A program made the translations under genes and the position numbers. Of a stretch of 64,000 bases of DNA, positions 1-64,000 are shown one piece after another. Positions within the stretch are counted from its first letter, which is position 1, and the number at the start of each line of letters is the position of its first letter. The stretch comes from Rufibacter roseolus (GTDB lineage Bacteria > Bacteroidota > Bacteroidia > Cytophagales > Hymenobacteraceae), in assembly GCF_017916365.1 (NCBI RefSeq), contig NZ_JAFMSU010000001.1, positions 2,137,028-2,201,027 of the forward strand, written 5' to 3'. The notes below the pieces were generated by a model, which had not been told where the DNA came from, did not search any database, and saw nothing but the letters and a program-made list of their open reading frames with translations.

Positions 1-57
1 AACATGGTGGTGGGATGGTGAAGTGGGAACGCAAGCTGGACTGGTTTGTTCTTTACT

Positions 58-1353
58 TTATGGTTTTCCCTGGATGGCCTGCTTGGCCAGAACTAAATCC
101 GTCACCTCAAACCCGAAGGTCACGATACCGGCTATTCTCCCGTCTTCCTCGAATGCCTGGTACACGAAGTTATAGTAGGTGTCGGCCATCTGCCCATCGC
201 CAAGGCGGTCGATCTGGGCGAGCATCTCGTTGCCTACGAACGGTTCGCCGGTTTGGTACACATGGTCCAATAAGCTGAAAAAGCCCTGCCCCTCAAGTTC
301 CGGCCAGGCCTGCGCGACCGTTCTCCCCAGGAACCCCCTTCCGGGGGCCAGCCTCTGGTAGTTGGGGTTCACCAGTTCATACACATGCTCAGGGCCCCTT
401 TGTATGGCCACCAGCGCGGGCGCCTGCATGAACAGGCCATGCAGCATCCGGCGCTGGGAGTCGGCTTTCCGGGTGGCCTCCACCTCGCGGTCGAAGGAGG
501 CCGCCAGTTCCTCGTTGGTCGCCACTAGCTCCTCCACCAGGCTTTTCTGCTCATGGTAGTCGGTGGTGCTGCCCACCCACATCACCACTTCCCCGTTCTG
601 ATCCACACGGGGCAAGCCCTTGGTCAGGTGCCAGCGGTAGACGCCATCGTGCCGGCGCACCCGGTACTCCACCTGGTAGGGGGCCTTAGTGTCCACCGCT
701 TTGCTCCAGGCACTACTGGCTTTCTGGGCATCCTCCGGGTGTACGACCTGTAACCACCCGTAGCCATAAAGCCGCTCCAGGGGGATCCCGGTGAACTCAG
801 CCCACCTCTGGTTGTAGTAGTCGCAGTAACCGTCCGGCCGGGTGGTCCAGAACATCTGGGGCATGGACTCGGCCATAAACCTAAACTTCTCCTCGCTATC
901 CCGCAGCGCCTTCTCGGCCGCCTTCTCCTCCGTAAGGTCCTTCACCTCGATGACCGTGGCCACGGGCAACCCGTTCTCGAAGATGGGGCTGGCCGCGCAG
1001 CTCACAGGGAAAAACGTGCCGTCCTTCCTGATGAACACATCCTGGTGGGCCCGAATACTGTTGTTTGTGGGGAGAGCCCGGTCGATGGGGCAGTCAGCCA
1101 TAGGGTAAGGGGTGCCGTCCGGGTGATGGTGGTGGATGATATCATGCAGTGGCCTGTCCTGTACCTCAGCGAAGGTGAATCCCGTCATCTTCTCGGCCGC
1201 CGGGTTCATGAACGTGCAGTAGCCCCTGTCATTCATCATGAACATGGCCACCGTGGCATTGTCGGTGATGGTGTTGGTGATCTTCAGCTGTTTCTCCAGC
1301 GCCGATTCAGATTCAATCAGGTTGGTCGTCTGCCCAGACATTATATTTTCCAT
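58..1353 (-). CDS. Triple-PAS sensor protein without output domain
   Basis: A 431-residue protein made almost entirely of PAS domains, which sense small ligands, redox state or light and normally feed a kinase or cyclase. PAS 1 spans about residues 25-150, PAS 2 about 152-275, and PAS 3 about 303-428. A predicted coiled coil (about 272-300) joins PAS 2 and 3. No HisKA/HATPase, GGDEF, HTH or other effector follows PAS 3; the frame closes with TAA soon after it. There is no signal peptide or membrane segment, so it should be cytoplasmic. The start is the first ATG (MENIMSGQ); a second ATG four codons on is possible. It may act on a separate kinase in trans, or it may be a histidine kinase cut short, with its remainder outside the window edge 57 bases away. 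The PAS calls are confident; the function is not known. Confidence 0.85.
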   Translation of the reverse strand: MENIMSGQTTNLIESESALEKQLKITNTITDNATVAMFMMNDRGYCTFMNPAAEKMTGFTFAEVQDRPLHDIIHHHHPDGTPYPMADCPIDRALPTNNSIRAHQDVFIRKDGTFFPVSCAASPIFENGLPVATVIEVKDLTEEKAAEKALRDSEEKFRFMAESMPQMFWTTRPDGYCDYYNQRWAEFTGIPLERLYGYGWLQVVHPEDAQKASSAWSKAVDTKAPYQVEYRVRRHDGVYRWHLTKGLPRVDQNGEVVMWVGSTTDYHEQKSLVEELVATNEELAASFDREVEATRKADSQRRMLHGLFMQAPALVAIQRGPEHVYELVNPNYQRLAPGRGFLGRTVAQAWPELEGQGFFSLLDHVYQTGEPFVGNEMLAQIDRLGDGQMADTYYNFVYQAFEEDGRIAGIVTFGFEVTDLVLAKQAIQGKP

Positions 1354-1529
1354 TAGGCACGGGATAAATGGTCAACCGATTTTTTATCGGGGAGGCAATA
1401 TAAACATATTACGCATAGGCGTCCTTTAAAATCTTTCCGAATGGAATAGTCAGCATATAGGTTTCGGTGGATTGTATCCTATGGCTTCAACTTAAAGAGA
1501 ATATGACTGGCCGGTCGGCGGGGTTATAT

Positions 1530-1754
1530 TTATATATAAGTGGTGCAATCACCTTCACTCTGTTTAGGCCCATTCTGCTGGCAACATTGGCGGATGTAAT
1601 CTTTAGGGTGCCTAATATTCTTGGAGTTTATTCCAGTTCCATCTGAACCAACTTTATCTACATACAGACATCTTTTGAAAATTTCTTCTGCCTGTACTAT
1701 TTCCTCTGTTGTAGGTGTAAAGCTATTTAATCCACCTTCTACCGACTTATCCAT
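1530..1754 (-). CDS. Small hypothetical protein, possibly truncated
   Basis: A 74-residue frame in A+T-rich DNA. No domain can be named with certainty. The segment FTPTTEEIVQAEEIF and the later KDYIRQ recall a group of small secreted Bacteroidota proteins with an FTPT...AE motif and a K-x-Y-x-RQY segment. Members I remember are longer, with a signal peptide and a tail with conserved aromatic residues, both missing here. It could therefore be a decayed middle fragment. It starts with ATG, and the surrounding few hundred bases carry no other supported gene. Low confidence that it is expressed. Confidence 0.35.
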   Translation of the reverse strand: MDKSVEGGLNSFTPTTEEIVQAEEIFKRCLYVDKVGSDGTGINSKNIRHPKDYIRQCCQQNGPKQSEGDCTTYI

Positions 1755-2383
1755 TAAGACACCACCTGTAAATTCCTTTGAATAAATTAGAATATTTTTA
1801 AGTTATCTGTTGGTGTTATAGGTAAGTTTTCTTTTGCTGTTAATTATATTTTCTTGGTTTTAGTGTCACAAGAAGATAGAAGAAATAATAAAATGAATCT
1901 TACAATTAAGTTATTTATGGTTTATCTAATGAAATGTTGAATCTTTATGATAATGCTATAAACTCATTAATTCCACAAAATTATTTATAATCTGACTCTA
2001 TAAACCTTGTCCTTTGAATACCATTTGATTAAAGTATATAAGGAGCAGTTCCGGTTATTGGCGCCTGGGCTGGAGTACCTGGATCTGCTTTCCATAGACC
2101 CATTACACCAAACCCCGGTCTCCAATCGCATCCGCAACATACTATTTGCCTTGATATATATACCAGCTAATATAACCTTTGCTTCCAGTTTGTCAAGCCG
2201 GCTAATGATGCCTCTCTGTTCTATGAAACCACTGTCGGTTTTCACGTAGCGGCTTACCTGTTGCAGGTTCACCAGGTGCAGGGATCTGTCATTTTGCGTG
2301 TCCCTCGTCTAGGGTAGGAGCGGGCTATTGATGGGTAGCCAATCTTCTGTGCTTGAAGTGTAAAATCTCTGCAGCTTATGTCT
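1755..2383. other. Gene-poor, partly A+T-rich spacer
   Basis: The left part (about 1755-2000) is strongly A+T-rich and looks non-coding. The right part (about 1985-2300) is open in one frame on each strand (95 and 80 codons), but neither translation resembles a known family or shows a signal peptide or domain pattern. No RNA gene or mobile-element ends were recognised. It may be a degraded gene or an unrecognised small-protein locus. Confidence 0.5.
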
Positions 2384-2806
2384 TCATTCCTTCAATTTGG
2401 TCCACTTTTCCTTTGCCTTGGTGCCGTTGATGTCTCCTTCCTGCAGCAAGGTGCCATCTGGTTGGAGTTTGAACTTGAAGGTAAAGGTTTTGCCAACCAT
2501 TTTGACGCCCGTATTGCTCTCGTTCAAAATGGTTTCTGTCAGTACCCCGTTGGCAACTTTGTAGGTCCCGAAGAGTGCTCCCAGAATCTCGTTTGTCCTG
2601 GCATCCATCTGCAGCACCGTAAAGTGAGTGGGAGAGAAGATCTTAAACCTGATAAAACCCTTCTGCTGAGGTGTGGCCGGAAGGCTGTCACCCATGGTGA
2701 GTTGAGATAGGTTCCAGGTGCCATTGAGGCTTAAGGATTTGGTTTGTGCCTGGGCATCCGTAAAGAGGCACATCAGCACGAACACGGCAGTCAGGACGTT
2801 TTTCAT
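2384..2806 (-). CDS. Small secreted lipocalin-like protein
   Basis: 140 residues from the ATG chosen here (MKNVLTAVFVL). An upstream ATG eight codons earlier would put charged residues (MQLDRDWA) before the signal peptide, so the later start is preferred. Residues 1-21 form a Sec signal peptide ending near DAQAQ. The mature part begins LNGTWNLSQL and alternates beta strands with FKI, FTVLQMD, FGTYKV and FTFKFKL. This is the pattern of short Bacteroidota lipocalin-like or DUF4488-like proteins that report on residual function as small periplasmic beta-barrels. Ligand unknown. It stands alone between a gene-poor region and a CNNM-type gene on the same strand. Confidence 0.7.
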   Translation of the reverse strand: MKNVLTAVFVLMCLFTDAQAQTKSLSLNGTWNLSQLTMGDSLPATPQQKGFIRFKIFSPTHFTVLQMDARTNEILGALFGTYKVANGVLTETILNESNTGVKMVGKTFTFKFKLQPDGTLLQEGDINGTKAKEKWTKLKE

Positions 2807-2980
2807 GGCCCAATCTCTATCTAGTTGCACATAGTTTAATTTAGAAAAACTATCTCCTAAATCCTAGATATATGTATTGGGAATCAGTGGGTTAAGAAAA
2901 TGAATAGTAAACGGTGATACAATGTCGTCCCCTCATGGCTGTGGATGAACAGCATCCTCAAGGCCAAATCCGGGAAGAAA

Positions 2981-4303
2981 TCAGGCATTCACCTGGTTTA
3001 AAGCTTCACTGTCTTCGGCTGGTTCAGGGATGCTCCACATGAGGACCTTGTCTATCCTGACCCCATCCATGTCCACTACCTCAAACTCGTGGCCCGCGTG
3101 CGTGAACCTTTCCCCGGTGGCAGGAAATCGGCCTAAGATAAAAGAGATGAAGCCGGCCAGCGTGGAGTAGTTCTCCTCATCCCGGGGCACAACCGCCTTT
3201 TTCAATGCCCTGTTTAGAGCCTGCACCTCTATGGAGCCGCTGACCAGCAGGGAGCCGTCCTCCCTTTTCACGATCTCTGGCTCGTCTACCTCGTGGGCAT
3301 CGGGGATGTCTCCCACAATTGCCTCCAGAATGTCGTGGAGCGTAAGAATGCCCTCTACGGTGCCATACTCATCAATCACAATCCCCAGGTACTGCTTACT
3401 ACGCTTGAACAGGTTCAGGGCTGTGCTGGCCGACATGGACTCTGGGAGGAAGATGGGCTTCAGGACCACGTCTCTGAGATTGCCTCCTTTACCCTTTGCC
3501 AGGAATTCATAAAAGTCTTTGGCCGTCAGTACACCCACCACGTTGTCCAGGCTGCCCTCAGTGACGGGGAACTTGGAGTGGGCGCTGGCCTGGATGGCCT
3601 CCCTTATAACCTCCAGCGGTTGGGTAATGTCCAGGTACTCCACCTCTCGGCGGTGGGTGCGCAGGTTCTTGGCTTTCTGGCCCGCAAAGGAGAATACGTT
3701 CTGGTGCAGCCGTGTTTCCTCCTTGGCCAGCACGCCCTGCCGGCCTGCCGTCCGGATAATCTGGCGCAGTTCTTCGCTGGAGAGCCTTTCTTCTGTCTGC
3801 TCCTTCACGCCTAGGGCTTTAGTTACCAGGCTGGTGGAGCCTGAGAGGAGTTTCACCAGGGGCATGGTGAGGGCGGTAAATCCTTTGATGATAGGTGAGA
3901 CCGCTAGGGCGATACCGTCTGCGTTGCTCAGGGCGATAGACTTGGGAATCAGCTCCCCGATGACGATGGAGAAGTAGGTGATCAGCCCGATGACGAGCAC
4001 CACGGAAAGGGTATGGGCATAGGGAGCGAAAAAGCTGAACCCCATAAGCCAGCGCTGCATGTCATCAGACAGGGCCGCCCCACCGTAGGCTCCCGAAATA
4101 ATCCCGATGAGCGTGATGCCCACCTGAATGGCAGAGAGGAAGTCCTCGGGCGCCTCCAGGAGCGCCACGACAGTTTTAGCACGACCACTTCCGTCCTTGG
4201 CCTTCTGGGCCATGCGCGATTTGTTTGCGGAGATGATAGACAGCTCAGAAAGGGCGAAGAAGCCGTTGAGCAAAGTCAGAAGCAGGATGATAAGGATTTC
4301 CAT
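2981..4303 (-). CDS. CNNM/CorC-HlyC family membrane protein with CBS domains
   Basis: About 440 residues in the usual order of the hemolysin-like UPF0053 family. The N-terminal DUF21 membrane domain (about 1-180) has hydrophobic segments beginning MEILIILLLTLLNGFFALSE. A paired CBS module (about 200-325) contains YLDITQPLEVI and LVIDEYGTVEGILTLHDI. A CorC/HlyC C-terminal domain (about 340-425) includes DGSLLVSGS. Family members are implicated in divalent-cation (Mg/Co) transport or homeostasis at the inner membrane; substrate direction cannot be read from the sequence. I moved the start to the ATG at 4301-4303 because the first nine residues of the longer frame precede a typical membrane-insertion start. 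Transcribed alone. Confidence 0.88.
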   Translation of the reverse strand: MEILIILLLTLLNGFFALSELSIISANKSRMAQKAKDGSGRAKTVVALLEAPEDFLSAIQVGITLIGIISGAYGGAALSDDMQRWLMGFSFFAPYAHTLSVVLVIGLITYFSIVIGELIPKSIALSNADGIALAVSPIIKGFTALTMPLVKLLSGSTSLVTKALGVKEQTEERLSSEELRQIIRTAGRQGVLAKEETRLHQNVFSFAGQKAKNLRTHRREVEYLDITQPLEVIREAIQASAHSKFPVTEGSLDNVVGVLTAKDFYEFLAKGKGGNLRDVVLKPIFLPESMSASTALNLFKRSKQYLGIVIDEYGTVEGILTLHDILEAIVGDIPDAHEVDEPEIVKREDGSLLVSGSIEVQALNRALKKAVVPRDEENYSTLAGFISFILGRFPATGERFTHAGHEFEVVDMDGVRIDKVLMWSIPEPAEDSEALNQVNA

Positions 4304-4608
4304 GGGGACGGTTACGTGCGGAGAAACCACTAAGTTAAATTAAACGGGTGGGTTATCTGTGACTTATGGCTAATTGCGGCCATTTACCACAAACCATCCT
4401 GCAAGATTCCTGGTAAAGGGATAGATTCTAAATTCTTTTCCTGGCGAGTAATTCAACTAATGAGAGTAACATAGGCAGCCTGCCTGGTTACGGCCTTGCC
4501 TTTCAAAAGCGGGGCACATTCATTCCTATTGATTGATAGGAGTTAACTGGTAAAGTCTTGTACAACAAACTGGGCACCTGGCTTGTTAAAGCTTTCCAAC
4601 CTTCTGTT

Positions 4609-5865
4609 ATGCTGCCTTCCGTTCAACAGAATGCCCCCATTAGGTACTTCACCTTTTTCTACCTGTACTTCATGCAGGGGGTTCCCTCGGGCTTTGCCCT
4701 GACGGCGCTTGCTAATTTTCTGACCGGGCAGCATGTTCCGCCAGCGGCAATAGGGGCGTTCGCCAGTGCCGTGGGGCTTCCGTGGGTGATTCAATTGGCT
4801 TGGGGACCTTTAATTGACCGGTTCAGTTCCTCTGCGTCGGGGCCCTACAAACGTTGGGTGGTACTCACGCAACTGCTGGCCTTTGGTGCCTCTTTGCTGT
4901 TGCTTACCATCCGGGATCCCGCCCACCAGACAGGCTTGCTGGCGGCCATCTTCTTTACCCATAGCCTGTTTGCCTCCGTGCAGGACGCCAGCGTGGATGC
5001 CCTGGCAATTTCCCTCGTGGCCGACCATGAGAAGGGAAGGGTGAATGGCTTCATGCGGGGCGGGTTGCTGCTGGGGATTAGTTTTGGGGCGGCAGTGCTT
5101 TCTCACTTGTTGCATGCCTGCGGGTTTGCGGTGGCTACTGGCGCCATGTCAGCGGTGCTGCTGCTGTTCACGCTCGTTTTTATAGCTACTCCTTTGTACG
5201 GCAAGGAAAACCCTGGTTCTTTCATAGAGGACCAGGTAGCCTCGGGTTCTGCGTTCAGGCAGGTGTTTACCCGGCTCATTCAAAACCTGCTGAGCCGGGA
5301 ATCGCTCTCGGTGTTTGGTTTGGTGTTTTCCTCTTATCTCTGCTTCAGCCTGTTTGCCCGGTCTCTATCTTTTCACCTGATCCAGTTTCTGGGCTGGAGC
5401 GACAAGCAACTCTCGGTCTTTCAGGGAAGCTGGGGAGCCGCAATCACCCTTGCCGTGGTGCTGGGGGGCGGTTACCTGGCAGATAGGGTGCACCTAAGAA
5501 AAATGTATTACTGCACCATCACGGGCCTGGCGCTTTTCCTGGTGCTGTTCAATGGTTATCTCATTGGGCACAGCAGCGAGGGCTGGGTTAAGTTTGGGCT
5601 GGTGTTCTGGGGGCTGGCGGACCCACTCTTCAGTGTCTGCAGTTTCCCGCTGTTGATGGCTATCTGCGACCGGAGGATTGCAGGTTCTCAATTTACCGCC
5701 TACATGGCATTGATCAACCTTTCTGATGTGGTGGGCTCGTTTCTCTGTGGATGGCTTCTGCAGGTGGTCTTTCCGCCTTTGATAGGCCTTGCCGCGGGTT
5801 TCTTGTTGCTGGTAGCTATCTCCAGGCAGCTTCTGGCGCGGGCAGGAAAATTTGCCGGATTGTAG
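4609..5865 (+). CDS. MFS transporter, AmpG-like
   Basis: A 418-residue major facilitator with about 12 hydrophobic segments. The first segment runs through YFTFFYLYFMQGVPSGFALT, which with the later GRVNGFMRGGLLLG and QFTAYMALINLSD resembles AmpG and related peptidoglycan-fragment or acetyl-CoA transporters. The longer frame begins with TTG at 4558; the ATG at 4609 is preferred because only 13 residues then precede the first membrane segment. An AGGAG at about 4539-4543 lies 15 bases before the TTG, so the earlier start is not excluded. Probable role: uptake of a cell-wall muropeptide or related solute across the inner membrane. A bidirectional terminator follows at 5957-5992. Confidence 0.75.
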   Translation: MLPSVQQNAPIRYFTFFYLYFMQGVPSGFALTALANFLTGQHVPPAAIGAFASAVGLPWVIQLAWGPLIDRFSSSASGPYKRWVVLTQLLAFGASLLLLTIRDPAHQTGLLAAIFFTHSLFASVQDASVDALAISLVADHEKGRVNGFMRGGLLLGISFGAAVLSHLLHACGFAVATGAMSAVLLLFTLVFIATPLYGKENPGSFIEDQVASGSAFRQVFTRLIQNLLSRESLSVFGLVFSSYLCFSLFARSLSFHLIQFLGWSDKQLSVFQGSWGAAITLAVVLGGGYLADRVHLRKMYYCTITGLALFLVLFNGYLIGHSSEGWVKFGLVFWGLADPLFSVCSFPLLMAICDRRIAGSQFTAYMALINLSDVVGSFLCGWLLQVVFPPLIGLAAGFLLLVAISRQLLARAGKFAGL

Positions 5866-5956
5866 AAACGAGGGTGATTAGGCAAACGTCTTTGCCAGGC
5901 TGTTCAACTGAAATTCAAGGTTGGGTAAAAGAATGGCATTTCACCATCATGTCATC

Positions 5957-5992
5957 AAAAAAGCCGCTGCCTTCTTTTCGGCAACGGCTTTT
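5957..5992. terminator. Bidirectional terminator
   Basis: Stem AAGCCG-C-TGCC paired with GGCA-A-CGGCTT around a short pyrimidine loop, with A-run before and T-run after. It sits between the convergent MFS gene and the small minus-strand gene at 6134, so it can end both transcripts. Confidence 0.85.
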
Positions 5993-6133
5993 CTTCCACT
6001 ATTAGGCGTTTTAGGGCTTATTTTCCATTTTCAAGGCTAAATCTTAAGATCTCTGCGGTTTCTAGATTTGCTTCCGCCTTATTCGATAGTAGGGAAGCAT
6101 AAACCATAAAAAGAACCTTGGGCAGAGGATATA

Positions 6134-6502
6134 TCAGAATCTGTCTGAGGTGTTGGCTTTCCCTACTGGTTCAAAGTGCGTCGCCTGTTTGATGGTTTTG
6201 CCTTTTCCTTCAGCGTCTTCATAGGAGCGTTCCTCCACTTCCACCGAAAGGGTCTTGCCCTTCAGTTCCTTGGTGTCTACCTCGGTTTTATCTATCCCCA
6301 AGGCCTTCAGGAAAGAGGCCAGGATGGGTTGCCCCGGTTCGCTCAGGTAAAAGCGCTGGTTCACGAAACCGTCTTCGTTTTCCAGGCGGCAGTTGATAAA
6401 AGGAATTTCCTTGTTCTCGCTCTTTCCTTCTTCAACTTCCGTGACGGTGACGGTGTGCCGGCCTTCCGACAAAAATGGCTTTTCTTCTATCTTCAGTTTC
6501 AT
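6134..6502 (-). CDS. Small DUF669-like hypothetical protein
   Basis: 122 residues, no signal peptide, highly charged (many Glu and Lys). The layout GRHTVTVTEVEEGKSENKEIP, a strand rich in aromatic residues (FVNQRFYL), a helix LASFLKALGID and then LKGKTLSVEVEERSYEDAEGK resembles DUF669-type proteins. That phage-associated family is sometimes linked to single-strand DNA metabolism. The match is by pattern only. There are no other phage genes nearby, so it may be a domesticated chromosomal copy. Start at the ATG after a weak purine-rich stretch. Confidence 0.6.
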   Translation of the reverse strand: MKLKIEEKPFLSEGRHTVTVTEVEEGKSENKEIPFINCRLENEDGFVNQRFYLSEPGQPILASFLKALGIDKTEVDTKELKGKTLSVEVEERSYEDAEGKGKTIKQATHFEPVGKANTSDRF

Positions 6503-6807
6503 AACCTATTCTTTGTTTTGCTAATTATTTACGCATAATATACTTGTGGGTTTTAGAAACTTACGAATTAAGGCTGTTTTTGCTAATATAATTAGTTTAA
6601 ATGCATATAAAGTAAGAATAATTGTTGCCCCTATGAACATTGAGCTTGTCTATTATTTAACCCACTTAAATATTCTGTGTCTACCGCGGGGGAGAGAGAC
6701 AACCATGAGGGCTTAACCTGAAGGAATGGAAAAAGCTATCTTGGATGATGGAAGAGACCTGGAAATGATCTGATCAAAAAACGGGATAGAAAAGCGAGTT
6801 GCAGAAA

Positions 6808-6975
6808 ATGCCGGACAGGGAGCTTTACCGGGCAGGAGACCAGGAGTTGGTGCACATGCGTAAGAAGGCCAGGCAACTTCTCGTTAGGTACAATCCCATA
6901 ATGGGAGCTTCCCTGGGAGAAAGGAACCTGGTACTTCATGATTTGCTGGGCAGATGGGCTCTTGCCGTACAATAA
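6808..6975 (+). pseudogene. Maltose O-acetyltransferase N-terminal remnant
   Basis: In the plus-strand frame from the ATG at 6808 the translation reads MPDRELYRAGDQELV, then MRKKARQLLVRYN, ending LLGRW..LAVQ and TAA. This is the N-terminal helical (Mac) domain of sugar O-acetyltransferases such as maltose acetyltransferase, whose usual start is M..EKEKM..GELY...D.EL...R..AR.L...YN. The left-handed beta-helix catalytic half (about 130 residues) is missing, and a TAG lies 21 bases before the ATG where the first codons of the family would be. It is therefore a truncated relic, not a working enzyme. The opposite-strand open frame over the same bases is judged a shadow. Confidence 0.7.
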
Positions 6976-6999
6976 CAAAAATCGCCGTGTGGGTGCGTC

Positions 7000-8943
7000 T
7001 TAACCTGGCTGACTGTTGCCGAAAAGTATGGTAAAGGTAGTGCCCACGTTCACCTCGCTGGCCACCGAGATACTACCGCCCATGGCTTTTAGTTGTTCCT
7101 GCACCATAAAGAGCCCTATTCCTTTGTTGCCGGCTTTGGCCTGAAAGCGCTGGTACTGGAAGATCTTGCTTCCGTACCGGCCCAGGTCTATCCCCACACC
7201 GTTGTCAGTGAAGTTGAGCTTGAGCTTGCTGCCCTGGGTTTCGGTGCGAAGTTTGATCACCAGTGGCCTTTCCGGGGAACGGAACTTCACTGCGTTGGTG
7301 AGCAGGTTCAGGAGGATGTTGCGCAGATATTCCCGGGAAAAGAAAAGGCTGTCGCCACGGGAGAAATCAGTCTCAATGGTGGCATTGGCTTGGGTGAGTT
7401 GATCTCCCGCGGCCTTTACGGCCTCGCCCAGGGTTTCCTGCAGGCTTAGGTTTTCGGCACCGGCGGGGCTGTTACTTTTCACCACAAGAATGTCAGAGAG
7501 ATCTTCCACAATGTTATTCAACTGGTGAGCCGATTCCTTTATTTTCCCGAGGATAAAATTGGTTTTGGTATTCTGGGTAGGTTCAGGGTTCAGGAGATCC
7601 GTAAGCCCGACCAAATTGGAAACTGGGGCCCGTAGGTTATGGGAGGTAATGAAGGAGAACTGCTCCAGTTCATTGTTGCGCTGGGTGAGATGGGAGATCA
7701 GCAACTCCCGCTCGGCCTCATGTTCCCGGCGCCTGGTCTGGTCCTGCATGGCGCCCACCAGCCGGATGGCATTGCCATTGTTGTCCCGGATGGCGAAGGC
7801 ACGGTCGGTTACGTAGGCGAAAGTGCCATCTGCCCGGCAGAACCGGTAATCACATTCCCATTGCTCCTGCCCAGGGTCTTTCAGGAAAGACGTCAATGAT
7901 TCGTTTACAGCCGCACTGTCTGCCGGGTGCAGGTGGCGCTCCCAAAAGCTGATCCCGGTTCCGGGCTCAGCGGTGCCGTACCCGAACAGTTTCTCTAACC
8001 CCTCACCCCAATGGATATCACCGGTAATAATATTCCAGTCGTAGATGGCGTCACGGGTGGCCTTGGTGGCATATACAAAGCGCTCATTGCTGACTTCCAG
8101 GTCTTTTTCAGCGGCCCTTATTTCGGTGATATCGGTAACGGTACCCAACAGGTTAGTGCAAGTGTGTTGCTCATTGTAGAGCGGCGTAATGGTTACCAGG
8201 CCGGTTTTTACCCCAGTGGGGTAGGGGGTCACTTCTTCCCATTTTACCGTGTGGCCGGTCTCAATGGCCTGGGCGTATTTTGACCGCACCAACGTGAGTG
8301 AAGGTTCTGGGATGACTTCTTCCACGTATCGGCCCACCACCTGGTCTTTCCTGAGGCCTGTCACGTTCAGGAACGCCTGGTTAACCGACTCAAACCGGAA
8401 AGTATTATTGTCCTTGACCTCGTACATGTAGATCACCTCCCCAAGGTTGTCATAGATCTGGAGCAGTTTCCGAAGGTTGGCTTCGTCCTGTAACCCGAAG
8501 GTGAGTTTTGAGCTGCCCAAAGAAGGAGAACCGTTAATGGCCTTGCTCGTTTCTGCGGCGTTGGTAAGGGTGGGCGCTGGTATCTGCGAACCATTTTTAT
8601 CAGTTGAGATGGTGCAGAGAAAGGCCTTTCTACTGCCCTCGTTTACCGGCATTATTGAAAATCTGCACGGAAAACGCCCGCCATCCTTCCTTATTCCGGT
8701 CAGTTCCAGGGTGGTGGTGTCCCCGGCAGAAGACTGAAGCAGGAAAGACGCAAGCCTGGAATCAGAAGTGTCTACGAGCGAGAGCCAATCTTTTCCAGCC
8801 ATTTCTGAGTCTGAAAAACCAAAAGCAAACTGGGCTGCCCGGTTCATCTCCAGAACAAGGCGGTCGGCGCCAATCAGTAAACCTGGTTCAGGGGAGTTTT
8901 CGAAAAAAACTTTGTAAAACGCAATGGAGTCACTGGCATTCAT
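7000..8943 (-). CDS. PAS-rich soluble sensor histidine kinase
   Basis: 647 residues with three PAS domains (about 5-118, 160-275, 285-405), then HisKA and HATPase_c domains. The phosphoacceptor is His435 in SHNLRAPVSN, the SHNLRAP variant common in Bacteroidota hybrid and orphan kinases. The ATPase domain shows an N box around Asn550 (LLTNAVKF), a G1 box DNGVGID at about 580 and a G2 box NKGIGLFMVQ near 606. There is no membrane segment, so it is cytoplasmic, and no receiver domain or adjacent response regulator, so it is an orphan kinase. The start ATG at 8941-8943 is the only good candidate. The stimulus is unknown. Confidence 0.92.
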   Translation of the reverse strand: MNASDSIAFYKVFFENSPEPGLLIGADRLVLEMNRAAQFAFGFSDSEMAGKDWLSLVDTSDSRLASFLLQSSAGDTTTLELTGIRKDGGRFPCRFSIMPVNEGSRKAFLCTISTDKNGSQIPAPTLTNAAETSKAINGSPSLGSSKLTFGLQDEANLRKLLQIYDNLGEVIYMYEVKDNNTFRFESVNQAFLNVTGLRKDQVVGRYVEEVIPEPSLTLVRSKYAQAIETGHTVKWEEVTPYPTGVKTGLVTITPLYNEQHTCTNLLGTVTDITEIRAAEKDLEVSNERFVYATKATRDAIYDWNIITGDIHWGEGLEKLFGYGTAEPGTGISFWERHLHPADSAAVNESLTSFLKDPGQEQWECDYRFCRADGTFAYVTDRAFAIRDNNGNAIRLVGAMQDQTRRREHEAERELLISHLTQRNNELEQFSFITSHNLRAPVSNLVGLTDLLNPEPTQNTKTNFILGKIKESAHQLNNIVEDLSDILVVKSNSPAGAENLSLQETLGEAVKAAGDQLTQANATIETDFSRGDSLFFSREYLRNILLNLLTNAVKFRSPERPLVIKLRTETQGSKLKLNFTDNGVGIDLGRYGSKIFQYQRFQAKAGNKGIGLFMVQEQLKAMGGSISVASEVNVGTTFTILFGNSQPG

Positions 8944-9213
8944 TATGTGGACAGGGGGCTTTTCTATAAAGTCAGTGGTGTAGTCATAGAGGATTGTCTA
9001 TGGTGCACTAAAAAGCAGGGGACTGCCCGGCTAATTTAAGGTGAATTTTGAATTATTTAAACTCTAATTATGAGTTTTTCAGACCCTGCGCAGGAATGTG
9101 GACGGTAAAGGTTTAGGAGGGCCAGGATCCTGGGCAAGGCCAGGAGCAGACTTATTGCTTCAGCCGGTAGTGTGGGCACCTGAACCTTTTCCTGGGGGAG
9201 AAACAAAAAATAA
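8944..9213. other. Intergenic leader of the histidine kinase gene
   Basis: A non-coding stretch between the kinase start and the terminator hairpin at 9214-9250. It must carry the kinase promoter on the minus strand. The A+T-rich part near 9040-9080 is the most likely place, but no clear TAnnTTTG box was assigned. Confidence 0.4.
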
Positions 9214-9250
9214 GCTCCTAACCTGGCACCGGGGGACGGGGGTTAGGAGC
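9214..9250 (-). terminator. Rho-independent terminator
   Basis: Perfect 10-base arms GCTCCTAACC (9214-9223) and GGTTAGGAGC (9241-9250). Read leftwards the stem is followed by a U-rich run (complement of the A-run at 9201-9213). It ends the small minus-strand gene at 9330-9719. Confidence 0.85.
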
Positions 9251-9329
9251 AATAGGGATTTGTACAGAGAAGGGTAATGGTTGCAGATTGGCGAATTCCC
9301 TGGGTAGCGACAGCAGGCTTTTCGCCGGG

Positions 9330-9719
9330 TTATTGGTCCAGAAGCCAGCGCATGCCCTCAGGCCTGGTGGCAAAGTCACGGAAAAAGGGTCTGGCTATGG
9401 TTTGGGGCTGGGTGGATTCCTGCAGGCCCAGGGCATCTGCGGTTCCTACGCGCGCCACTTTCCGGACGCAGGTGCTGCCCAGTTCCTCGGTGAACCGGCG
9501 GGCCAGGTCTCCGTTGGCTCCGTCGCCCGCCCCTTCAGGTGACTGGCTGGCGTCCAGCAACAGGCCTCCTACATGAAAGCCCCTGATACTGTCCAGGATG
9601 ACATCGAGGCAAAAACCTACCTCAGGCGGCGCCAGGTGGGTGACATCCGGCATTTCCGTGACCAGGATTTCAGTGTCTGGATCGAAATCCAGGGTGACAA
9701 TTCCGCTGTGTATGATCAT
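9330..9719 (-). CDS. STAS/SpoIIAA-like hypothetical protein
   Basis: 129 residues, cytoplasmic. The opening strands IVTLDFDPDTEILVTEMPD, the central GLLLDASQ followed by helix ARRFTEELG, and the closing strand KVARVG with FRDFATRPEGMRWLL fit the alternating beta/alpha order of STAS or SpoIIAA-like domains. Such proteins are common as short single-domain ORFs in Hymenobacter relatives. No serine-kinase or anti-sigma partner lies nearby. The family assignment is by pattern and memory only. It has its own strong terminator at 9214-9250, so it is probably monocistronic. Confidence 0.6.
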   Translation of the reverse strand: MIIHSGIVTLDFDPDTEILVTEMPDVTHLAPPEVGFCLDVILDSIRGFHVGGLLLDASQSPEGAGDGANGDLARRFTEELGSTCVRKVARVGTADALGLQESTQPQTIARPFFRDFATRPEGMRWLLDQ

Positions 9720-10106
9720 AGGTTGATATGGGAAAAAAGGTTGAAAATGTTTCTGATCTGATGCCCGGCCCGGAGGCTTCCTTCCACCCGGGGGGAGCGG
9801 GCAGAACCTGGCCGATTCCTGGAAAATGAGCCTAAAACAGGAGTTGCATGTTTAGCCTTTTCAATTTTCCCTTTGGAGTTGCGGTATCAGCCGGTTGGCT
9901 GGTTGCGTGCAGAAACCAACTTCCTGGTACGGCGCCAGTTCGCTGATCAAACTCTGTTTTCCTGTGGCACAGATGAAAGCACAATGATGCGCATTGGCAG
10001 TGGGTAAGAGTGCGGAGTCATAATCAAGTAACAACCTGTAAGTTATTTTGTTATGAGGTTTTCTCCATGGGTCTGGGGCAAAGGTAGCCAGGTTCGGGAA
10101 TCAGGT
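9720..10106. other. Intergenic region, no gene seen
   Basis: No coding frame or RNA gene could be supported. Around 9827-9841 the text GAGCCTAAAACAGG matches the right half of the dispersed palindrome family described in this window, without a matching left half. Confidence 0.5.
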
Positions 10107-10319
10107 TTACTCTATCTCCCGCTCAAGGTAGTAGGAGATGATCGCGAAGGCGTACTCATTCCGGTCGCCCACAAAATTAGTGTCGTTGAACTCTACCAGC
10201 CCTTCTTCGTTCAGGTAGGTTCGTACATTGAAGCGCTCCAGTAAGTAATGCAGCTCCACCATCTCCACAATTTTCGTAAACTGGAGGTCATCTGGGTTGA
10301 ATTCCCATAGTTCATCCAT
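10107..10319 (-). CDS. Small acidic hypothetical protein
   Basis: 70 residues, acidic, no signal peptide. It begins MDELWEFNPDDLQFTKIVEM and is rich in Glu, Asp, Tyr and Phe, ending SYYLEREIE. No family is recognised. Coding is supported by an ATG start, amino-acid composition and isolation from other frames. Its leader (10320-10447) is A+T-rich. Confidence 0.5.
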   Translation of the reverse strand: MDELWEFNPDDLQFTKIVEMVELHYLLERFNVRTYLNEEGLVEFNDTNFVGDRNEYAFAIISYYLEREIE

Positions 10320-10447
10320 GAGCCAGATAGTTTAGTTTGTTACAAATTATATAAGTTAAAAGCCGATATAGGTTTTGGCTATAAATACTGAATTTGAGGT
10401 GTAAGTTCTTGTAATCCAATTGAATAAGTACGATATGCCAAAAAAGA

Positions 10448-10488
10448 ATAGCCCCGACCAGGTAATTAGGTGCTCTTTCTGGGGCTAT
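10448..10488 (-). terminator. Possible second terminator
   Basis: Arms ATAGCCCC (10448-10455) and GGGGCTAT (10481-10488). An A-run at 10440-10446 becomes a U-run for leftward transcripts. It lies beyond the main receptor terminator at 10651-10694, so it may catch read-through. The rest of 10320-10650 holds nothing else recognisable. Confidence 0.45.
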
Positions 10489-10650
10489 CTGCCTCGGAGG
10501 CTAGAAGTAAGGCTTGCAGTTATCACCTTCCCTGCGTTTAGAGACCGTTCTCCCAGAAACAAGCATTAAACAAACTTTCCCCATCAAAAAGTGATGAACC
10601 CATTCATTTTGGGAAAGACCAAATCCTGCTAAAAGACTGGTAAAAGAAAA

Positions 10651-10694
10651 ACCGATCCTCCTGGTTTCCACGGGGGAAGACCAGGAGGATCGGT
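10651..10694 (-). terminator. Strong terminator of the TonB receptor gene
   Basis: Perfect 15-base arms ACCGATCCTCCTGGT (10651-10665) and ACCAGGAGGATCGGT (10680-10694) with a 14-base loop. It is preceded by an A-run that gives a U-tract for leftward transcription. It lies 26 bases past the receptor stop codon. Confidence 0.9.
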
Positions 10695-10720
10695 TTCAAC
10701 AAGGAAAGTTTTATGCTCCT

Positions 10721-13135
10721 CTAGAACTTATAGGCAACGGTAGTCACAAACTGACGCGGCGGAATGGGGTTCACGCTATAGTTCTCGTGTACCAGGTAAT
10801 TCAGCTCGTTGGTGATGTTGGAGAGCTTGCCCAAGATAGAGAATTGCTTGATAGCGTAGCCCAAAGACACATCAAAGGTGGTGTAGCCGGTAACCGGAAT
10901 CAGGCGGTTGAATTTCTGAGCCTGACCCACCTGGTTGTTCCAGCCCGCGTTCCGCTCCCCGGTGTAGAACCCAGAGGCACCTATTTTCAAGCCTTTGAGG
11001 GCAGTGGTTTTCAAGGTATAAAACACCGTGGCATTGGCGGTATGGGCCGGGTTGCTTACCAAACGCTCTCCTTCAATATAGCTGCCGGTAGTGCCGGGGG
11101 TATCTGTGTAGCGCATGTAGTTGTAGCTATAGCCCGCCAGGAAGGTTAAGCCTGGCACAATAGAACCGTTCAGGTCCACTTCCACGCCGTCGCTGGTGGT
11201 CTGGCCAGTAAATTCTTTGATGGTGGCATCTGTGTTGAGGGTCACGCCATCGGCGAGGTACTGCGCCTGCAGGGCCAAGTCATTGTTCACAATGCGGTAT
11301 ACCGTCACATTCACCGATAACCTGTCTTTTACCAGGTCGTTTTTCACGCCAACCTCATATTGGTCAATGAGAGACGGTTTCAGGTTCTGCTGGTATACGT
11401 CACGGCCGGTATTGGGCGTAAAGTTGTTGGAGTAGCTGGCAAAGAAAGAGGTGGTGGCGGTAGGCTGGTACACCAAACCTAAACGCGGTGAGAAGGCCCG
11501 GTCATACTTGGTGGTGGCGGTGGTGCTGTTCTTCACCTCGCCGGTTTCCAGGTTGTACTGTTTAGCCACGGCAACTTTCTGGTAAGACCAGCGCAAGCCT
11601 GCCAGCACCTTGAATTTCTCTGAAACGTTGATCAAATCCTGCACATAGGTCCCGAAACGGTACGTAGGGGTCTCGGTGCGCATGGTGGCCGTAGCCAGAG
11701 GCTCATCGGTGCGCGGCGTGAATTTAGTTGGGTTCAGGATATTGATGGAGTCATAGACGTTTCCTTTGCCCAGGGAGGAGATTCTGAAAGCATGGGTTGT
11801 GTTCAGGTATCTTTCCGCGTCTGCGCCAACCAAAATGGTGTGCCCCAGCCCAAAGGTTTTGAACTCGCCATTCAGGTTAATCTGGCCGGTGTGGTAGTTT
11901 TCTGAGATATCGGAACGGGTGAGGAGCCGGCCCCAGTCTCCGTCAGCATCGGCCTGGATACGCTCGGTTGAAAAATAGTCGCGGTCAAACGTCTGCTGCG
12001 AGCCAATGAAGTTCAGTTTCCAGGTGTCGTTTAGTTGGTGATCAACAGTGGCCGAAGTGGTTCTCTGTTTCACCTTGTTGTAAGCCCAGGGCGCATTAAA
12101 GAAAGCAGAGCGGTCAATGGTGGTGGGGATTTGACCAGCCAAAGTCCCGATCCCGAAATCTGGGGTGAACTCATTGTTGAGGTAATCTCCCTGTACCAGG
12201 ATGTTGGTTCGGCTGCCCAGTTTGTACAGCAATGAAGGGTTTACATAGAAGCGTTTAGACTCTACGCTGTTGCGGTAGCTATCAGCAGTCTCATAGGTAC
12301 CAATCAGGCGGAAAGCCAGGTTCTGGGAAACCGGTCCGAAGACATCGGCGATAGGTTTGAAGAGGTTGTAGCTGCCTGCACGCAAAGACACCTCGCCCCC
12401 GTACTCAAACCTTGGTTGCTTGGTGACCATGTTAATGATGGCGCCACCGGATACGTTGCCATATAATAAAGCCGCGCTTCCTTTAAGTACTTCCACCCGC
12501 TCCAGGGTGCTGGCCTCGGGGATCACGGCTGAGTTGGAGCGGGCACCGTTCTTGAAGATGTTGTTGGCACCCAGGTTATATCCGCGGGCGAAGAAAGTTT
12601 CTGAAGTGCTGCCGCGGGTTGTGCCCAGGGCTACTCCGTTCACGTTTTTAATCACGTCGCTCAACTTGGAGGCCTGTTGGTCTGCAATGACTTCGCTGTT
12701 GATGATGGACATGCTTTGTGGCATATCCAGCGGTGAGATGGCTATTTTGCCAATAGTCAGCGGCTTCTTGTTCTGGGTTTTGCCCGCGGTTACCACTACC
12801 TCTGAGATTTGGGCCGCATTCTCGGCTAGTTCAAAGTCTACGTGCGTGGTTTTACCAGCTGTAACGGTTACCTGACTCTCCTGGGGCTGGAGACCCACAA
12901 AGGAGCACATCACTGTGTAAGTGCCCGGAGTAACTCCCTGAATGGTATAGAAGCCGTCTTCTCCGGTTACCGTGCCTTTGGTAGTGCCGGCCAAGCCTAC
13001 GTTCACATAAGGAGCACCTTTGCCATCGCTGGACTTAATTCTGCCACTTACCCGGCCGGTAGACTGGGCAAAGGAAACGTGGTTAATGGAGCATATAAGG
13101 AGACAAAAAAGGAAAAGGGGGTAGATCTGTCGCAT
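10721..13135 (-). CDS. TonB-dependent siderophore receptor
   Basis: 804 residues. Residues 1-23 are a Sec signal peptide ending VSFAQ. Residues about 27-110 form a carboxypeptidase-regulatory-like beta domain typical of Bacteroidota receptors (GRVSGRIKSSDGKGAPYVNV). A plug domain follows (about 130-245: DMPQSMSIINSEVIADQQAS, VEVLKGSAALLYG, GGAIINMVTKQP). The rest is a 22-strand outer-membrane barrel ending in aromatic Phe (VAYKF). DMPQSMS and the barrel motifs match the FhuA/FoxA/FpvA siderophore group rather than SusC, and there is no SusD partner. Role: energy-coupled uptake of a ferric siderophore. Two similar AT-rich boxes in its leader suggest iron control. Confidence 0.9.
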   Translation of the reverse strand: MRQIYPLFLFCLLICSINHVSFAQSTGRVSGRIKSSDGKGAPYVNVGLAGTTKGTVTGEDGFYTIQGVTPGTYTVMCSFVGLQPQESQVTVTAGKTTHVDFELAENAAQISEVVVTAGKTQNKKPLTIGKIAISPLDMPQSMSIINSEVIADQQASKLSDVIKNVNGVALGTTRGSTSETFFARGYNLGANNIFKNGARSNSAVIPEASTLERVEVLKGSAALLYGNVSGGAIINMVTKQPRFEYGGEVSLRAGSYNLFKPIADVFGPVSQNLAFRLIGTYETADSYRNSVESKRFYVNPSLLYKLGSRTNILVQGDYLNNEFTPDFGIGTLAGQIPTTIDRSAFFNAPWAYNKVKQRTTSATVDHQLNDTWKLNFIGSQQTFDRDYFSTERIQADADGDWGRLLTRSDISENYHTGQINLNGEFKTFGLGHTILVGADAERYLNTTHAFRISSLGKGNVYDSINILNPTKFTPRTDEPLATATMRTETPTYRFGTYVQDLINVSEKFKVLAGLRWSYQKVAVAKQYNLETGEVKNSTTATTKYDRAFSPRLGLVYQPTATTSFFASYSNNFTPNTGRDVYQQNLKPSLIDQYEVGVKNDLVKDRLSVNVTVYRIVNNDLALQAQYLADGVTLNTDATIKEFTGQTTSDGVEVDLNGSIVPGLTFLAGYSYNYMRYTDTPGTTGSYIEGERLVSNPAHTANATVFYTLKTTALKGLKIGASGFYTGERNAGWNNQVGQAQKFNRLIPVTGYTTFDVSLGYAIKQFSILGKLSNITNELNYLVHENYSVNPIPPRQFVTTVAYKF

Positions 13136-13142
13136 ATTTATC

Positions 13143-13167
13143 TTTATTTAGATTTATTCTAATCTGA
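13143..13167 (-). promoter_or_regulatory. Fur-like operator box 1 (putative)
   Basis: TTTATTTAGATTTATTCTAA lies only a few bases before the receptor start. It matches box 2 at 13202 in 14 of the first 15 bases and nearly throughout, and has imperfect dyad symmetry (TTAGA..TCTAA). Placement over the leader of a siderophore receptor suggests an iron-dependent repressor site. Inference only. Confidence 0.5.
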
Positions 13168-13200
13168 TGCAAAGATAGAAGCGACTTATTTTTAGGCAAA

Positions 13201-13232
13201 TTTTATTTAGAATTATTCTCAATAATAATTCT
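13201..13232 (-). promoter_or_regulatory. Fur-like operator box 2 (putative)
   Basis: TTTATTTAGAATTATTCT repeats box 1 about 60 bases further from the gene. Within it AGAATTATT (13209-13217) and AATAATTCT (13224-13232) form a perfect 9-base inverted repeat around CTCAAT. Confidence 0.5.
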
Positions 13233-13386
13233 GGGAACTTTTCTGAAGAGTTTCAAATCACATCATCTTTTTTTTGTATTTCATTTGGCCTTCTGTTACT
13301 TAGGTAAGAATTTGGTTTGCAAAATCACAGGCATTTATCTAGAAATGTGATTAAAAGATAAGTTTCCTTTTGTGGGCGCCACACCT

Positions 13387-13394
13387 TAGTTTTG
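13387..13394 (+). promoter_or_regulatory. Possible -7 promoter box for the DUF808 gene
   Basis: TAGTTTTG fits the Bacteroidota -7 consensus TAnnTTTG, about 225 bases before the DUF808 start. A TTTG at 13369-13372 is closer than the usual -33 spacing, so confidence is modest. The remaining leader (13395-13619) shows no other feature. Confidence 0.4.
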
Positions 13395-13619
13395 CCATCT
13401 GCCGGGGCTAATGTTATAGATACAGAAGTCCGGCAAGTTTAGGGTGGTGAGAATAATCCCCAACTTTCACCCGGCAAGGACACGGGTTTGGTCGATTTCG
13501 GTTTTAAATGACCGTTCGCCTGGCAGACCTGCAAGCCATTCATCCGTAACAGGGGAAGTAAAACGTTCAGCTAACATGAATGCAGAAATGAAGTATTCCC
13601 TAAACCTGGAGGATCAATA

Positions 13620-14558
13620 ATGGCATCAGGTCTTCTTGCTCTTTTAGATGATGTGGCGGCCCTGGTGAAAGTCAGCGCGGCCAGCCTGGATGATGTTCCC
13701 ACGCAGGTAGCCAAAACCACGGGTAAGGTTTCAGGTATTGTCATTGATGACACTGCCGTGACGCCCAAGTACGTGGTAGGGCTTGACCCCTCGCGCGAGC
13801 TTTCCATCATCTACCAGATCGCTAAAAAATCACTCATCAATAAAATCATTTTCTTGGCGCCGGCCGCCTTGCTGCTGGGCTTTTTTGCACCTTGGGCTAT
13901 TACCCCCATTCTAATGCTGGGAGGGGCCTTCCTTTGCTTTGAAGGCTATGAGAAAGTGCACTCCATGTTCAGCAAGCATCATGACGACGGGCACGAGGCG
14001 AAGGAAGTGAAAGTGACCACTCCGGAGGAATTGGAAAAGGAGCGGGTTACCAGTGCGGTGCGCACAGATCTTATCCTTTCCTCAGAAATTATCGCCATCA
14101 CCTATTCTACCGTGGCAGACAAACCGCTGGTAACCCAGATTGCGGTACTGTTTTCGGTGGCGGTATTTATCACGGCCGCCGTGTACGGGTTTGTGGGCCT
14201 GGTGGTGAAAGCAGACGATATAGGGTTGCACATGGCCCAGGAGAAGTTCCACCCGCAGACCAGGAGAATAGGCCGCGGTATTGTGAAATTCATGCCGCAT
14301 TTCCTGTCTATTCTAGGCTACGTGGGGACGGCCGCCATGCTGTGGGTAGGCGCTGAGATTATTGCGCACGGCATTCCGGTGCTGGGCCATTCCCTGGAAG
14401 CAATGGAACATTCCCTGGCCAGTATTCCCGCATTAGCCTGGCTGGCAAAAGCGGTGGTTTGTGCCATTGGAGGATTGATTCTGGGTTTCGTGATTGAGAA
14501 AATAGTGACGTTTACCCGCCGTTTTTTCAAATCTACAGGCAAAAGCGCGAAAGCCTAA
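13620..14558 (+). CDS. DUF808 (YedI-like) inner-membrane protein
   Basis: 312 residues matching the DUF808 family throughout: MASGLLALLDDVAALVKVSA at the start, DDVPTQVAKTTGKVSGIVIDD, VGLDPSRELSIIYQIAKKS, then KIIFLAPAALLL and further hydrophobic segments. There is a charged loop (about 118-140), and a C-terminal pair of membrane helices ending near residue 303. About six membrane segments. E. coli YedI is the named relative; the transport or regulatory role of the family is unknown. The start ATG follows GGAGGATCAATA, a good ribosome-binding site at 13608-13612. Single gene with its own terminator. Confidence 0.9.
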   Translation: MASGLLALLDDVAALVKVSAASLDDVPTQVAKTTGKVSGIVIDDTAVTPKYVVGLDPSRELSIIYQIAKKSLINKIIFLAPAALLLGFFAPWAITPILMLGGAFLCFEGYEKVHSMFSKHHDDGHEAKEVKVTTPEELEKERVTSAVRTDLILSSEIIAITYSTVADKPLVTQIAVLFSVAVFITAAVYGFVGLVVKADDIGLHMAQEKFHPQTRRIGRGIVKFMPHFLSILGYVGTAAMLWVGAEIIAHGIPVLGHSLEAMEHSLASIPALAWLAKAVVCAIGGLILGFVIEKIVTFTRRFFKSTGKSAKA

Positions 14559-14604
14559 TAAACCCTTGGGCGTACTGTAAACATGATTACAGCCCATATG
14601 GGTA

Positions 14605-14657
14605 AATAAAAACCAGTGGGGCGGACTGAAGCTTTTAGTCTGGCCCACTGGTTTTTA
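14605..14657. terminator. Bidirectional terminator
   Basis: AAAACCAGTGGG pairs with CCCACTGGTTTT around a shorter inner stem (GACT/AGTC). A-rich before and T-rich after. It ends the DUF808 transcript. Confidence 0.9.
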
Positions 14658-14660
14658 TTT

Positions 14661-15036
14661 TAAGGGCAATGGGGCAAAGTGCAAGAAGCCAGCCTTTTGA
14701 AAGATGGTGTTGGCTTTCCTTTAAGCAGCGGAAAAGAAAGTTAGCGCCAGTTCTTACTATTACCCGAGGCAAGTGATGCCCTAAGCTGGTTTATTTAAAT
14801 CCAAAATATTATATATTTAAAGCAGAATCCTGGTTGACCCGTTATGCCTTTATCTGACTGGGAGGCAGGGTAGAAAGAGAAAGGTAGTTCGGGTTCCCCA
14901 GTGATGGCCGACACCTGACTGAAGTGGAATACAGCGGTTACCTATAGCGCTTCTATGATTTGGTTTGGGCCCGATTTCCAGAAAAGAGGTCTAAAACGCT
15001 GCCTCAAGATTTACCAAAGGATTAATCTTCTGTTTT
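14661..15036. other. Leader region of the GH2 gene
   Basis: No gene seen. An A+T-rich block at about 14785-14825 is the likely promoter area. A degenerate member of the dispersed palindrome family lies at about 14964-14998 (GGGCCCGATTTCC then GAAAAGAGGTCTAAAACG), here before rather than after a gene. Confidence 0.5.
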
Positions 15037-17916
15037 ATGCCCGTTTTTAAGAAAAGCATAATAATTTGTTTTCTGTTGCTCATGAACCTCTGGGTTCAGG
15101 CCCAAGTGATGCCCGGCAATGGAAGGCAACGGCTGCTGATGGACTTCGGGTGGCGCTTTGCTTTCGGGCACCCGTCAGATCCCAAGAAAGACTTCAACAC
15201 GGGCACAAGTTACTTTTCTTATTTGGCCAAAGCCGGTTACGGAGACGGGGCCGCTGATCCCAAGTTTGATGACCGGGCCTGGCGCAAACTGGATCTGCCG
15301 CATGATTGGGCAGTGGAGCAGGAGTTCAGCAACCAGGCCAGCTACAGCCACGGGTTCAAAGCCATCGGAAGAAACTTCCCGGATAGAAGCGTAGGCTGGT
15401 ACCGCAAAACCATCACCATTCCGGCCGCTGATCTGGGGCGCCGCATTTCTATTGAGTTTGACGGTGCTTTCCGCAATTCCATGGTATGGGTGAACGGGCA
15501 TTTTGTGGGCGTGGAGCCCAGCGGGTACAACAGCTTCCGGTTCGATATCACCGAATACCTCAACTACGGCGGAAGCAACCTCATTGCCGTGCGGGTAGAC
15601 GCCACCATGGAAGAAGGCTGGTTCTACGAAGGCGCCGGCATTTACCGGCACGTGTGGCTTTCCAAAACCCAGCCCCTGCACGTGGCGGCCAACGGCATTT
15701 CTGTTACTTCTGATGTCGCTAACACCTCGGCCACGGTCACCGCCAAAACCACCATCCAAAACGATGACAAAGCCGCCAAAACCTTCTCCATCGTGCAGAC
15801 CATTCTGGATGTCGAAGGCAAAAAGGTGGCCAGTAACTATAAGGATAAACTCAGGCTGAAGCCGTTCCAGACAGTAGATGTTCCGGTGGAGATTCCGGTG
15901 GCCAACGCCAAACTGTGGGACCTGGAAACGCCGTACCTCTACAAACTGGTGACCACTGTAGTAGCCGACAGCGTGGAGACGGACCGCTTTGAAACCAACT
16001 TCGGGATCAGGACCATCCGTTTTGACGCCAAAGAAGGCTTTTTCCTGAACGGCAAGCACGTGAAACTGAAGGGCACTAACAACCACCAGGACCATGCCGG
16101 AGTAGGCGCCGCCATGCCCGATGGGCTGCAATACTGGCGCATCAAAGCTTTGAAAGCGATGGGTTCCAACGCGTACCGCACCTCTCATAATCCGCCTACC
16201 CCTGAATTGTTGGACGCCTGTGACAAACTAGGCATGCTGGTGATTGACGAGAACCGCCTCATGGGTACCTCTGAGCAGCGCATGGAAGATCTGAAACGGA
16301 TGATCCTCAGGGACCGCAACCATCCAAGCATCATCAGTTGGTCTATCGGGAACGAGGAGTGGGCCATTGAGAACAGCACCACCGGCGCCCGCATCGCCTC
16401 CACCATGCAAGCCTACGCCAAAAGCCTGGACTCCACTCGTGCCGTCTCGGCGGGCATCAGCGGCGGTTTCCAGAGCGGTATTTCTGATGTGCTGGAGGTA
16501 ATGGGCTACAATTACATGGGCAACGGCAACATTGAACTGCACCACAGCCGCTTCCCCAACCAGCCCAGCATGGGCACCGAGGAAGGCTCCACCCATGCCA
16601 CCCGCGGGATATATGTCACTGATCCAAAGCAACAGCATATTGCGGCCTATGACAAAAAACCGCGGCCCACGTTCTACTCCATTGAAGAAGGGTGGACCTT
16701 TTACGCCAACCGGCCCTGGCTCGCGGGCATGTTCATCTGGACCGGTTTTGATTACCGCGGCGAGCCCACACCCCACGGCTGGCCCTCGGTGACTTCGTAT
16801 TTCGGGATGATGGACCTGTGCGGCTTCCCCAAAGACATCGTGTGGTACCTGCGGTCCTGGTGGTCAAACCAACCAACTTTGCACCTGCTGCCGCACTGGA
16901 ACTGGACCGGGAAAGAAGGGCAGGAGATAGATGTATGGGCCTACAGCAACTGCGACGAAGTGGAATTGTTTCTGAACAAAAAGAGCCTGGGCAAGCAGAC
17001 CATGAAGGTAAACTCGCACCTGGAGTGGAAAGTGAAATACGCCCCCGGTACGCTGGAGGCCATTGGCTACAAGAATGGCAAAAAGGTGCTTGTGGAGACT
17101 GTGAAAACCACCGGAGAACCTGCGGCCCTGCAGTTGACGCCGCACCAGGCCGCCTTGGAAGGCAACGGCGAAGACATCTCGGTGATTACCGTCTCAGTGA
17201 ATGATAAAAACGGATTGGCCGTACCCACCGCCGATAATGAAGTTACCTTTTCCCTCACTGGTCCGGGCAAGATCATTGGTGTGGGCAACGGAAACCCAAC
17301 ATCGCTGGAAAATGAGCGATTCATTGAGGAGATCAAAGCCGTCAGCATCACGGGCCTGAAAGAGGAACCTGTGGCCAGCCTGGAGGACGCCACCGCGTAC
17401 GTGTCCAAACCCGAGGATGCCAGCTGGAAAGAGGCCTTCACCACCCGTGACTACAAAAACCTGAGCGCCGCCTACCACCACCGCGGTTCGTTTGAGCTGC
17501 CCCAGGACTTTGCCCAATCAGAAATCACCTTCTTTTACAAAAGCATCGGGAAAACGCAGAGCGTGTTTGTGAACGGGAAGGAGATTGCCAAAGAACTGAA
17601 AGATACCCCCGAGGGCAACGTCTTCAAGTTGGACCCGGCGCTGCTCAAAGCCGGCAGAAACCAGATTGACATCGTGGCAACACCTATCCCCAAGAAGAAC
17701 GACTGGGACTACGTGAACACCAATCCGGGCACCATCCAGATCCTGACGCCGGCCGCGCCTTGGAAACGGAAACTCTTCAACGGCTTGGCCCAGATCATCA
17801 TCCAGTCCACCAAACAGGCGGGAGAAATTACCCTCACTGCCACCGCCAACGGCCTGAACCCCGCCGTACTCAAAGTGAAAACCACCGAGACCACGGCCCG
17901 ACCCTCCGTAGATTAA
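15037..17916 (+). CDS. Glycoside hydrolase family 2 (beta-galactosidase type)
   Basis: 959 residues with a Sec signal peptide (about 1-22, ending VQAQ), so periplasmic or surface-exposed. A sugar-binding jelly roll (about 30-215) holds LPHDWAVEQEF and GWYRKTITIP. An immunoglobulin-like domain follows to about 330, then the TIM barrel. The acid/base Glu is Glu440 in SIGNEEW, and the nucleophile is probably Glu515 in MGTEEGST. After the barrel come a DUF4982-type domain (about 610-690) and further beta domains to the C-terminus. This matches Bacteroidota GH2 enzymes annotated as beta-galactosidase; beta-glucuronidase or beta-mannosidase cannot be excluded. The GH43 gene starts 11 bases downstream, so the two form one transcript. 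Confidence 0.88.
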   Translation: MPVFKKSIIICFLLLMNLWVQAQVMPGNGRQRLLMDFGWRFAFGHPSDPKKDFNTGTSYFSYLAKAGYGDGAADPKFDDRAWRKLDLPHDWAVEQEFSNQASYSHGFKAIGRNFPDRSVGWYRKTITIPAADLGRRISIEFDGAFRNSMVWVNGHFVGVEPSGYNSFRFDITEYLNYGGSNLIAVRVDATMEEGWFYEGAGIYRHVWLSKTQPLHVAANGISVTSDVANTSATVTAKTTIQNDDKAAKTFSIVQTILDVEGKKVASNYKDKLRLKPFQTVDVPVEIPVANAKLWDLETPYLYKLVTTVVADSVETDRFETNFGIRTIRFDAKEGFFLNGKHVKLKGTNNHQDHAGVGAAMPDGLQYWRIKALKAMGSNAYRTSHNPPTPELLDACDKLGMLVIDENRLMGTSEQRMEDLKRMILRDRNHPSIISWSIGNEEWAIENSTTGARIASTMQAYAKSLDSTRAVSAGISGGFQSGISDVLEVMGYNYMGNGNIELHHSRFPNQPSMGTEEGSTHATRGIYVTDPKQQHIAAYDKKPRPTFYSIEEGWTFYANRPWLAGMFIWTGFDYRGEPTPHGWPSVTSYFGMMDLCGFPKDIVWYLRSWWSNQPTLHLLPHWNWTGKEGQEIDVWAYSNCDEVELFLNKKSLGKQTMKVNSHLEWKVKYAPGTLEAIGYKNGKKVLVETVKTTGEPAALQLTPHQAALEGNGEDISVITVSVNDKNGLAVPTADNEVTFSLTGPGKIIGVGNGNPTSLENERFIEEIKAVSITGLKEEPVASLEDATAYVSKPEDASWKEAFTTRDYKNLSAAYHHRGSFELPQDFAQSEITFFYKSIGKTQSVFVNGKEIAKELKDTPEGNVFKLDPALLKAGRNQIDIVATPIPKKNDWDYVNTNPGTIQILTPAAPWKRKLFNGLAQIIIQSTKQAGEITLTATANGLNPAVLKVKTTETTARPSVD

Positions 17917-17927
17917 TCTATTTACCC

Positions 17928-18926
17928 ATGTATATTCCAAAGATCCTCCGCTTACTTTTTTTGATTGCCTTTCTTGCGGGCAGTGGCTTGCATGCTTACG
18001 GCCAGAAAAAGGACTTCATTACCAATCCTATTCTGCCGGGCTATTTCGCAGACCCGGCCATTATCAAGGAAAAAGATACCTATTACATCTACGCCACCAT
18101 TGATCCCTGGGGCGGGGAAGAGCTGGCGGTGTTTGAGACCAAGGATTTCAAGAATTTCACCCGCCGGCATTTGAACTGGCCTACCAAAAAAGCGTGTACC
18201 AGCCCCACCTCGGCAGGCGCCATGGTGTGGGCTCCCTCGGTGAAGAAGGCCCCGGACGGGAAGTTCTACATGTATGTTTCCGTGGGGAGCGAGATATGGG
18301 CCGGGGTGAGTAAATCGCCTTTGGGGCCCTGGAAGAACGCCAAACCAGACAATACCCCTTTGGTGGCGCAGAACCAGTTCCCTGTGGTCCATAACATAGA
18401 CGCCGACCTTTTTATTGACGATGACGGACAGGCTTACCTGTACTGGGGCTCGGGGTTCAACTGGGTCAACGGGCACTGCATGGCCGTGAAGCTCAAGAAG
18501 GACATGATCTCCTTTGACGGTCTGCCGCAGGAAGTAACGCCTCCCCAGTATTTTGAGGGGCCGCACATGATCAAACGCAACGGCAAATACTACCTCATGT
18601 TCTCTGAGGGCAAAGCCATCGATGCAACCTACCGCGTGGGCTACGCCGTGGGCCATACCCCCTTCGGGCCGTTCAAATACGGAGAGAACAGCCCTATTCT
18701 CTCTACCTCAGCCGACAGCACCACCAATGGGCCGGGGCACCATACTGTCTTCCAGGAGAAAGGCCAGGACTACATCCTCTACCACCGCATTTTCCCGCAA
18801 AAAGAGGAATACGTGCTGCGGCAACTCTGCCTGGACAGCCTCAAGTATGATGCAAAAGGGAATTTCCTGAAAGTAATACCGCAGGGCGTGCAGCCCTGGA
18901 TTCAGAGTAAAAAGAAAAGCAAGTAA
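17928..18926 (+). CDS. Glycoside hydrolase family 43
   Basis: 332 residues. A longer frame reaches upstream into the GH2 gene; the ATG at 17928 is chosen because it begins a clear signal peptide (MYIPKILRLLFLIAFLAG...HAYG). The five-bladed propeller of GH43 is indicated by its three acidic residues: Asp42 in GYFADPAI (base), Asp158 in VVHNIDADLF (pKa modulator) and Glu210 in FEGPHM (acid). The family removes alpha-L-arabinofuranose or beta-D-xylose, and some members beta-galactose. Pairing with the GH2 enzyme suggests side-chain removal from a plant or exopolysaccharide. Followed by a perfect hairpin at 18948-18999. Confidence 0.88.
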   Translation: MYIPKILRLLFLIAFLAGSGLHAYGQKKDFITNPILPGYFADPAIIKEKDTYYIYATIDPWGGEELAVFETKDFKNFTRRHLNWPTKKACTSPTSAGAMVWAPSVKKAPDGKFYMYVSVGSEIWAGVSKSPLGPWKNAKPDNTPLVAQNQFPVVHNIDADLFIDDDGQAYLYWGSGFNWVNGHCMAVKLKKDMISFDGLPQEVTPPQYFEGPHMIKRNGKYYLMFSEGKAIDATYRVGYAVGHTPFGPFKYGENSPILSTSADSTTNGPGHHTVFQEKGQDYILYHRIFPQKEEYVLRQLCLDSLKYDAKGNFLKVIPQGVQPWIQSKKKSK

Positions 18927-18947
18927 ACTTCCTCTGCCTGCAAGGCA

Positions 18948-18999
18948 AAGCCACCGTTTCAGGGCAGTTTTCCGCAAAACTGCCCTGAAACGGTGGCTT
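18948..18999. terminator. Perfect 24-base hairpin, palindrome-family member
   Basis: Two perfectly complementary 24-base arms (18948-18971 and 18976-18999) around a CCGC loop. The core GGGCAGTTTT/AAAACTGCCC follows the dispersed palindrome family, and the outer arm AAGCCACCGTTTCA is unique to this copy. It lies between convergent genes (GH43 and the RhtA-like gene) and can end both. Confidence 0.9.
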
Positions 19000-19020
19000 A
19001 AGTTTTGTTTAACCGGAAGG

Positions 19021-19869
19021 CTATTTCTTAGAAAAGAGGGTAGCGCCCACACTGGCCGAGATCACGCAGGCGATTGAAAGCCACTGCGTCAGGCTAAGGT
19101 ACTCCTGCAGGAAAATCAATCCAGACAAAGCCGCAAACGCCGGGTGCAAACTCATAAGAATGCTGAAGTTCTTAGACGATAGCTGCCGCAAAGCGCCCAT
19201 GTCTAAAGTGAAGGGGAGGGCACTGGTCAGCAGCGCGACGGCCACCCCGATCAACGCCAGGGGCCAGGTCAAGGCACTCAGACCTCCGCTCCCAATCCCG
19301 AAGGGCAGGATCAGCAGCGTCGCGAAGACCATGCCTACGGCCACGGCATCGCCGCCTTTCATGAGCTTGGAGACTTTGCCTCCCAGTACAATGTAACCCG
19401 CCCACAGCCCTCCGGCCAGCGCCGCGCAGAGCACGCCAATTAAATCCACTTTATTGTTTTCCCAGGGAGCGATAAGCGCGATACCTAGACAAGCGAGCGC
19501 CACCCAGACCAGATCCAGCAGTTTCCTGGAGCCCAGCAAAGCCAACGCCAGTGGCCCGATGAACTCTATGGTCACACCCAGACCTAGCGGAATCCGCTTG
19601 ATGGCCACGTAGAAAATCAGGTTCATGGCGCCCAGGCAGGTGCCGTAAGCTAGGCAGAACAGCCATTGTTTTAGGCTTAGTTTTTTGAAATCAGTCCGGA
19701 AATAGGTCAGCAGGATAATGGCTGAGAACCCGATCCGGAGCGAAGCCGTGCCGCTGGCGCCCAGGACCGGGAACAGGTGTTTGGCAACGGAGGCGCCCAC
19801 CTGCACGCTCATAATGGAGAGCAGCACCGCTGGTACCGCCGGAAGGGTGAATTTCTTTATTGAAAGCAC
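19021..19869 (-). CDS. EamA/DMT exporter, RhtA-like
   Basis: 282 residues with ten hydrophobic segments in two EamA halves. The motifs QVGASVAKHLFPVLGASG, LRIGFSAIIL, PLGLGVTIEFIGPLALAL and SALPFTLDMGALRQL match the E. coli threonine/homoserine exporter RhtA closely in order and spacing. Predicted role: inner-membrane efflux of threonine, homoserine or related amino acids. The start codon is GTG, with AAGAGAAG upstream. It runs against the surrounding carbohydrate block, so it is probably unrelated to it. Confidence 0.82.
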   Translation of the reverse strand: MLSIKKFTLPAVPAVLLSIMSVQVGASVAKHLFPVLGASGTASLRIGFSAIILLTYFRTDFKKLSLKQWLFCLAYGTCLGAMNLIFYVAIKRIPLGLGVTIEFIGPLALALLGSRKLLDLVWVALACLGIALIAPWENNKVDLIGVLCAALAGGLWAGYIVLGGKVSKLMKGGDAVAVGMVFATLLILPFGIGSGGLSALTWPLALIGVAVALLTSALPFTLDMGALRQLSSKNFSILMSLHPAFAALSGLIFLQEYLSLTQWLSIACVISASVGATLFSKK

Positions 19870-20388
19870 TATGTATGGCTAAGCTTAACTTCTCTTGGTG
19901 CATTCCAGACGCAACCTGCATTTGGGTAGGTTTCTGGCGATCTTAACAGGAAGCCCACCTTTCTTGGAATTTTAGCCAAGGTACGGGAATAAAAAGTGGA
20001 ATTTATTTTTAGCCTTGTCTGCCACCGTGAGCACAACCACCTTAGAAAAGAGAGAAATGAGGCAATTGCCTGTAAAATAGAAGAATAGTGAGGTTCCGCT
20101 GAGAAAAACCAGTCTGCTGGAATGGGAGCGGAGTTAACATCTTGGTCACCTACCGGAAACAATTGCGCAGAACAGGCCGAGGTCACTTCTTAAGCATTTT
20201 TAAAAAAGTGTCCTGTAAACGGTTTTTCCTTTAAGAATAAGATTTATTCTTCAGGTATTTTGCTTAAAATTGGTAAAGATTGTGAAGAGTGTCCTGCCCC
20301 ATAACCCCATAGCCTGGGTAAATTTCTATGGGTAAGCGGCTAACGGAGGGGTAGAGGATCAATCATTTTGCAAAACTTACGAATCATA
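19870..20388. other. Divergent intergenic region
   Basis: Between the minus-strand exporter and the plus-strand DUF1080 gene. A 105-codon open frame on the minus strand has no recognisable features and is not called. The only structure is the AT-rich palindrome at 20233-20251, described separately. Confidence 0.5.
20233..20251. promoter_or_regulatory. AT-rich palindrome upstream of the sugar cluster
   Basis: Perfect 8-base arms AAGAATAA and TTATTCTT around GAT, about 140 bases before the first gene of the DUF1080/cytochrome cluster. Its size and symmetry suit an operator for a dimeric regulator. No regulator gene is adjacent. Confidence 0.4.
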
Positions 20389-22233
20389 ATGCTCAATTCG
20401 CGGATTTTACCTCTTAAAAGGGGAGCGCTGGCTTTCGGGTTTCTGGCCTCTCTGGCCCTTGCCCATCCTGCCCAAAGCCAAAGCAGCCAAATTCCATTGA
20501 ATGACCTGTCGGCCTTCAAGAATCCCGGGAAAAGCTGGCAGGTGGCCGGCGGCGTCTCCGCAGATCTGCAGGAAGCCAACAAGCTGCTGCCCTCCAACGG
20601 CGGCGGTATCCTGGTGAACCTGCCCGGCAAGAAGGTTAAAGGTGAGGATCTGTTCACCAACTTTGAGCACGGCGATATGGACCTGGAGCTGGACTACATG
20701 ATGGCCAAAGGCTCCAACTCCGGTATTTACCTGCAAGGCCGCTATGAACTGCAACTGTTCGATGGCTGGGGATTTACCGATGTTTCCTCGGGCAGCAACG
20801 GCGCCGTGTACGAGCGCTGGGATGACAGCCGCCCCGAAGGCCAGAAAGGTTATCAGGGGTACGCGCCGCGCCAGAACGTCGGCCGCGCGCCCGGGCTTTG
20901 GCAACACCTGAGAATCGCTTTTCAAGCCCCACGCTTTGACGCCAGCGGCAAGAAAACCCAGAATGCACGTTTATTAAGAGTAGAGCTCAACGGCGTCACT
21001 ATCCATGAGGACCTGGAGCTGTTCGGGCCCACCCGGGGCGCCATCAGCAACGAAGAAACAGCCATGGGACCGCTGCGCATCCAGGGCGACCACGGCGCGG
21101 TAGCGTTCCGCAACATCAAGGTGAACCATTTCAGCAAACCCCGACCCGAGCTCAAGAATCTTACTTATAAGATATACAAAGGGAAATACCAGCAGGAACC
21201 CGCCTACGGCAGCCTGCCGCCTGAGGCCGCCGGTCCAAAGGGCCAATCCGCTATCCTTACTTCCAACCTGGGCATCAAAGACAACCAGTTCCTGATGCAG
21301 TACACCGGCACCTTCGTAGCCAAGGAAGCCGGCGAGTACACCTTCAACCTGAGTACGCCCTCCGGTTATGGCCTGCTGCGGGTAAACAAGCAGGAAGTGG
21401 CGCCGCTCAAATACTGGAACGGAGGCGGCACCGTAAAACTGCCCGCCGGGGAGTTCCCCTTTGAGCTGGTCTATATTAAGTACAATGACTGGGGACAGCC
21501 CGCGTTGGGTCTGCAGGTAGCGGGTCCGGGCGTGCGGGAGTTCCTCATCAGCGAAGTTAACCTCACCGAGGAAGCCGATCCCATCCTGGTGGATGTGAAG
21601 GAAAGACCCGTCCTCCGGAGTTTCATGGACCTGCCCGGCAACCACCGCGTCACCCATGGCGTGTCGGTGGGCAGCCCTGCCCAACTGCATTACACCTATG
21701 ACCTTGACAACGGCTCCCTGGTGCAGCTGTGGCGCGGCGCCTTCCTGGATGCTACGCCCATGTGGCATGAGCGCGGGGATGGTTCCTCCAAGGCCATCGG
21801 CTCAGTGCAGTACTTCGGGAAACCAACCACCACTTTGGCCAAACTTGCCTCAGAGCAGGCGGCTTGGGTTACTGATACCACGGGCACTTCCTATAAAGGC
21901 AAAGGCTACCGTCTGGACCAGAATTCAGAGCCTACTTTCCAGTACCAGATCTACGGCGCTACCGTGCAGGACGCCTTCAAAATCATTGAGAACGGCAAAG
22001 GCCTGCGCCGTGAGCTCAGCATCCAAAATCCTACGGGTGGCTTGTACGCCCGCCTGGCAGAAGGTGCCAAAATAGAAGAAGCCGGCAAGGGCATGTACCT
22101 GGTAGATGACCGCGCCTACTACGTGCGCCTGGAGGATACCGCCGGGGCTAAACCGGTCATCCGGACGGTAGGCGGCCGGCAGGAGTTGGTGGTGCCGGTG
22201 CAGGGCAAGGTGGCCTACTCTATTCTTTTCTGA
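20389..22233 (+). CDS. DUF1080 and PA14-like exported protein
   Basis: 614 residues. The ATG at 20389 is preferred over the TTG at 20368 because a signal peptide (RGALAFGFLASLALAHPAQSQ) follows it directly. Residues about 40-250 form a DUF1080 (PF06439, 3-keto-disaccharide hydrolase) concanavalin-like domain with GDMDLELDYMM and GSNSGIYLQGRYELQ. Residues about 265-395 look like a PA14 sugar-binding domain (GEYTFNLSTPSGYGLLRVN, LVYIKYNDWG). The C-terminal third is a beta-rich region found in cytochrome-linked proteins of this type. Role inferred: binding or cleaving an oxidised glycoside in the periplasm. The next gene starts 19 bases downstream. Confidence 0.8.
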   Translation: MLNSRILPLKRGALAFGFLASLALAHPAQSQSSQIPLNDLSAFKNPGKSWQVAGGVSADLQEANKLLPSNGGGILVNLPGKKVKGEDLFTNFEHGDMDLELDYMMAKGSNSGIYLQGRYELQLFDGWGFTDVSSGSNGAVYERWDDSRPEGQKGYQGYAPRQNVGRAPGLWQHLRIAFQAPRFDASGKKTQNARLLRVELNGVTIHEDLELFGPTRGAISNEETAMGPLRIQGDHGAVAFRNIKVNHFSKPRPELKNLTYKIYKGKYQQEPAYGSLPPEAAGPKGQSAILTSNLGIKDNQFLMQYTGTFVAKEAGEYTFNLSTPSGYGLLRVNKQEVAPLKYWNGGGTVKLPAGEFPFELVYIKYNDWGQPALGLQVAGPGVREFLISEVNLTEEADPILVDVKERPVLRSFMDLPGNHRVTHGVSVGSPAQLHYTYDLDNGSLVQLWRGAFLDATPMWHERGDGSSKAIGSVQYFGKPTTTLAKLASEQAAWVTDTTGTSYKGKGYRLDQNSEPTFQYQIYGATVQDAFKIIENGKGLRRELSIQNPTGGLYARLAEGAKIEEAGKGMYLVDDRAYYVRLEDTAGAKPVIRTVGGRQELVVPVQGKVAYSILF

Positions 22234-22252
22234 TTTTTTAAGCATACGATAG

Positions 22253-24280
22253 ATGATAAGCAGAGCTAAAAGGTTTTTATTCCCTGCCCTTGTGGCCGGA
22301 GCCCTTTTTGCGGGCCTTACTCCCGGAGCCCAGGCCCAGGAGTCACCCATGGAGGAAGACTTTTTCAAGATCATGCGTGTGCCTTCCCCGGAGGGGACTT
22401 TGCTGGAGGTAGGCGGCCTGGTGATTTTGCCCAACGGCGACTTGGGCATTTCCACCCGCCGGGGCGATATCTTCATTGTGGAGAACCCCACCAGCGCCAA
22501 ACCGCACTTCCGGAAGTTTGCCTCGGGGTTGCATGAGGTTTTGGGTCTGGCCTACAAAGACGGCGCCCTGTACTGCGCCCAGCGCGGCGAGCTCACCAAG
22601 CTCATGGACACGAACAATGACGGCAAGGCCGATGTGTTTGAGACGGTGTATTCCTGGCCTTTGTCAGGGAACTACCATGAATACAGTTTCGGGCCGAAGA
22701 TTGCGCCCGATGGGTCTTTCTTCGTGACCACGAACCTGGGCTTCCCCGATCCGTGGTGGCATGCTACCAGTTTAGTGCCGTGGCGCGGCTGGATGCTGCG
22801 CATTTCGCCGGACGGGAAGATGGAGCCTTGGGCCACCGGGATGCGTTCCCCGGCCGGTCTGGGCATGATAGACGGCGAGATGTTCTACACCGAAAACCAG
22901 GGCGACTGGGTAGGCTCCGGCGGCGTTTGGCACGTGAAAAAAGGCGCCTTTACGGTACACCCGGGCGGGCTGCGCTGGACTAACATGCCCAACTCTCCGG
23001 TGAAGATGACCCGCGAGCAGGTATATGCCAAGATCAACCCTCGGTTTGATAAAGACGCGGGCGGCGGCCACGTGAAACCAGAGAACAAGGTGAACGAGCC
23101 CAACGTGACCATGTTTGATATGAAAAAGCAGTTCCCCGAGATGCAGTTGCCCGCTGTCTGGCTGCCGCACGGCATTTTGGGCATTTCCAACACTGAGATC
23201 CTGAAAATCCCCGAAGGGCATTTCGGGCCGTTTGAAGGGCAGTTGCTGGTAGGCGACCAAGGGCAGAGCAAGATCATGCGGGTGGTGCTGGAGAAAGTGA
23301 AAGGAGAGTACCAGGGCGTGGCCTTTGATTTCCGAAGCGGTTTTCAGTCTGGTGTTTTGCGCATGGCCTGGGCCCCGGACAAATCGCTGTTCGTGGGCGA
23401 GACGGCTCGGGGCTGGGGAGCGGCCGGTGAGGCCAGCGAAGGCCTGCAGCGCGTGATCTGGAACAACAAAGTGCCGTTTGAGATGCGCACCGTGAAAGCC
23501 ATGCCAGACGGTTTTGAGGTGGAGTTCACCGCACCTGTGGACAAAAAATCAGGGGAGGACCTGGCGTCTTATGCCGTGGACAGCTACATCTATAAATACC
23601 ACGCCGTGTACGGCAGCCCGCCGGTGAACTCCAAAAAGCTGGCCGTGAAAGGCGTGAAGCTGTCTGAAGACGGCCTGAAAGCCCGGGTACTGGTGGACAA
23701 CCTCCGCGAAGGCTACATCCACGTGCTGAAGCTGGACGGCGTCCGTGCCAAAGACAACTATTACACCCTAGTGCACCCCACGGCCTACTATACCCTAAAC
23801 AGCATCCCCGAAGGCGCCAAACTGGCGATGAACGAGGTGAGCACTAGGAACTCATCGGCTACCACGCCTTCGAAAACAGTGGCGTCTTCCAAAAAAACAG
23901 CGGCTAAACCTGGTGCAACCGCAAACCGGCTGGCTTCTGGTGCACCGGCCAAGGCTGCTACTACTGGCAAGACCGCAGCTGCCGGAGGCACCGGTGAGCC
24001 TAAAGCCAAACCTGCCAATGCGGTCCTGACTTTCAATGACGTGAAACCATTGCTGGCCAAGAATACCTGTCTGGCCTGCCATACCGTTGATAAGAAACAG
24101 GTGGGCCCGGGTTTCCGGGAAATCGCGAAGCGTAAGTACACGAACCAACGGATTGTGGACCTCATCCATAACCCCAAACCGGAGAACTGGCCCAACTACG
24201 CCACGCCCATGCCACCCATGCCGCAGGTTCCCAGGGCCGAGGCCCTCAAAATCGCGGCCTGGATCAATACTTTGAAATAA
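22253..24280 (+). CDS. Beta-propeller dehydrogenase-like protein fused to cytochrome c
   Basis: 675 residues. Signal peptide to about residue 28 (GAQAQ). Residues about 40-420 form a six-bladed propeller like the PQQ-type glucose/sorbosone dehydrogenase-like proteins of Planctomycetes and Bacteroidota (LVILPNGDLGISTRRGDIF, SFGPKIAPDGS, GLGMIDGEMFYTENQGDW). A linker rich in Ala, Lys and Thr (about 530-585) leads to a C-terminal mono-haem cytochrome c with CLACH and a distal Met in MPPMPQ. Electrons from sugar oxidation could pass straight into the attached haem. PQQ-ligating residues cannot be confirmed by eye, so catalytic competence is uncertain. In operon with both DUF1080 genes. Confidence 0.82.
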   Translation: MISRAKRFLFPALVAGALFAGLTPGAQAQESPMEEDFFKIMRVPSPEGTLLEVGGLVILPNGDLGISTRRGDIFIVENPTSAKPHFRKFASGLHEVLGLAYKDGALYCAQRGELTKLMDTNNDGKADVFETVYSWPLSGNYHEYSFGPKIAPDGSFFVTTNLGFPDPWWHATSLVPWRGWMLRISPDGKMEPWATGMRSPAGLGMIDGEMFYTENQGDWVGSGGVWHVKKGAFTVHPGGLRWTNMPNSPVKMTREQVYAKINPRFDKDAGGGHVKPENKVNEPNVTMFDMKKQFPEMQLPAVWLPHGILGISNTEILKIPEGHFGPFEGQLLVGDQGQSKIMRVVLEKVKGEYQGVAFDFRSGFQSGVLRMAWAPDKSLFVGETARGWGAAGEASEGLQRVIWNNKVPFEMRTVKAMPDGFEVEFTAPVDKKSGEDLASYAVDSYIYKYHAVYGSPPVNSKKLAVKGVKLSEDGLKARVLVDNLREGYIHVLKLDGVRAKDNYYTLVHPTAYYTLNSIPEGAKLAMNEVSTRNSSATTPSKTVASSKKTAAKPGATANRLASGAPAKAATTGKTAAAGGTGEPKAKPANAVLTFNDVKPLLAKNTCLACHTVDKKQVGPGFREIAKRKYTNQRIVDLIHNPKPENWPNYATPMPPMPQVPRAEALKIAAWINTLK

Positions 24281-24354
24281 ACCTTACTTAAATAAAGAAC
24301 TACCGGCTCCACCTTCTGGAGCATTTCCAACATCCATAAAAGATTCAACCGCTT

Positions 24355-25122
24355 ATGCACCTTTCCTCCACCCAAAAAATTTCGCTTGCCGCTCTGGCCC
24401 TTGGCCTGCTTTCCTTCTCCAAAACCCAGGCGCAAGCCGTGGAAACCCCCAAACCGCCCAAGATGGTCCCCGAGATGACGGAGTTCTGGGAGCCTGAGCC
24501 GCGTAAAGTCACGCCGGGCGTGAACAATGCCGCGCCATCGGACGCCATTGTGCTGTTCAGCGGGAAAGATATGGCCGAGTGGAAAGCCAAAGCCGGCGGA
24601 GACACCAAATGGGAAGTGAAGAACGGCGCGTTCACCGTGGGTAAGGGCGACATCTCCACCAAACGGGAGTTCCAGGATTTCCAGCTGCACATTGAGTGGA
24701 GCGCCCCCGACGAGGTAAAAGGCACAAGCCAGGGCCGCGGCAACAGCGGCATTTTCCTGCAGGACCGCTACGAGGTGCAGGTGCTGGATTCCTACAACAA
24801 CCGCACGTACTCCAACGGGCAGGCGGGAAGTATTTACAAGCAGTTCCGGCCGTTGGTGAACGCCATGAACAAGCCCACTGAGTGGAATGTCTATGATATC
24901 ATTTACACTGCGCCGCGCTTCAAAGAAGACGGTTCGTTGTTCACACCCGCCCGCGTGACGGTGCTGCACAACGGCGTGCTGGTGCAGAACAACGTAGAAC
25001 TGAAAGGCCCTACGGAGTACATCGGGTTGCCCGAGTACAAAGCCCACGGCAAAGCGCCCATCAGCCTGCAGGATCACGGTAACCCGGTGAGCTACCGCAA
25101 TGTCTGGATCAGGGAGCTGTAA
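24355..25122 (+). CDS. DUF1080 family exported protein
   Basis: 255 residues with a signal peptide (about 1-26, ending KTQAQA) and one DUF1080 (3-keto-disaccharide hydrolase, PF06439) domain. Typical motifs are LFSGKDMAEWKAK, WEVKNGAFTV, FQDFQLHIEW, GNSGIFLQDRYEVQVLDSY and the final ISLQDHGNPVSYRNVWIREL. In this family characterised members hydrolyse 3-keto-glycosides made by glycoside-3-dehydrogenases. Here a GFO/IDH enzyme at 29227 and the cytochrome proteins are candidate partners. It is the single-domain companion of the larger protein at 20389. A palindrome-family hairpin begins 19 bases after the stop codon. Confidence 0.88.
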   Translation: MHLSSTQKISLAALALGLLSFSKTQAQAVETPKPPKMVPEMTEFWEPEPRKVTPGVNNAAPSDAIVLFSGKDMAEWKAKAGGDTKWEVKNGAFTVGKGDISTKREFQDFQLHIEWSAPDEVKGTSQGRGNSGIFLQDRYEVQVLDSYNNRTYSNGQAGSIYKQFRPLVNAMNKPTEWNVYDIIYTAPRFKEDGSLFTPARVTVLHNGVLVQNNVELKGPTEYIGLPEYKAHGKAPISLQDHGNPVSYRNVWIREL

Positions 25123-25140
25123 TCAGGATACAAACCTATC

Positions 25141-25188
25141 CTTTCCGTTTTAGGCCTGTTTTTCAGAAAACGAGCTTAAAACGGAAAG
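25141..25188 (+). repeat. Dispersed palindrome, copy after DUF1080 gene
   Basis: Outer arms CTTTCCGTTTTA (25141-25152) and TAAAACGGAAAG (25177-25188) pair perfectly. The inner core GGCCTGTTTT is imperfectly matched by AAAACGAGCT. Likely terminator. Confidence 0.75.
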
Positions 25189-25312
25189 GTGATTTTTAGA
25201 GTCCCGGACCGGAAAGCAGGAGAAGGGAGAGAAGTTGGTAGCCGCGGCAAGAGCCCGCGGAGGATATTCGGGACACCCCCTGCCAGCCTTTCAGGTAGGG
25301 ATTCAGAGTTGA

Positions 25313-25348
25313 GTTTTGAGCCTGTTTTTAGAAAAAGAGGCTCAAAAC
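25313..25348 (+). repeat. Dispersed palindrome copy
   Basis: GTTTTGAGCC (25313-25322) pairs with GGCTCAAAAC (25339-25348), core TGTTTTT/AAAAAGA. It lies just before the large fusion gene, and the TTG start of the longest open frame for that gene falls inside it, which argues against that start. Confidence 0.7.
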
Positions 25349-25438
25349 AGCAGTGCCGCTTACAAGGCAGGGAAAGCCGCCCATGAGTTCATGGTTGGCC
25401 TACCGGCCGATTTTAATTACTTGTCAAGCCTTCTTAAT

Positions 25439-28400
25439 ATGAGATTATCTGGTAAGTCACCATTGAATGTGCGTAGTGCCAACACTTCCACAGACACTTC
25501 CCCCGTTTGCGGGGACGCACTTTCTCCCGGTCGTTGTAAGGCCAAAATCAGGAAAACGGCCGCTATTCGCTCAGGTGCGTTGGGACCTTTGCTGGCGGCG
25601 GCCTGCCTTTTCGTGTTCCTGTTCTCTTCCTGCGGCAAACGGGACGGAGACCCCAGAATTCTGGTTTTCAGTAAGACGGCCGGTTACCACCACAGCTCTA
25701 TTTCCGCTGGTCAGAATGCCATCGTTGGCCTGGGAAAAGAGCACGGGTTTGCCGTCGACACCACCACCAACGCCGCCTACTTCCAGGAAGACTCCCTGAA
25801 GAAATATGCCGCCGTGGTGTTTCTCAGCACCACCGGTGATGTCCTGAACCATTACCAGGAAGCCGATTTTGAGCGATACATCCAGGCCGGCGGCGGGTTC
25901 GCGGGCGTGCATGCCGCCACCGACACGGAGTATGGCTGGGGTTGGTACGGCCGAATGGTGGGCGCGTATTTCGCGAGCCACCCAGAACAGCAGGAGGCCA
26001 TTGTGCGGGTCACGGATGAAAAGCACCCGGCCACCGAGGGGCTGCCCAAAGAGTGGAGACGGAAAGACGAGTGGTACAACTTCAAGAACCTGAGCAAGCA
26101 GGTGAAAGTGCTGCTCACCCTGGACGAGAAGAGCTACAAAGGCGGCACCAACGGGGACAACCATCCCGTGGCCTGGTACCATGACTTTGAGGGCGGGCGC
26201 GCCTTCTACACCGCCTTGGGCCACACTGAGGAATCTTACCAGGACAAGCTTTTCCTGCAGCATTTGCTGGCCGGTATTGAGTACGCCATCGGGGACAACA
26301 AAGAGTTGGATTACGAGAAAGCCACCTCGTTGCGCGTGCCGGAAGAGGACCGCTTTGTGAAAAATGTGCTGACGCAAGGCAAGTTCACCGAGCCCACAGA
26401 GATGACCATTTTGCCGAACCTGGACATTCTGGTAGCCCAGCGCCGGGGCGAGCTGATGTTTTACAACCAGGGCAATGGCACTTTGACCCAGGCCGGCTTT
26501 CTGGATGTGTACCATACTTCCAGCTCAGACGCCAATGCGGAAGAAGGCTTGATGGGATTGGCTAAAGATCCGGACTTTGCTAAAAACAACTTTATATATC
26601 TGTACTACAGCCCGGCAGACACTTCGGTGAACCGGCTTTCCCGCTTTGTCTTCCGGAACGGGAAACTGGACATGGCTTCTGAGAAGATCGTGCTGGAACT
26701 ATATTCCCAGCGCCAGATCTGTTGCCACACGGGCGGTTCTATCGCTTTTGGGCCAGACAAACTGTTGTACCTGTCTACCGGTGACAACAGCACGCCTTTT
26801 GATGAAAAAGGCCAGGCCTACACAAATCAGGGATATGCGCCTTTGGATGACCGCGAGGGGCATTTGCAGTATGATGCCCGGAGAACATCCGGCAACACCA
26901 ATGACCTGCGCGGAAAGGTGATCAGGATCAGGGTAAAGGCCGATGGCTCCTATGAAATACCGGCCGGCAACCTGTTTTCTAGAAACCAGGCGAAAACCAG
27001 ACCTGAAATCTACACAATGGGCCACCGTAACCCATACCGCATCTCGGTTGACCAGAAAACAGGGTTCCTGTATTGGGGCGAAGTAGGACCGGATGCCAAG
27101 AACGATAGCTTAGCCACCAGAGGCCCCAAAGGGTATGATGAAGTAAACCAGGCCCGTAAAGCCGGTAATTTCGGGTGGCCGCTTTTCGTGGCGAATAACT
27201 ATGCCTACCACCGGTATAACTATGGTTCAGGGGTTTCTGGTGAAACCTTCAATCCTGCCAGACCGGTGAACGACTCCCGCAATAACACGGGTATTGTGAA
27301 TCTGCCACCGGCCCAGCCGGCTTTCATCTGGTACCCGTATGATGCTTCCCCGGAGTTCCCGCAGGTGGGTACGGGCGGCCGTAACGCCATGGCCGGTCCG
27401 GTTTACTACACAGACATGTTCCCGGAGAAAACCCGGTATGCCCAGTACTACCATGGCAAACTCTTTATCTATGACTGGATCAGGGACTGGATCAAAGTAA
27501 TCACCATGAAAGAAAACGGGGACTTTGATAAGATGGAGCCCTTTATGGAGCATGAGAAGTTCGCCGCCATCATGGACATGGAGGTAGGGCCAGACGGTAA
27601 GCTCTATATCCTGGAATACGGCAAAGGATGGTTCACCGGAAACCCGGATGCCGCCCTCTCCAGAGTAGATTACCTATCCGGGAACCGGCCTCCTAAAATC
27701 ACGAACCTCACGGTAGACCGCCCGAGCGGGTTGCTTCCTTTCACGGTTACCGCTACCGTAGAAGTGGCAGATCCAGAGAAAGACAACCTCAAATACCTCT
27801 GGACTATTAACGGGCTAAGGAAACTAACCGATACTCCGCAACTGGAACATACCTTCACCCAGGCCGGAGACTATGACATCATGGTAGAAGTCACCGATAC
27901 CGAGAAGGCGACCTCCGGAAGAAAAGCCGTTACGGTGTACGCCGGTAATGAGCAGCCCGATGTGCTGGTGGCCTTACCGGGCAACCGAAGCTTCTACTTT
28001 GAGGGAACCCCTGTCAGGTACCAGGTGCACGTAAACACGCCGGGTGGCCAGGTGAAGCCGCAAAACCTGTATGTGTCTGCTGAATACGTAGAAGGAAAAG
28101 ACCTGGCGGGCGCCTCCATGGGGCACCAGGTAGCCTCCGCTACCCTGGTGGGCAGAACGCTTATGGAAAGCTCAGACTGCAAAGGCTGCCATAAGATAGA
28201 CCAGAAATCTATTGGGCCAGACTACCAGGCCGTGTCTAAACGGTACCTCAAAGATCCAAAAGCCACCTCACACCTGACGAACAAGATCATCAAAGGCGGC
28301 AGCGGTGTGTGGGGCGAGAATGCCATGCCAGCGCACCCAGATTTGTCAGAGGCAGATGCCCGGCAGATTGTCTCCTGGATTCTTTCTCTGGCCAGTCCAA

Positions 28401-28993
28401 CCAGCACCAAGCCTTCGCTTCCGGCCAAGGGAGAGGTTGTGCCAAGGGTAGAGCCGCAGAGGAAGGAGAACACCGTTTTGAAACTCACGGCCACTTACAC
28501 CCATGAGGGCGGCCCGGGCCTGAAACCGTTGATGGGTTCCAGCGCCATTCAACTGAGAAGCAACCGGATAGATGTGTCGGAATTCAAGCAAGTAAAAGGT
28601 TTCGCTAGTAAAGACTCTGCCGGAAGCAAATACCTGGTATTCCCTACAAGTGAAGGCTGGATCAAAGAAACCCTGGATCTAACAGACATCGCTTTTATTG
28701 ATCTGATGGCGGTGAACAGTGGTTACCTGGGCACCTATGCCGTGGAAGTGAGAATTGGATCGGTGAACGGACAGAGAATAGGCAGCGGACGGATGGCCTT
28801 CGGCATAGAAGGGCAGATCGTGAGCACGCGAATTCCTGTCCGGGTTCCGCTCAACCTGCGAACCACGGAAGTGTACCTCATTTGTAAGGAAGTAAATGGC
28901 AGAGGAAATAACCGGCCACTTCTGAAAACGGTCACCTTTTCCCCCCAGGGAACTAATGCAGGAACCTCTGTAGTCATTAACCAAGTGAAATAG
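25439..28993 (+). CDS. ThuA-GSDH-PKD-cytochrome c multidomain lipoprotein
   Basis: About 1184 residues from the ATG at 25439. The lipobox LFSSC puts the modified Cys near residue 65, so the leader is unusually long; the true start may be a later non-ATG codon. Domains in order: ThuA-like glutamine-amidotransferase fold (about 75-285, RILVFSKTAGYHHSS, GFAGVHAATDTEYGWGWY); glucose/sorbosone dehydrogenase propeller (about 305-760, TEPTEMTILPNLDILVAQRRG); a PKD domain (about 775-865); mono-haem cytochrome c with CKGCH and a distal MPAHP Met (about 900-990); and a C-terminal carbohydrate-binding-like beta domain (about 1030-1180). Probably a lipid-anchored periplasmic or surface oxidase for sugars. 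ThuA proteins are linked to trehalose and keto-sugar use. The fusion order is known in Bacteroidota; the substrate is unknown. Confidence 0.85.
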   Translation: MRLSGKSPLNVRSANTSTDTSPVCGDALSPGRCKAKIRKTAAIRSGALGPLLAAACLFVFLFSSCGKRDGDPRILVFSKTAGYHHSSISAGQNAIVGLGKEHGFAVDTTTNAAYFQEDSLKKYAAVVFLSTTGDVLNHYQEADFERYIQAGGGFAGVHAATDTEYGWGWYGRMVGAYFASHPEQQEAIVRVTDEKHPATEGLPKEWRRKDEWYNFKNLSKQVKVLLTLDEKSYKGGTNGDNHPVAWYHDFEGGRAFYTALGHTEESYQDKLFLQHLLAGIEYAIGDNKELDYEKATSLRVPEEDRFVKNVLTQGKFTEPTEMTILPNLDILVAQRRGELMFYNQGNGTLTQAGFLDVYHTSSSDANAEEGLMGLAKDPDFAKNNFIYLYYSPADTSVNRLSRFVFRNGKLDMASEKIVLELYSQRQICCHTGGSIAFGPDKLLYLSTGDNSTPFDEKGQAYTNQGYAPLDDREGHLQYDARRTSGNTNDLRGKVIRIRVKADGSYEIPAGNLFSRNQAKTRPEIYTMGHRNPYRISVDQKTGFLYWGEVGPDAKNDSLATRGPKGYDEVNQARKAGNFGWPLFVANNYAYHRYNYGSGVSGETFNPARPVNDSRNNTGIVNLPPAQPAFIWYPYDASPEFPQVGTGGRNAMAGPVYYTDMFPEKTRYAQYYHGKLFIYDWIRDWIKVITMKENGDFDKMEPFMEHEKFAAIMDMEVGPDGKLYILEYGKGWFTGNPDAALSRVDYLSGNRPPKITNLTVDRPSGLLPFTVTATVEVADPEKDNLKYLWTINGLRKLTDTPQLEHTFTQAGDYDIMVEVTDTEKATSGRKAVTVYAGNEQPDVLVALPGNRSFYFEGTPVRYQVHVNTPGGQVKPQNLYVSAEYVEGKDLAGASMGHQVASATLVGRTLMESSDCKGCHKIDQKSIGPDYQAVSKRYLKDPKATSHLTNKIIKGGSGVWGENAMPAHPDLSEADARQIVSWILSLASPTSTKPSLPAKGEVVPRVEPQRKENTVLKLTATYTHEGGPGLKPLMGSSAIQLRSNRIDVSEFKQVKGFASKDSAGSKYLVFPTSEGWIKETLDLTDIAFIDLMAVNSGYLGTYAVEVRIGSVNGQRIGSGRMAFGIEGQIVSTRIPVRVPLNLRTTEVYLICKEVNGRGNNRPLLKTVTFSPQGTNAGTSVVINQVK

Positions 28994-29017
28994 AGCGGTT
29001 CTGAAGTTGGGCTTGCT

Positions 29018-29063
29018 CTTCCGTTCAGGGCCCGCTTTTAAAAAAACGGGCCCTGAACGGAAG
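29018..29063. repeat. Dispersed palindrome copy, 17-base perfect arms
   Basis: Left arm 29018-29034 begins CTTCCGTTCAGGG; the right arm 29047-29063 is its exact complement. The A/T-rich loop spans 29035-29046. It starts 25 bases after the stop codon of the large fusion gene, as a terminator would. Confidence 0.8.
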
Positions 29064-29097
29064 TAGGGGCAAAGAGGGTAAAGCATTGGAAGGGGTA

Positions 29098-29137
29098 CTG
29101 TTATAGGGCCGTTTTATGGAAAACGGCCTGAAAACAG
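29098..29137. repeat. Dispersed palindrome copy
   Basis: GGCCGTTTT (29108-29116) pairs with AAAACGGCC (29120-29128); the outer CTGTT..CAG is partly paired. This second copy in tandem lies in the leader of the GFO/IDH gene. Confidence 0.65.
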
Positions 29138-29226
29138 GGAAACTAGAGGCTTAAATATTGAGCCACATCACAGGGTAAACCAGTAATGATTTATATATTA
29201 GAGAGTATTAATTCAAAAAATTAACC

Positions 29227-30396
29227 ATGGAACAATTGATACACCAGAAACTCAGGTTGGGCATGATTGGTGGGGGACAAGGGGCGTTTATTGGCGCCGT
29301 TCACCGCATCGCGGCCCGATTGGACGGGGAATATGAACTTGTGTGCGGCGCTTTCAGCAGCAACCCAGAAAAGTCAAAAGCCAGCGGCGAACTGCTGGGT
29401 CTTTCCCCCGATAGAGTGTATGGTTCATACCAGGAGTTATACGAGAAAGAAAAGCAATTACCCGAGGATCAGCGCGTGCAGGTCATCAGCATTGTGACCC
29501 CCAACCACGTGCATTTCGAGCCCACCAAACTGGCGCTGGAAAGCGGTTTCCACGTGATCCTGGACAAGCCCATGACCTTCTCCCTGGAGGAGGCCCTTCA
29601 GCTGCGCGAAGTGGTGTCCCGCACCGGCAACCTGTTCTGCCTCACCCACACCTACACCGGTTACCCCATGGTCAAAGAGGCCCGGCAACTGGTGGCCTCC
29701 GGCAAACTGGGCAAGATCCGGAAAGTGTACGTGGAGTATCCGCAAGGCTGGCTGAGCACCTTTGAGGAAGGCGGCGACAACAAGCAGGCCTCCTGGCGCA
29801 CCGACCCCAAGCAGAGCGGCATCGCCGGTGCCATGGGCGACATCGGCACGCACGCTTTCAACCTGGCTGAGTATGTGTCCGGGCTGGAAGTGACCCAGCT
29901 CTGCGCCGATATCAACGTGGTGGTGGAAGGCCGCCAGCTGGATGATGACGGCGCCGCCCTCCTGAAATTCAACAACGGCGCCAGCGGTGTGCTGTTCGCC
30001 ACGCAGATTGCCGCCGGCGAGGAAAACAACATCAGAATACGAGTGTACGGTGAGAAAGGCGGCTTGGACTGGCAGCAGGACAACGCCAACACGCTCCTGG
30101 TGAAATGGCTGGACCGCCCCGCCGAGATTGTGCGCACCGGCAGCGGTTACGTGGGTTCTTTCGCCCAGCACAACTCCCGCACGCCCGGTGGCCACCCCGA
30201 AGGCTACCTGGAGGCTTTCGCCAACCTGTACCGCAACTTCGCCCTGACCGTGAAAGCCAAACTCAGCGGCCAGGAGCCGCAACCTGAGGCGCTTGATTTC
30301 CCGGGCATTGAGGAAGGCGTGCGCGGCATGGCTTTTATTGAGCAAGTGATTGCCGCCGGCCAATCAGAAAACAAATGGATACCGTTCACCATCTAG
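29227..30396 (+). CDS. Gfo/Idh/MocA family oxidoreductase
   Basis: 389 residues, cytoplasmic. A Rossmann NAD(P) site is visible at residues 10-25 (LGMIGGGQGAFIGAVHR), then VISIVTPNHVHFEPT and the EKP-type motif as LDKPMTFSLEE. The catalytic segment AMGDIGTHAFNLAEY keeps the His. The family oxidises or reduces sugars and cyclitols at a ring carbon. Its position 7 bases ahead of a sugar-phosphate-isomerase-like gene and after the DUF1080 cluster suggests it makes or reduces 3-keto-sugars. The start ATG is the first in the frame (MEQLIHQ), preceded by an A-rich leader without a clear Shine-Dalgarno site. Confidence 0.9.
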   Translation: MEQLIHQKLRLGMIGGGQGAFIGAVHRIAARLDGEYELVCGAFSSNPEKSKASGELLGLSPDRVYGSYQELYEKEKQLPEDQRVQVISIVTPNHVHFEPTKLALESGFHVILDKPMTFSLEEALQLREVVSRTGNLFCLTHTYTGYPMVKEARQLVASGKLGKIRKVYVEYPQGWLSTFEEGGDNKQASWRTDPKQSGIAGAMGDIGTHAFNLAEYVSGLEVTQLCADINVVVEGRQLDDDGAALLKFNNGASGVLFATQIAAGEENNIRIRVYGEKGGLDWQQDNANTLLVKWLDRPAEIVRTGSGYVGSFAQHNSRTPGGHPEGYLEAFANLYRNFALTVKAKLSGQEPQPEALDFPGIEEGVRGMAFIEQVIAAGQSENKWIPFTI

Positions 30397-30403
30397 CATA
30401 GAC

Positions 30404-31459
30404 ATGACCACTATACAAGGACCCGCTATTTTCCTGGCCCAGTTCCTGGGAGAGAATCCCCCGTTCAATGACTTAGAGTCTATCTGCAAATGGGCCAAAA
30501 GCCTGGGGTTTGAAGGGGTGCAGATCCCTACCTGGGCCACGAGCTATTTTGACCTGCAGAAAGCCGCCGAGAGCAAAACCTACGCCGATGAGATCAAAGG
30601 CATGGTAGAAAGCCACGGCTTAAAAATCACCGAACTGTCTACGCACTTGCAGGGACAGTTGGTAGCCGTAAACCCCGCCTATGACCAACTGTTCGACGGT
30701 TTCGCGCCGGAGGCCTACCGCAACAACCCCAAAGCCAGAACCGAGTGGGCAGTGCAGCAATTGACGTACGCCGCACAGGCTTCCCGAAACCTGGGGTTGA
30801 ACGCCAGCGCCTCGTTCAGCGGGGCGCTGTTGTGGCATACCGTGTACCCGTGGCCGCAGCGCCCAGCCGGTCTGGTGGAAGCCGGTTTTACCGAGTTGGC
30901 CAGACGCTGGACACCCATCCTGGATATCTATGACGAGCATGGGGTAGACCTTTGCTATGAGATCCACCCGGGTGAGGACCTACACGACGGTATTTCCTAT
31001 GAGATGTTCCTGGAGAAAGTGAACAACCACCCACGGGCTTGTTTGCTGTATGACCCCTCGCACTTTGTGCTGCAGTGCCTGGATTACCTGGAATACATTG
31101 ACTTCTACCACGAGCGGATCAAGATGTTCCATGTGAAGGACGCTGAGTTCAACCCAACCGGAAAGCAGGGCGTGTACGGCGGTTACCAGAGCTGGATTGA
31201 CCGCGCCGGCCGCTTCCGTTCCCTGGGCGACGGGCAGGTGGATTTCAAGGGTATTTTCAGCAAACTGGCCGCTTACGACTTCAAAGGCTGGGCCGTGATG
31301 GAGTGGGAGTGCGCTATCAAGCACCCTGAGGATGGAGCCCGCGAAGGCGCCGTTTTCATCAAAGACCACATCATCCGGGTAACCGAGAAAGCCTTTGATG
31401 ATTTTGCCTCCACCGGCGTGAACGAAGCCTTGAACAAGCAGATTCTGGGCTTGTCTTAA
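30404..31459 (+). CDS. Xylose-isomerase-like TIM-barrel (sugar phosphate isomerase/epimerase)
   Basis: 351 residues. The ATG at 30404 is chosen over the upstream ATG inside the preceding gene because it leaves a 7-base gap and begins with the first barrel strand (IQGPAIFLAQF). The AP-endonuclease-2/IolE fold is indicated by FEGVQIPTW, DLCYEIHPGEDLHDG, CLLYDPSHFVLQ, MFHVKDAEF and the final VMEWECAIKHP. Metal-binding Glu, Asp and His residues lie in those strands. Likely converts a keto-sugar made by its Gfo/Idh neighbour. No signal peptide, so it acts in the cytoplasm. Exact substrate unknown. Confidence 0.88.
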   Translation: MTTIQGPAIFLAQFLGENPPFNDLESICKWAKSLGFEGVQIPTWATSYFDLQKAAESKTYADEIKGMVESHGLKITELSTHLQGQLVAVNPAYDQLFDGFAPEAYRNNPKARTEWAVQQLTYAAQASRNLGLNASASFSGALLWHTVYPWPQRPAGLVEAGFTELARRWTPILDIYDEHGVDLCYEIHPGEDLHDGISYEMFLEKVNNHPRACLLYDPSHFVLQCLDYLEYIDFYHERIKMFHVKDAEFNPTGKQGVYGGYQSWIDRAGRFRSLGDGQVDFKGIFSKLAAYDFKGWAVMEWECAIKHPEDGAREGAVFIKDHIIRVTEKAFDDFASTGVNEALNKQILGLS

Positions 31460-31581
31460 TATCGTTCAGATCAACCACATTGCTCTAAACCCCGGGCTGG
31501 CAGCCTGCGAATGTCTCCAGCCCGGGAAAGGAGATTTCCTTCTTGATTTTAACCTCTACACCTTCTAACAAACCGATACAT

Positions 31582-32868
31582 ATGCAAAATATCCAACGTT
31601 CAAAGCTCTTTTGGGCAAGCTGTTTTGCCCTCCTGGTAACGTCTCTGTCCTTCGGGATCAGGGCCGGGATTCTGAACCAGCTGGGGGTTGAGTTCCAGTT
31701 GAGCGCCTCTGAATTGAGTACCATCACCGCTACCGCATTTTGGGGCTTTCCGCTGGCCATTGTGGTGGGGGGCTTCGTGGTGGATGCCATCGGGATGAAG
31801 CGCCTGCTGGTGGCTGCCTTCGTGTTTCACCTGGCGGGTATTCTGCTCACCATTTTCGCCCAGGGGTACTGGACACTGTTTCTTTCCACCCTGTTCATCG
31901 GCATCGCGAATGGTACGGTAGAGGCAGCCTGTAACCCGTTAGTGGCTACGCTGTACCCGGAAAACAAAACCACTCGTCTGAACTATTTCCACCTGTGGTT
32001 CCCGGGCGGTATCGTGATCGGTACTTTGCTCGTGTTCCTGTTCACCAATCTTGGGTTGAGCTGGCAGATACAAGTGGCCGTGATGCTGTTGCCTACCCTG
32101 GTGTACGGCTTCCTGTTCTCTAAACTTGATTTCCCGGTAACCGAGCGTGTGGCCTCTGGCTACTCTACCGCCGATATGTACAAAGCGGTACTGTCGCCGT
32201 TGTTCATCTTCATGTTCATCTGCATGTTCGGGACGGCTATCACCGAGCTGTTCACCGGCCAGTGGATTGATGTGCTCCTGAGAAACGTGACTGATAACGC
32301 GTTGCTGATCTTAACCCTTACCACTGGGGTGATGGTGATTGGCCGTGGGTTGGCCAAGCCCGTGGTGCACAAACTGAGCCCGGCCGGGGTGTTGTGTATT
32401 TCTGCCGTTCTTGCTGCCCTGGGAATCTACCTGCTGAGCACTTTAACCGGTAATTCCATCTTCCTGGCCGCGATTGTGTTTGGCTTGGGCGTGACCTATT
32501 TCTGGCCTACCATGATCGGTTTTGTGGCGGAGAACATCCCTAAGTCCGGGGCCTTGGGCCTTAACCTGATGGGCGGTGCCGGTATGTTCGCGGTATCTAT
32601 CTACACCGTGTTCATGGGCAGCTTCTATGACCGGATTGTGACCGAGCGTCTTCCTGCCGGGGCTGACCTGAACCAATACGTAGCGGCGGCGCCGGGTACC
32701 GAGATGGCGACAGCCCTGAACAGTGCCAAGAACCTGGCTGGTCCAGAGGTGCTGCAGGCCACGCTGGTGATTCCTATCTTCCTGGCTATCGCATTCGCGG
32801 GGCTGTTCTTCTACATGCGCTCCCGCAGAAACAAGAACGTGCAGGATTCACGCTACGCTGCGGCCTAG
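31582..32868 (+). CDS. MFS sugar permease
   Basis: 428 residues with about 12 membrane segments. ATG at 31582 is chosen; the longer frame adds 13 polar residues. The sequence KLFWASCFALLVTSLSFGIR, FIGIANGTVEAACNPLVATL and FHLWFPGGIVIG matches the MFS subgroup usually found beside Gfo/Idh and TIM-barrel isomerase genes in Bacteroidota and Planctomycetes. Predicted to import the mono- or disaccharide, or keto-sugar, released in the periplasm. It follows the isomerase gene after 122 bases; with no terminator-like hairpin seen between, co-transcription is plausible. A palindrome-family hairpin follows. Confidence 0.85.
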   Translation: MQNIQRSKLFWASCFALLVTSLSFGIRAGILNQLGVEFQLSASELSTITATAFWGFPLAIVVGGFVVDAIGMKRLLVAAFVFHLAGILLTIFAQGYWTLFLSTLFIGIANGTVEAACNPLVATLYPENKTTRLNYFHLWFPGGIVIGTLLVFLFTNLGLSWQIQVAVMLLPTLVYGFLFSKLDFPVTERVASGYSTADMYKAVLSPLFIFMFICMFGTAITELFTGQWIDVLLRNVTDNALLILTLTTGVMVIGRGLAKPVVHKLSPAGVLCISAVLAALGIYLLSTLTGNSIFLAAIVFGLGVTYFWPTMIGFVAENIPKSGALGLNLMGGAGMFAVSIYTVFMGSFYDRIVTERLPAGADLNQYVAAAPGTEMATALNSAKNLAGPEVLQATLVIPIFLAIAFAGLFFYMRSRRNKNVQDSRYAAA

Positions 32869-32964
32869 TACAAACCAGAGACCGGCAGTTCATTCATTTT
32901 TTACCCTGACCCTTTGAAGCTGTTCTCTGAATGGCTCATGCAAACCATATGAAGAAGTGAAGAG

Positions 32965-33009
32965 GCATTCTGGGCCTGTTTTTGACAAAACAGGCCCAGA
33001 ATAGAATGC
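32965..33009. repeat. Dispersed palindrome copy
   Basis: TTCTGGGCCTGTTTT (32968-32982) pairs perfectly with AAAACAGGCCCAGAA (32987-33001). An outer GCATTC/GAATGC pair follows after a small bulge. About 100 bases past the MFS stop codon. Confidence 0.8.
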
Positions 33010-33103
33010 TGAGCGCAAAACACAAGTGAAGAAAGGTATCCCGCCTCAAGCATTTGCACCTTTTTGCTGACCCGCATTCTGTCAGCCCTCGAGAGAATAA
33101 ATT

Positions 33104-35473
33104 ATGAGAAGTAAAGTTGTTTTTTCCGCAGTAGCAGTATTTATCCTTAGTATCACCATCAGCTGGGCCCAGCGTTTAGGTTCGTTCCGGGGCTCGGTCC
33201 AGAGCCGCAATTCCGCCGGAATCCCCGGGGCTAACGTCCGGCTCCTGAACACCAACCTGAGCACCGTCTCAGATGCCCAGGGCCAGTTTCTCCTCAACAA
33301 CGTGCCCGCGGGCCACTACACCGTGCAGGTAAGCGCAGTGGGTTTCGCCACCCTCACCCGCACCGTGCGGCTACCTGAGGAAGAGGCCGATCTGGTAATT
33401 CAACTCACCGAATCCGCCGCCCAGTTAGACGAGGTGGTGGTGAGTGCCCAGAAAGTAGAGGAAGACCTGCAAAGGGTCCCCGCAAGCATTACTGCCCTTA
33501 ATAGCCGCCAGGTGCAGGAATACCGCCTCTGGAGCCAGCGCGACCTCACCGGCATCATCCCCAACCTGTTTTCCTCAGATCCCGGCGATAACCGCAATCT
33601 GACCTCCATCCGGGGTATTGCCACCACGTCGTATGATCCGGCTGTGGCCACCTACATTGACGGCGTAAACCAATTCACCCTGGACACCTACCTGCCCGAG
33701 TTGCTGGACGTGGAGCGCATTGAGGTGCTGCGCGGGCCGCAGGGTACTCTGTACGGCCGCAACGCCATGGGCGGGGTCATCAACATCATCACCCGGCAAC
33801 CCGGCAACACCACCAGCGGGTACGCCGCCCTTGATTTCGGGAACTACGGGCAGCAGCGCTACAGCCTGGGCATCAGAACGCCGTTGATCAAGGACAAACT
33901 GTTCCTGGGGGCCGCGGGCCTTTTCCGGAAGCAGGATGGCTTCTACACCAACACCTTCAACAACACCGACTTTGACCGCCAGCAGGTATTTGTGGGCAAT
34001 TACTACCTCCGCTACCTGGTAAACCCCCGCTGGAACCTCACCCTCAACGCCAAGCACTCGGCCAACCGCAATCGCGGGGCTTTCCCGCTTGTCTTTAGCA
34101 TTGAGGAAGCCTTCGCGCACCCGTTTGAGGTGAACCAGAACTCGGTAGGCAAGATGATAGACAACACTTTCAACGGCTCCTTCATTGTGAACCATACCGG
34201 CCCCGCGTTCAACTTCACCTCCCAGACGGCTTACCAGTCTAACTACCGCATCTATGACGAGCCCCTGGACGGGGATTTCTCGCCCATTGACGGGGTTTCC
34301 ATCGTGAACAACTATGGCCAGGACTGGAACAAGGTGAAGGTCTTCACCCAGGAAATTAGGTTTTCCTCGCCTACCTCCACGGTCTCTAACTTCCAGTGGA
34401 TTGCGGGTGCCTACGGGTTCTTCCATGACAACCCCGTGAAAGTGGGCACGCACTTCGGTGAGGACGCCGAAATGGTGGGCGCGCCTTTCCCTAATTTCAC
34501 CAGCATCAACATCAACGACGGCGAGAGCTACGGTGCGGCTTTCTTCGGACAGGGAACCTACCAGATTCAGACCAACCTGGAGCTGACCGCCGGCTTACGG
34601 TATGACTACGAGCACCGGAAACAAGCCATCCGGGGGGAGTTCCAACCCGATGGCGACGAGCTCATGGTGGTGCTCCCGGATACCTCTTCCACCGCCAGTT
34701 TCAAGGCGTTCTCGCCCAAGGCCAGCCTGGCCTATCACCTCAGCGAGAATTACCACCTGTACGGCTCCTACAGCCGGGGCTTCCGGACGGGCGGCATCAC
34801 GCAGCTTTCCTCAGATCCCTCGCAGCCGCCATTGTTCGCCTATGACCCTGAATACAGCGATAATTTTGAAATCGGGCTGAAAACGGCTTTCCTCCAGAAC
34901 CGCCTCACCGCCAATGTGTCGGCCTTTTACACCCAGGTGACCGATGCGCAGGTGCCTACGCTGGTGCTGCCGGAGGCCATCATTGTGACCCGCAACGTGG
35001 GCGAGCTGGAGAGCAAAGGCCTTGAACTGGAACTGAACGCTACCCCGGCCAAAGGCCTGGAGGCCAGCTACAGCCTGGGCTACACCGATGCCCAATACAC
35101 CAGCCTCACCGGCTCCGCCGATGGCGAGGAAGTGAACCTGGAAGGCAACAAACAGGTCTTTACCCCCGATGTCACCTCCATGCTGGCCCTGCAATACGGC
35201 TACGGCCTGGGCGCGACCCAAAGTCTGCGGCTGGTGCTGCGCGGCGAGTGGCGCTACCTGGGCAAACAGTATTTTGACCTGGCCAACCAATTGTCGCAAG
35301 ACGGGTTCAGCACGTTCAACGCCCGCGTAGGCGTTCAGGCCAAACGCTACGAAGTCTTCTTCTGGGGCAGAAATCTCACCGATGAGAAATACATTGACTA
35401 CGCTTACAGCTTCGGGGCGGCCCGCCTGGGCAACCCTGCCACCTACGGCGTTTCTCTGCGGGCGAATTTCTAG
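33104..35473 (+). CDS. TonB-dependent receptor
   Basis: 789 residues. Signal peptide to about residue 22 (ISWAQ). A carboxypeptidase-regulatory-like domain (about 27-105) is followed by the TonB-box-like LDEVVVSAQK. The plug (about 120-235) contains RVPASITALNSRQVQEYRLW and VLRGPQGTLYGRNAMGGVIN. The barrel ends with Phe (RANF). The RNAMGGVINI plug signature is typical of CirA/FepA-like and general TonB receptors rather than SusC, and no SusD partner is present. The ligand cannot be inferred; neighbouring genes for sugar acid use suggest a carbohydrate, but an iron complex is also possible. Followed by a palindrome-family hairpin. Confidence 0.88.
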   Translation: MRSKVVFSAVAVFILSITISWAQRLGSFRGSVQSRNSAGIPGANVRLLNTNLSTVSDAQGQFLLNNVPAGHYTVQVSAVGFATLTRTVRLPEEEADLVIQLTESAAQLDEVVVSAQKVEEDLQRVPASITALNSRQVQEYRLWSQRDLTGIIPNLFSSDPGDNRNLTSIRGIATTSYDPAVATYIDGVNQFTLDTYLPELLDVERIEVLRGPQGTLYGRNAMGGVINIITRQPGNTTSGYAALDFGNYGQQRYSLGIRTPLIKDKLFLGAAGLFRKQDGFYTNTFNNTDFDRQQVFVGNYYLRYLVNPRWNLTLNAKHSANRNRGAFPLVFSIEEAFAHPFEVNQNSVGKMIDNTFNGSFIVNHTGPAFNFTSQTAYQSNYRIYDEPLDGDFSPIDGVSIVNNYGQDWNKVKVFTQEIRFSSPTSTVSNFQWIAGAYGFFHDNPVKVGTHFGEDAEMVGAPFPNFTSININDGESYGAAFFGQGTYQIQTNLELTAGLRYDYEHRKQAIRGEFQPDGDELMVVLPDTSSTASFKAFSPKASLAYHLSENYHLYGSYSRGFRTGGITQLSSDPSQPPLFAYDPEYSDNFEIGLKTAFLQNRLTANVSAFYTQVTDAQVPTLVLPEAIIVTRNVGELESKGLELELNATPAKGLEASYSLGYTDAQYTSLTGSADGEEVNLEGNKQVFTPDVTSMLALQYGYGLGATQSLRLVLRGEWRYLGKQYFDLANQLSQDGFSTFNARVGVQAKRYEVFFWGRNLTDEKYIDYAYSFGAARLGNPATYGVSLRANF

Positions 35474-35522
35474 GCATGTATGGCCTTAGAGTAGGCCTGA
35501 TTGATTTACAGAATACTTTTCA

Positions 35523-35578
35523 CCGGCGATGGGTTTAGGGGCTGATTTGGTTAAAACAGGCTCTAAACCCATCGCTGG
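35523..35578. repeat. Dispersed palindrome copy
   Basis: GCGATGGGTTTAG (35526-35538) pairs with CTAAACCCATCGC (35563-35575); the core GGGCTGATTTGG/AAAACAGGC is imperfect. 50 bases after the TonB receptor stop codon. Confidence 0.75.
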
Positions 35579-35726
35579 CTTCTTTTGCTTCTCTCGTCCC
35601 TGCACCTGTAGACGGTAAACACGCATGTTTGAGTTGAAGGAAAAAGTACAGGAGTCACCTAGCCCCACAGCGGTATCAGTAGGCCCACAGCCCAGGTTTT
35701 CGTCCGGCAGGGCCGCATCGGGTGCA

Positions 35727-35987
35727 CATCTAGGCATTGTACCTTTGCTCAGACCAGGCCCACTTCATCACCAAATGCGACTACTTCATGCTTATCTTGA
35801 TTTGGTAGTGAAGACCTTCGGGGTGCAGCGGTTGATTTACGGTTCAGAATGACCAGTGTGCCCTGTACCCGGTGCTTATGAAGATATGCTAGATTTGGTA
35901 AATGATTAATTTGCCATTTTCAGCCAGCACGAGCAGGCCCTGTTGTACGGAGAGTATGCAGGCCGCTTTTACAGATTGAGTTCCTAA
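35727..35987 (+). pseudogene. Amidohydrolase (sugar-lactonase type) remnant
   Basis: The frame from about 35795 reads YLDLVVKTFGVQRLIYGSE, stop, PVCPVPGAYEDMLDLVND, stop, FAIFSQHEQALLYGEYAGRFY..LSS and a final TAA at 35985-35987. This is the C-terminus of amidohydrolase-family-2 lactonases, where the expected text is GSDWPVC; the Trp codon has become TGA (35850-35852) and a likely Tyr codon TAA (35907-35909). Just before it the same family text continues in another frame (SDQAHFITKCDYFM), so there is also a frameshift near 35790. The N-terminal two thirds of the gene is gone. It ends 18 bases before the L-fucose-dehydrogenase-like gene, the partner expected for a lactonase. Confidence 0.75.
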
Positions 35988-36005
35988 ACGCAAAAGCCCA
36001 TTTTT

Positions 36006-36785
36006 ATGGATTTACTGTTAGCGGGAAAGATCATCATTGTGTCAGGCGGCGCCAAGGGCATTGGCCGCGGGATTGCCAAAGTGCTGGCGCAGGAGAAAGC
36101 CATTCCGGTGATCCTGGGCCGGAGCGAGGCTGATAACCTGGAAACCGTGGCCGAGATCCTGCATGAAGGCGGGCAGGTCTTTCAGGTGGTGGCAGAGCTC
36201 AGCCACCCTAACGAATGCCGGCAAGCTGTGGAAACGGTTATAGGCCAATTTGGCTGCATTGACGGGCTGGTGAACAATGCCGGCCTGAACGATGGGGTGG
36301 GGCTGGAAAACGGCAACTACCATGACTTCATGGCCTCGCTGCACCGGAACCTGGTGCACTACTATCTTTTGGCGCACTACGCCTTGCCCGAGCTGATCAG
36401 GTCCAAAGGACCAATTCTGAACATCACCTCTAAGGTAGCCGAGACCGGGCAGGGGAACACCTCGGCCTACGCTGCTGCTAACGGCGGTCGCAACGCCCTC
36501 ACCCGCGAGTGGGCAGTGGAACTTCTGAAATACGGCATCCGGGTGAACGCCATTGCCGTGGCCGAGAGTTGGACGCCGCAGTATGAAAGTTGGCTACAGA
36601 CCTTGCCGCACCCGGAGGAAAAGTACCGGGAGATCGTTTCGCGCATTCCGCTGGGGCACCGCATGACCACGCCGGAGGAAATAGCCCAGACGGCGGTTTT
36701 TCTGCTGTCTTCTAAATCAAGCCATACCACCGGGCAGATTATCCACGTGGATGGCGGCTACGTACACCTGGACCGGGCCATTTAG
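36006..36785 (+). CDS. SDR oxidoreductase, L-fucose dehydrogenase-like
   Basis: 259 residues, cytoplasmic. NAD(P) motif SGGAKGIGRG at 13-22, NNAG at 90-93, catalytic Ser142 and Tyr155. The expected YxxxK reads YAAAN, so Asn159 stands where the catalytic Lys normally is. The C-terminal ESWTPQYESWLQTL and IPLGHRMTTPEEIAQTAVFL resemble SDR enzymes in Bacteroidota L-fucose operons, which oxidise L-fucose to the lactone. The next enzyme there would be the lactonase, and a broken lactonase-like gene lies directly upstream. The loss of Lys may be a family trait or a sign of decay. Substrate is inferred from similarity and context only. Confidence 0.82.
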   Translation: MDLLLAGKIIIVSGGAKGIGRGIAKVLAQEKAIPVILGRSEADNLETVAEILHEGGQVFQVVAELSHPNECRQAVETVIGQFGCIDGLVNNAGLNDGVGLENGNYHDFMASLHRNLVHYYLLAHYALPELIRSKGPILNITSKVAETGQGNTSAYAAANGGRNALTREWAVELLKYGIRVNAIAVAESWTPQYESWLQTLPHPEEKYREIVSRIPLGHRMTTPEEIAQTAVFLLSSKSSHTTGQIIHVDGGYVHLDRAI

Positions 36786-36810
36786 GCTGTCCCCGGGAAT
36801 TCCTGAAGCC

Positions 36811-36852
36811 CGTCGATTTAAGGCTGATTTTCCAAAAACGACCTTAAAATGG
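36811..36852 (+). repeat. Dispersed palindrome, degenerate copy
   Basis: ATTTAAGGCTGATTTTCC faces AAAAACGACCTTAAAAT. 25 bases after the SDR stop codon. Confidence 0.6.
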
Positions 36853-36883
36853 AAAGCCCGCGAAAACGGCTTTTGATCATTCC

Positions 36884-36923
36884 CTGTTTTGGCCTCGGAT
36901 TTCAAAAAAGGACTCAAAAACAG
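36884..36923 (+). repeat. Dispersed palindrome, second copy in tandem
   Basis: CTGTTTTGGCCTC (36884-36896) and GACTCAAAAACAG (36911-36923) form an imperfect stem over a T-rich then A-rich loop. Confidence 0.6.
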
Positions 36924-36977
36924 AATACCCGGGCATTGGGTGTTGCTTCCGTCTTCAGGAGAAAATCTGAAAAAGGC

Positions 36978-36985
36978 TATATTTG
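36978..36985 (+). promoter_or_regulatory. -7 promoter box of the DUF457 gene
   Basis: TATATTTG matches the Bacteroidota TAnnTTTG box exactly, 28 bases before the start ATG at 37014, leaving a short leader. No convincing -33 TTTG at standard spacing. Confidence 0.5.
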
Positions 36986-37013
36986 ACGAAGTAAACTAAT
37001 TTTTCTGCCCTCT

Positions 37014-37706
37014 ATGTTTATCGGACACTTCGCCTTTGGCTTCGGGGCCAAGTCTGCCGCCCCTAGGGTCTCGCTGGGAACCCTTTTCTTGACGGCCCAA
37101 TTGCTGGATCTGCTTTGGCCCACGTTTCTGCTGCTGGGCTGGGAGCGGGTCGTTATCAGCCCCGGCATCACCAAAGTCACGCCTCTTGACTTTACCCATT
37201 ACCCCATTTCGCACAGCCTTCTGCTGGTGCTGGGCTGGGGTTTGCTCAGCGGCGGGTTGTATTGGCTCCTGAGTAAATACCGGAGGGGCGCGCTGGTGGT
37301 GGCAATCTGCGTGCTGAGCCACTGGGTTCTGGATCTGGTCATGCACCGCCCAGATCTGCCGCTGTACCCGGGTGATTCCCCGCTGCTGGGCCTGGGGCTG
37401 TGGAATTCCCTGGCCGGAAGTCTTTTAGTGGAAGGACTGCTGTTTGCTATCGGGGTAGAGTTGTATCTGCGGAGCACCCAAGCCAGAAACAGAACCGGAA
37501 ACTGGAGCCTGTGGGCCCTGATTATCTTTTTGGTGGTAGTGTATCTCCTGAATTTGTTCGGTCCGGCACCTCCTGCGGTGTCGGCTATAGCTTGGGCCGG
37601 GCAGTTGCAGTGGCTCTTTGTTGGGTGGGGCTACTGGATAGACCGTAACCGCCGGCCACTTTCTCAGCGGGGCCTACAACCGGAAAATCAGCTCCAGGAA
37701 GCTTAA
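37014..37706 (+). CDS. DUF457 (YdjM-like) membrane protein
   Basis: 230 residues. The start MFIGHFAFGFGAKSAAPRVS with a membrane-embedded His, then LDFTHYPISHSLLL and LSHWVLDLVMHRPDLPL, are the His/Asp metal-binding motifs of the DUF457/YdjM membrane-bound metal-dependent hydrolase family. About five or six membrane segments. Its biological substrate is unknown in general. The final 25 residues are polar. It stands between two sugar-related genes but has its own TAnnTTTG promoter box, so it is probably a separate unit. Confidence 0.85.
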   Translation: MFIGHFAFGFGAKSAAPRVSLGTLFLTAQLLDLLWPTFLLLGWERVVISPGITKVTPLDFTHYPISHSLLLVLGWGLLSGGLYWLLSKYRRGALVVAICVLSHWVLDLVMHRPDLPLYPGDSPLLGLGLWNSLAGSLLVEGLLFAIGVELYLRSTQARNRTGNWSLWALIIFLVVVYLLNLFGPAPPAVSAIAWAGQLQWLFVGWGYWIDRNRRPLSQRGLQPENQLQEA

Positions 37707-37803
37707 CTTAGGTATCTTGTAGAAGCTTCACTTAAACTAATCGCCTATTGGCAGACATTCTGCGTAAGCATCGGCAACCAATTCAAGTATAAACCCATTT
37801 TCT

Positions 37804-38892
37804 ATGAAAACCTTCTTACTCACTTTGTTCTGTATGTTATTCACGGCCCAGGTTTTTGCACAGTCGCCGGTGCGGTTGGCAGTGGCCGGGCTTAGCCACG
37901 GGCACGTGGACTGGCTTTTCAACCGGTCGCCGGAGAAGAAGGACATTGTGCTGGTAGGGATTTACGAGCCCAACCAGGAACTAGCCCAGAAGTACGCCAA
38001 GCGCTACAAACTGGACCAGAAACTGTTTTACTCTGATTTGGGCAAAATGCTGGACAAGACTAAACCGCAGGCGGTTTCGGCCTTCGGGGCCATCAGTGAG
38101 CACGTGACGGTAGTACGGGCCTGTGCGCCCCGCAAGATCCACGTGATGGTAGAGAAGCCGCTGGCCACCACCTTTGCCGATGCGAAAGAGATCCAGTCCT
38201 TGGCCCAGAAACACGAAATCCAGGTGCTCACCAATTTTGAGACATCGTGGTACGCCAGCAACCAGTTTGTGGGCAATCTGGTGAAGGAAGGCAAACTGGG
38301 CGAGATCAGGAAAGTGATGGTGAACGATGGGCACCAGGGACCCAAGGAGATTGGCGTGAGCAAAGAGTTCCTGGAGATTCTGACCAATCCGGAGAAAAGC
38401 GGGGCCGGGGCTCTGATGGATTTCGGGTGTTACGGCGCCAACCTCATGACCTGGCTCATGCAGGGCCAGAGACCAACGTCGGTTACGGCCGTGGTGCACC
38501 AGAACAAGCCCGAGATTTACCCGAAGGTAGACGATGAGGCCTCCATCATTCTGCAGTACCCCAAAGCCCAGTGCATCATCCAGGGATCGTGGAACTGGAC
38601 CTTCGCGCGCAAAGACATGGAAGTCTACGGGAACAAAGGCTACGCCGTGGCCGTGGACGCCACTACCGTGCGGCACCGCCTGAAAGAAAGCTCGCCCGAG
38701 GAAGTCGCCAAGCTGGACCCGCGCCCGGAACCCTACGGAGATCCTTTCTCAGTGCTGGCCTCAGTGGTCACCGGTAAACTCACCCTGGACAAGAACGACC
38801 TGTATAGCCTCCCCCTCAACGTGACGGTGGTGGAGATTCTGGAGGCGGCCAAAACATCGGCGAAGCAGCATAAAACTATTTCCCTGGAATAA
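37804..38892 (+). CDS. Exported Gfo/Idh/MocA-like protein
   Basis: 362 residues with a Sec signal peptide (MKTFLLTLFCMLFTAQVFAQ), so it folds outside the cytoplasm, where free NAD(P) is not available unless the cofactor is pre-bound. The Rossmann strand VRLAVAGLSHGHVDWLF and the EKP motif (MVEKPLATT) are kept. The usual catalytic His segment is altered: MDFGCYGANLMTWL has Tyr where GxH is normal. Relatives carried by Tat or Sec with bound NAD(H) act as glycosidases or 3-keto-glycoside enzymes. The function is unresolved. It could serve the DUF1080 pathway in the cluster at 20-33 kb, though separated by 5 kb. Confidence 0.82.
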   Translation: MKTFLLTLFCMLFTAQVFAQSPVRLAVAGLSHGHVDWLFNRSPEKKDIVLVGIYEPNQELAQKYAKRYKLDQKLFYSDLGKMLDKTKPQAVSAFGAISEHVTVVRACAPRKIHVMVEKPLATTFADAKEIQSLAQKHEIQVLTNFETSWYASNQFVGNLVKEGKLGEIRKVMVNDGHQGPKEIGVSKEFLEILTNPEKSGAGALMDFGCYGANLMTWLMQGQRPTSVTAVVHQNKPEIYPKVDDEASIILQYPKAQCIIQGSWNWTFARKDMEVYGNKGYAVAVDATTVRHRLKESSPEEVAKLDPRPEPYGDPFSVLASVVTGKLTLDKNDLYSLPLNVTVVEILEAAKTSAKQHKTISLE

Positions 38893-39010
38893 AGCAGCGG
38901 TTCTAGAAGCTTAAATCATGATCCGGCAGCTTCCCGTATAAGACACTTCCCTTGGCATTGCCAAACAGGAGCCTGGCCAGAAACGGCGAGGCTCTTATTT
39001 TGACTAACGT

Positions 39011-39056
39011 TTTTAGCATATTTTGCTAAAACATCCGGAAAACGGAAGTAAATTTG
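39011..39056 (+). promoter_or_regulatory. Promoter with overlapping palindrome for the TcmP gene
   Basis: TAAATTTG at 39049-39056 matches TAnnTTTG, and TTTG at 39022-39025 lies 23 bases upstream as a -33 element. A perfect inverted repeat, TTTTAGCA (39011-39018) and TGCTAAAA (39024-39031), covers the -33 element, as an operator would. Confidence 0.55.
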
Positions 39057-39157
39057 CAGCCCTCTCGCCGGAAGTAGCCGGAGGGAAGTAGGGAATGACC
39101 AGGCAAAATTGCCTTGGCTATTGCCCGGTTTAAGATCAAAAGAAGGAAACAAGATTA

Positions 39158-40300
39158 GTGGCTGGTACCGAACCCAAGGATTTCTTTAAGCAGAGAAGGA
39201 GCGCCCCGGAGATCAAGGAAGAGATCTTCCTGAGGTTTTTCACGGTTTGGGCCGAGACGCTTTTCTCTACCCAAACGCCTCCGGAGAAAGTGCTGCTGGT
39301 AGATGCCAGCGCGGGAGCGGCGGGTCCGGAAGAAGGAGGGATGCCTGTGGCTGGAAAGTTGCTGAAGAGCATATTCGCCACCTCGGGCGGGCGCCCGGAC
39401 CTGAACAAAGCCGTGCACCCTTTCTTCTATGAAGGAAACAAAAGCCTGGCCTCGTCGCTCCCGGATGCCCTTGAAAATCTGTTCTTCTACCCAGATCTCC
39501 AGCACAAGCCCGTTTACCTGCAAACGAAAGAAAACCTGGAGGCTTTCCAGGAAGAACTGACCCAGGACGTGCCCGCCCTCTACTTCCTGGATCCCTTCGG
39601 GAACAGGTTCTCGCAGGAACTGTGGCTGCAGGGAATAGGGCAGGAAAATGCTGATTTCCTGATGCTGTTTGAGTACAAACGGTTGGCGGCGGCCTTGGGT
39701 AAAAGTGATGACCAGAGCAATCTGGCGGCTTTCCTGGGAGAAAGGTTCTCCAGGCTTAAAGCGTTTTTCGCCAAAACCAGCAGCGCCGCCAAAAAGGAAA
39801 CCTTCGCCCTGAAAACCCTGGAGGAAGCCCTGCAGGAAAAAGGCCTCCAAACCTCCCGCTTCCGGGTGAACGTGCCGGGCAAAGACCAGAGCAGTCATTA
39901 CCTGTTGTTCCTCTCCAGGAGTTACCTGGCGCATACCCGCTTCAAGGAACTGCTGCTGCCCTACAGCGATGTGCAGGAAGACGGGGTGCCCCTGCTGGGT
40001 GCCAACCTCAAAGCCGTCCGGCTTCTGGTGCCGGAATATTCTAAATACCTGGAGTTCTCGCTCGTGAACCTGGTAGACGACCTGCTGCAGAATGCGGCGG
40101 AGTACAACAGCATGGTGCTGGACAAAATCTACGAGAAGCACAACGTGGGTAAGAACTACTGCAAAGCCAACTACCAGACTGCTTTTGAGAAATTGAAAGA
40201 ACAGGGCAAGATCACGTTGCTGAACCCTAAGACAGGCCAGGTGGTGTACAAACTCACCTCCGCCTGCCGCATTAAATTCAAACCGAACGGGAGCGTGTGA
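39158..40300 (+). CDS. Three-Cys-motif partner protein (TcmP) family
   Basis: 380 residues from a GTG start with AGAAGGAAA upstream. The order of motifs fits TcmP: an N-terminal helix EIKEEIFLRFFTVWAETLF, then KVLLVDASAGAAG (residues 45-56, normally D.FAG.G), FLDPFGNRF (143-151, the family DPFG), a strand ending LMLFEYKRL, the segment SSHYLLFLSRSY near 245, and a C-terminal helical domain. The motif set resembles SAM-methyltransferase-like folds. TcmP genes usually pair with a radical-SAM-like three-Cys-motif gene of the Gp37/Gp68 type. No such partner is here, so this is an orphan. The usual Phe and second Gly of the D.FAG.G motif are changed to Ser and Ala, so activity may be modified. Confidence 0.75.
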   Translation: MAGTEPKDFFKQRRSAPEIKEEIFLRFFTVWAETLFSTQTPPEKVLLVDASAGAAGPEEGGMPVAGKLLKSIFATSGGRPDLNKAVHPFFYEGNKSLASSLPDALENLFFYPDLQHKPVYLQTKENLEAFQEELTQDVPALYFLDPFGNRFSQELWLQGIGQENADFLMLFEYKRLAAALGKSDDQSNLAAFLGERFSRLKAFFAKTSSAAKKETFALKTLEEALQEKGLQTSRFRVNVPGKDQSSHYLLFLSRSYLAHTRFKELLLPYSDVQEDGVPLLGANLKAVRLLVPEYSKYLEFSLVNLVDDLLQNAAEYNSMVLDKIYEKHNVGKNYCKANYQTAFEKLKEQGKITLLNPKTGQVVYKLTSACRIKFKPNGSV

Positions 40301-40367
40301 ACCGTTTTCAGGCTTAGTATCCTTTCCTCTTTTGCGTTTGTTTTTCACAAGACAGGCCTAAAACAGC
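40301..40367 (+). repeat. Dispersed palindrome, degenerate and interrupted copy
   Basis: ACCGTTTTCAGGC (40301-40313) directly abuts the TcmP stop codon; GACAGGCCTAAAACAGCGG closes it. About 40 extra bases separate the halves, as if a second partial copy were inserted. The rest of 40368-40593 shows no gene. Confidence 0.5.
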
Positions 40368-40593
40368 GGCAGGTTCGTTCTATACATATGAGCTCCTTTG
40401 GTGGCCAGAAGCCAGTCTCTTTGACTTTCAGCTAAGCCCTAACCTGGATGTTGCCCCTGCGGCCAGTCTATGTTTTAAGGGCAGAATCCTGAAAATGGCC
40501 GATGAACGCCATGTGCCTGTTTGGGCTGGCTTTCCGTGTGCTGCCGTCTGCTAGGCCGGGCATCTTTTGTTAGACATCCTTTCCTGGCATGCT

Positions 40594-40601
40594 TATCTTT
40601 G
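40594..40601 (+). promoter_or_regulatory. -7 promoter box of the FAD/Fe-S oxidase gene
   Basis: TATCTTTG matches TAnnTTTG, with TTTG at 40566-40569 as a -33 element 24 bases upstream. It lies 19 bases before the ATG at 40620. This placement supports that start over the longer open frame, which would begin upstream of the promoter. Confidence 0.6.
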
Positions 40602-40619
40602 TATCCCAATTTGTTTTTC

Positions 40620-43589
40620 ATGATGACCTCCGCCCCCTCTTTGTCCGCTTTTGCTGCGCTGGAAGCCTCCATGGCTGGTGAACTGTATTTTGATGATGCC
40701 TCCAGCCTGCACCAGGCGCAGAAAAGAGTCTACGCCACCGATGCCTCGGTATACCAGGAAATGCCCGTGGCCGTAGCCATTCCGCAGACAAAGGAAGACC
40801 TGCAGAAACTCATCCGCTTTGCGAACGAGCACCGAATCACCCTTATTCCGCGGGCGGCCGGTACGTCTTTGGCCGGACAGGTGGTAGGTAATGGGCTGGT
40901 GGTGGACATCTCTAAATACTTCACCCAGGTTCTGGAAGTGAACCCTCAGGAAAGTTGGGTACGGGTGCAGCCCGGCGTCATCCGCGATGACCTCAACGCC
41001 ACCCTGCGGCCGCACGGCCTGCTGTTCGGACCCGAAACCTCCACTGCCAGTCGGGCGATGATTGGGGGCATGATCGGGAACAACTCCTGTGGCCTGCATT
41101 CCATTGTCTGGGGAGATACCCGTACGCACCTGCTCTCGGCCAAAGTGCTGCTCAGCGATGGCTCCGAGGCCGAGTTTAAACCCCTCACCCACGAGGAACT
41201 GCAAGAAAAACTGATCCTCCAGAACCTGGAAGGTGAGATTTACCGTCGCATGTACGGCCTCATCAAAAATGAGACAAACCGCACCGTCATTCAGCAGAAC
41301 TACCCCAAGAAGACGCTCACCCGCCGCAACACCGGGTATGCCCTGGATTTCCTGGTGGATGAAGGTGCCGGTCCCGAGGGGCAGACCACGTTGGACCTTT
41401 GTAAAGTGCTGGCCGGTTCTGAGGGAACGCTCGCGTTTGTGACCGAGGCCAAACTGAACCTAATACCGCTGCCGCCCAAGGAAGAGGGTCTGGTGTGCGT
41501 GCATTTCAACTCCCTGGCCGAGGCCCTGGAAGCCAACATCATCATCCTGCGGCATCAGCCCATGTCTTCTGAACTGGTGGACAAGTACATCATGGATTTC
41601 ACCAAAGGCCATCGCACCTATGACGCAAACCGGTTCTTCATCGAGGGAGATCCGGCGGCCCTGCTCATGGTAGAGTTCATGGCCGACAGCCAGGACATCA
41701 TCACAGACAAAGCCGAAGCCCTGATTGCGGATCTGAAAGCCGCAGGACTTGGCTATGCCTACCCGGTAGTACGCGGCGCCTTGACCAAACCAGTGTGGGA
41801 CGTTCGTAAAGCAGGTCTGGGCTTGATCCGGAACCTGCCCGGCGATACCCAACCCGTGAACCTGATTGAAGACTGCGCCGTGTCGCCTGAGGATCTGCCC
41901 GCCTACATCGCGGAACTGAATCAGGTGCTGGACAAACACCAACTGCAGGCCTCTTACTACGCCCACGCCGGCGCCGGTGAGCTGCACGTGGAGCCCATGA
42001 TCAACCTCAAAACCGAGGCCGGCAAACAGGTCTTCCGGCAGGTCTTAGCCGAGACTACTGAACTAGTCAAGAAATACAATGGATCTTTGAGCGGCGAGCA
42101 CGGCGACGGCCGCCTCCGTGGTGAGTTCATCCCGCAGGCTTTGGGCGCCGAGGTCTACGCCCTATTGCAAGAGGTAAAGGAGATCTTTGATCCCAGGCAC
42201 ATCTTCAACGCTGGCAAGATCGTGGACACGCCGCCCATGAACGAGTTCCTGCGCTACGAGGAGAAAACCCAGCGGCAGGTGATTCCGGTGGAGACGCTGT
42301 TTGATTTCTCGCAGCAGGAGGGCATCCTTCGCATGGCCGAGAAATGCTCCGGCTCCGGCGACTGCCGTAAAACACACGTGAGCGGTGGCACCATGTGCCC
42401 TAGTTACATGGCTACTCGTCAGGAAAAGGACACCACCCGCGCCCGTGCCAACATCCTGCGCCAGTTCCTCACCAATTCTGATAAAGTCAACAAGTTTGAC
42501 CATAAAGAAATCAAAGAGGTGATGGATCTTTGCCTGAGCTGCAAGGCCTGCAAGTCTGAGTGCCCCAGCAGCGTGGATGTGGCCAAGATGAAAGCCGAGT
42601 TCCTGCAGCACTACCACGATGCCAACGGCGTACCGCTGCGCACGCGCATGATAGGGAATTTTACCAAGATGCAGCAACTGGCCAGTGTGGTGCCCGGCGT
42701 CTACAACTTCATGATCAAGAACCCGGTCACCAGCAAGCTGATCAAGAAAACCGTAGGTTTTGCCGTGGACCGTTCGTTGCCCGAAGTAGGTAAAATCACC
42801 CTCAGAAGCTGGTTTAAGAAGTGGCAGAAGGAGCATGCCGGAGCTGGTAAAACAGGCAAACCCGTGTACCTGTTCTGCGATGAGTTCACCAACTACAACG
42901 ATGTGGAGATCGGGCAGACTACGGTGAAATTGTTGACGGCGCTGGGCTACTCCGTGCAGATTCCCAAACACCTGGAAAGCGGCCGCACCTACCTCTCCAA
43001 AGGCCTGGTGCGCGATGCCAAAGAAATAGCTATCAAAAACGTGCAGCTACTGAGCAAAGCCATGTCAAATGGTACTCCCATCATCGGGATTGAGCCCTCC
43101 GCCATTTTAACCCTGCGCGATGAGTACCTTGATTTGGTGCCAGCTGAATTGGTACCTGCTGCCCGCCAGGTGGCGGCCAATTCTTACCTTTTAGAGGAGT
43201 TTTTGCTGAAAGAGACCGAAAACGGAAACATCACCCCAGACGTGTTCACCCAGGAGAAAAAGCAGATCAAGCTGCACGGCCACTGCTACCAGAAAGCGTT
43301 GCAGGTACTCACCCCAACCCAGAAAATTCTGTTGCTCCCCCGGAACTACGAGGTAGAGATGATCCCCTCGGGCTGCTGCGGCATGGCCGGGTCCTTTGGC
43401 TACGAGGAAGAACATTACGGTGTCTCCATGCAGATTGGCGAACTGGTGCTGTTCCCGGCCGTGAGAAACGCTGCCCCGGAAGTACTCATCGCCGCCGCCG
43501 GTACCAGCTGCCGCCACCAGATCAAAGACGGCACCCACAAAAAAGCCCTGCACCCCGCCGAAATTCTGTGGCAGGCCTTGAAGAAGTAA
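40620..43589 (+). CDS. FAD and Fe-S oxidase (D-lactate/glycolate dehydrogenase type)
   Basis: 989 residues. The N-terminal FAD_binding_4 domain (about 40-260: IPRAAGTSLAGQVVGNGLV, IGGMIGNNSCGLHS) is followed by the FAD-oxidase C domain (to about 560, with SGEHGDGRLRGEF), then a 4Fe-4S pair: CSGSGDCRKTH..MCPSY and CLSCKACKSECPSSVD. The C-terminal CCG domain holds HGHCYQKAL and SGCCGMAGSFGYE. This is the GlcD-GlcF-type fusion seen in YdiJ and DLD-II-like enzymes that oxidise D-lactate or D-2-hydroxyacids at the membrane. The start at 40620 sits 19 bases after a promoter box. Strong terminator downstream. Single gene, no lactate permease adjacent. Confidence 0.92.
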   Translation: MMTSAPSLSAFAALEASMAGELYFDDASSLHQAQKRVYATDASVYQEMPVAVAIPQTKEDLQKLIRFANEHRITLIPRAAGTSLAGQVVGNGLVVDISKYFTQVLEVNPQESWVRVQPGVIRDDLNATLRPHGLLFGPETSTASRAMIGGMIGNNSCGLHSIVWGDTRTHLLSAKVLLSDGSEAEFKPLTHEELQEKLILQNLEGEIYRRMYGLIKNETNRTVIQQNYPKKTLTRRNTGYALDFLVDEGAGPEGQTTLDLCKVLAGSEGTLAFVTEAKLNLIPLPPKEEGLVCVHFNSLAEALEANIIILRHQPMSSELVDKYIMDFTKGHRTYDANRFFIEGDPAALLMVEFMADSQDIITDKAEALIADLKAAGLGYAYPVVRGALTKPVWDVRKAGLGLIRNLPGDTQPVNLIEDCAVSPEDLPAYIAELNQVLDKHQLQASYYAHAGAGELHVEPMINLKTEAGKQVFRQVLAETTELVKKYNGSLSGEHGDGRLRGEFIPQALGAEVYALLQEVKEIFDPRHIFNAGKIVDTPPMNEFLRYEEKTQRQVIPVETLFDFSQQEGILRMAEKCSGSGDCRKTHVSGGTMCPSYMATRQEKDTTRARANILRQFLTNSDKVNKFDHKEIKEVMDLCLSCKACKSECPSSVDVAKMKAEFLQHYHDANGVPLRTRMIGNFTKMQQLASVVPGVYNFMIKNPVTSKLIKKTVGFAVDRSLPEVGKITLRSWFKKWQKEHAGAGKTGKPVYLFCDEFTNYNDVEIGQTTVKLLTALGYSVQIPKHLESGRTYLSKGLVRDAKEIAIKNVQLLSKAMSNGTPIIGIEPSAILTLRDEYLDLVPAELVPAARQVAANSYLLEEFLLKETENGNITPDVFTQEKKQIKLHGHCYQKALQVLTPTQKILLLPRNYEVEMIPSGCCGMAGSFGYEEEHYGVSMQIGELVLFPAVRNAAPEVLIAAAGTSCRHQIKDGTHKKALHPAEILWQALKK

Positions 43590-43604
43590 AGCCTTTTTAA
43601 GTTG

Positions 43605-43646
43605 AACAGCAAAGCCTCTCCTAACCGGGAGAGGCTTTGCTGTTTT
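43605..43646 (+). terminator. Strong terminator fused to a palindrome copy
   Basis: 17-base perfect arms AACAGCAAAGCCTCTCC (43605-43621) and GGAGAGGCTTTGCTGTT (43628-43644) followed by T-run. The T-run runs straight into the palindrome-family copy at 43643-43677. Confidence 0.92.
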
Positions 43647-43677
43647 AGGGCTGTTTTGTTGAAAATAGACTCAAAAT
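43643..43677 (+). repeat. Dispersed palindrome copy
   Basis: TTTTAGGGCTGTTTT (43643-43657) faces AAAATAGACTCAAAA (43662-43676). Its left half overlaps the T-run of a classical terminator. Confidence 0.65.
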
Positions 43678-43821
43678 ACTTGGGTATTTAAAGAGGATAG
43701 CCCAGGGCACTACAACAACTGACAAGGGATGTATCCAGGTGCTAAAAATTCTAATTATTTCAATTTCTTAGTCCTTTTTGGAGCAGGATTAATTGCTAAC
43801 TTAATGCACAATTAAATCCCT

Positions 43822-44217
43822 ATGGCCTATACCCTTACAATAAAGGACGAGACTTTCCCAGGGAAAGTGTTGCATCAAATGGAGCTTGCCTTGCAAAACG
43901 AACTGGTTACTGTGAAAGACATCATAGAAGCCAGGGTGACCAAGGAAGTAGAAGATTACAACCAGAAGTTACCCCAATATTTCAGCGGCTTGGTACAGCC
44001 TACTGACACTGAATTAACCATCAACGGTTACAAACTTAAGGAACGAAAGAAGATTGATCCGGAAAAACAGGTATTTGTAGCTTTAAATGCTTTCCAGAAC
44101 AACGGGTACTTTGTATTGGTAGACAACAAACAAGCCGAGTCTTTAGAGGAAGAGGTATTGCTGACCGGTAACACTACGGTGAGTTTCCTGAAATTAACAC
44201 CATTGGTAGGAGGCTGA
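43822..44217 (+). CDS. MoaD/ThiS/ubiquitin-like protein with C-terminal Gly-Gly
   Basis: 131 residues. Strand YTLTIKDE, strand VLHQMELAL, then helix TVKDIIEARVTKEVEDYN follow the beta-grasp order. After an insert (about 50-92), GYFVLVDNKQAESLEEEVLL and TTVSFLKLTPLVGG align by eye with the end of MoaD (strand, V-N-x-x, ...GDEVAFFPPV.GG). The chain stops right after Gly130-Gly131, the tail by which MoaD, ThiS and ubiquitin-like proteins are adenylated, thiolated or conjugated. The fold is a by-eye inference. The codons GGA GGC form the GGAGG ribosome-binding site for the next gene 7 bases on, so the two are translationally coupled. I remember similar proteins next to DUF4132 genes elsewhere. 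No E1, JAB or molybdopterin gene lies nearby. Confidence 0.72.
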   Translation: MAYTLTIKDETFPGKVLHQMELALQNELVTVKDIIEARVTKEVEDYNQKLPQYFSGLVQPTDTELTINGYKLKERKKIDPEKQVFVALNAFQNNGYFVLVDNKQAESLEEEVLLTGNTTVSFLKLTPLVGG

Positions 44218-44220
44218 GAA

Positions 44221-46806
44221 ATGGGGTTTGTTGATTTCATGAAAAAAGCTCTTGGTAAGCAGGAAAGCGTAAGTTTACCTGAAGATTCTTTTGATGGTAT
44301 TGTAGAAGCAGCCCGGTTAGAGGCTGTTCAAAAGTTTCAGCATTTCTGGAATGTTAAGCCGGGTGAGTTAAATGTTTATAAGGAGCAATTAGTCACATTG
44401 CCTGCAGATAGCAAAGTAGACTTCCTGCTGAATTGTATCTATAAGATATATTACTGGCAAAGTAAAAATACTTCGTATAGTTCTGATGATGTGGGGTATC
44501 AGAAGTATGCGCTCCATAATCTGTTTCTACAGGATTTATTAAGATCTAGGCTCACTCTGGCAGATGATCATATTGTTTCTTTGGCAACCCATTTTCTCAA
44601 CTATCAAAAGTTTATTTGGCCTTCAATTTTAGACTGGCCATTAAGCTATTTCTTAATTCAAGTTGAAAAGAATACCAAAGGAAGAGTTATATCTGAATCG
44701 GTAAAAGAAGCCTTATTGGCTATTAAGGATGAGTTAAATAAAGTTGACTATAATTCCCGTGAAAAGGAGAAGACAAAGTCCATTAGCAAAATTGAAGAGT
44801 TACTGCATCTAGGCGAAGGAAAAGAAGAAATAAAACCGGTCTATTTTTTAGGAAAGGATAAATTCTCTGAATATGCCAATCCTATCATCAAGTTAAGATC
44901 AGAGAAGGAACTACCTGTTTGGTATAAAATACTAGCTCAAGTCCAAAGAGCATCTGGTGGAAGACCTACGCAAAAATACCAGAAAGAAAGCCAAACCTTG
45001 ATAAGCACACTAGGAACTGATGCTTTCAAAGAGGTGGTGTTGGATTGGTTTAAATTTATCATCCAACTCAAAGAAAGTGAATTGGTCCAAACGCATACGT
45101 ACGGTACTCAGACGTATAGTTATACAAGTTACGATTTACTTTCAACGCCAAACATAGACGCTATCAAAGGCTTGCTTTGGATGTGTGTTTCCCTAAATGA
45201 TCGTACTGCTTTGGCCACAATTGCTGCGTTGGCAGAAAGGGCATACCGGAAGATTCCGGGTAAGGGTCCGGCCGCTGCCGCTGTTGGAAACGCCTGTTTA
45301 TACGCCCTCTATCAGTCTGAAGGGCTGGAAGGAATCAGCCATTTATCCCGCTTAAAACTGAGAATCAGGCAAGCAAGTACCCAAGCTATGATTGAGAGAT
45401 ATCTGCAGGAGGCAGCCAAAGAACAAGGCATTTCAGTGCATGAGATTGAAGACTTGGCGGTAGACCAATATGAACTGGTAGACGGGCAGAGGGTTTATGA
45501 ACTGGAAGGCTTTAAAGCCATTCTTGATATAGTTGCAGTGGGCAAAACTGAGTTGAGGTGGTTCAAACCAGATGGGAATCCTCAGAAATCAGTACCCACT
45601 GCGGTGAAGGAAAAGCAGGCGGCTGCCCTAAAACAGATCAAGGAAACCGCCAAGCAGGTAGAAGTTACCCTTAGTGCGCAGCGGGACCGCATAGACCGCA
45701 TGTTCAAAGCCGACAGGGTTTTAACCTGGGCTTACTTCCAAAAGTACTATGCCAACCATGGTCTGCTTTCTTTCTTAACCAAGCGCCTGATCTGGTCCTT
45801 TGAGAAAGATGGAGTATCCAAAAACGTCATCTACTTCAATGGAAAATGGGTGCAGCCTGATCTAAGCGAAGTTGAACCAGACTCTGTAATCACTGTGAAA
45901 CTTTGGCATCCTGCTTCTGCTTCGATTTCTGAAATCGAGGCCTGGCGCTCGTTCCTGGTGGAGCACCAGATTCTGCAACCGTTTAAGCAAGCCTATCGTG
46001 AAGTGTACCTGCTTACCGATGCGGAAATTAATACCAGAGTCTACAGCAATCGCATGGCCGCGCATCTCTTAAAACAGCACCAATTCAACTCATTGGCCAA
46101 ACTAAGAGGTTGGAAGTATGCTTTGCTGGGCGCCTATGATGATGGCCGCTACAATGAGGCAGCTTCATGCCTGATCCCTGATTACCACCTTAGAGCCGAG
46201 TATTGGGTGAATGAGGTGGATGCCCAAGGTGAAATGAATGACACCGGTATCTGGAATTACATTGCTACTGACCAACTTCGGTTTGTGGATACCCAGACAA
46301 ACAATGTGGTGGAGTTGATCAACATCCCCAAAGTTATTTTGTCTGAGGTCATGAGGGACGTGGATTTGTTTGTTGGCGTGGCAACCGTAGGCAATGACCC
46401 CAACTGGCAAGACAGTGGGGGAGTAGCTGCCTACCGTGACTACTGGCAAGCGTATTCCTTCGGAGAACTTTCTGAGGTAGCTAAAACCCGGAAAGAGATT
46501 CTGACACAATTGCTTCCGCGCCTGAAGTTGGCCAAAGTAGCAGAGATCAGAGACAAATTCCTGGTTGTCCGTGGCAAACTGCGCACCTATAAGATTCATT
46601 TGGGAAGCACCAATATTCTCATGGAGCCCAATGACCAATACCTATGTATTGTGCCAGACCGCAGCAAAAAAGATGTCACGCAGAATGTTTTCCTGCCTTT
46701 TGAAGGAGACACCGGTTTTTCAGTTATTCTAAGCAAAGCCATGCTTTTGGCTGAGGACGATAAAATTACAGACTCTACTATCACTTCACAGATTAAGCGG
46801 GTCTAA
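44221..46806 (+). CDS. DUF4132 domain protein, partner of the Gly-Gly protein
   Basis: 861 residues, cytoplasmic. The N-terminal half (1-400) is mostly alpha-helical with repeat-like helices (LAERAYRKIPGKGPAAAAVG) and is A+T-richer than its neighbours, hinting at transfer or relaxed selection. DUF4132 covers about 510-760: FEKDGVSKNVIYFNGKW, ITVKLWHP, WRSFLVEHQILQPFKQAYRE, VYLLTDAE, YSNRMAAHLLKQHQF, LRGWKYALLGAYDDG. E. coli MolR/YehI-type proteins share the domain; the molybdate link in that name is old and not firm. No ATPase motif is visible. It starts 3 bases after the upstream stop codon, so the pair is a two-gene operon. Function unknown. Confidence 0.85.
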   Translation: MGFVDFMKKALGKQESVSLPEDSFDGIVEAARLEAVQKFQHFWNVKPGELNVYKEQLVTLPADSKVDFLLNCIYKIYYWQSKNTSYSSDDVGYQKYALHNLFLQDLLRSRLTLADDHIVSLATHFLNYQKFIWPSILDWPLSYFLIQVEKNTKGRVISESVKEALLAIKDELNKVDYNSREKEKTKSISKIEELLHLGEGKEEIKPVYFLGKDKFSEYANPIIKLRSEKELPVWYKILAQVQRASGGRPTQKYQKESQTLISTLGTDAFKEVVLDWFKFIIQLKESELVQTHTYGTQTYSYTSYDLLSTPNIDAIKGLLWMCVSLNDRTALATIAALAERAYRKIPGKGPAAAAVGNACLYALYQSEGLEGISHLSRLKLRIRQASTQAMIERYLQEAAKEQGISVHEIEDLAVDQYELVDGQRVYELEGFKAILDIVAVGKTELRWFKPDGNPQKSVPTAVKEKQAAALKQIKETAKQVEVTLSAQRDRIDRMFKADRVLTWAYFQKYYANHGLLSFLTKRLIWSFEKDGVSKNVIYFNGKWVQPDLSEVEPDSVITVKLWHPASASISEIEAWRSFLVEHQILQPFKQAYREVYLLTDAEINTRVYSNRMAAHLLKQHQFNSLAKLRGWKYALLGAYDDGRYNEAASCLIPDYHLRAEYWVNEVDAQGEMNDTGIWNYIATDQLRFVDTQTNNVVELINIPKVILSEVMRDVDLFVGVATVGNDPNWQDSGGVAAYRDYWQAYSFGELSEVAKTRKEILTQLLPRLKLAKVAEIRDKFLVVRGKLRTYKIHLGSTNILMEPNDQYLCIVPDRSKKDVTQNVFLPFEGDTGFSVILSKAMLLAEDDKITDSTITSQIKRV

Positions 46807-46826
46807 TAAGGGCAGTATTTATAAAG

Positions 46827-46879
46827 CGGGGTGATGTATAGAGGCTGTTTTACAGAAAATAGCCCCTAACATCACCCCG
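46827..46879. repeat. Dispersed palindrome copy
   Basis: CGGGGTGATGT (46827-46837) pairs with ACATCACCCCG (46869-46879); core GAGGCTGTTTT/AAAATAGCCCC. It separates the DUF4132 operon from the convergent QueD-like fragment and can end both. Confidence 0.8.
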
Positions 46880-46895
46880 TTCATTTCCTGATTAG

Positions 46896-47171
46896 TCAAA
46901 TATCCACCGCGTACCACTCCGCAAAAGCGTTCTCGGTTTCCCAGAGCCGGAGGCTGTGTAATTGGGTATCCTCCGGCAGATGCGGTTGCAGTTGGCCTTT
47001 GATGTACAGCAGCAGGTTCTCACAGGTGGTGAGCAGGAGTTTATAGCCATCTTTCCCCAAAACAGAGACAAGCGCCCCAGCACTGTCTGCCCTCAGGAAC
47101 AAAGCGCGATCCCATGAAAATGGCTTATTAAACTGGAGTTTAGGTAAGGTGAAGTGGCGCCTGAGCAACAC
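46896..47171 (-). pseudogene. 6-pyruvoyl-tetrahydropterin synthase/QueD C-terminal fragment
   Basis: 91 codons from GTG. FSWDRALFLRADSAGALV, then LTTCENLLLYIKGQLQPHLP and LRLWETENAFAEWYA match the C-terminal half of PTPS/QueD proteins (the CEN segment is the family's P-T-x-EN motif; the final WET...AEWY is characteristic). The N-terminal half, with the zinc-binding His residues and catalytic Cys, is missing, and a TAA lies ten codons before the GTG. The family is normally 120-170 residues. It is most likely a decayed copy. The intergenic space to the TetR gene on the other strand is about 95 bases and carries the TetR palindrome. Confidence 0.65.
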
Positions 47172-47237
47172 AAACTTTCCTACTTTATTGGATTTGGATT
47201 ACAGAACTTATGAGATTCTTTTCCAATTACTAGGATA

Positions 47238-47259
47238 AAATAAACCAATTGGTTTATTT
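47238..47259. promoter_or_regulatory. Perfect palindromic operator for the TetR gene
   Basis: AAATAAACCAA (47238-47248) and TTGGTTTATTT (47249-47259) form an 11+11-base perfect palindrome ending 6 bases before the regulator start codon. This is the classic position for TetR-family self-repression, and the A+T-rich flank is a likely promoter. Confidence 0.75.
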
Positions 47260-47265
47260 GGTGCC

Positions 47266-47877
47266 ATGAAATCAGCCCAGACCTCCAAATCCGAACGGAC
47301 CCGCCAGCTTATCATTGAGAAATCGGCGGTGCTTTTCAACCAGAAAGGATTTGCAGGGACCTCGTACCAGGATTTGATGGAGGCCACCGGCGTGACCAAA
47401 GGCTGCCTATATGGGCACTTCGGGAGCAAGGACGAGCTGGCCGTGGCCGCTTTTGAGTTTGCGGCCCAGACCTTGATTGAGCGGGTAGGCAATGCCATGG
47501 CGTCTTATGAGCAAGCCGATGACCGCCTGCGGGCCCTGCTGTATTTCTACCGCCATTACCTCACCAACCCCATCATCGCCGGTGGGTGTCCTTTGCTGAA
47601 TACCGCTGTGGAAGCCGATGACAACCATCCTGCCCTGCACGAACGTGTGGTTCACGTTCTCAACCGGCTCCATAAAGGCGTTAGAAACCTGATAGACCTG
47701 GGCAAAGAGCAAGGCGCTTTCAATGCTTCCGCTGATACGCATGCTATCGCCACTTTTTTCATCTCCACCGTGGAGGGCGGCATTCTGCTGGCCAAAGCCT
47801 ACGGTGACGAAAAGCCCCTGCAAACCGTGTTGGACCAACTGGAACGCTGGTTGCAACTGGAGCTGGGCTCCTTCTAG
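47266..47877 (+). CDS. TetR/AcrR family regulator
   Basis: 203 residues. The N-terminal helix-turn-helix (about 10-58) shows TRQLIIEKSAVLFNQKGFAG, TSYQDLMEATGVTKGCLYGH and FGSKDELAVAAFE. The C-terminal ligand domain (about 75-195) contains GCPLLNTAVEADDNHPALHE, as in TetR_C_16-like regulators of the AcrR/YxaF type that sense hydrophobic molecules. The 22-base palindrome just upstream is its probable self-operator. The thioesterase gene starts 40 bases downstream on the same strand, so the regulator likely controls that operon, perhaps in response to a fatty acyl or aromatic compound. Confidence 0.92.
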   Translation: MKSAQTSKSERTRQLIIEKSAVLFNQKGFAGTSYQDLMEATGVTKGCLYGHFGSKDELAVAAFEFAAQTLIERVGNAMASYEQADDRLRALLYFYRHYLTNPIIAGGCPLLNTAVEADDNHPALHERVVHVLNRLHKGVRNLIDLGKEQGAFNASADTHAIATFFISTVEGGILLAKAYGDEKPLQTVLDQLERWLQLELGSF

Positions 47878-47917
47878 ATTTATCTAAAGTACTTATCTTC
47901 TGAACCCCCTTAAAACT

Positions 47918-48436
47918 ATGATTCCAAAAACCGATTCTCCCAAACCACAGGTGCTGGAAAGCCAGACCCGCATCCGTTTTGACCACTGCGACCCCTTCGG
48001 GCATCTTAACAACAGCGCCTTCCTGAACTACTTCCAGAACGAGCGCGAAGACCAGGTAGAGGCTGCCTATGGGCTGGACATCCACGCTTTCTTCCGGACG
48101 ACCGGGCGGGCCTGGGTAGTGGGGCAGAACCAGATTGTGTATTTGAATCCGGCCGTAGTTCGGGAATTGGTAACCATCCAGACCAGCATCCGGCACGTCA
48201 CTGATAGCAGCATGCTGGTGGAGCATTTGATGCTGGACGAGAAAAAGGAGAAGCTGAAAGCGGTGCTCTGGACCAAATTCGTGTACATAGACGTGCGCAA
48301 AACCTCCCGGGCTACGCATGAACCAGAACTGATGGAGCTGTTTGAGGAGGTAGTAGTGCAGGAAGAAACGCCCGCCTTGTTTGAAGACCGCGTGAAGCAA
48401 CTTCGCGAGCAAATGAAGGTGGTGGGTGCCAAATAA
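47918..48436 (+). CDS. Hotdog-fold acyl-CoA thioesterase
   Basis: 172 residues. RIRFDHCDPFGHLNNSAFLN is the 4HBT signature; Asp in HCDPFGHLNN (about residue 27) is the catalytic acid of hotdog thioesterases related to 4-hydroxybenzoyl-CoA thioesterase and YbgC. The later strand WVVGQNQIVYLNPAVV and VLWTKFVYIDVR complete the fold. The C-terminal helix after residue 130 is charged. Start ATG at 47918. Expected to hydrolyse short or aromatic acyl-CoA in the cytoplasm; substrate unknown. Co-transcribed with, and probably repressed by, the TetR protein upstream. Confidence 0.85.
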   Translation: MIPKTDSPKPQVLESQTRIRFDHCDPFGHLNNSAFLNYFQNEREDQVEAAYGLDIHAFFRTTGRAWVVGQNQIVYLNPAVVRELVTIQTSIRHVTDSSMLVEHLMLDEKKEKLKAVLWTKFVYIDVRKTSRATHEPELMELFEEVVVQEETPALFEDRVKQLREQMKVVGAK

Positions 48437-48456
48437 GCATGAAAAAGAGAACTCTG

Positions 48457-48490
48457 TTTGAGGCACTATTTTTGAAAAACAGGCCTTAAA
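48457..48490 (+). repeat. Dispersed palindrome copy
   Basis: TTTGAGGCACTATTTTT faces GAAAAACAGGCCTTAAA; outer match TTTGAGGC/GCCTTAAA is one base short of perfect. About 20 bases after the thioesterase stop codon. Confidence 0.65.
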
Positions 48491-48597
48491 TGGATTTCTC
48501 CTTTCTTTTTGAATTACTCCTGGGGTAAGGCCACTACCGTTCGCTCCCACGATCCTTTCAGGATGACAACAAAGAGAAAGGCTGAAGGGGATATTTC

Positions 48598-48655
48598 GCC
48601 GTTGTTGGTGATAACACCAACAACGGCAGCATACGGTAGCATCACCAACAGCGGC
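48598..48655. repeat. Second palindrome family (CCGTTGTTGGTG type)
   Basis: GCCGTTGTTGGTG (48598-48610) and CACCAACAACGGC (48615-48627) pair perfectly around ATAA; a right-half copy CACCAACAGCGGC follows at 48643-48655. A near-identical palindrome sits at 60993-61020, with ATAT flanking both. Confidence 0.7.
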
Positions 48656-48688
48656 AGTAAAGCAAAATAAGCCACCAAATTATAAATG

Positions 48689-48726
48689 CATTTAAGGTCT
48701 GTTTTTCCAGAAACAGGCTTTAAATG
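48689..48726 (-). repeat. Dispersed palindrome copy after nudC
   Basis: CATTTAAGGTCTGTTT (48689-48704) and AAACAGGCTTTAAATG (48711-48726) pair with two G-U-type mismatches. Three bases past the nudC stop codon in the direction of its transcription. Confidence 0.75.
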
Positions 48727-48729
48727 GAT

Positions 48730-49653
48730 TTAGACATTGTCCTTTTCAGTAAGCCAATCCTGGATCAGTTGGTAAGAAATGGAAAGGGCCGGCGGGAGTT
48801 TGATCTCGCCGGAAGTTACGAGTTCTTTCAACTCCTGGCGGGTGAACCAGCGGGCGTCCTCAATTTCCTGTGGGTCAAGGTGTAGGTTGGTACTTTCTAC
48901 CTCGGCGGTGAAGCCCACCATGATGGAGGCCGGGAAAGGCCAGGGCTGCGAAGAATGGTACTGGACCACATTCGCCTTTAAGCCTATCTCTTCCTGCACC
49001 TCGCGGGCCACGGCATGCTCCAGGGTCTCACCGGGCTCCAGGAAACCCGCGATGGAGGCGTACATGCCTTGGGGCCAGGAAGCTTGCCGCGCCAGCAGGC
49101 CTTTGTCCTGGCAGGTGACCATGGTAATCACGGCTGTATCAGTGCGGGGAAAATGATGGGTATGGCATTCTGGGTTGGTGCACTGGCGCATGTGGCCGGC
49201 TTCTTCGGAAAGGGTAGGGTCGCCGCAAACGCCGCAAAATTGATGCTGCCGGTTCCAGTACAACATGGCCTTGGCATAGGCCAGCAATGAACTGTCGGGG
49301 CGGGGGATTTGCAGGGTAGCCTCGCGCAGGTCCTGGAAGGTTGCGGAGGCCAGGAGTAAACCGTTCGTTTTTGGTAAATCCACCGCAAAGTAGGCGCGCT
49401 CTTCTCTTACCCCCAGCAGTACCGGCGCAATGGGCAAATCCTGGACCTGAAGATCATGGGCAGAAAGTGGCACCAGTTGGCGTTCTTCCGTGAGCAGCGG
49501 CTGTAGGTTCTGGAACGGGAGAAATACTGAGCCGGGATCTGTAAGGCGAGCTTCCAGCCAGGAGGCATCTTTTCTGAGCAGGTGCACCCGGTCCAGGTTT
49601 TCCTCCCCAAAGAAATTGCGCGCCGATAGGGTAAGGTTGTTTCGCATGGCCAT
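48730..49653 (-). CDS. nudC: NAD+ diphosphatase / RNA NAD-decapping enzyme
   Basis: 307 residues. N-terminal NUDIX-like domain (about 1-125), a zinc ribbon with Cys140, Cys143, Cys158 and Cys163 (CGVCG ... CTNPEC), and the NUDIX box GFLEPGETLEHAVAREVQEE (203-222) with the metal-binding Glu residues. SQPWPFPAS at 235-243 is the NudC-specific signature. The enzyme hydrolyses NAD(H) to NMN(H) and AMP, and removes NAD caps from RNA; it acts in the cytoplasm. Start: first ATG at 49651-49653, with another two codons later. It is separated from the efflux operon upstream by a palindrome-family terminator. Confidence 0.95.
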   Translation of the reverse strand: MAMRNNLTLSARNFFGEENLDRVHLLRKDASWLEARLTDPGSVFLPFQNLQPLLTEERQLVPLSAHDLQVQDLPIAPVLLGVREERAYFAVDLPKTNGLLLASATFQDLREATLQIPRPDSSLLAYAKAMLYWNRQHQFCGVCGDPTLSEEAGHMRQCTNPECHTHHFPRTDTAVITMVTCQDKGLLARQASWPQGMYASIAGFLEPGETLEHAVAREVQEEIGLKANVVQYHSSQPWPFPASIMVGFTAEVESTNLHLDPQEIEDARWFTRQELKELVTSGEIKLPPALSISYQLIQDWLTEKDNV

Positions 49654-49674
49654 GGTCTGATGCCTGAAAAAAGA

Positions 49675-49718
49675 AAGCGTTTCGGAGCTGTTTCACCTAA
49701 AACAGCCCCGAAACGCTT
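49675..49718 (-). repeat. Dispersed palindrome copy after the RND operon
   Basis: AAGCGTTTCGGAGCTGTTT (49675-49693) and AAACAGCCCCGAAACGCTT (49700-49718) pair with one mismatch. 18 bases past the end of the TolC-like gene, so probably the operon terminator. Confidence 0.8.
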
Positions 49719-49736
49719 CTGTACTAAAAGAAAGGT

Positions 49737-51056
49737 CTACAGGTTGAGCGTGCCGGCAATTTCCTTCAAGGCTACCTCGCCAATTTTGGCCTGGTACTGT
49801 GCGTTGCTGAATCTCACGGTGGCGTTCACGTAGTTTAACTGGGCCTCGCGCACCTCCACGGTGGTGATGCTTCCCAGTCTGAATTTCTCCAGAGTGATGT
49901 CCAGGTTCTGCCGCGCAATGCGGCGGTTGTTCTCTTCCAGGCGCACCAGGCTCAGGTTGGTCAGGTACGTTTGGAACGCGGAGGCCAGCTGAGCGTTGAT
50001 GTTCTGGTTGATCTGCTCGTACTCCAACTGGGCGCTGTTGATCAGGATGTTGGCGTTCTGCTCATTTCGCCGTTGGTTAAACCCGCTGAAAATAGGCACC
50101 GAGGCCGTTACGCCGTACGTCAGGCCGTTTCCTGTGGAAAGCGTGGAGAAACCCAGCGCCGAGCGGTTGCGGTTGAAGTTGTAGCCCGTGTTCAGCCCGA
50201 TGACCGGGTAGCGGTTAGCCCTTACCTGCTTCGCATCCAGTTCCACAATGCGGCGGTTGAGCACTGCGGCCTTTAAAGAGGGGTTCTGCTGTGCGGCCTG
50301 CGCCGACAGCCCGGCCAGGGTCAGCTGGTCATCAATCATGATATCATCTGGCACGCTGAAGGTGATGTTCACATCGCGCACCAGCAACTCATTCATCCTG
50401 ATCTGGGTGTTGCGGTACAGCTCCTGCTGGCGCAAAAGGTTAGTGGTATCGGTGTTGAAGTCTACCTGGGCGTTGAGCACTTCCAAGCGGGCCGCTTTCC
50501 CAATCTCAAACCGGTTCTGGGCGGTGTTCACCCGCAGGCGTGAGATAGAAATGGCGGTATCATAGGCCCTTAATTGATGCTGCTGTTGCACCAGTTCATA
50601 GAACGTGCTCATGACATCGGCCACCCGCGAAAGAATGGTCAGCTGCAGGTTGGTCTCGCCCAGTTTCTGCAGTTCCTGCAATTGCTCATAGCGGGCAAAC
50701 ATGGCAAAGCCGTTGAAAACCGTCCAGTTCAAGCCCACGCCGCCGTTAAGGGTAGAGCCCTGGCCCCAGCTTACCTCATTTACCTGGCCATCTGCCCGGG
50801 TTTGGGTACTGTTCTGAATGGTGCGGTTGTTGGTGAGGTTGGCGGAAACGTTGGGCAGCATGCCGGCGTTGCCGCGGGTCACGTTGTTCTCGGCAATACG
50901 CCGGTCATTGGCAGATAACTTGATGTCATAGTTGCGTTCTAGCGCAATTCTTACGGCATCTTCCAGGGTCAGGAGTTCCTGGGCCTTGGCCTCACCCGCC
51001 CCAAAGAGCAAGGTGAGCAGCAAAAGGCTCAGGAAACCAAATCTATATTGTAGCAT
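49737..51056 (-). CDS. TolC-family outer-membrane efflux protein
   Basis: 439 residues with a signal peptide (about 1-25, GAGEAKAQ). Two OEP repeats (about 30-225 and 235-435) carry the family patterns LTLEDAVRIALERNYDIKLS, VNTAQNRFEIGKAARLEVLN and the matching IARQNLDITLEKFRLGSITT. It forms the trimeric outer-membrane duct and periplasmic tunnel for the RND pump encoded directly upstream. Last gene of the three-gene operon, 24 bases after the pump gene. No lipobox is seen. Confidence 0.92.
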   Translation of the reverse strand: MLQYRFGFLSLLLLTLLFGAGEAKAQELLTLEDAVRIALERNYDIKLSANDRRIAENNVTRGNAGMLPNVSANLTNNRTIQNSTQTRADGQVNEVSWGQGSTLNGGVGLNWTVFNGFAMFARYEQLQELQKLGETNLQLTILSRVADVMSTFYELVQQQHQLRAYDTAISISRLRVNTAQNRFEIGKAARLEVLNAQVDFNTDTTNLLRQQELYRNTQIRMNELLVRDVNITFSVPDDIMIDDQLTLAGLSAQAAQQNPSLKAAVLNRRIVELDAKQVRANRYPVIGLNTGYNFNRNRSALGFSTLSTGNGLTYGVTASVPIFSGFNQRRNEQNANILINSAQLEYEQINQNINAQLASAFQTYLTNLSLVRLEENNRRIARQNLDITLEKFRLGSITTVEVREAQLNYVNATVRFSNAQYQAKIGEVALKEIAGTLNL

Positions 51057-51080
51057 AAAGGATTTTCTTCGATCAAATAA

Positions 51081-54000
51081 TTAGTGAGCCACGGCTTTCT
51101 CGTACTCTTCAATGTGGTCAAACTCCGGATGGTGTTTGCGTTCTTTAGACCACATGGAGTAGATGGCCGGAATGATGAACAGGGTCAAAACCAGCGAGAA
51201 GATGGTACCGCCCACAATCACCACCCCCATACCAATCCGGCTCTGCGCCGCGGCACCCAAAGCAAGGGCAATGGGCAAGGCGCCCAGGGCAATGGCCAAA
51301 CTAGTCATCAGGATGGGGCGCAGACGGGCCTCAGAGGCTTCAATGATGGCGTCCATCTTAGACTTGCCTTCCTCACGCAGCTGGTTCGCAAACTCCACAA
51401 TAAGGATACCGTTCTTCGTCACCAGCCCGATGAGCATGATGGTCCCGATCTGGCTGAAGATGTTCCAGGTTTGCCCGAATAGCCACAGGGAGAGCATGGC
51501 CCCGGCTACCGCCATTGGTACCGTCAAGATGATAATGAACGGGTCAATGAAGCTCTCAAACTGAGCAGCCAGGATGAGGTAAATCAGCAACAAGGCCAAC
51601 CCGAAGGCGAACATGGTGTTGGAACCACTTTCCACGAAGTCACGGGACTCCCCACCTAAGTCGGTAGAGAAGGTCTCATCCAGCACCTGGGCTTTGATGC
51701 GGTCCATGGCCTCAATTCCGTCACCAATACTTTTGCCCGGCGCCAGACCGGCAGAAACCGTCGCAGACATGTAGCGGTTGTTGTGGTACAGCTGCGGCGG
51801 ACTGCTGCGTTCTTCCATGGTCACCAGGTTGTCCAACTGAATCAACTGGCCGGTGGAGCTGCGCACGAAAAGGGAGGTCAAGTCCATAGGATCGTTACGG
51901 TCTGGGCGGTCAAACTGACCCATGACCTGGTATTGGCGTCCGTTCATCAAAAAATACCCGAAACGCTGGCCACTCAAAGACAATTGCAGCGTCTGCGCCA
52001 CGTCAATCACCGATACGCCTAAGCTCTGGGCTTTCTCGCGGTCAATAGAGATGTTGATCTCCGGTTTGTTGAATTTCAGGTTTACATCGGCCATCACAAA
52101 CGTGGGATCGTTGTTCACGGCTTCCATGAATTGCGGGATCTTCTCCTGCAGTTTCTGGAAGTTAGGCGCCTGAATGATATACTGGATAGGCTGCCCGCCC
52201 CGGCGGTTCACCGAGATGGTAGGCTGCTGAATCACGTTGGTCCGGGCCTCAGGGAAGCGGCGCACCACTTTGGAAAGCTGATCAGCGATCTCTTTCTGGG
52301 AGCGCTCGCGTTCTTCCTGTGGTTTCAAAGCCAGACGCATCATCCCGCTGTTCACTGATCCAGAGCCCCCGAAACCAGGCGAAGTAATCACCAGGTTCAC
52401 TTGTTTTTCGGGCACAGAATCTTCTACTACGGCGGTCAGTTCCTGCATGAAACGGTCCATGTATTCATAAGAGGCACCCTCAGGAGCGGTGGCCGAGATG
52501 CGGAGCATGCTGCGGTCATCATAAGGAGCGGTTTCTTTCTGCAGGATGTTATAGAACAAGGCAATCAGGCCCAGACACACCAGAATGATAGGGAAGCTCA
52601 GCCACTTCCGCTTCATGAAGTTCGTCAGCGCCTCGGCGTAACCAGAATTCATTTTCTGGAAGAACGGCTCGGTCCACTCGTAGAACTTGGAGCGTTTGTG
52701 CACACCGCCTTTCATGAGGTACGCGTTCAGCATAGGCGTCAAGGTCAGGGACACGAACGCCGAGATCAACACGGCCGCGCCAATCACCACCCCGAACTCG
52801 CGGAACAACCTGCCCACGAAACCTTCCAGGAAGATAACCGGCAGGAACACCGCCGCCAGCGTGATGGAGATGGAAATAACTGCCAGGAAAATCTCATTAG
52901 AGCCCTTAATGGCTGCCTCAATGGGCGACATGCCTTCCTCTACTTTTTTGTAGATGTTCTCGGTCACCACAATACCGTCATCCACCACCAGACCCGTCGC
53001 CAGCACTATGGCCAGCAGGGTCAACACGTTGATGGAGAAACCAGCCAGGTACATGATGAAGAACGTGGCAATCAAAGACACCGGAATGTCTATCAACGGA
53101 CGGAAGGCGATGCCCCAGTCCCGGAAGAACAGGTAGATGATCAGGATTACCAGCACCAGGGAGATGAGGATGGTCTCGGCCACCTCGGTCACGGATTTCT
53201 TGATGAACAGGGTGTTGTCCATCGCGATGTCCAGCTTCAGGTCATCTGGTAGCTCTTTTTTGAGCTTGTCAAACTGGTCGTAGAAATTGCCGGCAATCTC
53301 CAGGTAGTTGGTACCCGGCTGCGGGATAATGGCCATCCCCACCATAGGCACACCCGATTCCGTCATTTTGGTTTCCAGGTTCTCAGGACCCAATTCTGCG
53401 TGCCCAATGTCGCTGAAACGGGTGATGGTCTCGCCTTCAGAGGAGATGATCAGGTCATTGAACTGCTGCTCGTTAGACAGGTTACCCAGGGTTCTTACCG
53501 TCAGTTCGGTGTTCTGGCCACTCACTTTACCCGTAGGCAATTCCACGTTCTGGCGGTTGAGCGCGGTGCGCACATCGGCCACGGTTAAGCCGTAGGAGGC
53601 CAGTTTCATGGGATCTAGCCACAGACGCATGGCGTAGCGCTTCTGTCCCCAGATCTGGATGCTACTCACGCCCGGAATGGTTTGCAGACGCTGCGAGATC
53701 ACGTTCTCGGCGAAGTCGGAAAGCTGTAGCGCATCGCGCTTCTCACTGCGCACCGTCATGGTGATGATGGGCTCAGAGTCAGCGTCGGCTTTGGAAACCA
53801 CGGGTGGCGCGTCAATGTCCTCAGGAAGGCTTCTCACCGCCTGCGATACCTTGTCGCGCACGTCATTGGCGGCTTCTTCCAGGTTTTTCTCCAGGTTGAA
53901 CTCAATATTGATGTTGCTTCTCCCTTGGTTACTGGACGAGGAGATGTTCCGGATGCCGTCAATGGAGTTGATGGCTTTCTCCAGGGGCTCGGTGATCTGC

Positions 54001-54182
54001 GACTCAATGATGTCTGAGTTGGCGCCGGAATAGCTCGTGCTCACCGACACAATGGCCGGGTCAATGGACGGGTATTCCCGAATCCCCAGGAACGTGTACC
54101 CAATCACCCCAAACAACATGAGGAGCAGGTTCAACACGATCGTAAAGACGGGCCGTTTTATACTTGTGGTGGATAAACTCAT
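51081..54182 (-). CDS. RND (HAE1-type) efflux pump
   Basis: 1033 residues, the length expected for the AcrB/MexB group. N-terminus MSLSTTSIKRPVFTIVLNLL, then IGYTFLGIREYPSIDPAIVS. The central membrane block has GLVVDDGIVVTENIYK with the proton-relay Asp pair, and the C-terminal half has LIGLVTKNGILIVEFANQL and RLRPILMTSLAIALGALPIA. Twelve membrane segments with two large periplasmic loops. Drug/proton antiport out of the periplasm, fed by the adaptor gene 14 bases upstream and the TolC-like duct downstream. Spectrum of substrates cannot be predicted. No local regulator gene. Confidence 0.95.
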   Translation of the reverse strand: MSLSTTSIKRPVFTIVLNLLLMLFGVIGYTFLGIREYPSIDPAIVSVSTSYSGANSDIIESQITEPLEKAINSIDGIRNISSSSNQGRSNINIEFNLEKNLEEAANDVRDKVSQAVRSLPEDIDAPPVVSKADADSEPIITMTVRSEKRDALQLSDFAENVISQRLQTIPGVSSIQIWGQKRYAMRLWLDPMKLASYGLTVADVRTALNRQNVELPTGKVSGQNTELTVRTLGNLSNEQQFNDLIISSEGETITRFSDIGHAELGPENLETKMTESGVPMVGMAIIPQPGTNYLEIAGNFYDQFDKLKKELPDDLKLDIAMDNTLFIKKSVTEVAETILISLVLVILIIYLFFRDWGIAFRPLIDIPVSLIATFFIMYLAGFSINVLTLLAIVLATGLVVDDGIVVTENIYKKVEEGMSPIEAAIKGSNEIFLAVISISITLAAVFLPVIFLEGFVGRLFREFGVVIGAAVLISAFVSLTLTPMLNAYLMKGGVHKRSKFYEWTEPFFQKMNSGYAEALTNFMKRKWLSFPIILVCLGLIALFYNILQKETAPYDDRSMLRISATAPEGASYEYMDRFMQELTAVVEDSVPEKQVNLVITSPGFGGSGSVNSGMMRLALKPQEERERSQKEIADQLSKVVRRFPEARTNVIQQPTISVNRRGGQPIQYIIQAPNFQKLQEKIPQFMEAVNNDPTFVMADVNLKFNKPEINISIDREKAQSLGVSVIDVAQTLQLSLSGQRFGYFLMNGRQYQVMGQFDRPDRNDPMDLTSLFVRSSTGQLIQLDNLVTMEERSSPPQLYHNNRYMSATVSAGLAPGKSIGDGIEAMDRIKAQVLDETFSTDLGGESRDFVESGSNTMFAFGLALLLIYLILAAQFESFIDPFIIILTVPMAVAGAMLSLWLFGQTWNIFSQIGTIMLIGLVTKNGILIVEFANQLREEGKSKMDAIIEASEARLRPILMTSLAIALGALPIALALGAAAQSRIGMGVVIVGGTIFSLVLTLFIIPAIYSMWSKERKHHPEFDHIEEYEKAVAH

Positions 54183-54196
54183 TTCTTAAGCGTTTT

Positions 54197-55303
54197 TTAT
54201 TTCTCGGTCAGGGCCACTTTCACCGGGCTTCCTGATTTCAAAGACATTACTCCGGTGGTTAACACGGTGTCACCGGCGCTCAGGCCAGATGTCACCAGCA
54301 GGTCTTTCTCGGTGCGGGTGCTGGTCTCAATCATCACTTCCTTGGCTTTACCGTTCTGGGAGATGAACACTTTTTTACCGTTCTGCACCGGAACCACGGC
54401 TTGCGTTGGAATCAGGAGGGCGTCTGGTATAACCGTGAGCGGCAGCTGAATGTTTGCGAAAGAGCCTGGTAACAAGGCACCGTTGGGGTTGTTGGCCCGG
54501 GCCCGCAGTTGCAGGGTACGGGTGGCGGCTTCAATGCTGGGCTCAATGGCGTACACCTTTGCCGTGTATTTCTCCGGTGAACCAGCCACCGTGAAGGTCA
54601 GCTCTGTGTTTTGCTTTACCTGACCAGCGTATTTCTCCGGTACCGCAAAGGTGATCTTGATGGGGTTGATGTTCACCAGGTTGGTTACCACCGTCTCAGG
54701 AGACAGGAAGCTACCCACTGAAACGGCTCTTAAACCCACTTTGCCAGAAAACGGCGCTGTGATGGAGGTTTTGGCTAGCTGTGCGCGTACCAGTTGGATC
54801 TGGGCCTGGGCGGTCTTCAGTTCGGCGCGGGCCACGTCATATTCCTCCCGGCTGATGGCTTCTTTCTCCAGCAAAAGGCGGGCGCGTCTTTCGTTCTCGG
54901 CGGCCAGCGTTTGGCGGGTCTGGGCCTGGGCCAATTGGGCGCGCAATTCAGAGTCGTCTATCTTCACCAGGACCTGGCCTTTGCTTACGTTGCTGCCTTC
55001 CTGGAAAAAGATGCCGCGAACCAGCCCGGAAACTTGGCCTCTTACTTCTACCTGCTCGTTGGCTTCAATGGAACCGGTCACGGAAAGCGAGTTGGCAAAC
55101 TCCTGCGGGGTGGCTACTACGCCACTTACGCGCATGGCCGGGGCGCCTTTGCCTCCGGGGCCACCTGGTCCGCCCGGACCTCTGCCGCCTCCGCCACCCG
55201 GGCCACCGGCACCAGCCTCGGCTTTGTTGCTTGATATGCGGTAATACACTAAAGCCCCGAAACCAAGGATAAGCAGTGCATAGACAATGTGTTTTATTTT
55301 CAT
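54197..55303 (-). CDS. RND periplasmic adaptor (membrane fusion protein)
   Basis: 368 residues. N-terminal membrane anchor (KHIVYALLILGFGALVYY), then a Gly/Pro-rich linker at about 33-55 (GAGGPGGGGGRGPGGPGG) unusual in length for this family. The lipoyl-like/hairpin/beta-barrel core follows: VEVRGQVSGLVRGIFFQEGS, a coiled-coil hairpin from about 115 to 165 (QLAQAQTRQTLAAENERRAR), and ITAPFSGKVGLRAVSVGSFL. It links the pump to the TolC duct. First gene of the operon; the leader 55304-55700 must hold its promoter. Confidence 0.93.
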   Translation of the reverse strand: MKIKHIVYALLILGFGALVYYRISSNKAEAGAGGPGGGGGRGPGGPGGPGGKGAPAMRVSGVVATPQEFANSLSVTGSIEANEQVEVRGQVSGLVRGIFFQEGSNVSKGQVLVKIDDSELRAQLAQAQTRQTLAAENERRARLLLEKEAISREEYDVARAELKTAQAQIQLVRAQLAKTSITAPFSGKVGLRAVSVGSFLSPETVVTNLVNINPIKITFAVPEKYAGQVKQNTELTFTVAGSPEKYTAKVYAIEPSIEAATRTLQLRARANNPNGALLPGSFANIQLPLTVIPDALLIPTQAVVPVQNGKKVFISQNGKAKEVMIETSTRTEKDLLVTSGLSAGDTVLTTGVMSLKSGSPVKVALTEK

Positions 55304-55705
55304 AGAATTGGTGGTACTAGACTCTCTCGTTTGTAATTAAACAGGTGGATACTATGGTTTTGTTTTACGTCAGGAACCAGTTTTAGCCACAGGTAAGATA
55401 TTGATAACCTTAAGCTATAGCCGGTAGGTTCCGCTGGCCTGAAAGAAGTGACCGGGCAACCTGACCATGGCGCTTCTATTCTTCTTCGGTTCTGCCGGAA
55501 ATGGTTATTAGTTGGGCGCGAGGGCTGCGGTTGCAGAGGATTGAGGTTTACCGGGCGGTAAATTGCCAGCAGGCTGGACTTTCAATGGGCAGAGGGGTGT
55601 ATGGGTCATTCCGGGTTCAGGTTTGGGGGATGGTATAAATGGCAATTAGCCGCCGGGCCAGAGGCAAAGTCTCTTGGCCTACCGGGCGGCAGGTAAATTT
55701 ATCGC
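55304..55705. other. Divergent leader of the RND operon
   Basis: No gene recognised. The minus-strand promoter of the efflux operon must lie here, most likely in the T-rich stretch at 55320-55400, though no clear box was assigned. Two palindrome-family copies follow at its right edge. Confidence 0.5.
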
Positions 55706-55741
55706 GTTTTTTGGCTATTTTTAGAAATTAGACCTAAAAAC
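55706..55741 (+). repeat. Dispersed palindrome copy
   Basis: GTTTTTTGGCTATTTTT faces AAATTAGACCTAAAAAC. Part of a tandem pair in the leader of the alkyltransferase-like gene. Confidence 0.6.
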
Positions 55742-55784
55742 AAGGGGAAGGTTTAAAAGAGTGGCAGAAAAAAATAGGCAATTG

Positions 55785-55825
55785 CGTTTTAGGCCCGTTT
55801 CTTTCAAACCATCCCTTAAATGAAT
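55785..55825 (+). repeat. Dispersed palindrome, degenerate copy
   Basis: TTTTAGGCCCGTTTC then CAAACCATCCCTTAAA, ending six bases before the start codon of the next gene. Here it would fold in the 5' leader rather than end a transcript. Confidence 0.5.
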
Positions 55826-55830
55826 GCTTT

Positions 55831-56181
55831 ATGCCTAAAACAGATGCCTCAGAGAAGAGGACTAACTTTTTCCAGGATGTCTACGAAGTGGTGAAACTGA
55901 TTCCGCCGGGGCGGGTGACTTCTTACGGGGCCATCGCGTCTTACCTGGGCGCGAAGGGCTCGGCCCGCATGGTGGGCTGGGCGCTCATCGCCTCGCATTC
56001 GCAGCACGGCATCCCGGCGTACCGCGTGGTCAACCGCAACGGCATGCTCACGGGCAAACAGCATTTTGAGTCTTTTGACGCCATGCAGGCGCACCTGGAA
56101 AGCGAGGGAATCAAGATCAAAGATGACCAGGTGCAGGATTTTGACAAGCTTTTCTGGGACCCGGCCAAAGAGTTGCTGTAA
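55831..56181 (+). CDS. Alkyltransferase-like protein (ATL, MGMT family)
   Basis: 116 residues, the size of a free MGMT C-terminal domain. FFQDVYEVVKLIPPGRVTSYG and SARMVGWALIA are the winged-helix DNA-binding motifs. The active-site PCHRVV of real O6-alkylguanine transferases is PAYRVV here, with Ala63 and Tyr64 in place of Cys and His. It therefore cannot accept alkyl groups and should act as an ATL, which binds O6-alkylguanine and flags it for nucleotide-excision repair. The next gene starts 4 bases after the stop codon, so the pair is co-transcribed. Confidence 0.9.
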   Translation: MPKTDASEKRTNFFQDVYEVVKLIPPGRVTSYGAIASYLGAKGSARMVGWALIASHSQHGIPAYRVVNRNGMLTGKQHFESFDAMQAHLESEGIKIKDDQVQDFDKLFWDPAKELL

Positions 56182-56185
56182 TACC

Positions 56186-57229
56186 ATGGGCCAAACTGCA
56201 GACCCCAACCATATCTCCAAAAAGAAGCAGTACTACCCGGTCACGGAGCAGCTGGCCCGGTACCTGCGCGAGTATGATCGGGCGGCCCCGCTGCCCATCA
56301 CCTACCAGGACCTGCTCCACTTCACAGATGCCTACCCGTTTTATGACCGCTACGGCCACGATACGCTTTGGCAGACGGTGGTGTATGACCAGGGCCAGAT
56401 GCACGAAATCTACGAAGGGCTCACGCGCATTTACGTGCAGCTGAAAAGTGGCGGGAACGAGAGCCTCATGGAGCAGCTTTCCGTGCAGCGGGTGGATTAC
56501 TGCACCTTCGGAAATTCTAATCCCTTCCGCATCCGGATCGTGAACCTGCTCAATGACAACTATGACTATTTCTACTTCAAGAAAGCCGATGCCTCGCGCA
56601 TCTACGGTCTGGAGCTGGAGCACGTGCTGTCGCCTAACCGCATCAATTACCTGGTGCACGGCGGATCGCTCATAGAAGAGCACATTGCGGGCATCCCCGG
56701 CGATGAGTTCATCAAACATTATCTCAGCCGCCCCAACCTGAACAAGGTGCGCCTGGCAAAGGAGTTCGTGAAGTTCAACGAGCGCTGCTTTGCCCTGCTC
56801 CTGGGCGACATGCGCTCCTATAACTATGTGGTGGCCGTCACCCCCGATTTTGAGGAGGAGCAGTACCGCGTGCGGCCCATCGATTTTGACCAGCAGACCT
56901 ACGAGGGGCGCAAGACCATGTACCTGCCCCAGTACTTCAAAGACAACAACCCCATTGTGGCGCTCTGCATGCAGTGGCTCCAGCCCGAGACCATGAAGCA
57001 ATACCAGAACGAGGAACGCACCCTGCTCTTCCGGCGCATCCGGGCGGCCCGCTACCGCCTCAAGGACCTGATTGACTGCATGCGGCAAGACACCATCTCC
57101 ACCCCCGAGAAAATAAAGCAACTGAGGGAGGAACTGGCCCGCCACCATGGTCTGGATGAGTTTCTGCTTTGCCGCTCCATGGGTGATATTGTGCGTCTGC
57201 AGTTGAAACTGATGGTTCGGCATTTATAA
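56186..57229 (+). CDS. Conserved hypothetical protein co-transcribed with ATL
   Basis: 347 residues. The ATG at 56186 is chosen, 4 bases past the ATL stop codon; the longer frame would overlap that gene. No signal peptide or membrane segment. The sequence is rich in Tyr, Asp and Arg, with YPFYDRYGHDTLWQTVVYDQ, LNDNYDYFYFKKADASRIYG, GLELEHVLSPNRINYLVHGG, VRPIDFDQQTYEGRKTMYLP and a C-terminal helix. HVLSPNRINYLVHGG and PIDFDQQ recall nucleotide- or kinase-like folds, but no family can be named. Its coupling to ATL suggests a role in DNA damage handling. This is inference from position. Confidence 0.75.
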   Translation: MGQTADPNHISKKKQYYPVTEQLARYLREYDRAAPLPITYQDLLHFTDAYPFYDRYGHDTLWQTVVYDQGQMHEIYEGLTRIYVQLKSGGNESLMEQLSVQRVDYCTFGNSNPFRIRIVNLLNDNYDYFYFKKADASRIYGLELEHVLSPNRINYLVHGGSLIEEHIAGIPGDEFIKHYLSRPNLNKVRLAKEFVKFNERCFALLLGDMRSYNYVVAVTPDFEEEQYRVRPIDFDQQTYEGRKTMYLPQYFKDNNPIVALCMQWLQPETMKQYQNEERTLLFRRIRAARYRLKDLIDCMRQDTISTPEKIKQLREELARHHGLDEFLLCRSMGDIVRLQLKLMVRHL

Positions 57230-57239
57230 TTTCGCTTTC

Positions 57240-57266
57240 TTTCCTAAAAATCAGCCCTAAAACGGT
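57240..57266 (+). repeat. Half copy of the dispersed palindrome
   Basis: TTCCTAAAAATCAGCCCTAA and AACGG match the right half of the family; the left half is missing. Between the hypothetical and the BrkB-like gene. Confidence 0.45.
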
Positions 57267-57286
57267 TCTTTCCGTATTGGGGCGAG

Positions 57287-58225
57287 ATGATTGCTCTTAT
57301 GCCTACCCAACTAGTGTCCAAAGTGCAGCCCCTGCTGCGGATTTTCAGTGATGCCCTGGCGCATTTCCGGCAGAATGATCCACTGCGGCTGGCCTCCTCA
57401 GTGGCATTCTTTACTTTGTTCGCGCTGCCGCCCACCCTTATTCTGGTCATTTCGCTGCTTGGCGTTCTGTTCAACGATGCCCTCATTACCGGGGAGCTTT
57501 TTGAGAAACTGCGCGGTGTGGTAGGCGAGGACGTGGCCGGGCAGATTGAGCTTATCTTGACCAACTTCCTGGATCTGCAGGGGAACGGCTGGGCCGCCGC
57601 GCTAAGCTTCCTTTTCCTGACCTTTGTGTCTACCACCTTGTTCACCGTGGTGCAGAACTCCATCAACCAGCTCTGGAACATCAAAGTGCGGGGGCACCAG
57701 CATCTTAGGGGGGCTTTGCGCAACCGGTTCAGGGCACTGCTCATCATTCTCTCCAGCGGCATTTTGTTCCTGGCGGTGCTGGTGATAGACGCCTCGGTGG
57801 CTTTTGTCAATGACAATTATGTGCTGGTAGACGAGCAGTTTCAGTTACAGCTCATTCAGGTACTCAACCGCATCTTGGGGTTGGTGGTGGAGACCGCCTG
57901 GTTTGCCATCATTTTCCGGTTTCTGCCCTTTGCGCACATGCCTACCAGGGCAGTTTGGGTAGGGGCAGCTGTGACGGCTTTCCTTTTCCTCTTGGGCAAG
58001 ATGGTGCTGGCCCGGTTCCTGGTGAACAGTGGATTGGGTTCTATCTATGCCACCTCCGGCTCCATTGTGGTGCTGCTGCTGTTTATTTTCTACTCAGCCA
58101 TGATCTTCTTCTATGGGGCCTGTTTTACGTTGGTGTACGCCCGTTACCGGCATCTGCCCCTGCACCCCAAGTCCTTCGCCACCTTCTATGAGTGGCGCGA
58201 AACAGACCATTCTCCTTTGGAATAG
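57287..58225 (+). CDS. YihY/BrkB family membrane protein
   Basis: 312 residues. Six membrane segments and the family motif RLASSVAFFTLFALPPTLIL near residue 35, then FLTFVSTTLFTVVQNSINQLWNI near 125-145, and GSIYATSGSIVVLLLFIFY near 250. The family was once taken for ribonuclease BN but is an inner-membrane protein of uncertain, perhaps transport, function. Start ATG at 57287; a second ATG five codons later is possible. Palindrome-like text follows the stop codon. Confidence 0.9.
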   Translation: MIALMPTQLVSKVQPLLRIFSDALAHFRQNDPLRLASSVAFFTLFALPPTLILVISLLGVLFNDALITGELFEKLRGVVGEDVAGQIELILTNFLDLQGNGWAAALSFLFLTFVSTTLFTVVQNSINQLWNIKVRGHQHLRGALRNRFRALLIILSSGILFLAVLVIDASVAFVNDNYVLVDEQFQLQLIQVLNRILGLVVETAWFAIIFRFLPFAHMPTRAVWVGAAVTAFLFLLGKMVLARFLVNSGLGSIYATSGSIVVLLLFIFYSAMIFFYGACFTLVYARYRHLPLHPKSFATFYEWRETDHSPLE

Positions 58226-58265
58226 CCTGTTTAAAGGCTGATTTTCTAAAAACGATGCATAAAGG
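58226..58265 (+). repeat. Dispersed palindrome, degenerate copy
   Basis: CTGTTTAAAGGCTGATTTTC then AAAAACGATGCATAAAGG, directly after the BrkB-like stop codon. Confidence 0.5.
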
Positions 58266-58459
58266 TTTCTTGCTTTAAAAAGAAGTTTGATCGGGCTCAC
58301 CTAACGGATAACCAAGGCTTTTCTTCGCTTTTTTGGTTTTACACCAAGTAAAGATTTACAAGCGTTTGTTTGATTTGCTTGCTTTAAGCGTTCAGGGGTT
58401 TTAAATTGCTTATCAGTTAAGAAGCATCTAAGCCAACTGATTGTAAGTCAAACCTATTT

Positions 58460-60553
58460 ATGAAGAAAAGTAATTTATTCTGGCTGGCCTCTGCCTTGAG
58501 CGGGGTAGTGGCAGTAGGCTGTTCCAAGCCTGCCGTGCAGCAGACAACCACCGCTGCTCCTGCGGCGGTAAGTCAGGCCGAGGAGCCGACGGTGAAGGGC
58601 GTGGGCTTGAATATGGCCAACCTGGACCGCAGCGTGTCGCCGTGCGAGGACTTCAACCGTTTCGCCAACGGCGGATGGATGAAAAACAACCCAATTCCTG
58701 CCTCTGAGAGCGGCTGGGGCAGCTTCAACGAGCTGGCCGACCAAAACAACGCCACCCTTCGGGCCGTGGTGGATGCCGCGGTAAAACAAACCAACGCCAC
58801 CAAAGGCACTTCCACCCAACTGGTAGGTGATTTCTATGCCGCCGGCATGGACTCTGCCGCCATTGAGCGCGCGGGACTTACCCCTTTGAAACCGGAACTG
58901 GACAGAATCAACGCCATCAAAGACCGCAACAGCCTGCTGAGCATCATGGCGCGCATGAGAGTGCTGGGTCGTGGTGGGGTGTTCGGGTTCTACGTGGGCC
59001 AGGACGATAAAATCAGCACGCAGTACATCGTGAACATCAACCAGAGCGGCCTTGGGCTGCCGGACCGCGATTACTACACCAAAACCGATGCCCGTTCCCA
59101 GAGCATCAAAGCCCAGTACCTGAAGCACGTGACCAACATGTTCCAGCTTCTGGGCGACAATGAGGCTACTGCCCGTAAGAACGCCGCCAAAGTGGTAGAG
59201 TTGGAAACCCGCCTGGCCAACGCCTCCATGACCCGGGTGCAGCAGCGCGATCCGCATGCCACCTACAACAAAATGTCTGTAGCCGATCTGCAGAAACTGG
59301 CGCCCAACTTCAACTGGCCTACCATGTTCAAGAACATGAACGTGACTGGCGTGAAAGAAGTCATTGTAGGGCAGCCTGCTTTCCTGAAAGAAGCCAACGC
59401 CATGCTGGCCCAAGTACCGGTTTCTGACTGGAAAACCTACCTGCGCTGGCACCTGGCCCGTACCTCCGCGGCTTACCTGCCGAAGGCCTTCGTGCAGGAA
59501 AGCTTCAACTTCAACGCCAAATTCCTAAGCGGCGCCAAAGAAATGCAGCCGCGCTGGAAGCGGGTTCTGCGCATGACCGATGCCACCATCGGTGAGGCCC
59601 TGGGCCAGGAGTACGTTGACAAAGCCTTCTCGCCGCAGGCCAAAGCCAAAGCGCTGGAGATGGTTAGCAACCTTCAGGCCGCTTTCCGGGAGCACGTGAA
59701 GAACCTGGACTGGATGAGCGAAACCACCAAGCAGCAGGCGCTGGGCAAACTGAATGCCTTCGCAGTGAAAATCGGTTATCCAGAGAAATGGGAAACCTAC
59801 ACCGGCCTTACCGTGAGCCGCAACTCTTACCTGCAGAACGTACTGCAGGCTTCTGAGTGGGGCTTCAGAGACAACGTGAGCAAACTGGGCAAACCCGTGG
59901 ACCGCACCGAGTGGGGTATGACACCGCCAACCGTGAACGCCTACTACAACCCAAGCATGAACGAGATTGTGTTCCCCGCCGGGATTCTGCAGCCTCCGTT
60001 CTTTGACCCTAACGCTGATGATGCCGTGAACTACGGTGGAATGGGCGCAGTAATCGGTCACGAACTGACCCACGGTTTTGACGACCAGGGCAGCCAGTAC
60101 GACCCGGAAGGAAACCTGCGTGACTGGTGGACCGCTGAGGACAAAGCCAAGTTCAAAGAGCGCACCGATCTGGTAGACCGCCAGTACAGCGCCATGCAAC
60201 CTTTGGACAGCGTGTTTGTAAACGGTAAACTGACCATGGGCGAGAACATCGCCGATATCGGGGGCTTGAACATCGCCTTCACTGCCCTGCAGAAAGCCAT
60301 CGCCGGCAAGAACGTAGGCAAGATTGACGGTTTCACACCAGAGCAGCGTTTCTTCCTGGCTTGGGCCCAGATCTGGCGCAACAACTCTACCCCAGCCGCC
60401 CTTCGCCAGCAAGTACAAACCGACCCGCACTCTCCGGCCCAATTCCGGATCAACGGCCCGTTGTCTAACATGCCGCAGTTCTACAAAGCCTTCAACTGCG
60501 GCCCAGGCAACAAAATGTACCGCCCAGACGCCGAACGCGTGAATATCTGGTAA
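58460..60553 (+). CDS. M13 family zinc metallopeptidase (PepO/neprilysin-like)
   Basis: 697 residues. Signal peptide with lipobox VAVGC near residue 20, so it is a lipoprotein. The N-terminal domain of M13 (about 45-430: PCEDFNRFANGGWMKNNPIP) leads to the catalytic domain. The zinc site is HELTH at His534-His538 with Glu535, and the third ligand is Glu595 in GENIADIGG. NAYYNPSMNEIVFPAGILQP and the end YRPDAERVNIW are family hallmarks. Acts on peptides outside the cytoplasm. It is a single gene with an A+T-rich leader and its own terminator at 60589. Confidence 0.95.
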   Translation: MKKSNLFWLASALSGVVAVGCSKPAVQQTTTAAPAAVSQAEEPTVKGVGLNMANLDRSVSPCEDFNRFANGGWMKNNPIPASESGWGSFNELADQNNATLRAVVDAAVKQTNATKGTSTQLVGDFYAAGMDSAAIERAGLTPLKPELDRINAIKDRNSLLSIMARMRVLGRGGVFGFYVGQDDKISTQYIVNINQSGLGLPDRDYYTKTDARSQSIKAQYLKHVTNMFQLLGDNEATARKNAAKVVELETRLANASMTRVQQRDPHATYNKMSVADLQKLAPNFNWPTMFKNMNVTGVKEVIVGQPAFLKEANAMLAQVPVSDWKTYLRWHLARTSAAYLPKAFVQESFNFNAKFLSGAKEMQPRWKRVLRMTDATIGEALGQEYVDKAFSPQAKAKALEMVSNLQAAFREHVKNLDWMSETTKQQALGKLNAFAVKIGYPEKWETYTGLTVSRNSYLQNVLQASEWGFRDNVSKLGKPVDRTEWGMTPPTVNAYYNPSMNEIVFPAGILQPPFFDPNADDAVNYGGMGAVIGHELTHGFDDQGSQYDPEGNLRDWWTAEDKAKFKERTDLVDRQYSAMQPLDSVFVNGKLTMGENIADIGGLNIAFTALQKAIAGKNVGKIDGFTPEQRFFLAWAQIWRNNSTPAALRQQVQTDPHSPAQFRINGPLSNMPQFYKAFNCGPGNKMYRPDAERVNIW

Positions 60554-60588
60554 TCTCAATTTATAGGCCATTTTAGTCAAAACAAAAC

Positions 60589-60620
60589 AAAAACGCACCT
60601 CATGGCTGAGGTGCGTTTTT
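60589..60620 (+). terminator. Rho-independent terminator
   Basis: ACGCACCTCA (60593-60602) and TGAGGTGCGT (60607-60616) around TGGC, with A-run before and T-run after. 36 bases past the M13 stop codon. The degenerate palindrome text at 60560-60586 lies just before it. Confidence 0.92.
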
Positions 60621-60654
60621 GCTTTATTTAAATTACAATTCCCCCGATTAATAG

Positions 60655-61225
60655 GCTAGAAGATGAATTGAAGAGCCACAACCATCTGCTTCTTGCGGCA
60701 GGCTGGGGTGAAGGCCTACAGTGAGGCCGAGAACCGGGCTGACGCAACGAGGAACGTGCCAAGCAGTAGTGGCCTGCGTCTACTATGCAACAGAGGACGG
60801 CGGCAGGGTGGTACGTTGATTGAAGCCTCACTGTCCGAGCGTCAGCGAGTTTGAGACTTCTTGATTCTTTTGGTTACTTTTCTCATCAAGGAGAAAAGTG
60901 ACAAACCTCCAAACGGAGGAACAAGCGCTGGAAGCTGAGCAAGAAGGAAGTGGGAGGTAGCTGCATTTAGTGAATTGAAGGGTAGTATATCGCCGTTTTT
61001 GGTGAGAACACCAACAGCGGGGATATATTTCAAACAGGAACCTCTTCCAATTCGCCAATCAGGAGATTGGCTGTCCGGGAAGTGCGGAGAGCGCTGCCGC
61101 TAACTCTCCGCACAACGCAGGGATATGAGGCTAGCGCCTCACTGCAGTTGCAAACTGCAGGCCATGGTAGGTCCAAGTCACAGACTTGAACCAGGGAGAA
61201 AAAGAGAACCTTCGTCACGCATTAT
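60655..61225. repeat. Composite string of short hairpins
   Basis: Non-coding, about 570 bases. At least eight perfect small stems follow one another: ACTTTTCTC/GAGAAAAGT (60876-60899), CCTCC/GGAGG (60906-60919), a member of the second palindrome family (60993-61020), GCCAATC/GATTGGC (61054-61071), a 10-base stem at 61082-61113, GAGGC/GCCTC (61127-61140), CTGCAGTT/AACTGCAG (61142-61160) and CAAGTC/GACTTG (61174-61188). Loops are mostly 3-6 bases. Open frames on the minus strand are low in coding character. It looks like an assembled intergenic repeat of the kind dispersed in related genomes, or a structured RNA. Confidence 0.6.
60993..61020. repeat. Second palindrome family copy
   Basis: CCGTTTTTGGTG (60993-61004) and CACCAACAGCGG (61009-61020) around AGAA; like 48598-48627, flanked by GTATAT and ATAT. 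Confidence 0.7.
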
Positions 61226-61241
61226 TCCCGAACCAAACGAA

Positions 61242-61270
61242 AAACGCACCTTTTCTGAAGGTGCGTTTTA
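61242..61270. terminator. Bidirectional terminator
   Basis: AAAACGCACCTT (61242-61253) pairs with AAGGTGCGTTTT (61259-61270) around TTCTG. It ends the minus-strand cyclophilin gene and closes the hairpin string from the other side. Its arms share ACGCACCT with the terminator at 60589, about 650 bases away. Confidence 0.88.
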
Positions 61271-61292
61271 AAGTAAAAAATTAAATTAAAAG

Positions 61293-62054
61293 CTATCTTA
61301 TCACTTTCACTTTCATCCCCACATCCTTCAAAGGCCATTTGGTCTGGTCCACCGGCACAGCCGCAATACTGTCCACTACTGCCATACCTTCCAATACCTC
61401 GCCAATCACGGTAAAGGTCTGGTCCAAGTTAGGGGCCCCTCCAATGGTACGGTAGGCTTGTTTCTGGGCCGGGGTAAGGTTGAGTTTGAATTCCTTGATG
61501 TTAGCCTGTAACTCGTAGTCGGAAAGTTTGTGGCCCTGGACGATGTAGAAGTCTTTGTTGGAAGACATCCGCTCAGGGTTCTCCTCATCGCCGTAGCGCG
61601 CCATACCCACCGCCCCGCGCTTGTGGAAGTAATGTGGCTTGATTTCGGGCGGGATCCTGTAGGTTCCGATCTTCATGGTCTGGAAATCTGACCGGCCGCC
61701 CTGGATCATGAAGTCTTTCTCAACCCTGAAGAACACGGTTTTGTCAAAGAAGCCGTAATTGGCCAGTCGCACAAAGTTGGCCCGGTGCAGAGGCGTGTCT
61801 TTGTAGAGCCTGATCTTGATATCGCCTTTGGGCGTGCTGATGAGCACCAGCGTGTCATTGGGGTGAGCCTTTCCGTAGGCGGTGAGGGTATCTACCACGG
61901 TTTCCTGCGTAAGGATGGCGGGAGCGGGTGGGGGAGTAGGTGCCTTGGCAGTTGTGGGTTGGTCCTGCTTCTGGCCGCAAGCTCCCAGAAAGACCAGGCC
62001 CGAATAGATCATTATTTTTATGGACCGTGCGTAGGTCAAGCGAAATGAGGTCAT
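61293..62054 (-). CDS. Peptidyl-prolyl isomerase, cyclophilin type, lipoprotein
   Basis: 253 residues. The start at 62054 keeps a charged n-region (RLTYARSIK) before the hydrophobic h-region and lipobox LGAC, giving a lipoprotein; a later ATG (62012) would lack the charges. The cyclophilin domain (about 66-250) includes KGDIKIRLYKDTPLHRANFV, FFRVEKDFMIQGGRSD and GAVGMARYGDE, with Arg and Gln of the FRVxxxFMIQGG motif. It should catalyse proline isomerisation of exported proteins. The insertion between residues 145 and 200 is longer than in small cyclophilins. Monocistronic, divergent from the subtilase gene. Confidence 0.9.
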   Translation of the reverse strand: MTSFRLTYARSIKIMIYSGLVFLGACGQKQDQPTTAKAPTPPPAPAILTQETVVDTLTAYGKAHPNDTLVLISTPKGDIKIRLYKDTPLHRANFVRLANYGFFDKTVFFRVEKDFMIQGGRSDFQTMKIGTYRIPPEIKPHYFHKRGAVGMARYGDEENPERMSSNKDFYIVQGHKLSDYELQANIKEFKLNLTPAQKQAYRTIGGAPNLDQTFTVIGEVLEGMAVVDSIAAVPVDQTKWPLKDVGMKVKVIR

Positions 62055-62182
62055 TTTTTAAAATCTGCTGCTTTTCTGGTGTGGGTAAAACTAGAAATTA
62101 GAAGTCATTTACTCAAGGAAATCGGCGGTATCGGTATCTGGGTGCCATTTCCAGTCTGGAGTTTTGGGTGGAAAGCTTGAGG

Positions 62183-62209
62183 TTTAATATAGTAAAATTC
62201 TATATTAAA
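62183..62209. promoter_or_regulatory. AT-rich inverted repeat in a divergent promoter region
   Basis: TTTAATATAG (62183-62192) and CTATATTAAA (62200-62209) are perfect 10-base arms around TAAAATT. It lies between the cyclophilin and subtilase genes, where a shared operator or promoter would be. Confidence 0.4.
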
Positions 62210-62340
62210 AGGCAGTTATACGGGTGAAAAAATTGAAAGATTCAAGGATTTAGCTTGTAATTAGATTTTGTTGTGCTTAAATTAGTTCTTATCAGATCGT
62301 GATAAATCCTAATCCCAAACCACAAACAATCCTCCCTTCT

Positions 62341-63561
62341 ATGTTTAACAAGTACACTTCTCGCCCCCCATTCAAGTTTTTGGTTGGAGCCGCCGCAATT
62401 GCCTCCACCCTTATGTTCCAGAGCTGCGAGCAGGCCGAAGAGGCTGTGCAGCCAGAGGAAATTGTAGGAGTTTCTGACAGTGGCTCCGTCATTGCCGGTA
62501 AATACATTGTGGTACTCAAAGGCAACAGCGGCCTGAGGCTGGCCGAAAGTGCCTCTTACCCAGAACGGCAGCGCCAGGTGAAAAGCTTCGGGCAGCAGAT
62601 CCTGCGTGAACGTGGCCTTAACCCCGAGGCCATTGAACATACCTACGGCAAAGCCCTGCAGGGATTCAGTGTTTCCCTTTCTGAGGCAGAAGTAAACAAA
62701 CTGCGCCGTGATCCACGGGTTGATTACATTGAGCAGGATAAGATCATCAGCTTAGGTAAGCCTGGTGGAGGAGGTACTGCACCAACTTCCCAGACTACGC
62801 CATGGGGTATTACCCGCGTTGGTTCTGCGAGTGGCGTGGGTAAAACTGCCTGGGTTATTGATACTGGCATTGATTTAACCCACCCAGACTTGACCGTTGA
62901 TGTATCGCGTAGCAGAACCTTCATTACCACCGGCAGAGATGCCAATGATGCGGATGACGGAAATGGGCATGGATCGCACGTAGCTGGGACCATTGCCGCA
63001 AAGAACAATACAATTGGCGTAATTGGTGTCGCGTATGGTGCTACGGTTGTAGCAGTTAAGGTGCTTAACTCACAAGGAAGCGGATCAACTTCTGGCGTTA
63101 TTGCCGGGGTGGATTATGTAGGTTCAGTAGGTAGCCAGGGTGATGTCGCTAACATGAGTTTGGGTGGCGGTGTTTCTACTGCTTTGGACAATGCTGTGCT
63201 TAATGCATCCAATGCAAAAGGAGTTATTTTCTGCCTGGCAGCAGGGAACGAGAGTGATAACGCCAATAACCATTCTCCGGCTCGCGTGAACGGAACCAAC
63301 ATTCTCACTATTTCTGCCATGAATAGCTCAGGTGCCTGGGCGTCTTTCTCTAACTACGGCAACCCTCCGGTTGATTACTGCGCCCCTGGGGTAAGCATTC
63401 AGTCAACCTGGAAAGACGGTGGTTACAACACCATCAGTGGTACTTCAATGGCCACACCACACGCGGCCGGGGTAGCGTTGCTGAGAGGGAAAAGTGTAGG
63501 GTTCAGTGGATATGTCACAGGCGATCCAGACGGGAAAGCTGATCCAATCATCCATTTATAG
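62341..63561 (+). CDS. S8 subtilisin-like protease, lipoprotein with I9 propeptide
   Basis: 406 residues from the ATG at 62341; the upstream GTG would add 14 residues before a proper signal sequence. Lipobox with Cys29 (LMFQSC). An inhibitor I9 propeptide (about 52-137: GKYIVVLKGNSG, PRVDYIEQDKI) precedes the catalytic domain. The triad is Asp174 (VIDTGIDLTH), His210 (GNGHGSHVAGT) and Ser369 (SGTSMATPHAAG). Unlike many secreted Bacteroidota proteases it has no C-terminal Por-type sorting domain; it ends soon after the barrel. Surface or periplasmic protein turnover. Monocistronic with its own terminator. Confidence 0.93.
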   Translation: MFNKYTSRPPFKFLVGAAAIASTLMFQSCEQAEEAVQPEEIVGVSDSGSVIAGKYIVVLKGNSGLRLAESASYPERQRQVKSFGQQILRERGLNPEAIEHTYGKALQGFSVSLSEAEVNKLRRDPRVDYIEQDKIISLGKPGGGGTAPTSQTTPWGITRVGSASGVGKTAWVIDTGIDLTHPDLTVDVSRSRTFITTGRDANDADDGNGHGSHVAGTIAAKNNTIGVIGVAYGATVVAVKVLNSQGSGSTSGVIAGVDYVGSVGSQGDVANMSLGGGVSTALDNAVLNASNAKGVIFCLAAGNESDNANNHSPARVNGTNILTISAMNSSGAWASFSNYGNPPVDYCAPGVSIQSTWKDGGYNTISGTSMATPHAAGVALLRGKSVGFSGYVTGDPDGKADPIIHL

Positions 63562-63579
63562 TAACATAGTATTCTATAG

Positions 63580-63617
63580 CAAGGCCGCCCCTGGTTTCAG
63601 AGGCGGCCTTGCTGTTT
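63580..63617 (+). terminator. Rho-independent terminator
   Basis: CAAGGCCGCC (63580-63589) pairs with GGCGGCCTTG (63602-63611) followed by CTGTTTT. It runs into palindrome-family text, like the arrangement at 43605. Confidence 0.88.
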
Positions 63618-63650
63618 TAAGCTCTTTTTAGGAAAATGAACCCTAAACGG
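63615..63650 (+). repeat. Dispersed palindrome, degenerate copy
   Basis: TTTTAAGCTCTTTTTAGG then AAAATGAACCCTAAACGG, after the subtilase terminator. Confidence 0.5.
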
Positions 63651-63669
63651 AGACTATAAAGAAAGGGTA

Positions 63670-64000
63670 TTAAGCTGTAGTTCCCTCGCCTACAGCAATA
63701 GGACGGTTATTCCGGCACCATTCGCTCCAGGAACCCACGTACAGTTTGGCTCCTGTGATGCCGGCGCTTTCCAGGGCCAGCAACGTATGGCAGGCAGTTA
63801 CCCCGGAACCGCAATGCACGATGATGTTTTCCGGCGCTACGTCTTTGGTCACGACTTTATACTTCTCCTGCAGCTCCGCGGGGGAAAGGAAACGACCGTC
63901 CGGACCTAAGTTGCCGGTTAAGGGAACGTTCACGGCTCCCGGGATATGGCCGGCCACTGGGTCAATGGGTTCGCTCTCGCCCAGGTATCGGTAGGCATCC
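63670..64000 (-). CDS. Sulfurtransferase (rhodanese), C-terminal part, cut by window edge
   Basis: The last 110 codons of a rhodanese-domain protein. The frame runs on through the window end (DAYRYLGESEPIDPVAGHIP), so the true start is outside. Visible signatures are the CAGHIPGAVNVP-like entrance motif (VAGHIPGAVNVP) and the active-site loop HCGSGVTACH, with the catalytic Cys. SELQEKYK-type and LYVGSWSEWC segments close the domain. This is the layout of 3-mercaptopyruvate or thiosulfate sulfurtransferases of the two-domain SseA/TST type; the first domain would lie beyond the edge. Confidence 0.88.
   Translation of the reverse strand, partial: DAYRYLGESEPIDPVAGHIPGAVNVPLTGNLGPDGRFLSPAELQEKYKVVTKDVAPENIIVHCGSGVTACHTLLALESAGITGAKLYVGSWSEWCRNNRPIAVGEGTTA

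Follow-up and report, generated by a model that had tools for sequence, protein, structure and literature searches.

Among described systems, MoaD and ThiS with their activating enzymes MoeB and ThiF are among the closest to the gene pair analysed here, which encodes a small protein ending in Gly-Gly and, directly after it, a DUF4132 protein. The pair lies in the window (the whole stretch of Rufibacter roseolus DNA that was analysed, 64,000 nucleotides), and its family shares with MoaD/ThiS the Gly-Gly end, a ThiF/MoeB-type E1 with adenylation motifs and an equivalent of ThiF Cys184, and a profile match over the C-terminal third of the small protein. Unlike MoaD and ThiS, the small protein has 131 residues, with an apparent extra segment (judged by eye) before that third; it gave no match to PF02597 (MoaD/ThiS) in a Pfam search up to E 10 and none with the profile of ThiS alone, and its partner is DUF4132 rather than MoaE or ThiG. 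The Urm1–Uba4 and SAMP systems are alike in a MoeB-type E1 with no E2 seen beside it, in a link to stress and in the published fold prediction discussed below, and the TtuB system is presumably comparable on the same points; the pair differs from these systems in its dedicated large DUF4132 protein with a co-varying Cys. Bacterial E1–E2–JAB systems (Bil, type II CBASS and the operon types of Iyer, 2006) likewise have an operon E1 alongside a predicted ubiquitin-like protein, but in 20 loci whose neighbours were compared no E2 or JAB neighbour recurs beside our pair, and its operon E1 is short and ThiF-like. Finally, the MolR/YehI-type proteins encoded with MoxR–VWA gene clusters share the DUF4132 domain, but they lack Cys809 (see below) and no small protein was found in the stretches fetched for two such loci (L035, L037) and E. 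coli K-12 (L088).

The features of the window are as follows, all on the plus strand.

43822..44217, plus strand: small MoaD/Urm1-like protein, 131 aa, with C-terminal Gly130-Gly131 (ORF, family alignment, profile match to MoaD)
44209..44214, plus strand: terminal Gly-Gly codons GGA GGC, with GGAGG also ahead of the next ATG (sequence; 18-locus comparison)
44221..46806, plus strand: DUF4132 and DUF7737 protein, 861 aa (Pfam PF13569 and PF24879; co-occurrence)
45574..46113, plus strand: DUF4132 Pfam domain, residues 452–631 (PF13569 match)
46480..46794, plus strand: DUF7737 Pfam domain, residues 754–858 (PF24879 match)
46645..46647, plus strand: Cys809 codon (..NDQYL-C-IVPD..), the residue proposed to accept the Gly-Gly end (conservation across loci)

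The ORF coordinates confirm what an earlier note had read from the letters, an exact Gly-Gly end 3 bases away from a DUF4132 gene: the 131-residue protein ends in ...SFLKLTPLVGG, its TGA stop occupies 44215–44217, and the ATG of the 861-residue ORF stands at 44221, 3 bases past that stop. The overlap of the GGA GGC codons with the GGAGG ahead of the next gene is likewise present in the window sequence. The larger protein matched PF13569 with 140 bits (curated cut-off 27) and PF24879 with 138 bits.

The two genes occur together far above chance. Across 395 genomes of the phylum the small protein was found in 11 and DUF4132 over the cut-off in 10, and all 10 were common to both; in the eleventh genome (G314) a DUF4132 remnant of 157 residues adjoins the small protein. 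There are exceptions: outside this sample, 13.5 kb of G888 showed a partial small protein but no DUF4132, and the 15.4 kb fetched for an unpaired Nonomuraea DUF4132 (L031) yielded no small protein. Within the genus the pair is patchy (3 of 16 genomes) and one relative has an empty site, in keeping with the suggestion that the locus is mobile, but the window neighbours scanned include no recombinase. A known defence system was rejected, neither the small protein nor DUF4132 having a PADLOC match, as was a phage or viral origin, the small protein having no relative in viral contigs and DUF4132 no phage match. No shared regulatory palindrome was seen upstream of 15 Bacteroidota copies.

Profile comparison with MoaD suggests a beta-grasp fold for the small protein, as does a published fold prediction of the Deinococcus radiodurans homologue DR_A0165, which was reported to resemble MoaD/SAMP1 structures, among them SAMP1 (3PO0) and 1WGK. 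Sequence searches gave no convincing solved relative for the small protein or DUF4132. We take 1WGK to be a Urm1 entry. When 26 small proteins were compared by local hhalign against 26 MoaD/ThiS proteins, the probability was 76.9 and the score 33.1; 150 shuffles scored no higher than 18.3, and 49 windows taken from three other families no higher than 17.6. Variants gave 62.1 for MoaD only, 0.2 (no match) for ThiS only, 32.5 for Gly-Gly members alone and 23.6 with tails trimmed; a first, global run had given 41.8, and 2.2 for Gly-Gly members alone.

An exact C-terminal Gly-Gly was found in 28 of the 64 small proteins read (the window and 27 other loci). The 36 proteins without it, most of which extend past the Gly-Gly position, form one side of a well-supported branch (99/94), and outside this group the tail is kept in 28/28 members from four phyla. 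The earlier note had counted homologues without a terminal Gly-Gly against its own reading, and these do exist in number, but they make up a single group in which Cys809 and a neighbouring E1 are missing as well; its broader reading of the small protein as a MoaD-like carrier or modifier is supported, with a Gly-Gly end that is conserved and a coupling to DUF4132 that holds across phyla.

The tail and Cys809 co-vary: the residue is present in 27/27 readable Gly-Gly loci and in 0/35 readable non-Gly-Gly loci, counts that do not represent independent events, since all non-Gly-Gly proteins lie on one branch, and the two features may have changed together only once; the Fisher values calculated take no account of kinship. 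These counts exclude L152 (contig ends), L084 (the 157-residue remnant), L181 (divergent, 79 bits, no residue at that position) and L182 (no DUF4132 found), and include L174 from a 138-residue fragment; L162 is frame-broken, and a separate 89-residue fragment shows Ser at the Cys809 position. When L152, L162, L174 and L181 were left out, 47 columns were invariant in the 27 Gly-Gly proteins, only two of which (C809 and G349) were missing from the 33 others. Around this site Deinococcus proteins (Gly-Gly) read GGFLC and the long-form non-Gly-Gly proteins mostly GKYLS. Judged from these sequences, the joint retention or loss of tail and Cys809 suggests a pathway for protein tagging or sulfur transfer that has gone unrecognised. 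Against our preferred explanation, Cys809 is also present in the unpaired Nonomuraea protein, and its position in a hydrophobic stretch (YLCIV) could reflect a structural role.

The absence of an adjacent E1, correctly described for the window, does not extend to the module as a whole, to which an E1 belongs: of 24 Gly-Gly loci, 12 carry a ThiF/MoeB-type E1 gene immediately behind DUF4132, and the 36 non-Gly-Gly loci carry none (0/28 plus 0/8). The half of the Gly-Gly loci without one, the window included, counts against our preferred explanation. Start and stop of the DUF4132 and E1 genes overlap by 1–4 bases in five of six cases checked, and the sixth pair is 2 bases apart. GxGGLG, NLxRQ, DC[TS]D[NQ] and a Cys are found in 12/12 aligned operon E1s, the Cys aligning in five with position 184 of E. 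coli ThiF; exact DxTDN is absent from 4/6 further operon E1s, which when aligned read DCTDQ or DCSDN. PF00899 was matched by 4/4 operon E1s scanned, and PADLOC E1–E2 profiles matched two, in the N-terminal part only. The operon E1s split from 14 housekeeping E1s with 84/96, below the starred level, and only after ten rows had been dropped (duplicates L049, L051, L052, L056 and L064; long or aberrant L050, L057, L058, L065 and L066). They were not one group in the first tree, of 30 rows, because five duplicate copies counted as outsiders and long branches joined.

We suggest, with about even confidence from the sequence comparisons, that the pair forms the core of a ubiquitin-like pathway in bacteria, in which an E1-activated MoaD/Urm1-like protein hands its C-terminus to Cys809. 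A ThiF/MoeB-kind E1 would adenylate Gly131, a role that would probably fall to the housekeeping MoeB in the genome of the window, and the activated C-terminus would be transferred to Cys809, which lies in the DUF7737 part of the large partner, forming a thioester or an acyl disulfide; we infer this transfer because Gly-Gly and Cys809 are jointly present or absent. DUF4132, for which the sequence searches gave no similarity to E2 enzymes, would then be a dedicated transfer enzyme passing on the small protein itself or its sulfur.

The alternative that survives best, possible although on balance unlikely, is that the small protein is a sulfur carrier: Gly131 would be converted to a thiocarboxylate by an E1 together with a sulfur donor, for example a rhodanese, the substrate on which DUF4132 uses the sulfur would be a small molecule, a nucleic acid or a protein, and Cys809 would accept sulfur rather than the whole protein. 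The profile kinship to MoaD is consistent with this, as are the operon E1s, which among solved structures are nearest to ThiF and MoeB, and the sole ThiF-family match of the window's genome, a MoeB–rhodanese adjoining molybdopterin genes. Two genomes with an operon E1 (G201, G203) have no ThiS/MoaD match, so that the small protein is likely the partner of that E1, and neither an E2 nor a deconjugating protease recurs there when the neighbours of the pair in 20 loci are compared with each other, a result that also counts against our preferred explanation; the eight window proteins scanned include no E2 or JAB protein either. However, none of four operon E1s scanned carries a rhodanese domain, the six measured have only 222–248 residues, and no sulfurtransferase family recurs beside the pair when neighbours are compared with each other.

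A purely structural partnership, the tail docking in DUF4132 with Gly-Gly kept for fit and the E1 association secondary, appears improbable. The non-Gly-Gly group is still paired without the tail or an adjacent E1, which means that tail chemistry is not required for the partnership in every case; the restriction of the following E1 gene to Gly-Gly loci and the loss of Cys809 together with Gly-Gly argue against a non-covalent role. That Gly-Gly is a by-product of the ribosome-binding site shared with the next gene, as the overlap in the window might suggest, can be dismissed with near certainty, since GGAGG is present in only nine of the 18 Gly-Gly loci compared, drawn from four phyla, and the other nine keep the tail with codons such as GGC GGT or GGT GGA.

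The D. radiodurans pair, DRA0165–DRA0166, is reported to be DNA-damage-induced through DdrO/IrrE (PMC8533742), and we found the operator 82 bases upstream; what the pathway makes is therefore probably involved in a stress response. Published deletion made cells more, not less, resistant to H2O2, which counts against our explanation. We regard as rather doubtful the further-reaching proposal that DUF4132/DUF7737 proteins represent a novel type of ubiquitin-like transfer enzyme with no relation to E2s. On this view they would take the small protein from a ThiF-type E1 onto Cys809 and, following DNA damage or oxidative stress, attach it to proteins of the cell; the pathway would exist in at least four phyla and in the model organism D. 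radiodurans among others.

DUF4132 occurs in several phyla, including in E. coli (YehI), and we found no known activity for the family, which now gains a partner along with a predicted catalytic cysteine and a reaction open to testing. DR_A0165, described as Deinococcus-only, now belongs to a Gly-Gly family that crosses phyla, and its host is an organism in which experimental tools are at hand. Should the tail be conjugated, the pair would constitute a ubiquitin-like pathway tied to DNA damage, with a transfer enzyme unlike known E2s.

The small protein and the DUF4132 protein are encoded consecutively in the window, by the following genes.

43822–44217, forward strand: small protein, 131 residues, ending SFLKLTPLVGG
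44221–46806, forward strand: DUF4132 protein, 861 residues, with DUF4132 and DUF7737 matches well over the cut-offs

The small protein has no convincing family match in Pfam, NCBIfam or PADLOC, and its closest named relatives come from Rufibacter species. A scan of eight window proteins showed ordinary neighbours: upstream lie an oxidoreductase, a winged-helix protein and an FAD-linked oxidase, and downstream a short PTPS-like ORF, a TetR regulator and a thioesterase. The 91-residue ORF at 46896–47171 (reverse strand) matches PF01242 (6-pyruvoyl tetrahydropterin synthase) over the C-terminal part of that family alone and is perhaps a remnant, and the protein at 39158–40300 (forward strand), with a GMT-like winged helix (PF22560), is similar, judged by eye, to a protein upstream in two Rufibacter relatives (L002 and L003). 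That the two genes form a real unit, as the earlier note proposed, is borne out: a survey of 395 genomes from the phylum found the small protein in 11 and DUF4132 over the cut-off in 10, all 10 being common to both, and the genes are adjacent in nine of these 10, with two pairs in genome G072. In G208 the gene order is reversed with one further gene between, and the eleventh genome (G314) holds the small protein with a 157-residue remnant matching the DUF4132 end. Two further cases come from outside the 395 genomes: G888, where a partial small protein is present and DUF4132 was not found within the 13.5 kb examined, and G864, with a very divergent pair (L181), in which a small protein scoring 18.6 bits lies beside an 823-residue protein with a weak DUF4132-protein match, tail and Cys809 position being unreadable. 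Since the small protein occurs patchily (3 of 16 genomes of the window's genus) and the congeneric G406 has an empty site (L121), where 29 bases replace window stretch 43639–47210 holding the pair and the PTPS-like ORF, the pair is accessory, gained or lost as a unit.

The tail LTPL[VI]GG is present in 10/10 relatives from the genome collection, each with DUF4132 immediately downstream. The end is under protein-level constraint: across 18 Gly-Gly loci of four phyla the two glycines never change, whereas the codons used for them differ, GGAGG being kept in nine. A tree of 29 small proteins (21 with and eight without the Gly-Gly end) grouped the eight with support 81/82. A search of 299 genomes in G345's genus added seven Gly-Gly and 20 non-Gly-Gly loci, and one of 236 genomes in G095's family a further eight readable loci of the non-Gly-Gly type (10 of 30 new places examined). 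In the resulting unrooted tree of 64 proteins, the 36 non-Gly-Gly proteins form one side of a branch (support 99/94, bootstrap flagged as rough by the program); nearest to them are four Deinococcus Gly-Gly proteins, and the other side comprises 24 Gly-Gly proteins. Among 195 genomes in G229's class, the only match was G229 itself. The expectation of a strict C-terminal Gly-Gly across homologues therefore holds for 28 of the 64, and fails in the other 36, which end in ..GSYW, ..GTYW, ..GAYW, ..GRLW, one ..GSYC and two ..FLKNSF/..FLKASF. The last type (L175 and L176) goes with a long DUF4132 protein that has Tyr in place of Cys809.

Cys809 of the DUF4132 protein, which lies in the DUF7737 part, varies together with this tail. 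Cys is found at that position in 27/27 readable Gly-Gly loci, four Deinococcus proteins among them, whereas the 35 readable non-Gly-Gly loci all have another residue, Ser in 31, Tyr in two, Asn in one and Ala in one. The 27 Gly-Gly proteins share 47 invariant columns, and two of these, C809 and G349, are lacking in every one of the 33 non-Gly-Gly proteins compared. Among five DUF4132 proteins that lack a recognized small-protein neighbour, two have a gap at the Cys809 position and the others Thr, Phe and Cys, the last being L031 of Nonomuraea, whose record holds a Gly-Gly pair elsewhere. The telling comparison for the link is that between long forms, which read GGFL-C in Deinococcus versus mostly GKYL-S in the non-Gly-Gly set; the one Deinococcus protein scanned, that of the D. 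radiodurans locus L033, belongs to the long DUF5724 form. Because the non-Gly-Gly set forms one branch, the co-variation amounts to a single joint change rather than dozens.

The earlier note had seen no adjacent E1, and this stands for 12 of the 24 Gly-Gly loci whose downstream region is covered, the window included, but not for the other 12, in which a ThiF/MoeB-type gene directly follows DUF4132 (L152, at a contig end, and L117–L119, whose downstream region lies beyond the part examined, are uncounted). These 12 comprise four named Kordia, Flavobacterium or Flavobacteriales, one Cyclobacteriaceae and seven from the genus of G345; at non-Gly-Gly loci no E1 directly follows DUF4132 (0/28, then 0/8 further). 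In five of six cases checked the DUF4132 and E1 genes overlap, stop with start, by 1–4 bases; in the sixth they are separated by 2 bases. GxGGLG, NLxRQ, DC[TS]D[NQ] and one aligned Cys are kept in 12/12 operon E1s; in five, this Cys aligns with ThiF residue 184 (counted along the alignment), and ThiF Cys169 and Cys172 have no counterpart, the ThiF cysteines concerned serving in catalysis and zinc binding. With ten rows removed from the tree, six operon E1s stand apart from 14 housekeeping E1s (support 84/96); an earlier 30-row tree had not separated them. An E1 is part of the module. Each of the 15 whole pair-bearing genomes searched (the Nonomuraea record uncounted) has one or more ThiF-family matches, which says little alone since 12/14 control genomes do too; two plasmid records have none. 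The window genome has one such match, a MoeB that carries a rhodanese domain and is encoded next to a gene judged by eye to be MoaC-like, and G201 and G203, both with an operon E1, gave no match in a ThiS/MoaD search, genomes that may be incomplete.

Kinship with MoaD was examined by hhalign. The alignment of 26 small proteins with 26 MoaD/ThiS proteins from pair-bearing genomes scored 33.1 (probability 76.9) along the final third, both Gly-Gly ends being in register; control scores were ≤18.3 in 150 column shuffles and ≤17.6 in 49 windows of three families (DUF4132, FAD oxidase and E1). Against MoaD alone the value was 62.1 and against ThiS alone 0.2; Gly-Gly members alone gave 32.5, trimmed tails 23.6 and the positive control, ThiS versus MoaD, 93.0. 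An earlier global run had given 41.8 (Gly-Gly members alone, 2.2). According to PMC9650054, the predicted fold of the D. radiodurans homologue is nearest to MOCS2, SAMP1 and other molybdopterin-synthase-related structures.

Both genes of the pair are annotated in L033. The operator listed at −83 upstream of DRA0165 in PMC8533742 lies 82 bases before the small gene (L033 2930–2949), and so the L033 pair is DRA0165–DRA0166. The same paper reports that DdrO depletion up-regulates this operon and that DRA0166 accumulates after mitomycin in an IrrE-dependent manner. In PMC9650054, deletion of DR_A0165 raises H2O2 resistance, DR_A0165 binds the thioredoxin DR_A0164, such an operator is said not to be found and DR_A0165 to be confined to Deinococcus. 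Our findings disagree with both of the latter statements, the DdrO operator before DR_A0165 being present, in agreement with PMC8533742. In G072 (Bacteroidota) one copy of the pair follows an S24-peptidase protein and the other a UmuC-like polymerase (L018 5069–5959 and L019 4919–6211, with phage-type integrases nearby). Such proteins are typical of DNA-damage responses, and these neighbours, at two loci of one genome, are compatible with a DNA-damage link.

DUF4132 has a second context, clusters that also encode a MoxR-type ATPase and a VWA protein (L035 4196–8176, L037 4379–8032, and L088, which is yehI, yehL and yehP of E. coli K-12), those of L035 and L037 also with DUF5682 and SWIM proteins; the small protein was not found in the stretches examined. 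In the literature searched, partly seen and including few subscription papers and no bioRxiv preprints, we found no link of DUF4132 to an E1 or ubiquitin-like protein, no mention of DUF5724, DUF5682, DUF5691 or DUF7737, and no comparable system among prokaryotic ubiquitin-like/E1 operons, the consulted parts of PMC1779556 and PMC7159879 included.

We suggest that, most likely, an E1 (operon-encoded or MoeB) would adenylate Gly131 of the small protein, whose C-terminus, or its sulfur, would then reach Cys809 of DUF4132; the small protein may be conjugated, like Urm1, or used in sulfur transfer, like MoaD. Genome G431 carries both types, a Gly-Gly locus with E1 and Cys809 and a GSYW locus with Ser809 (L151 and L170), and is useful for their direct comparison. 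Finally, the GSYW group suggests that the pairing can persist after the chemistry is lost, the small protein perhaps staying on there as a bound subunit.
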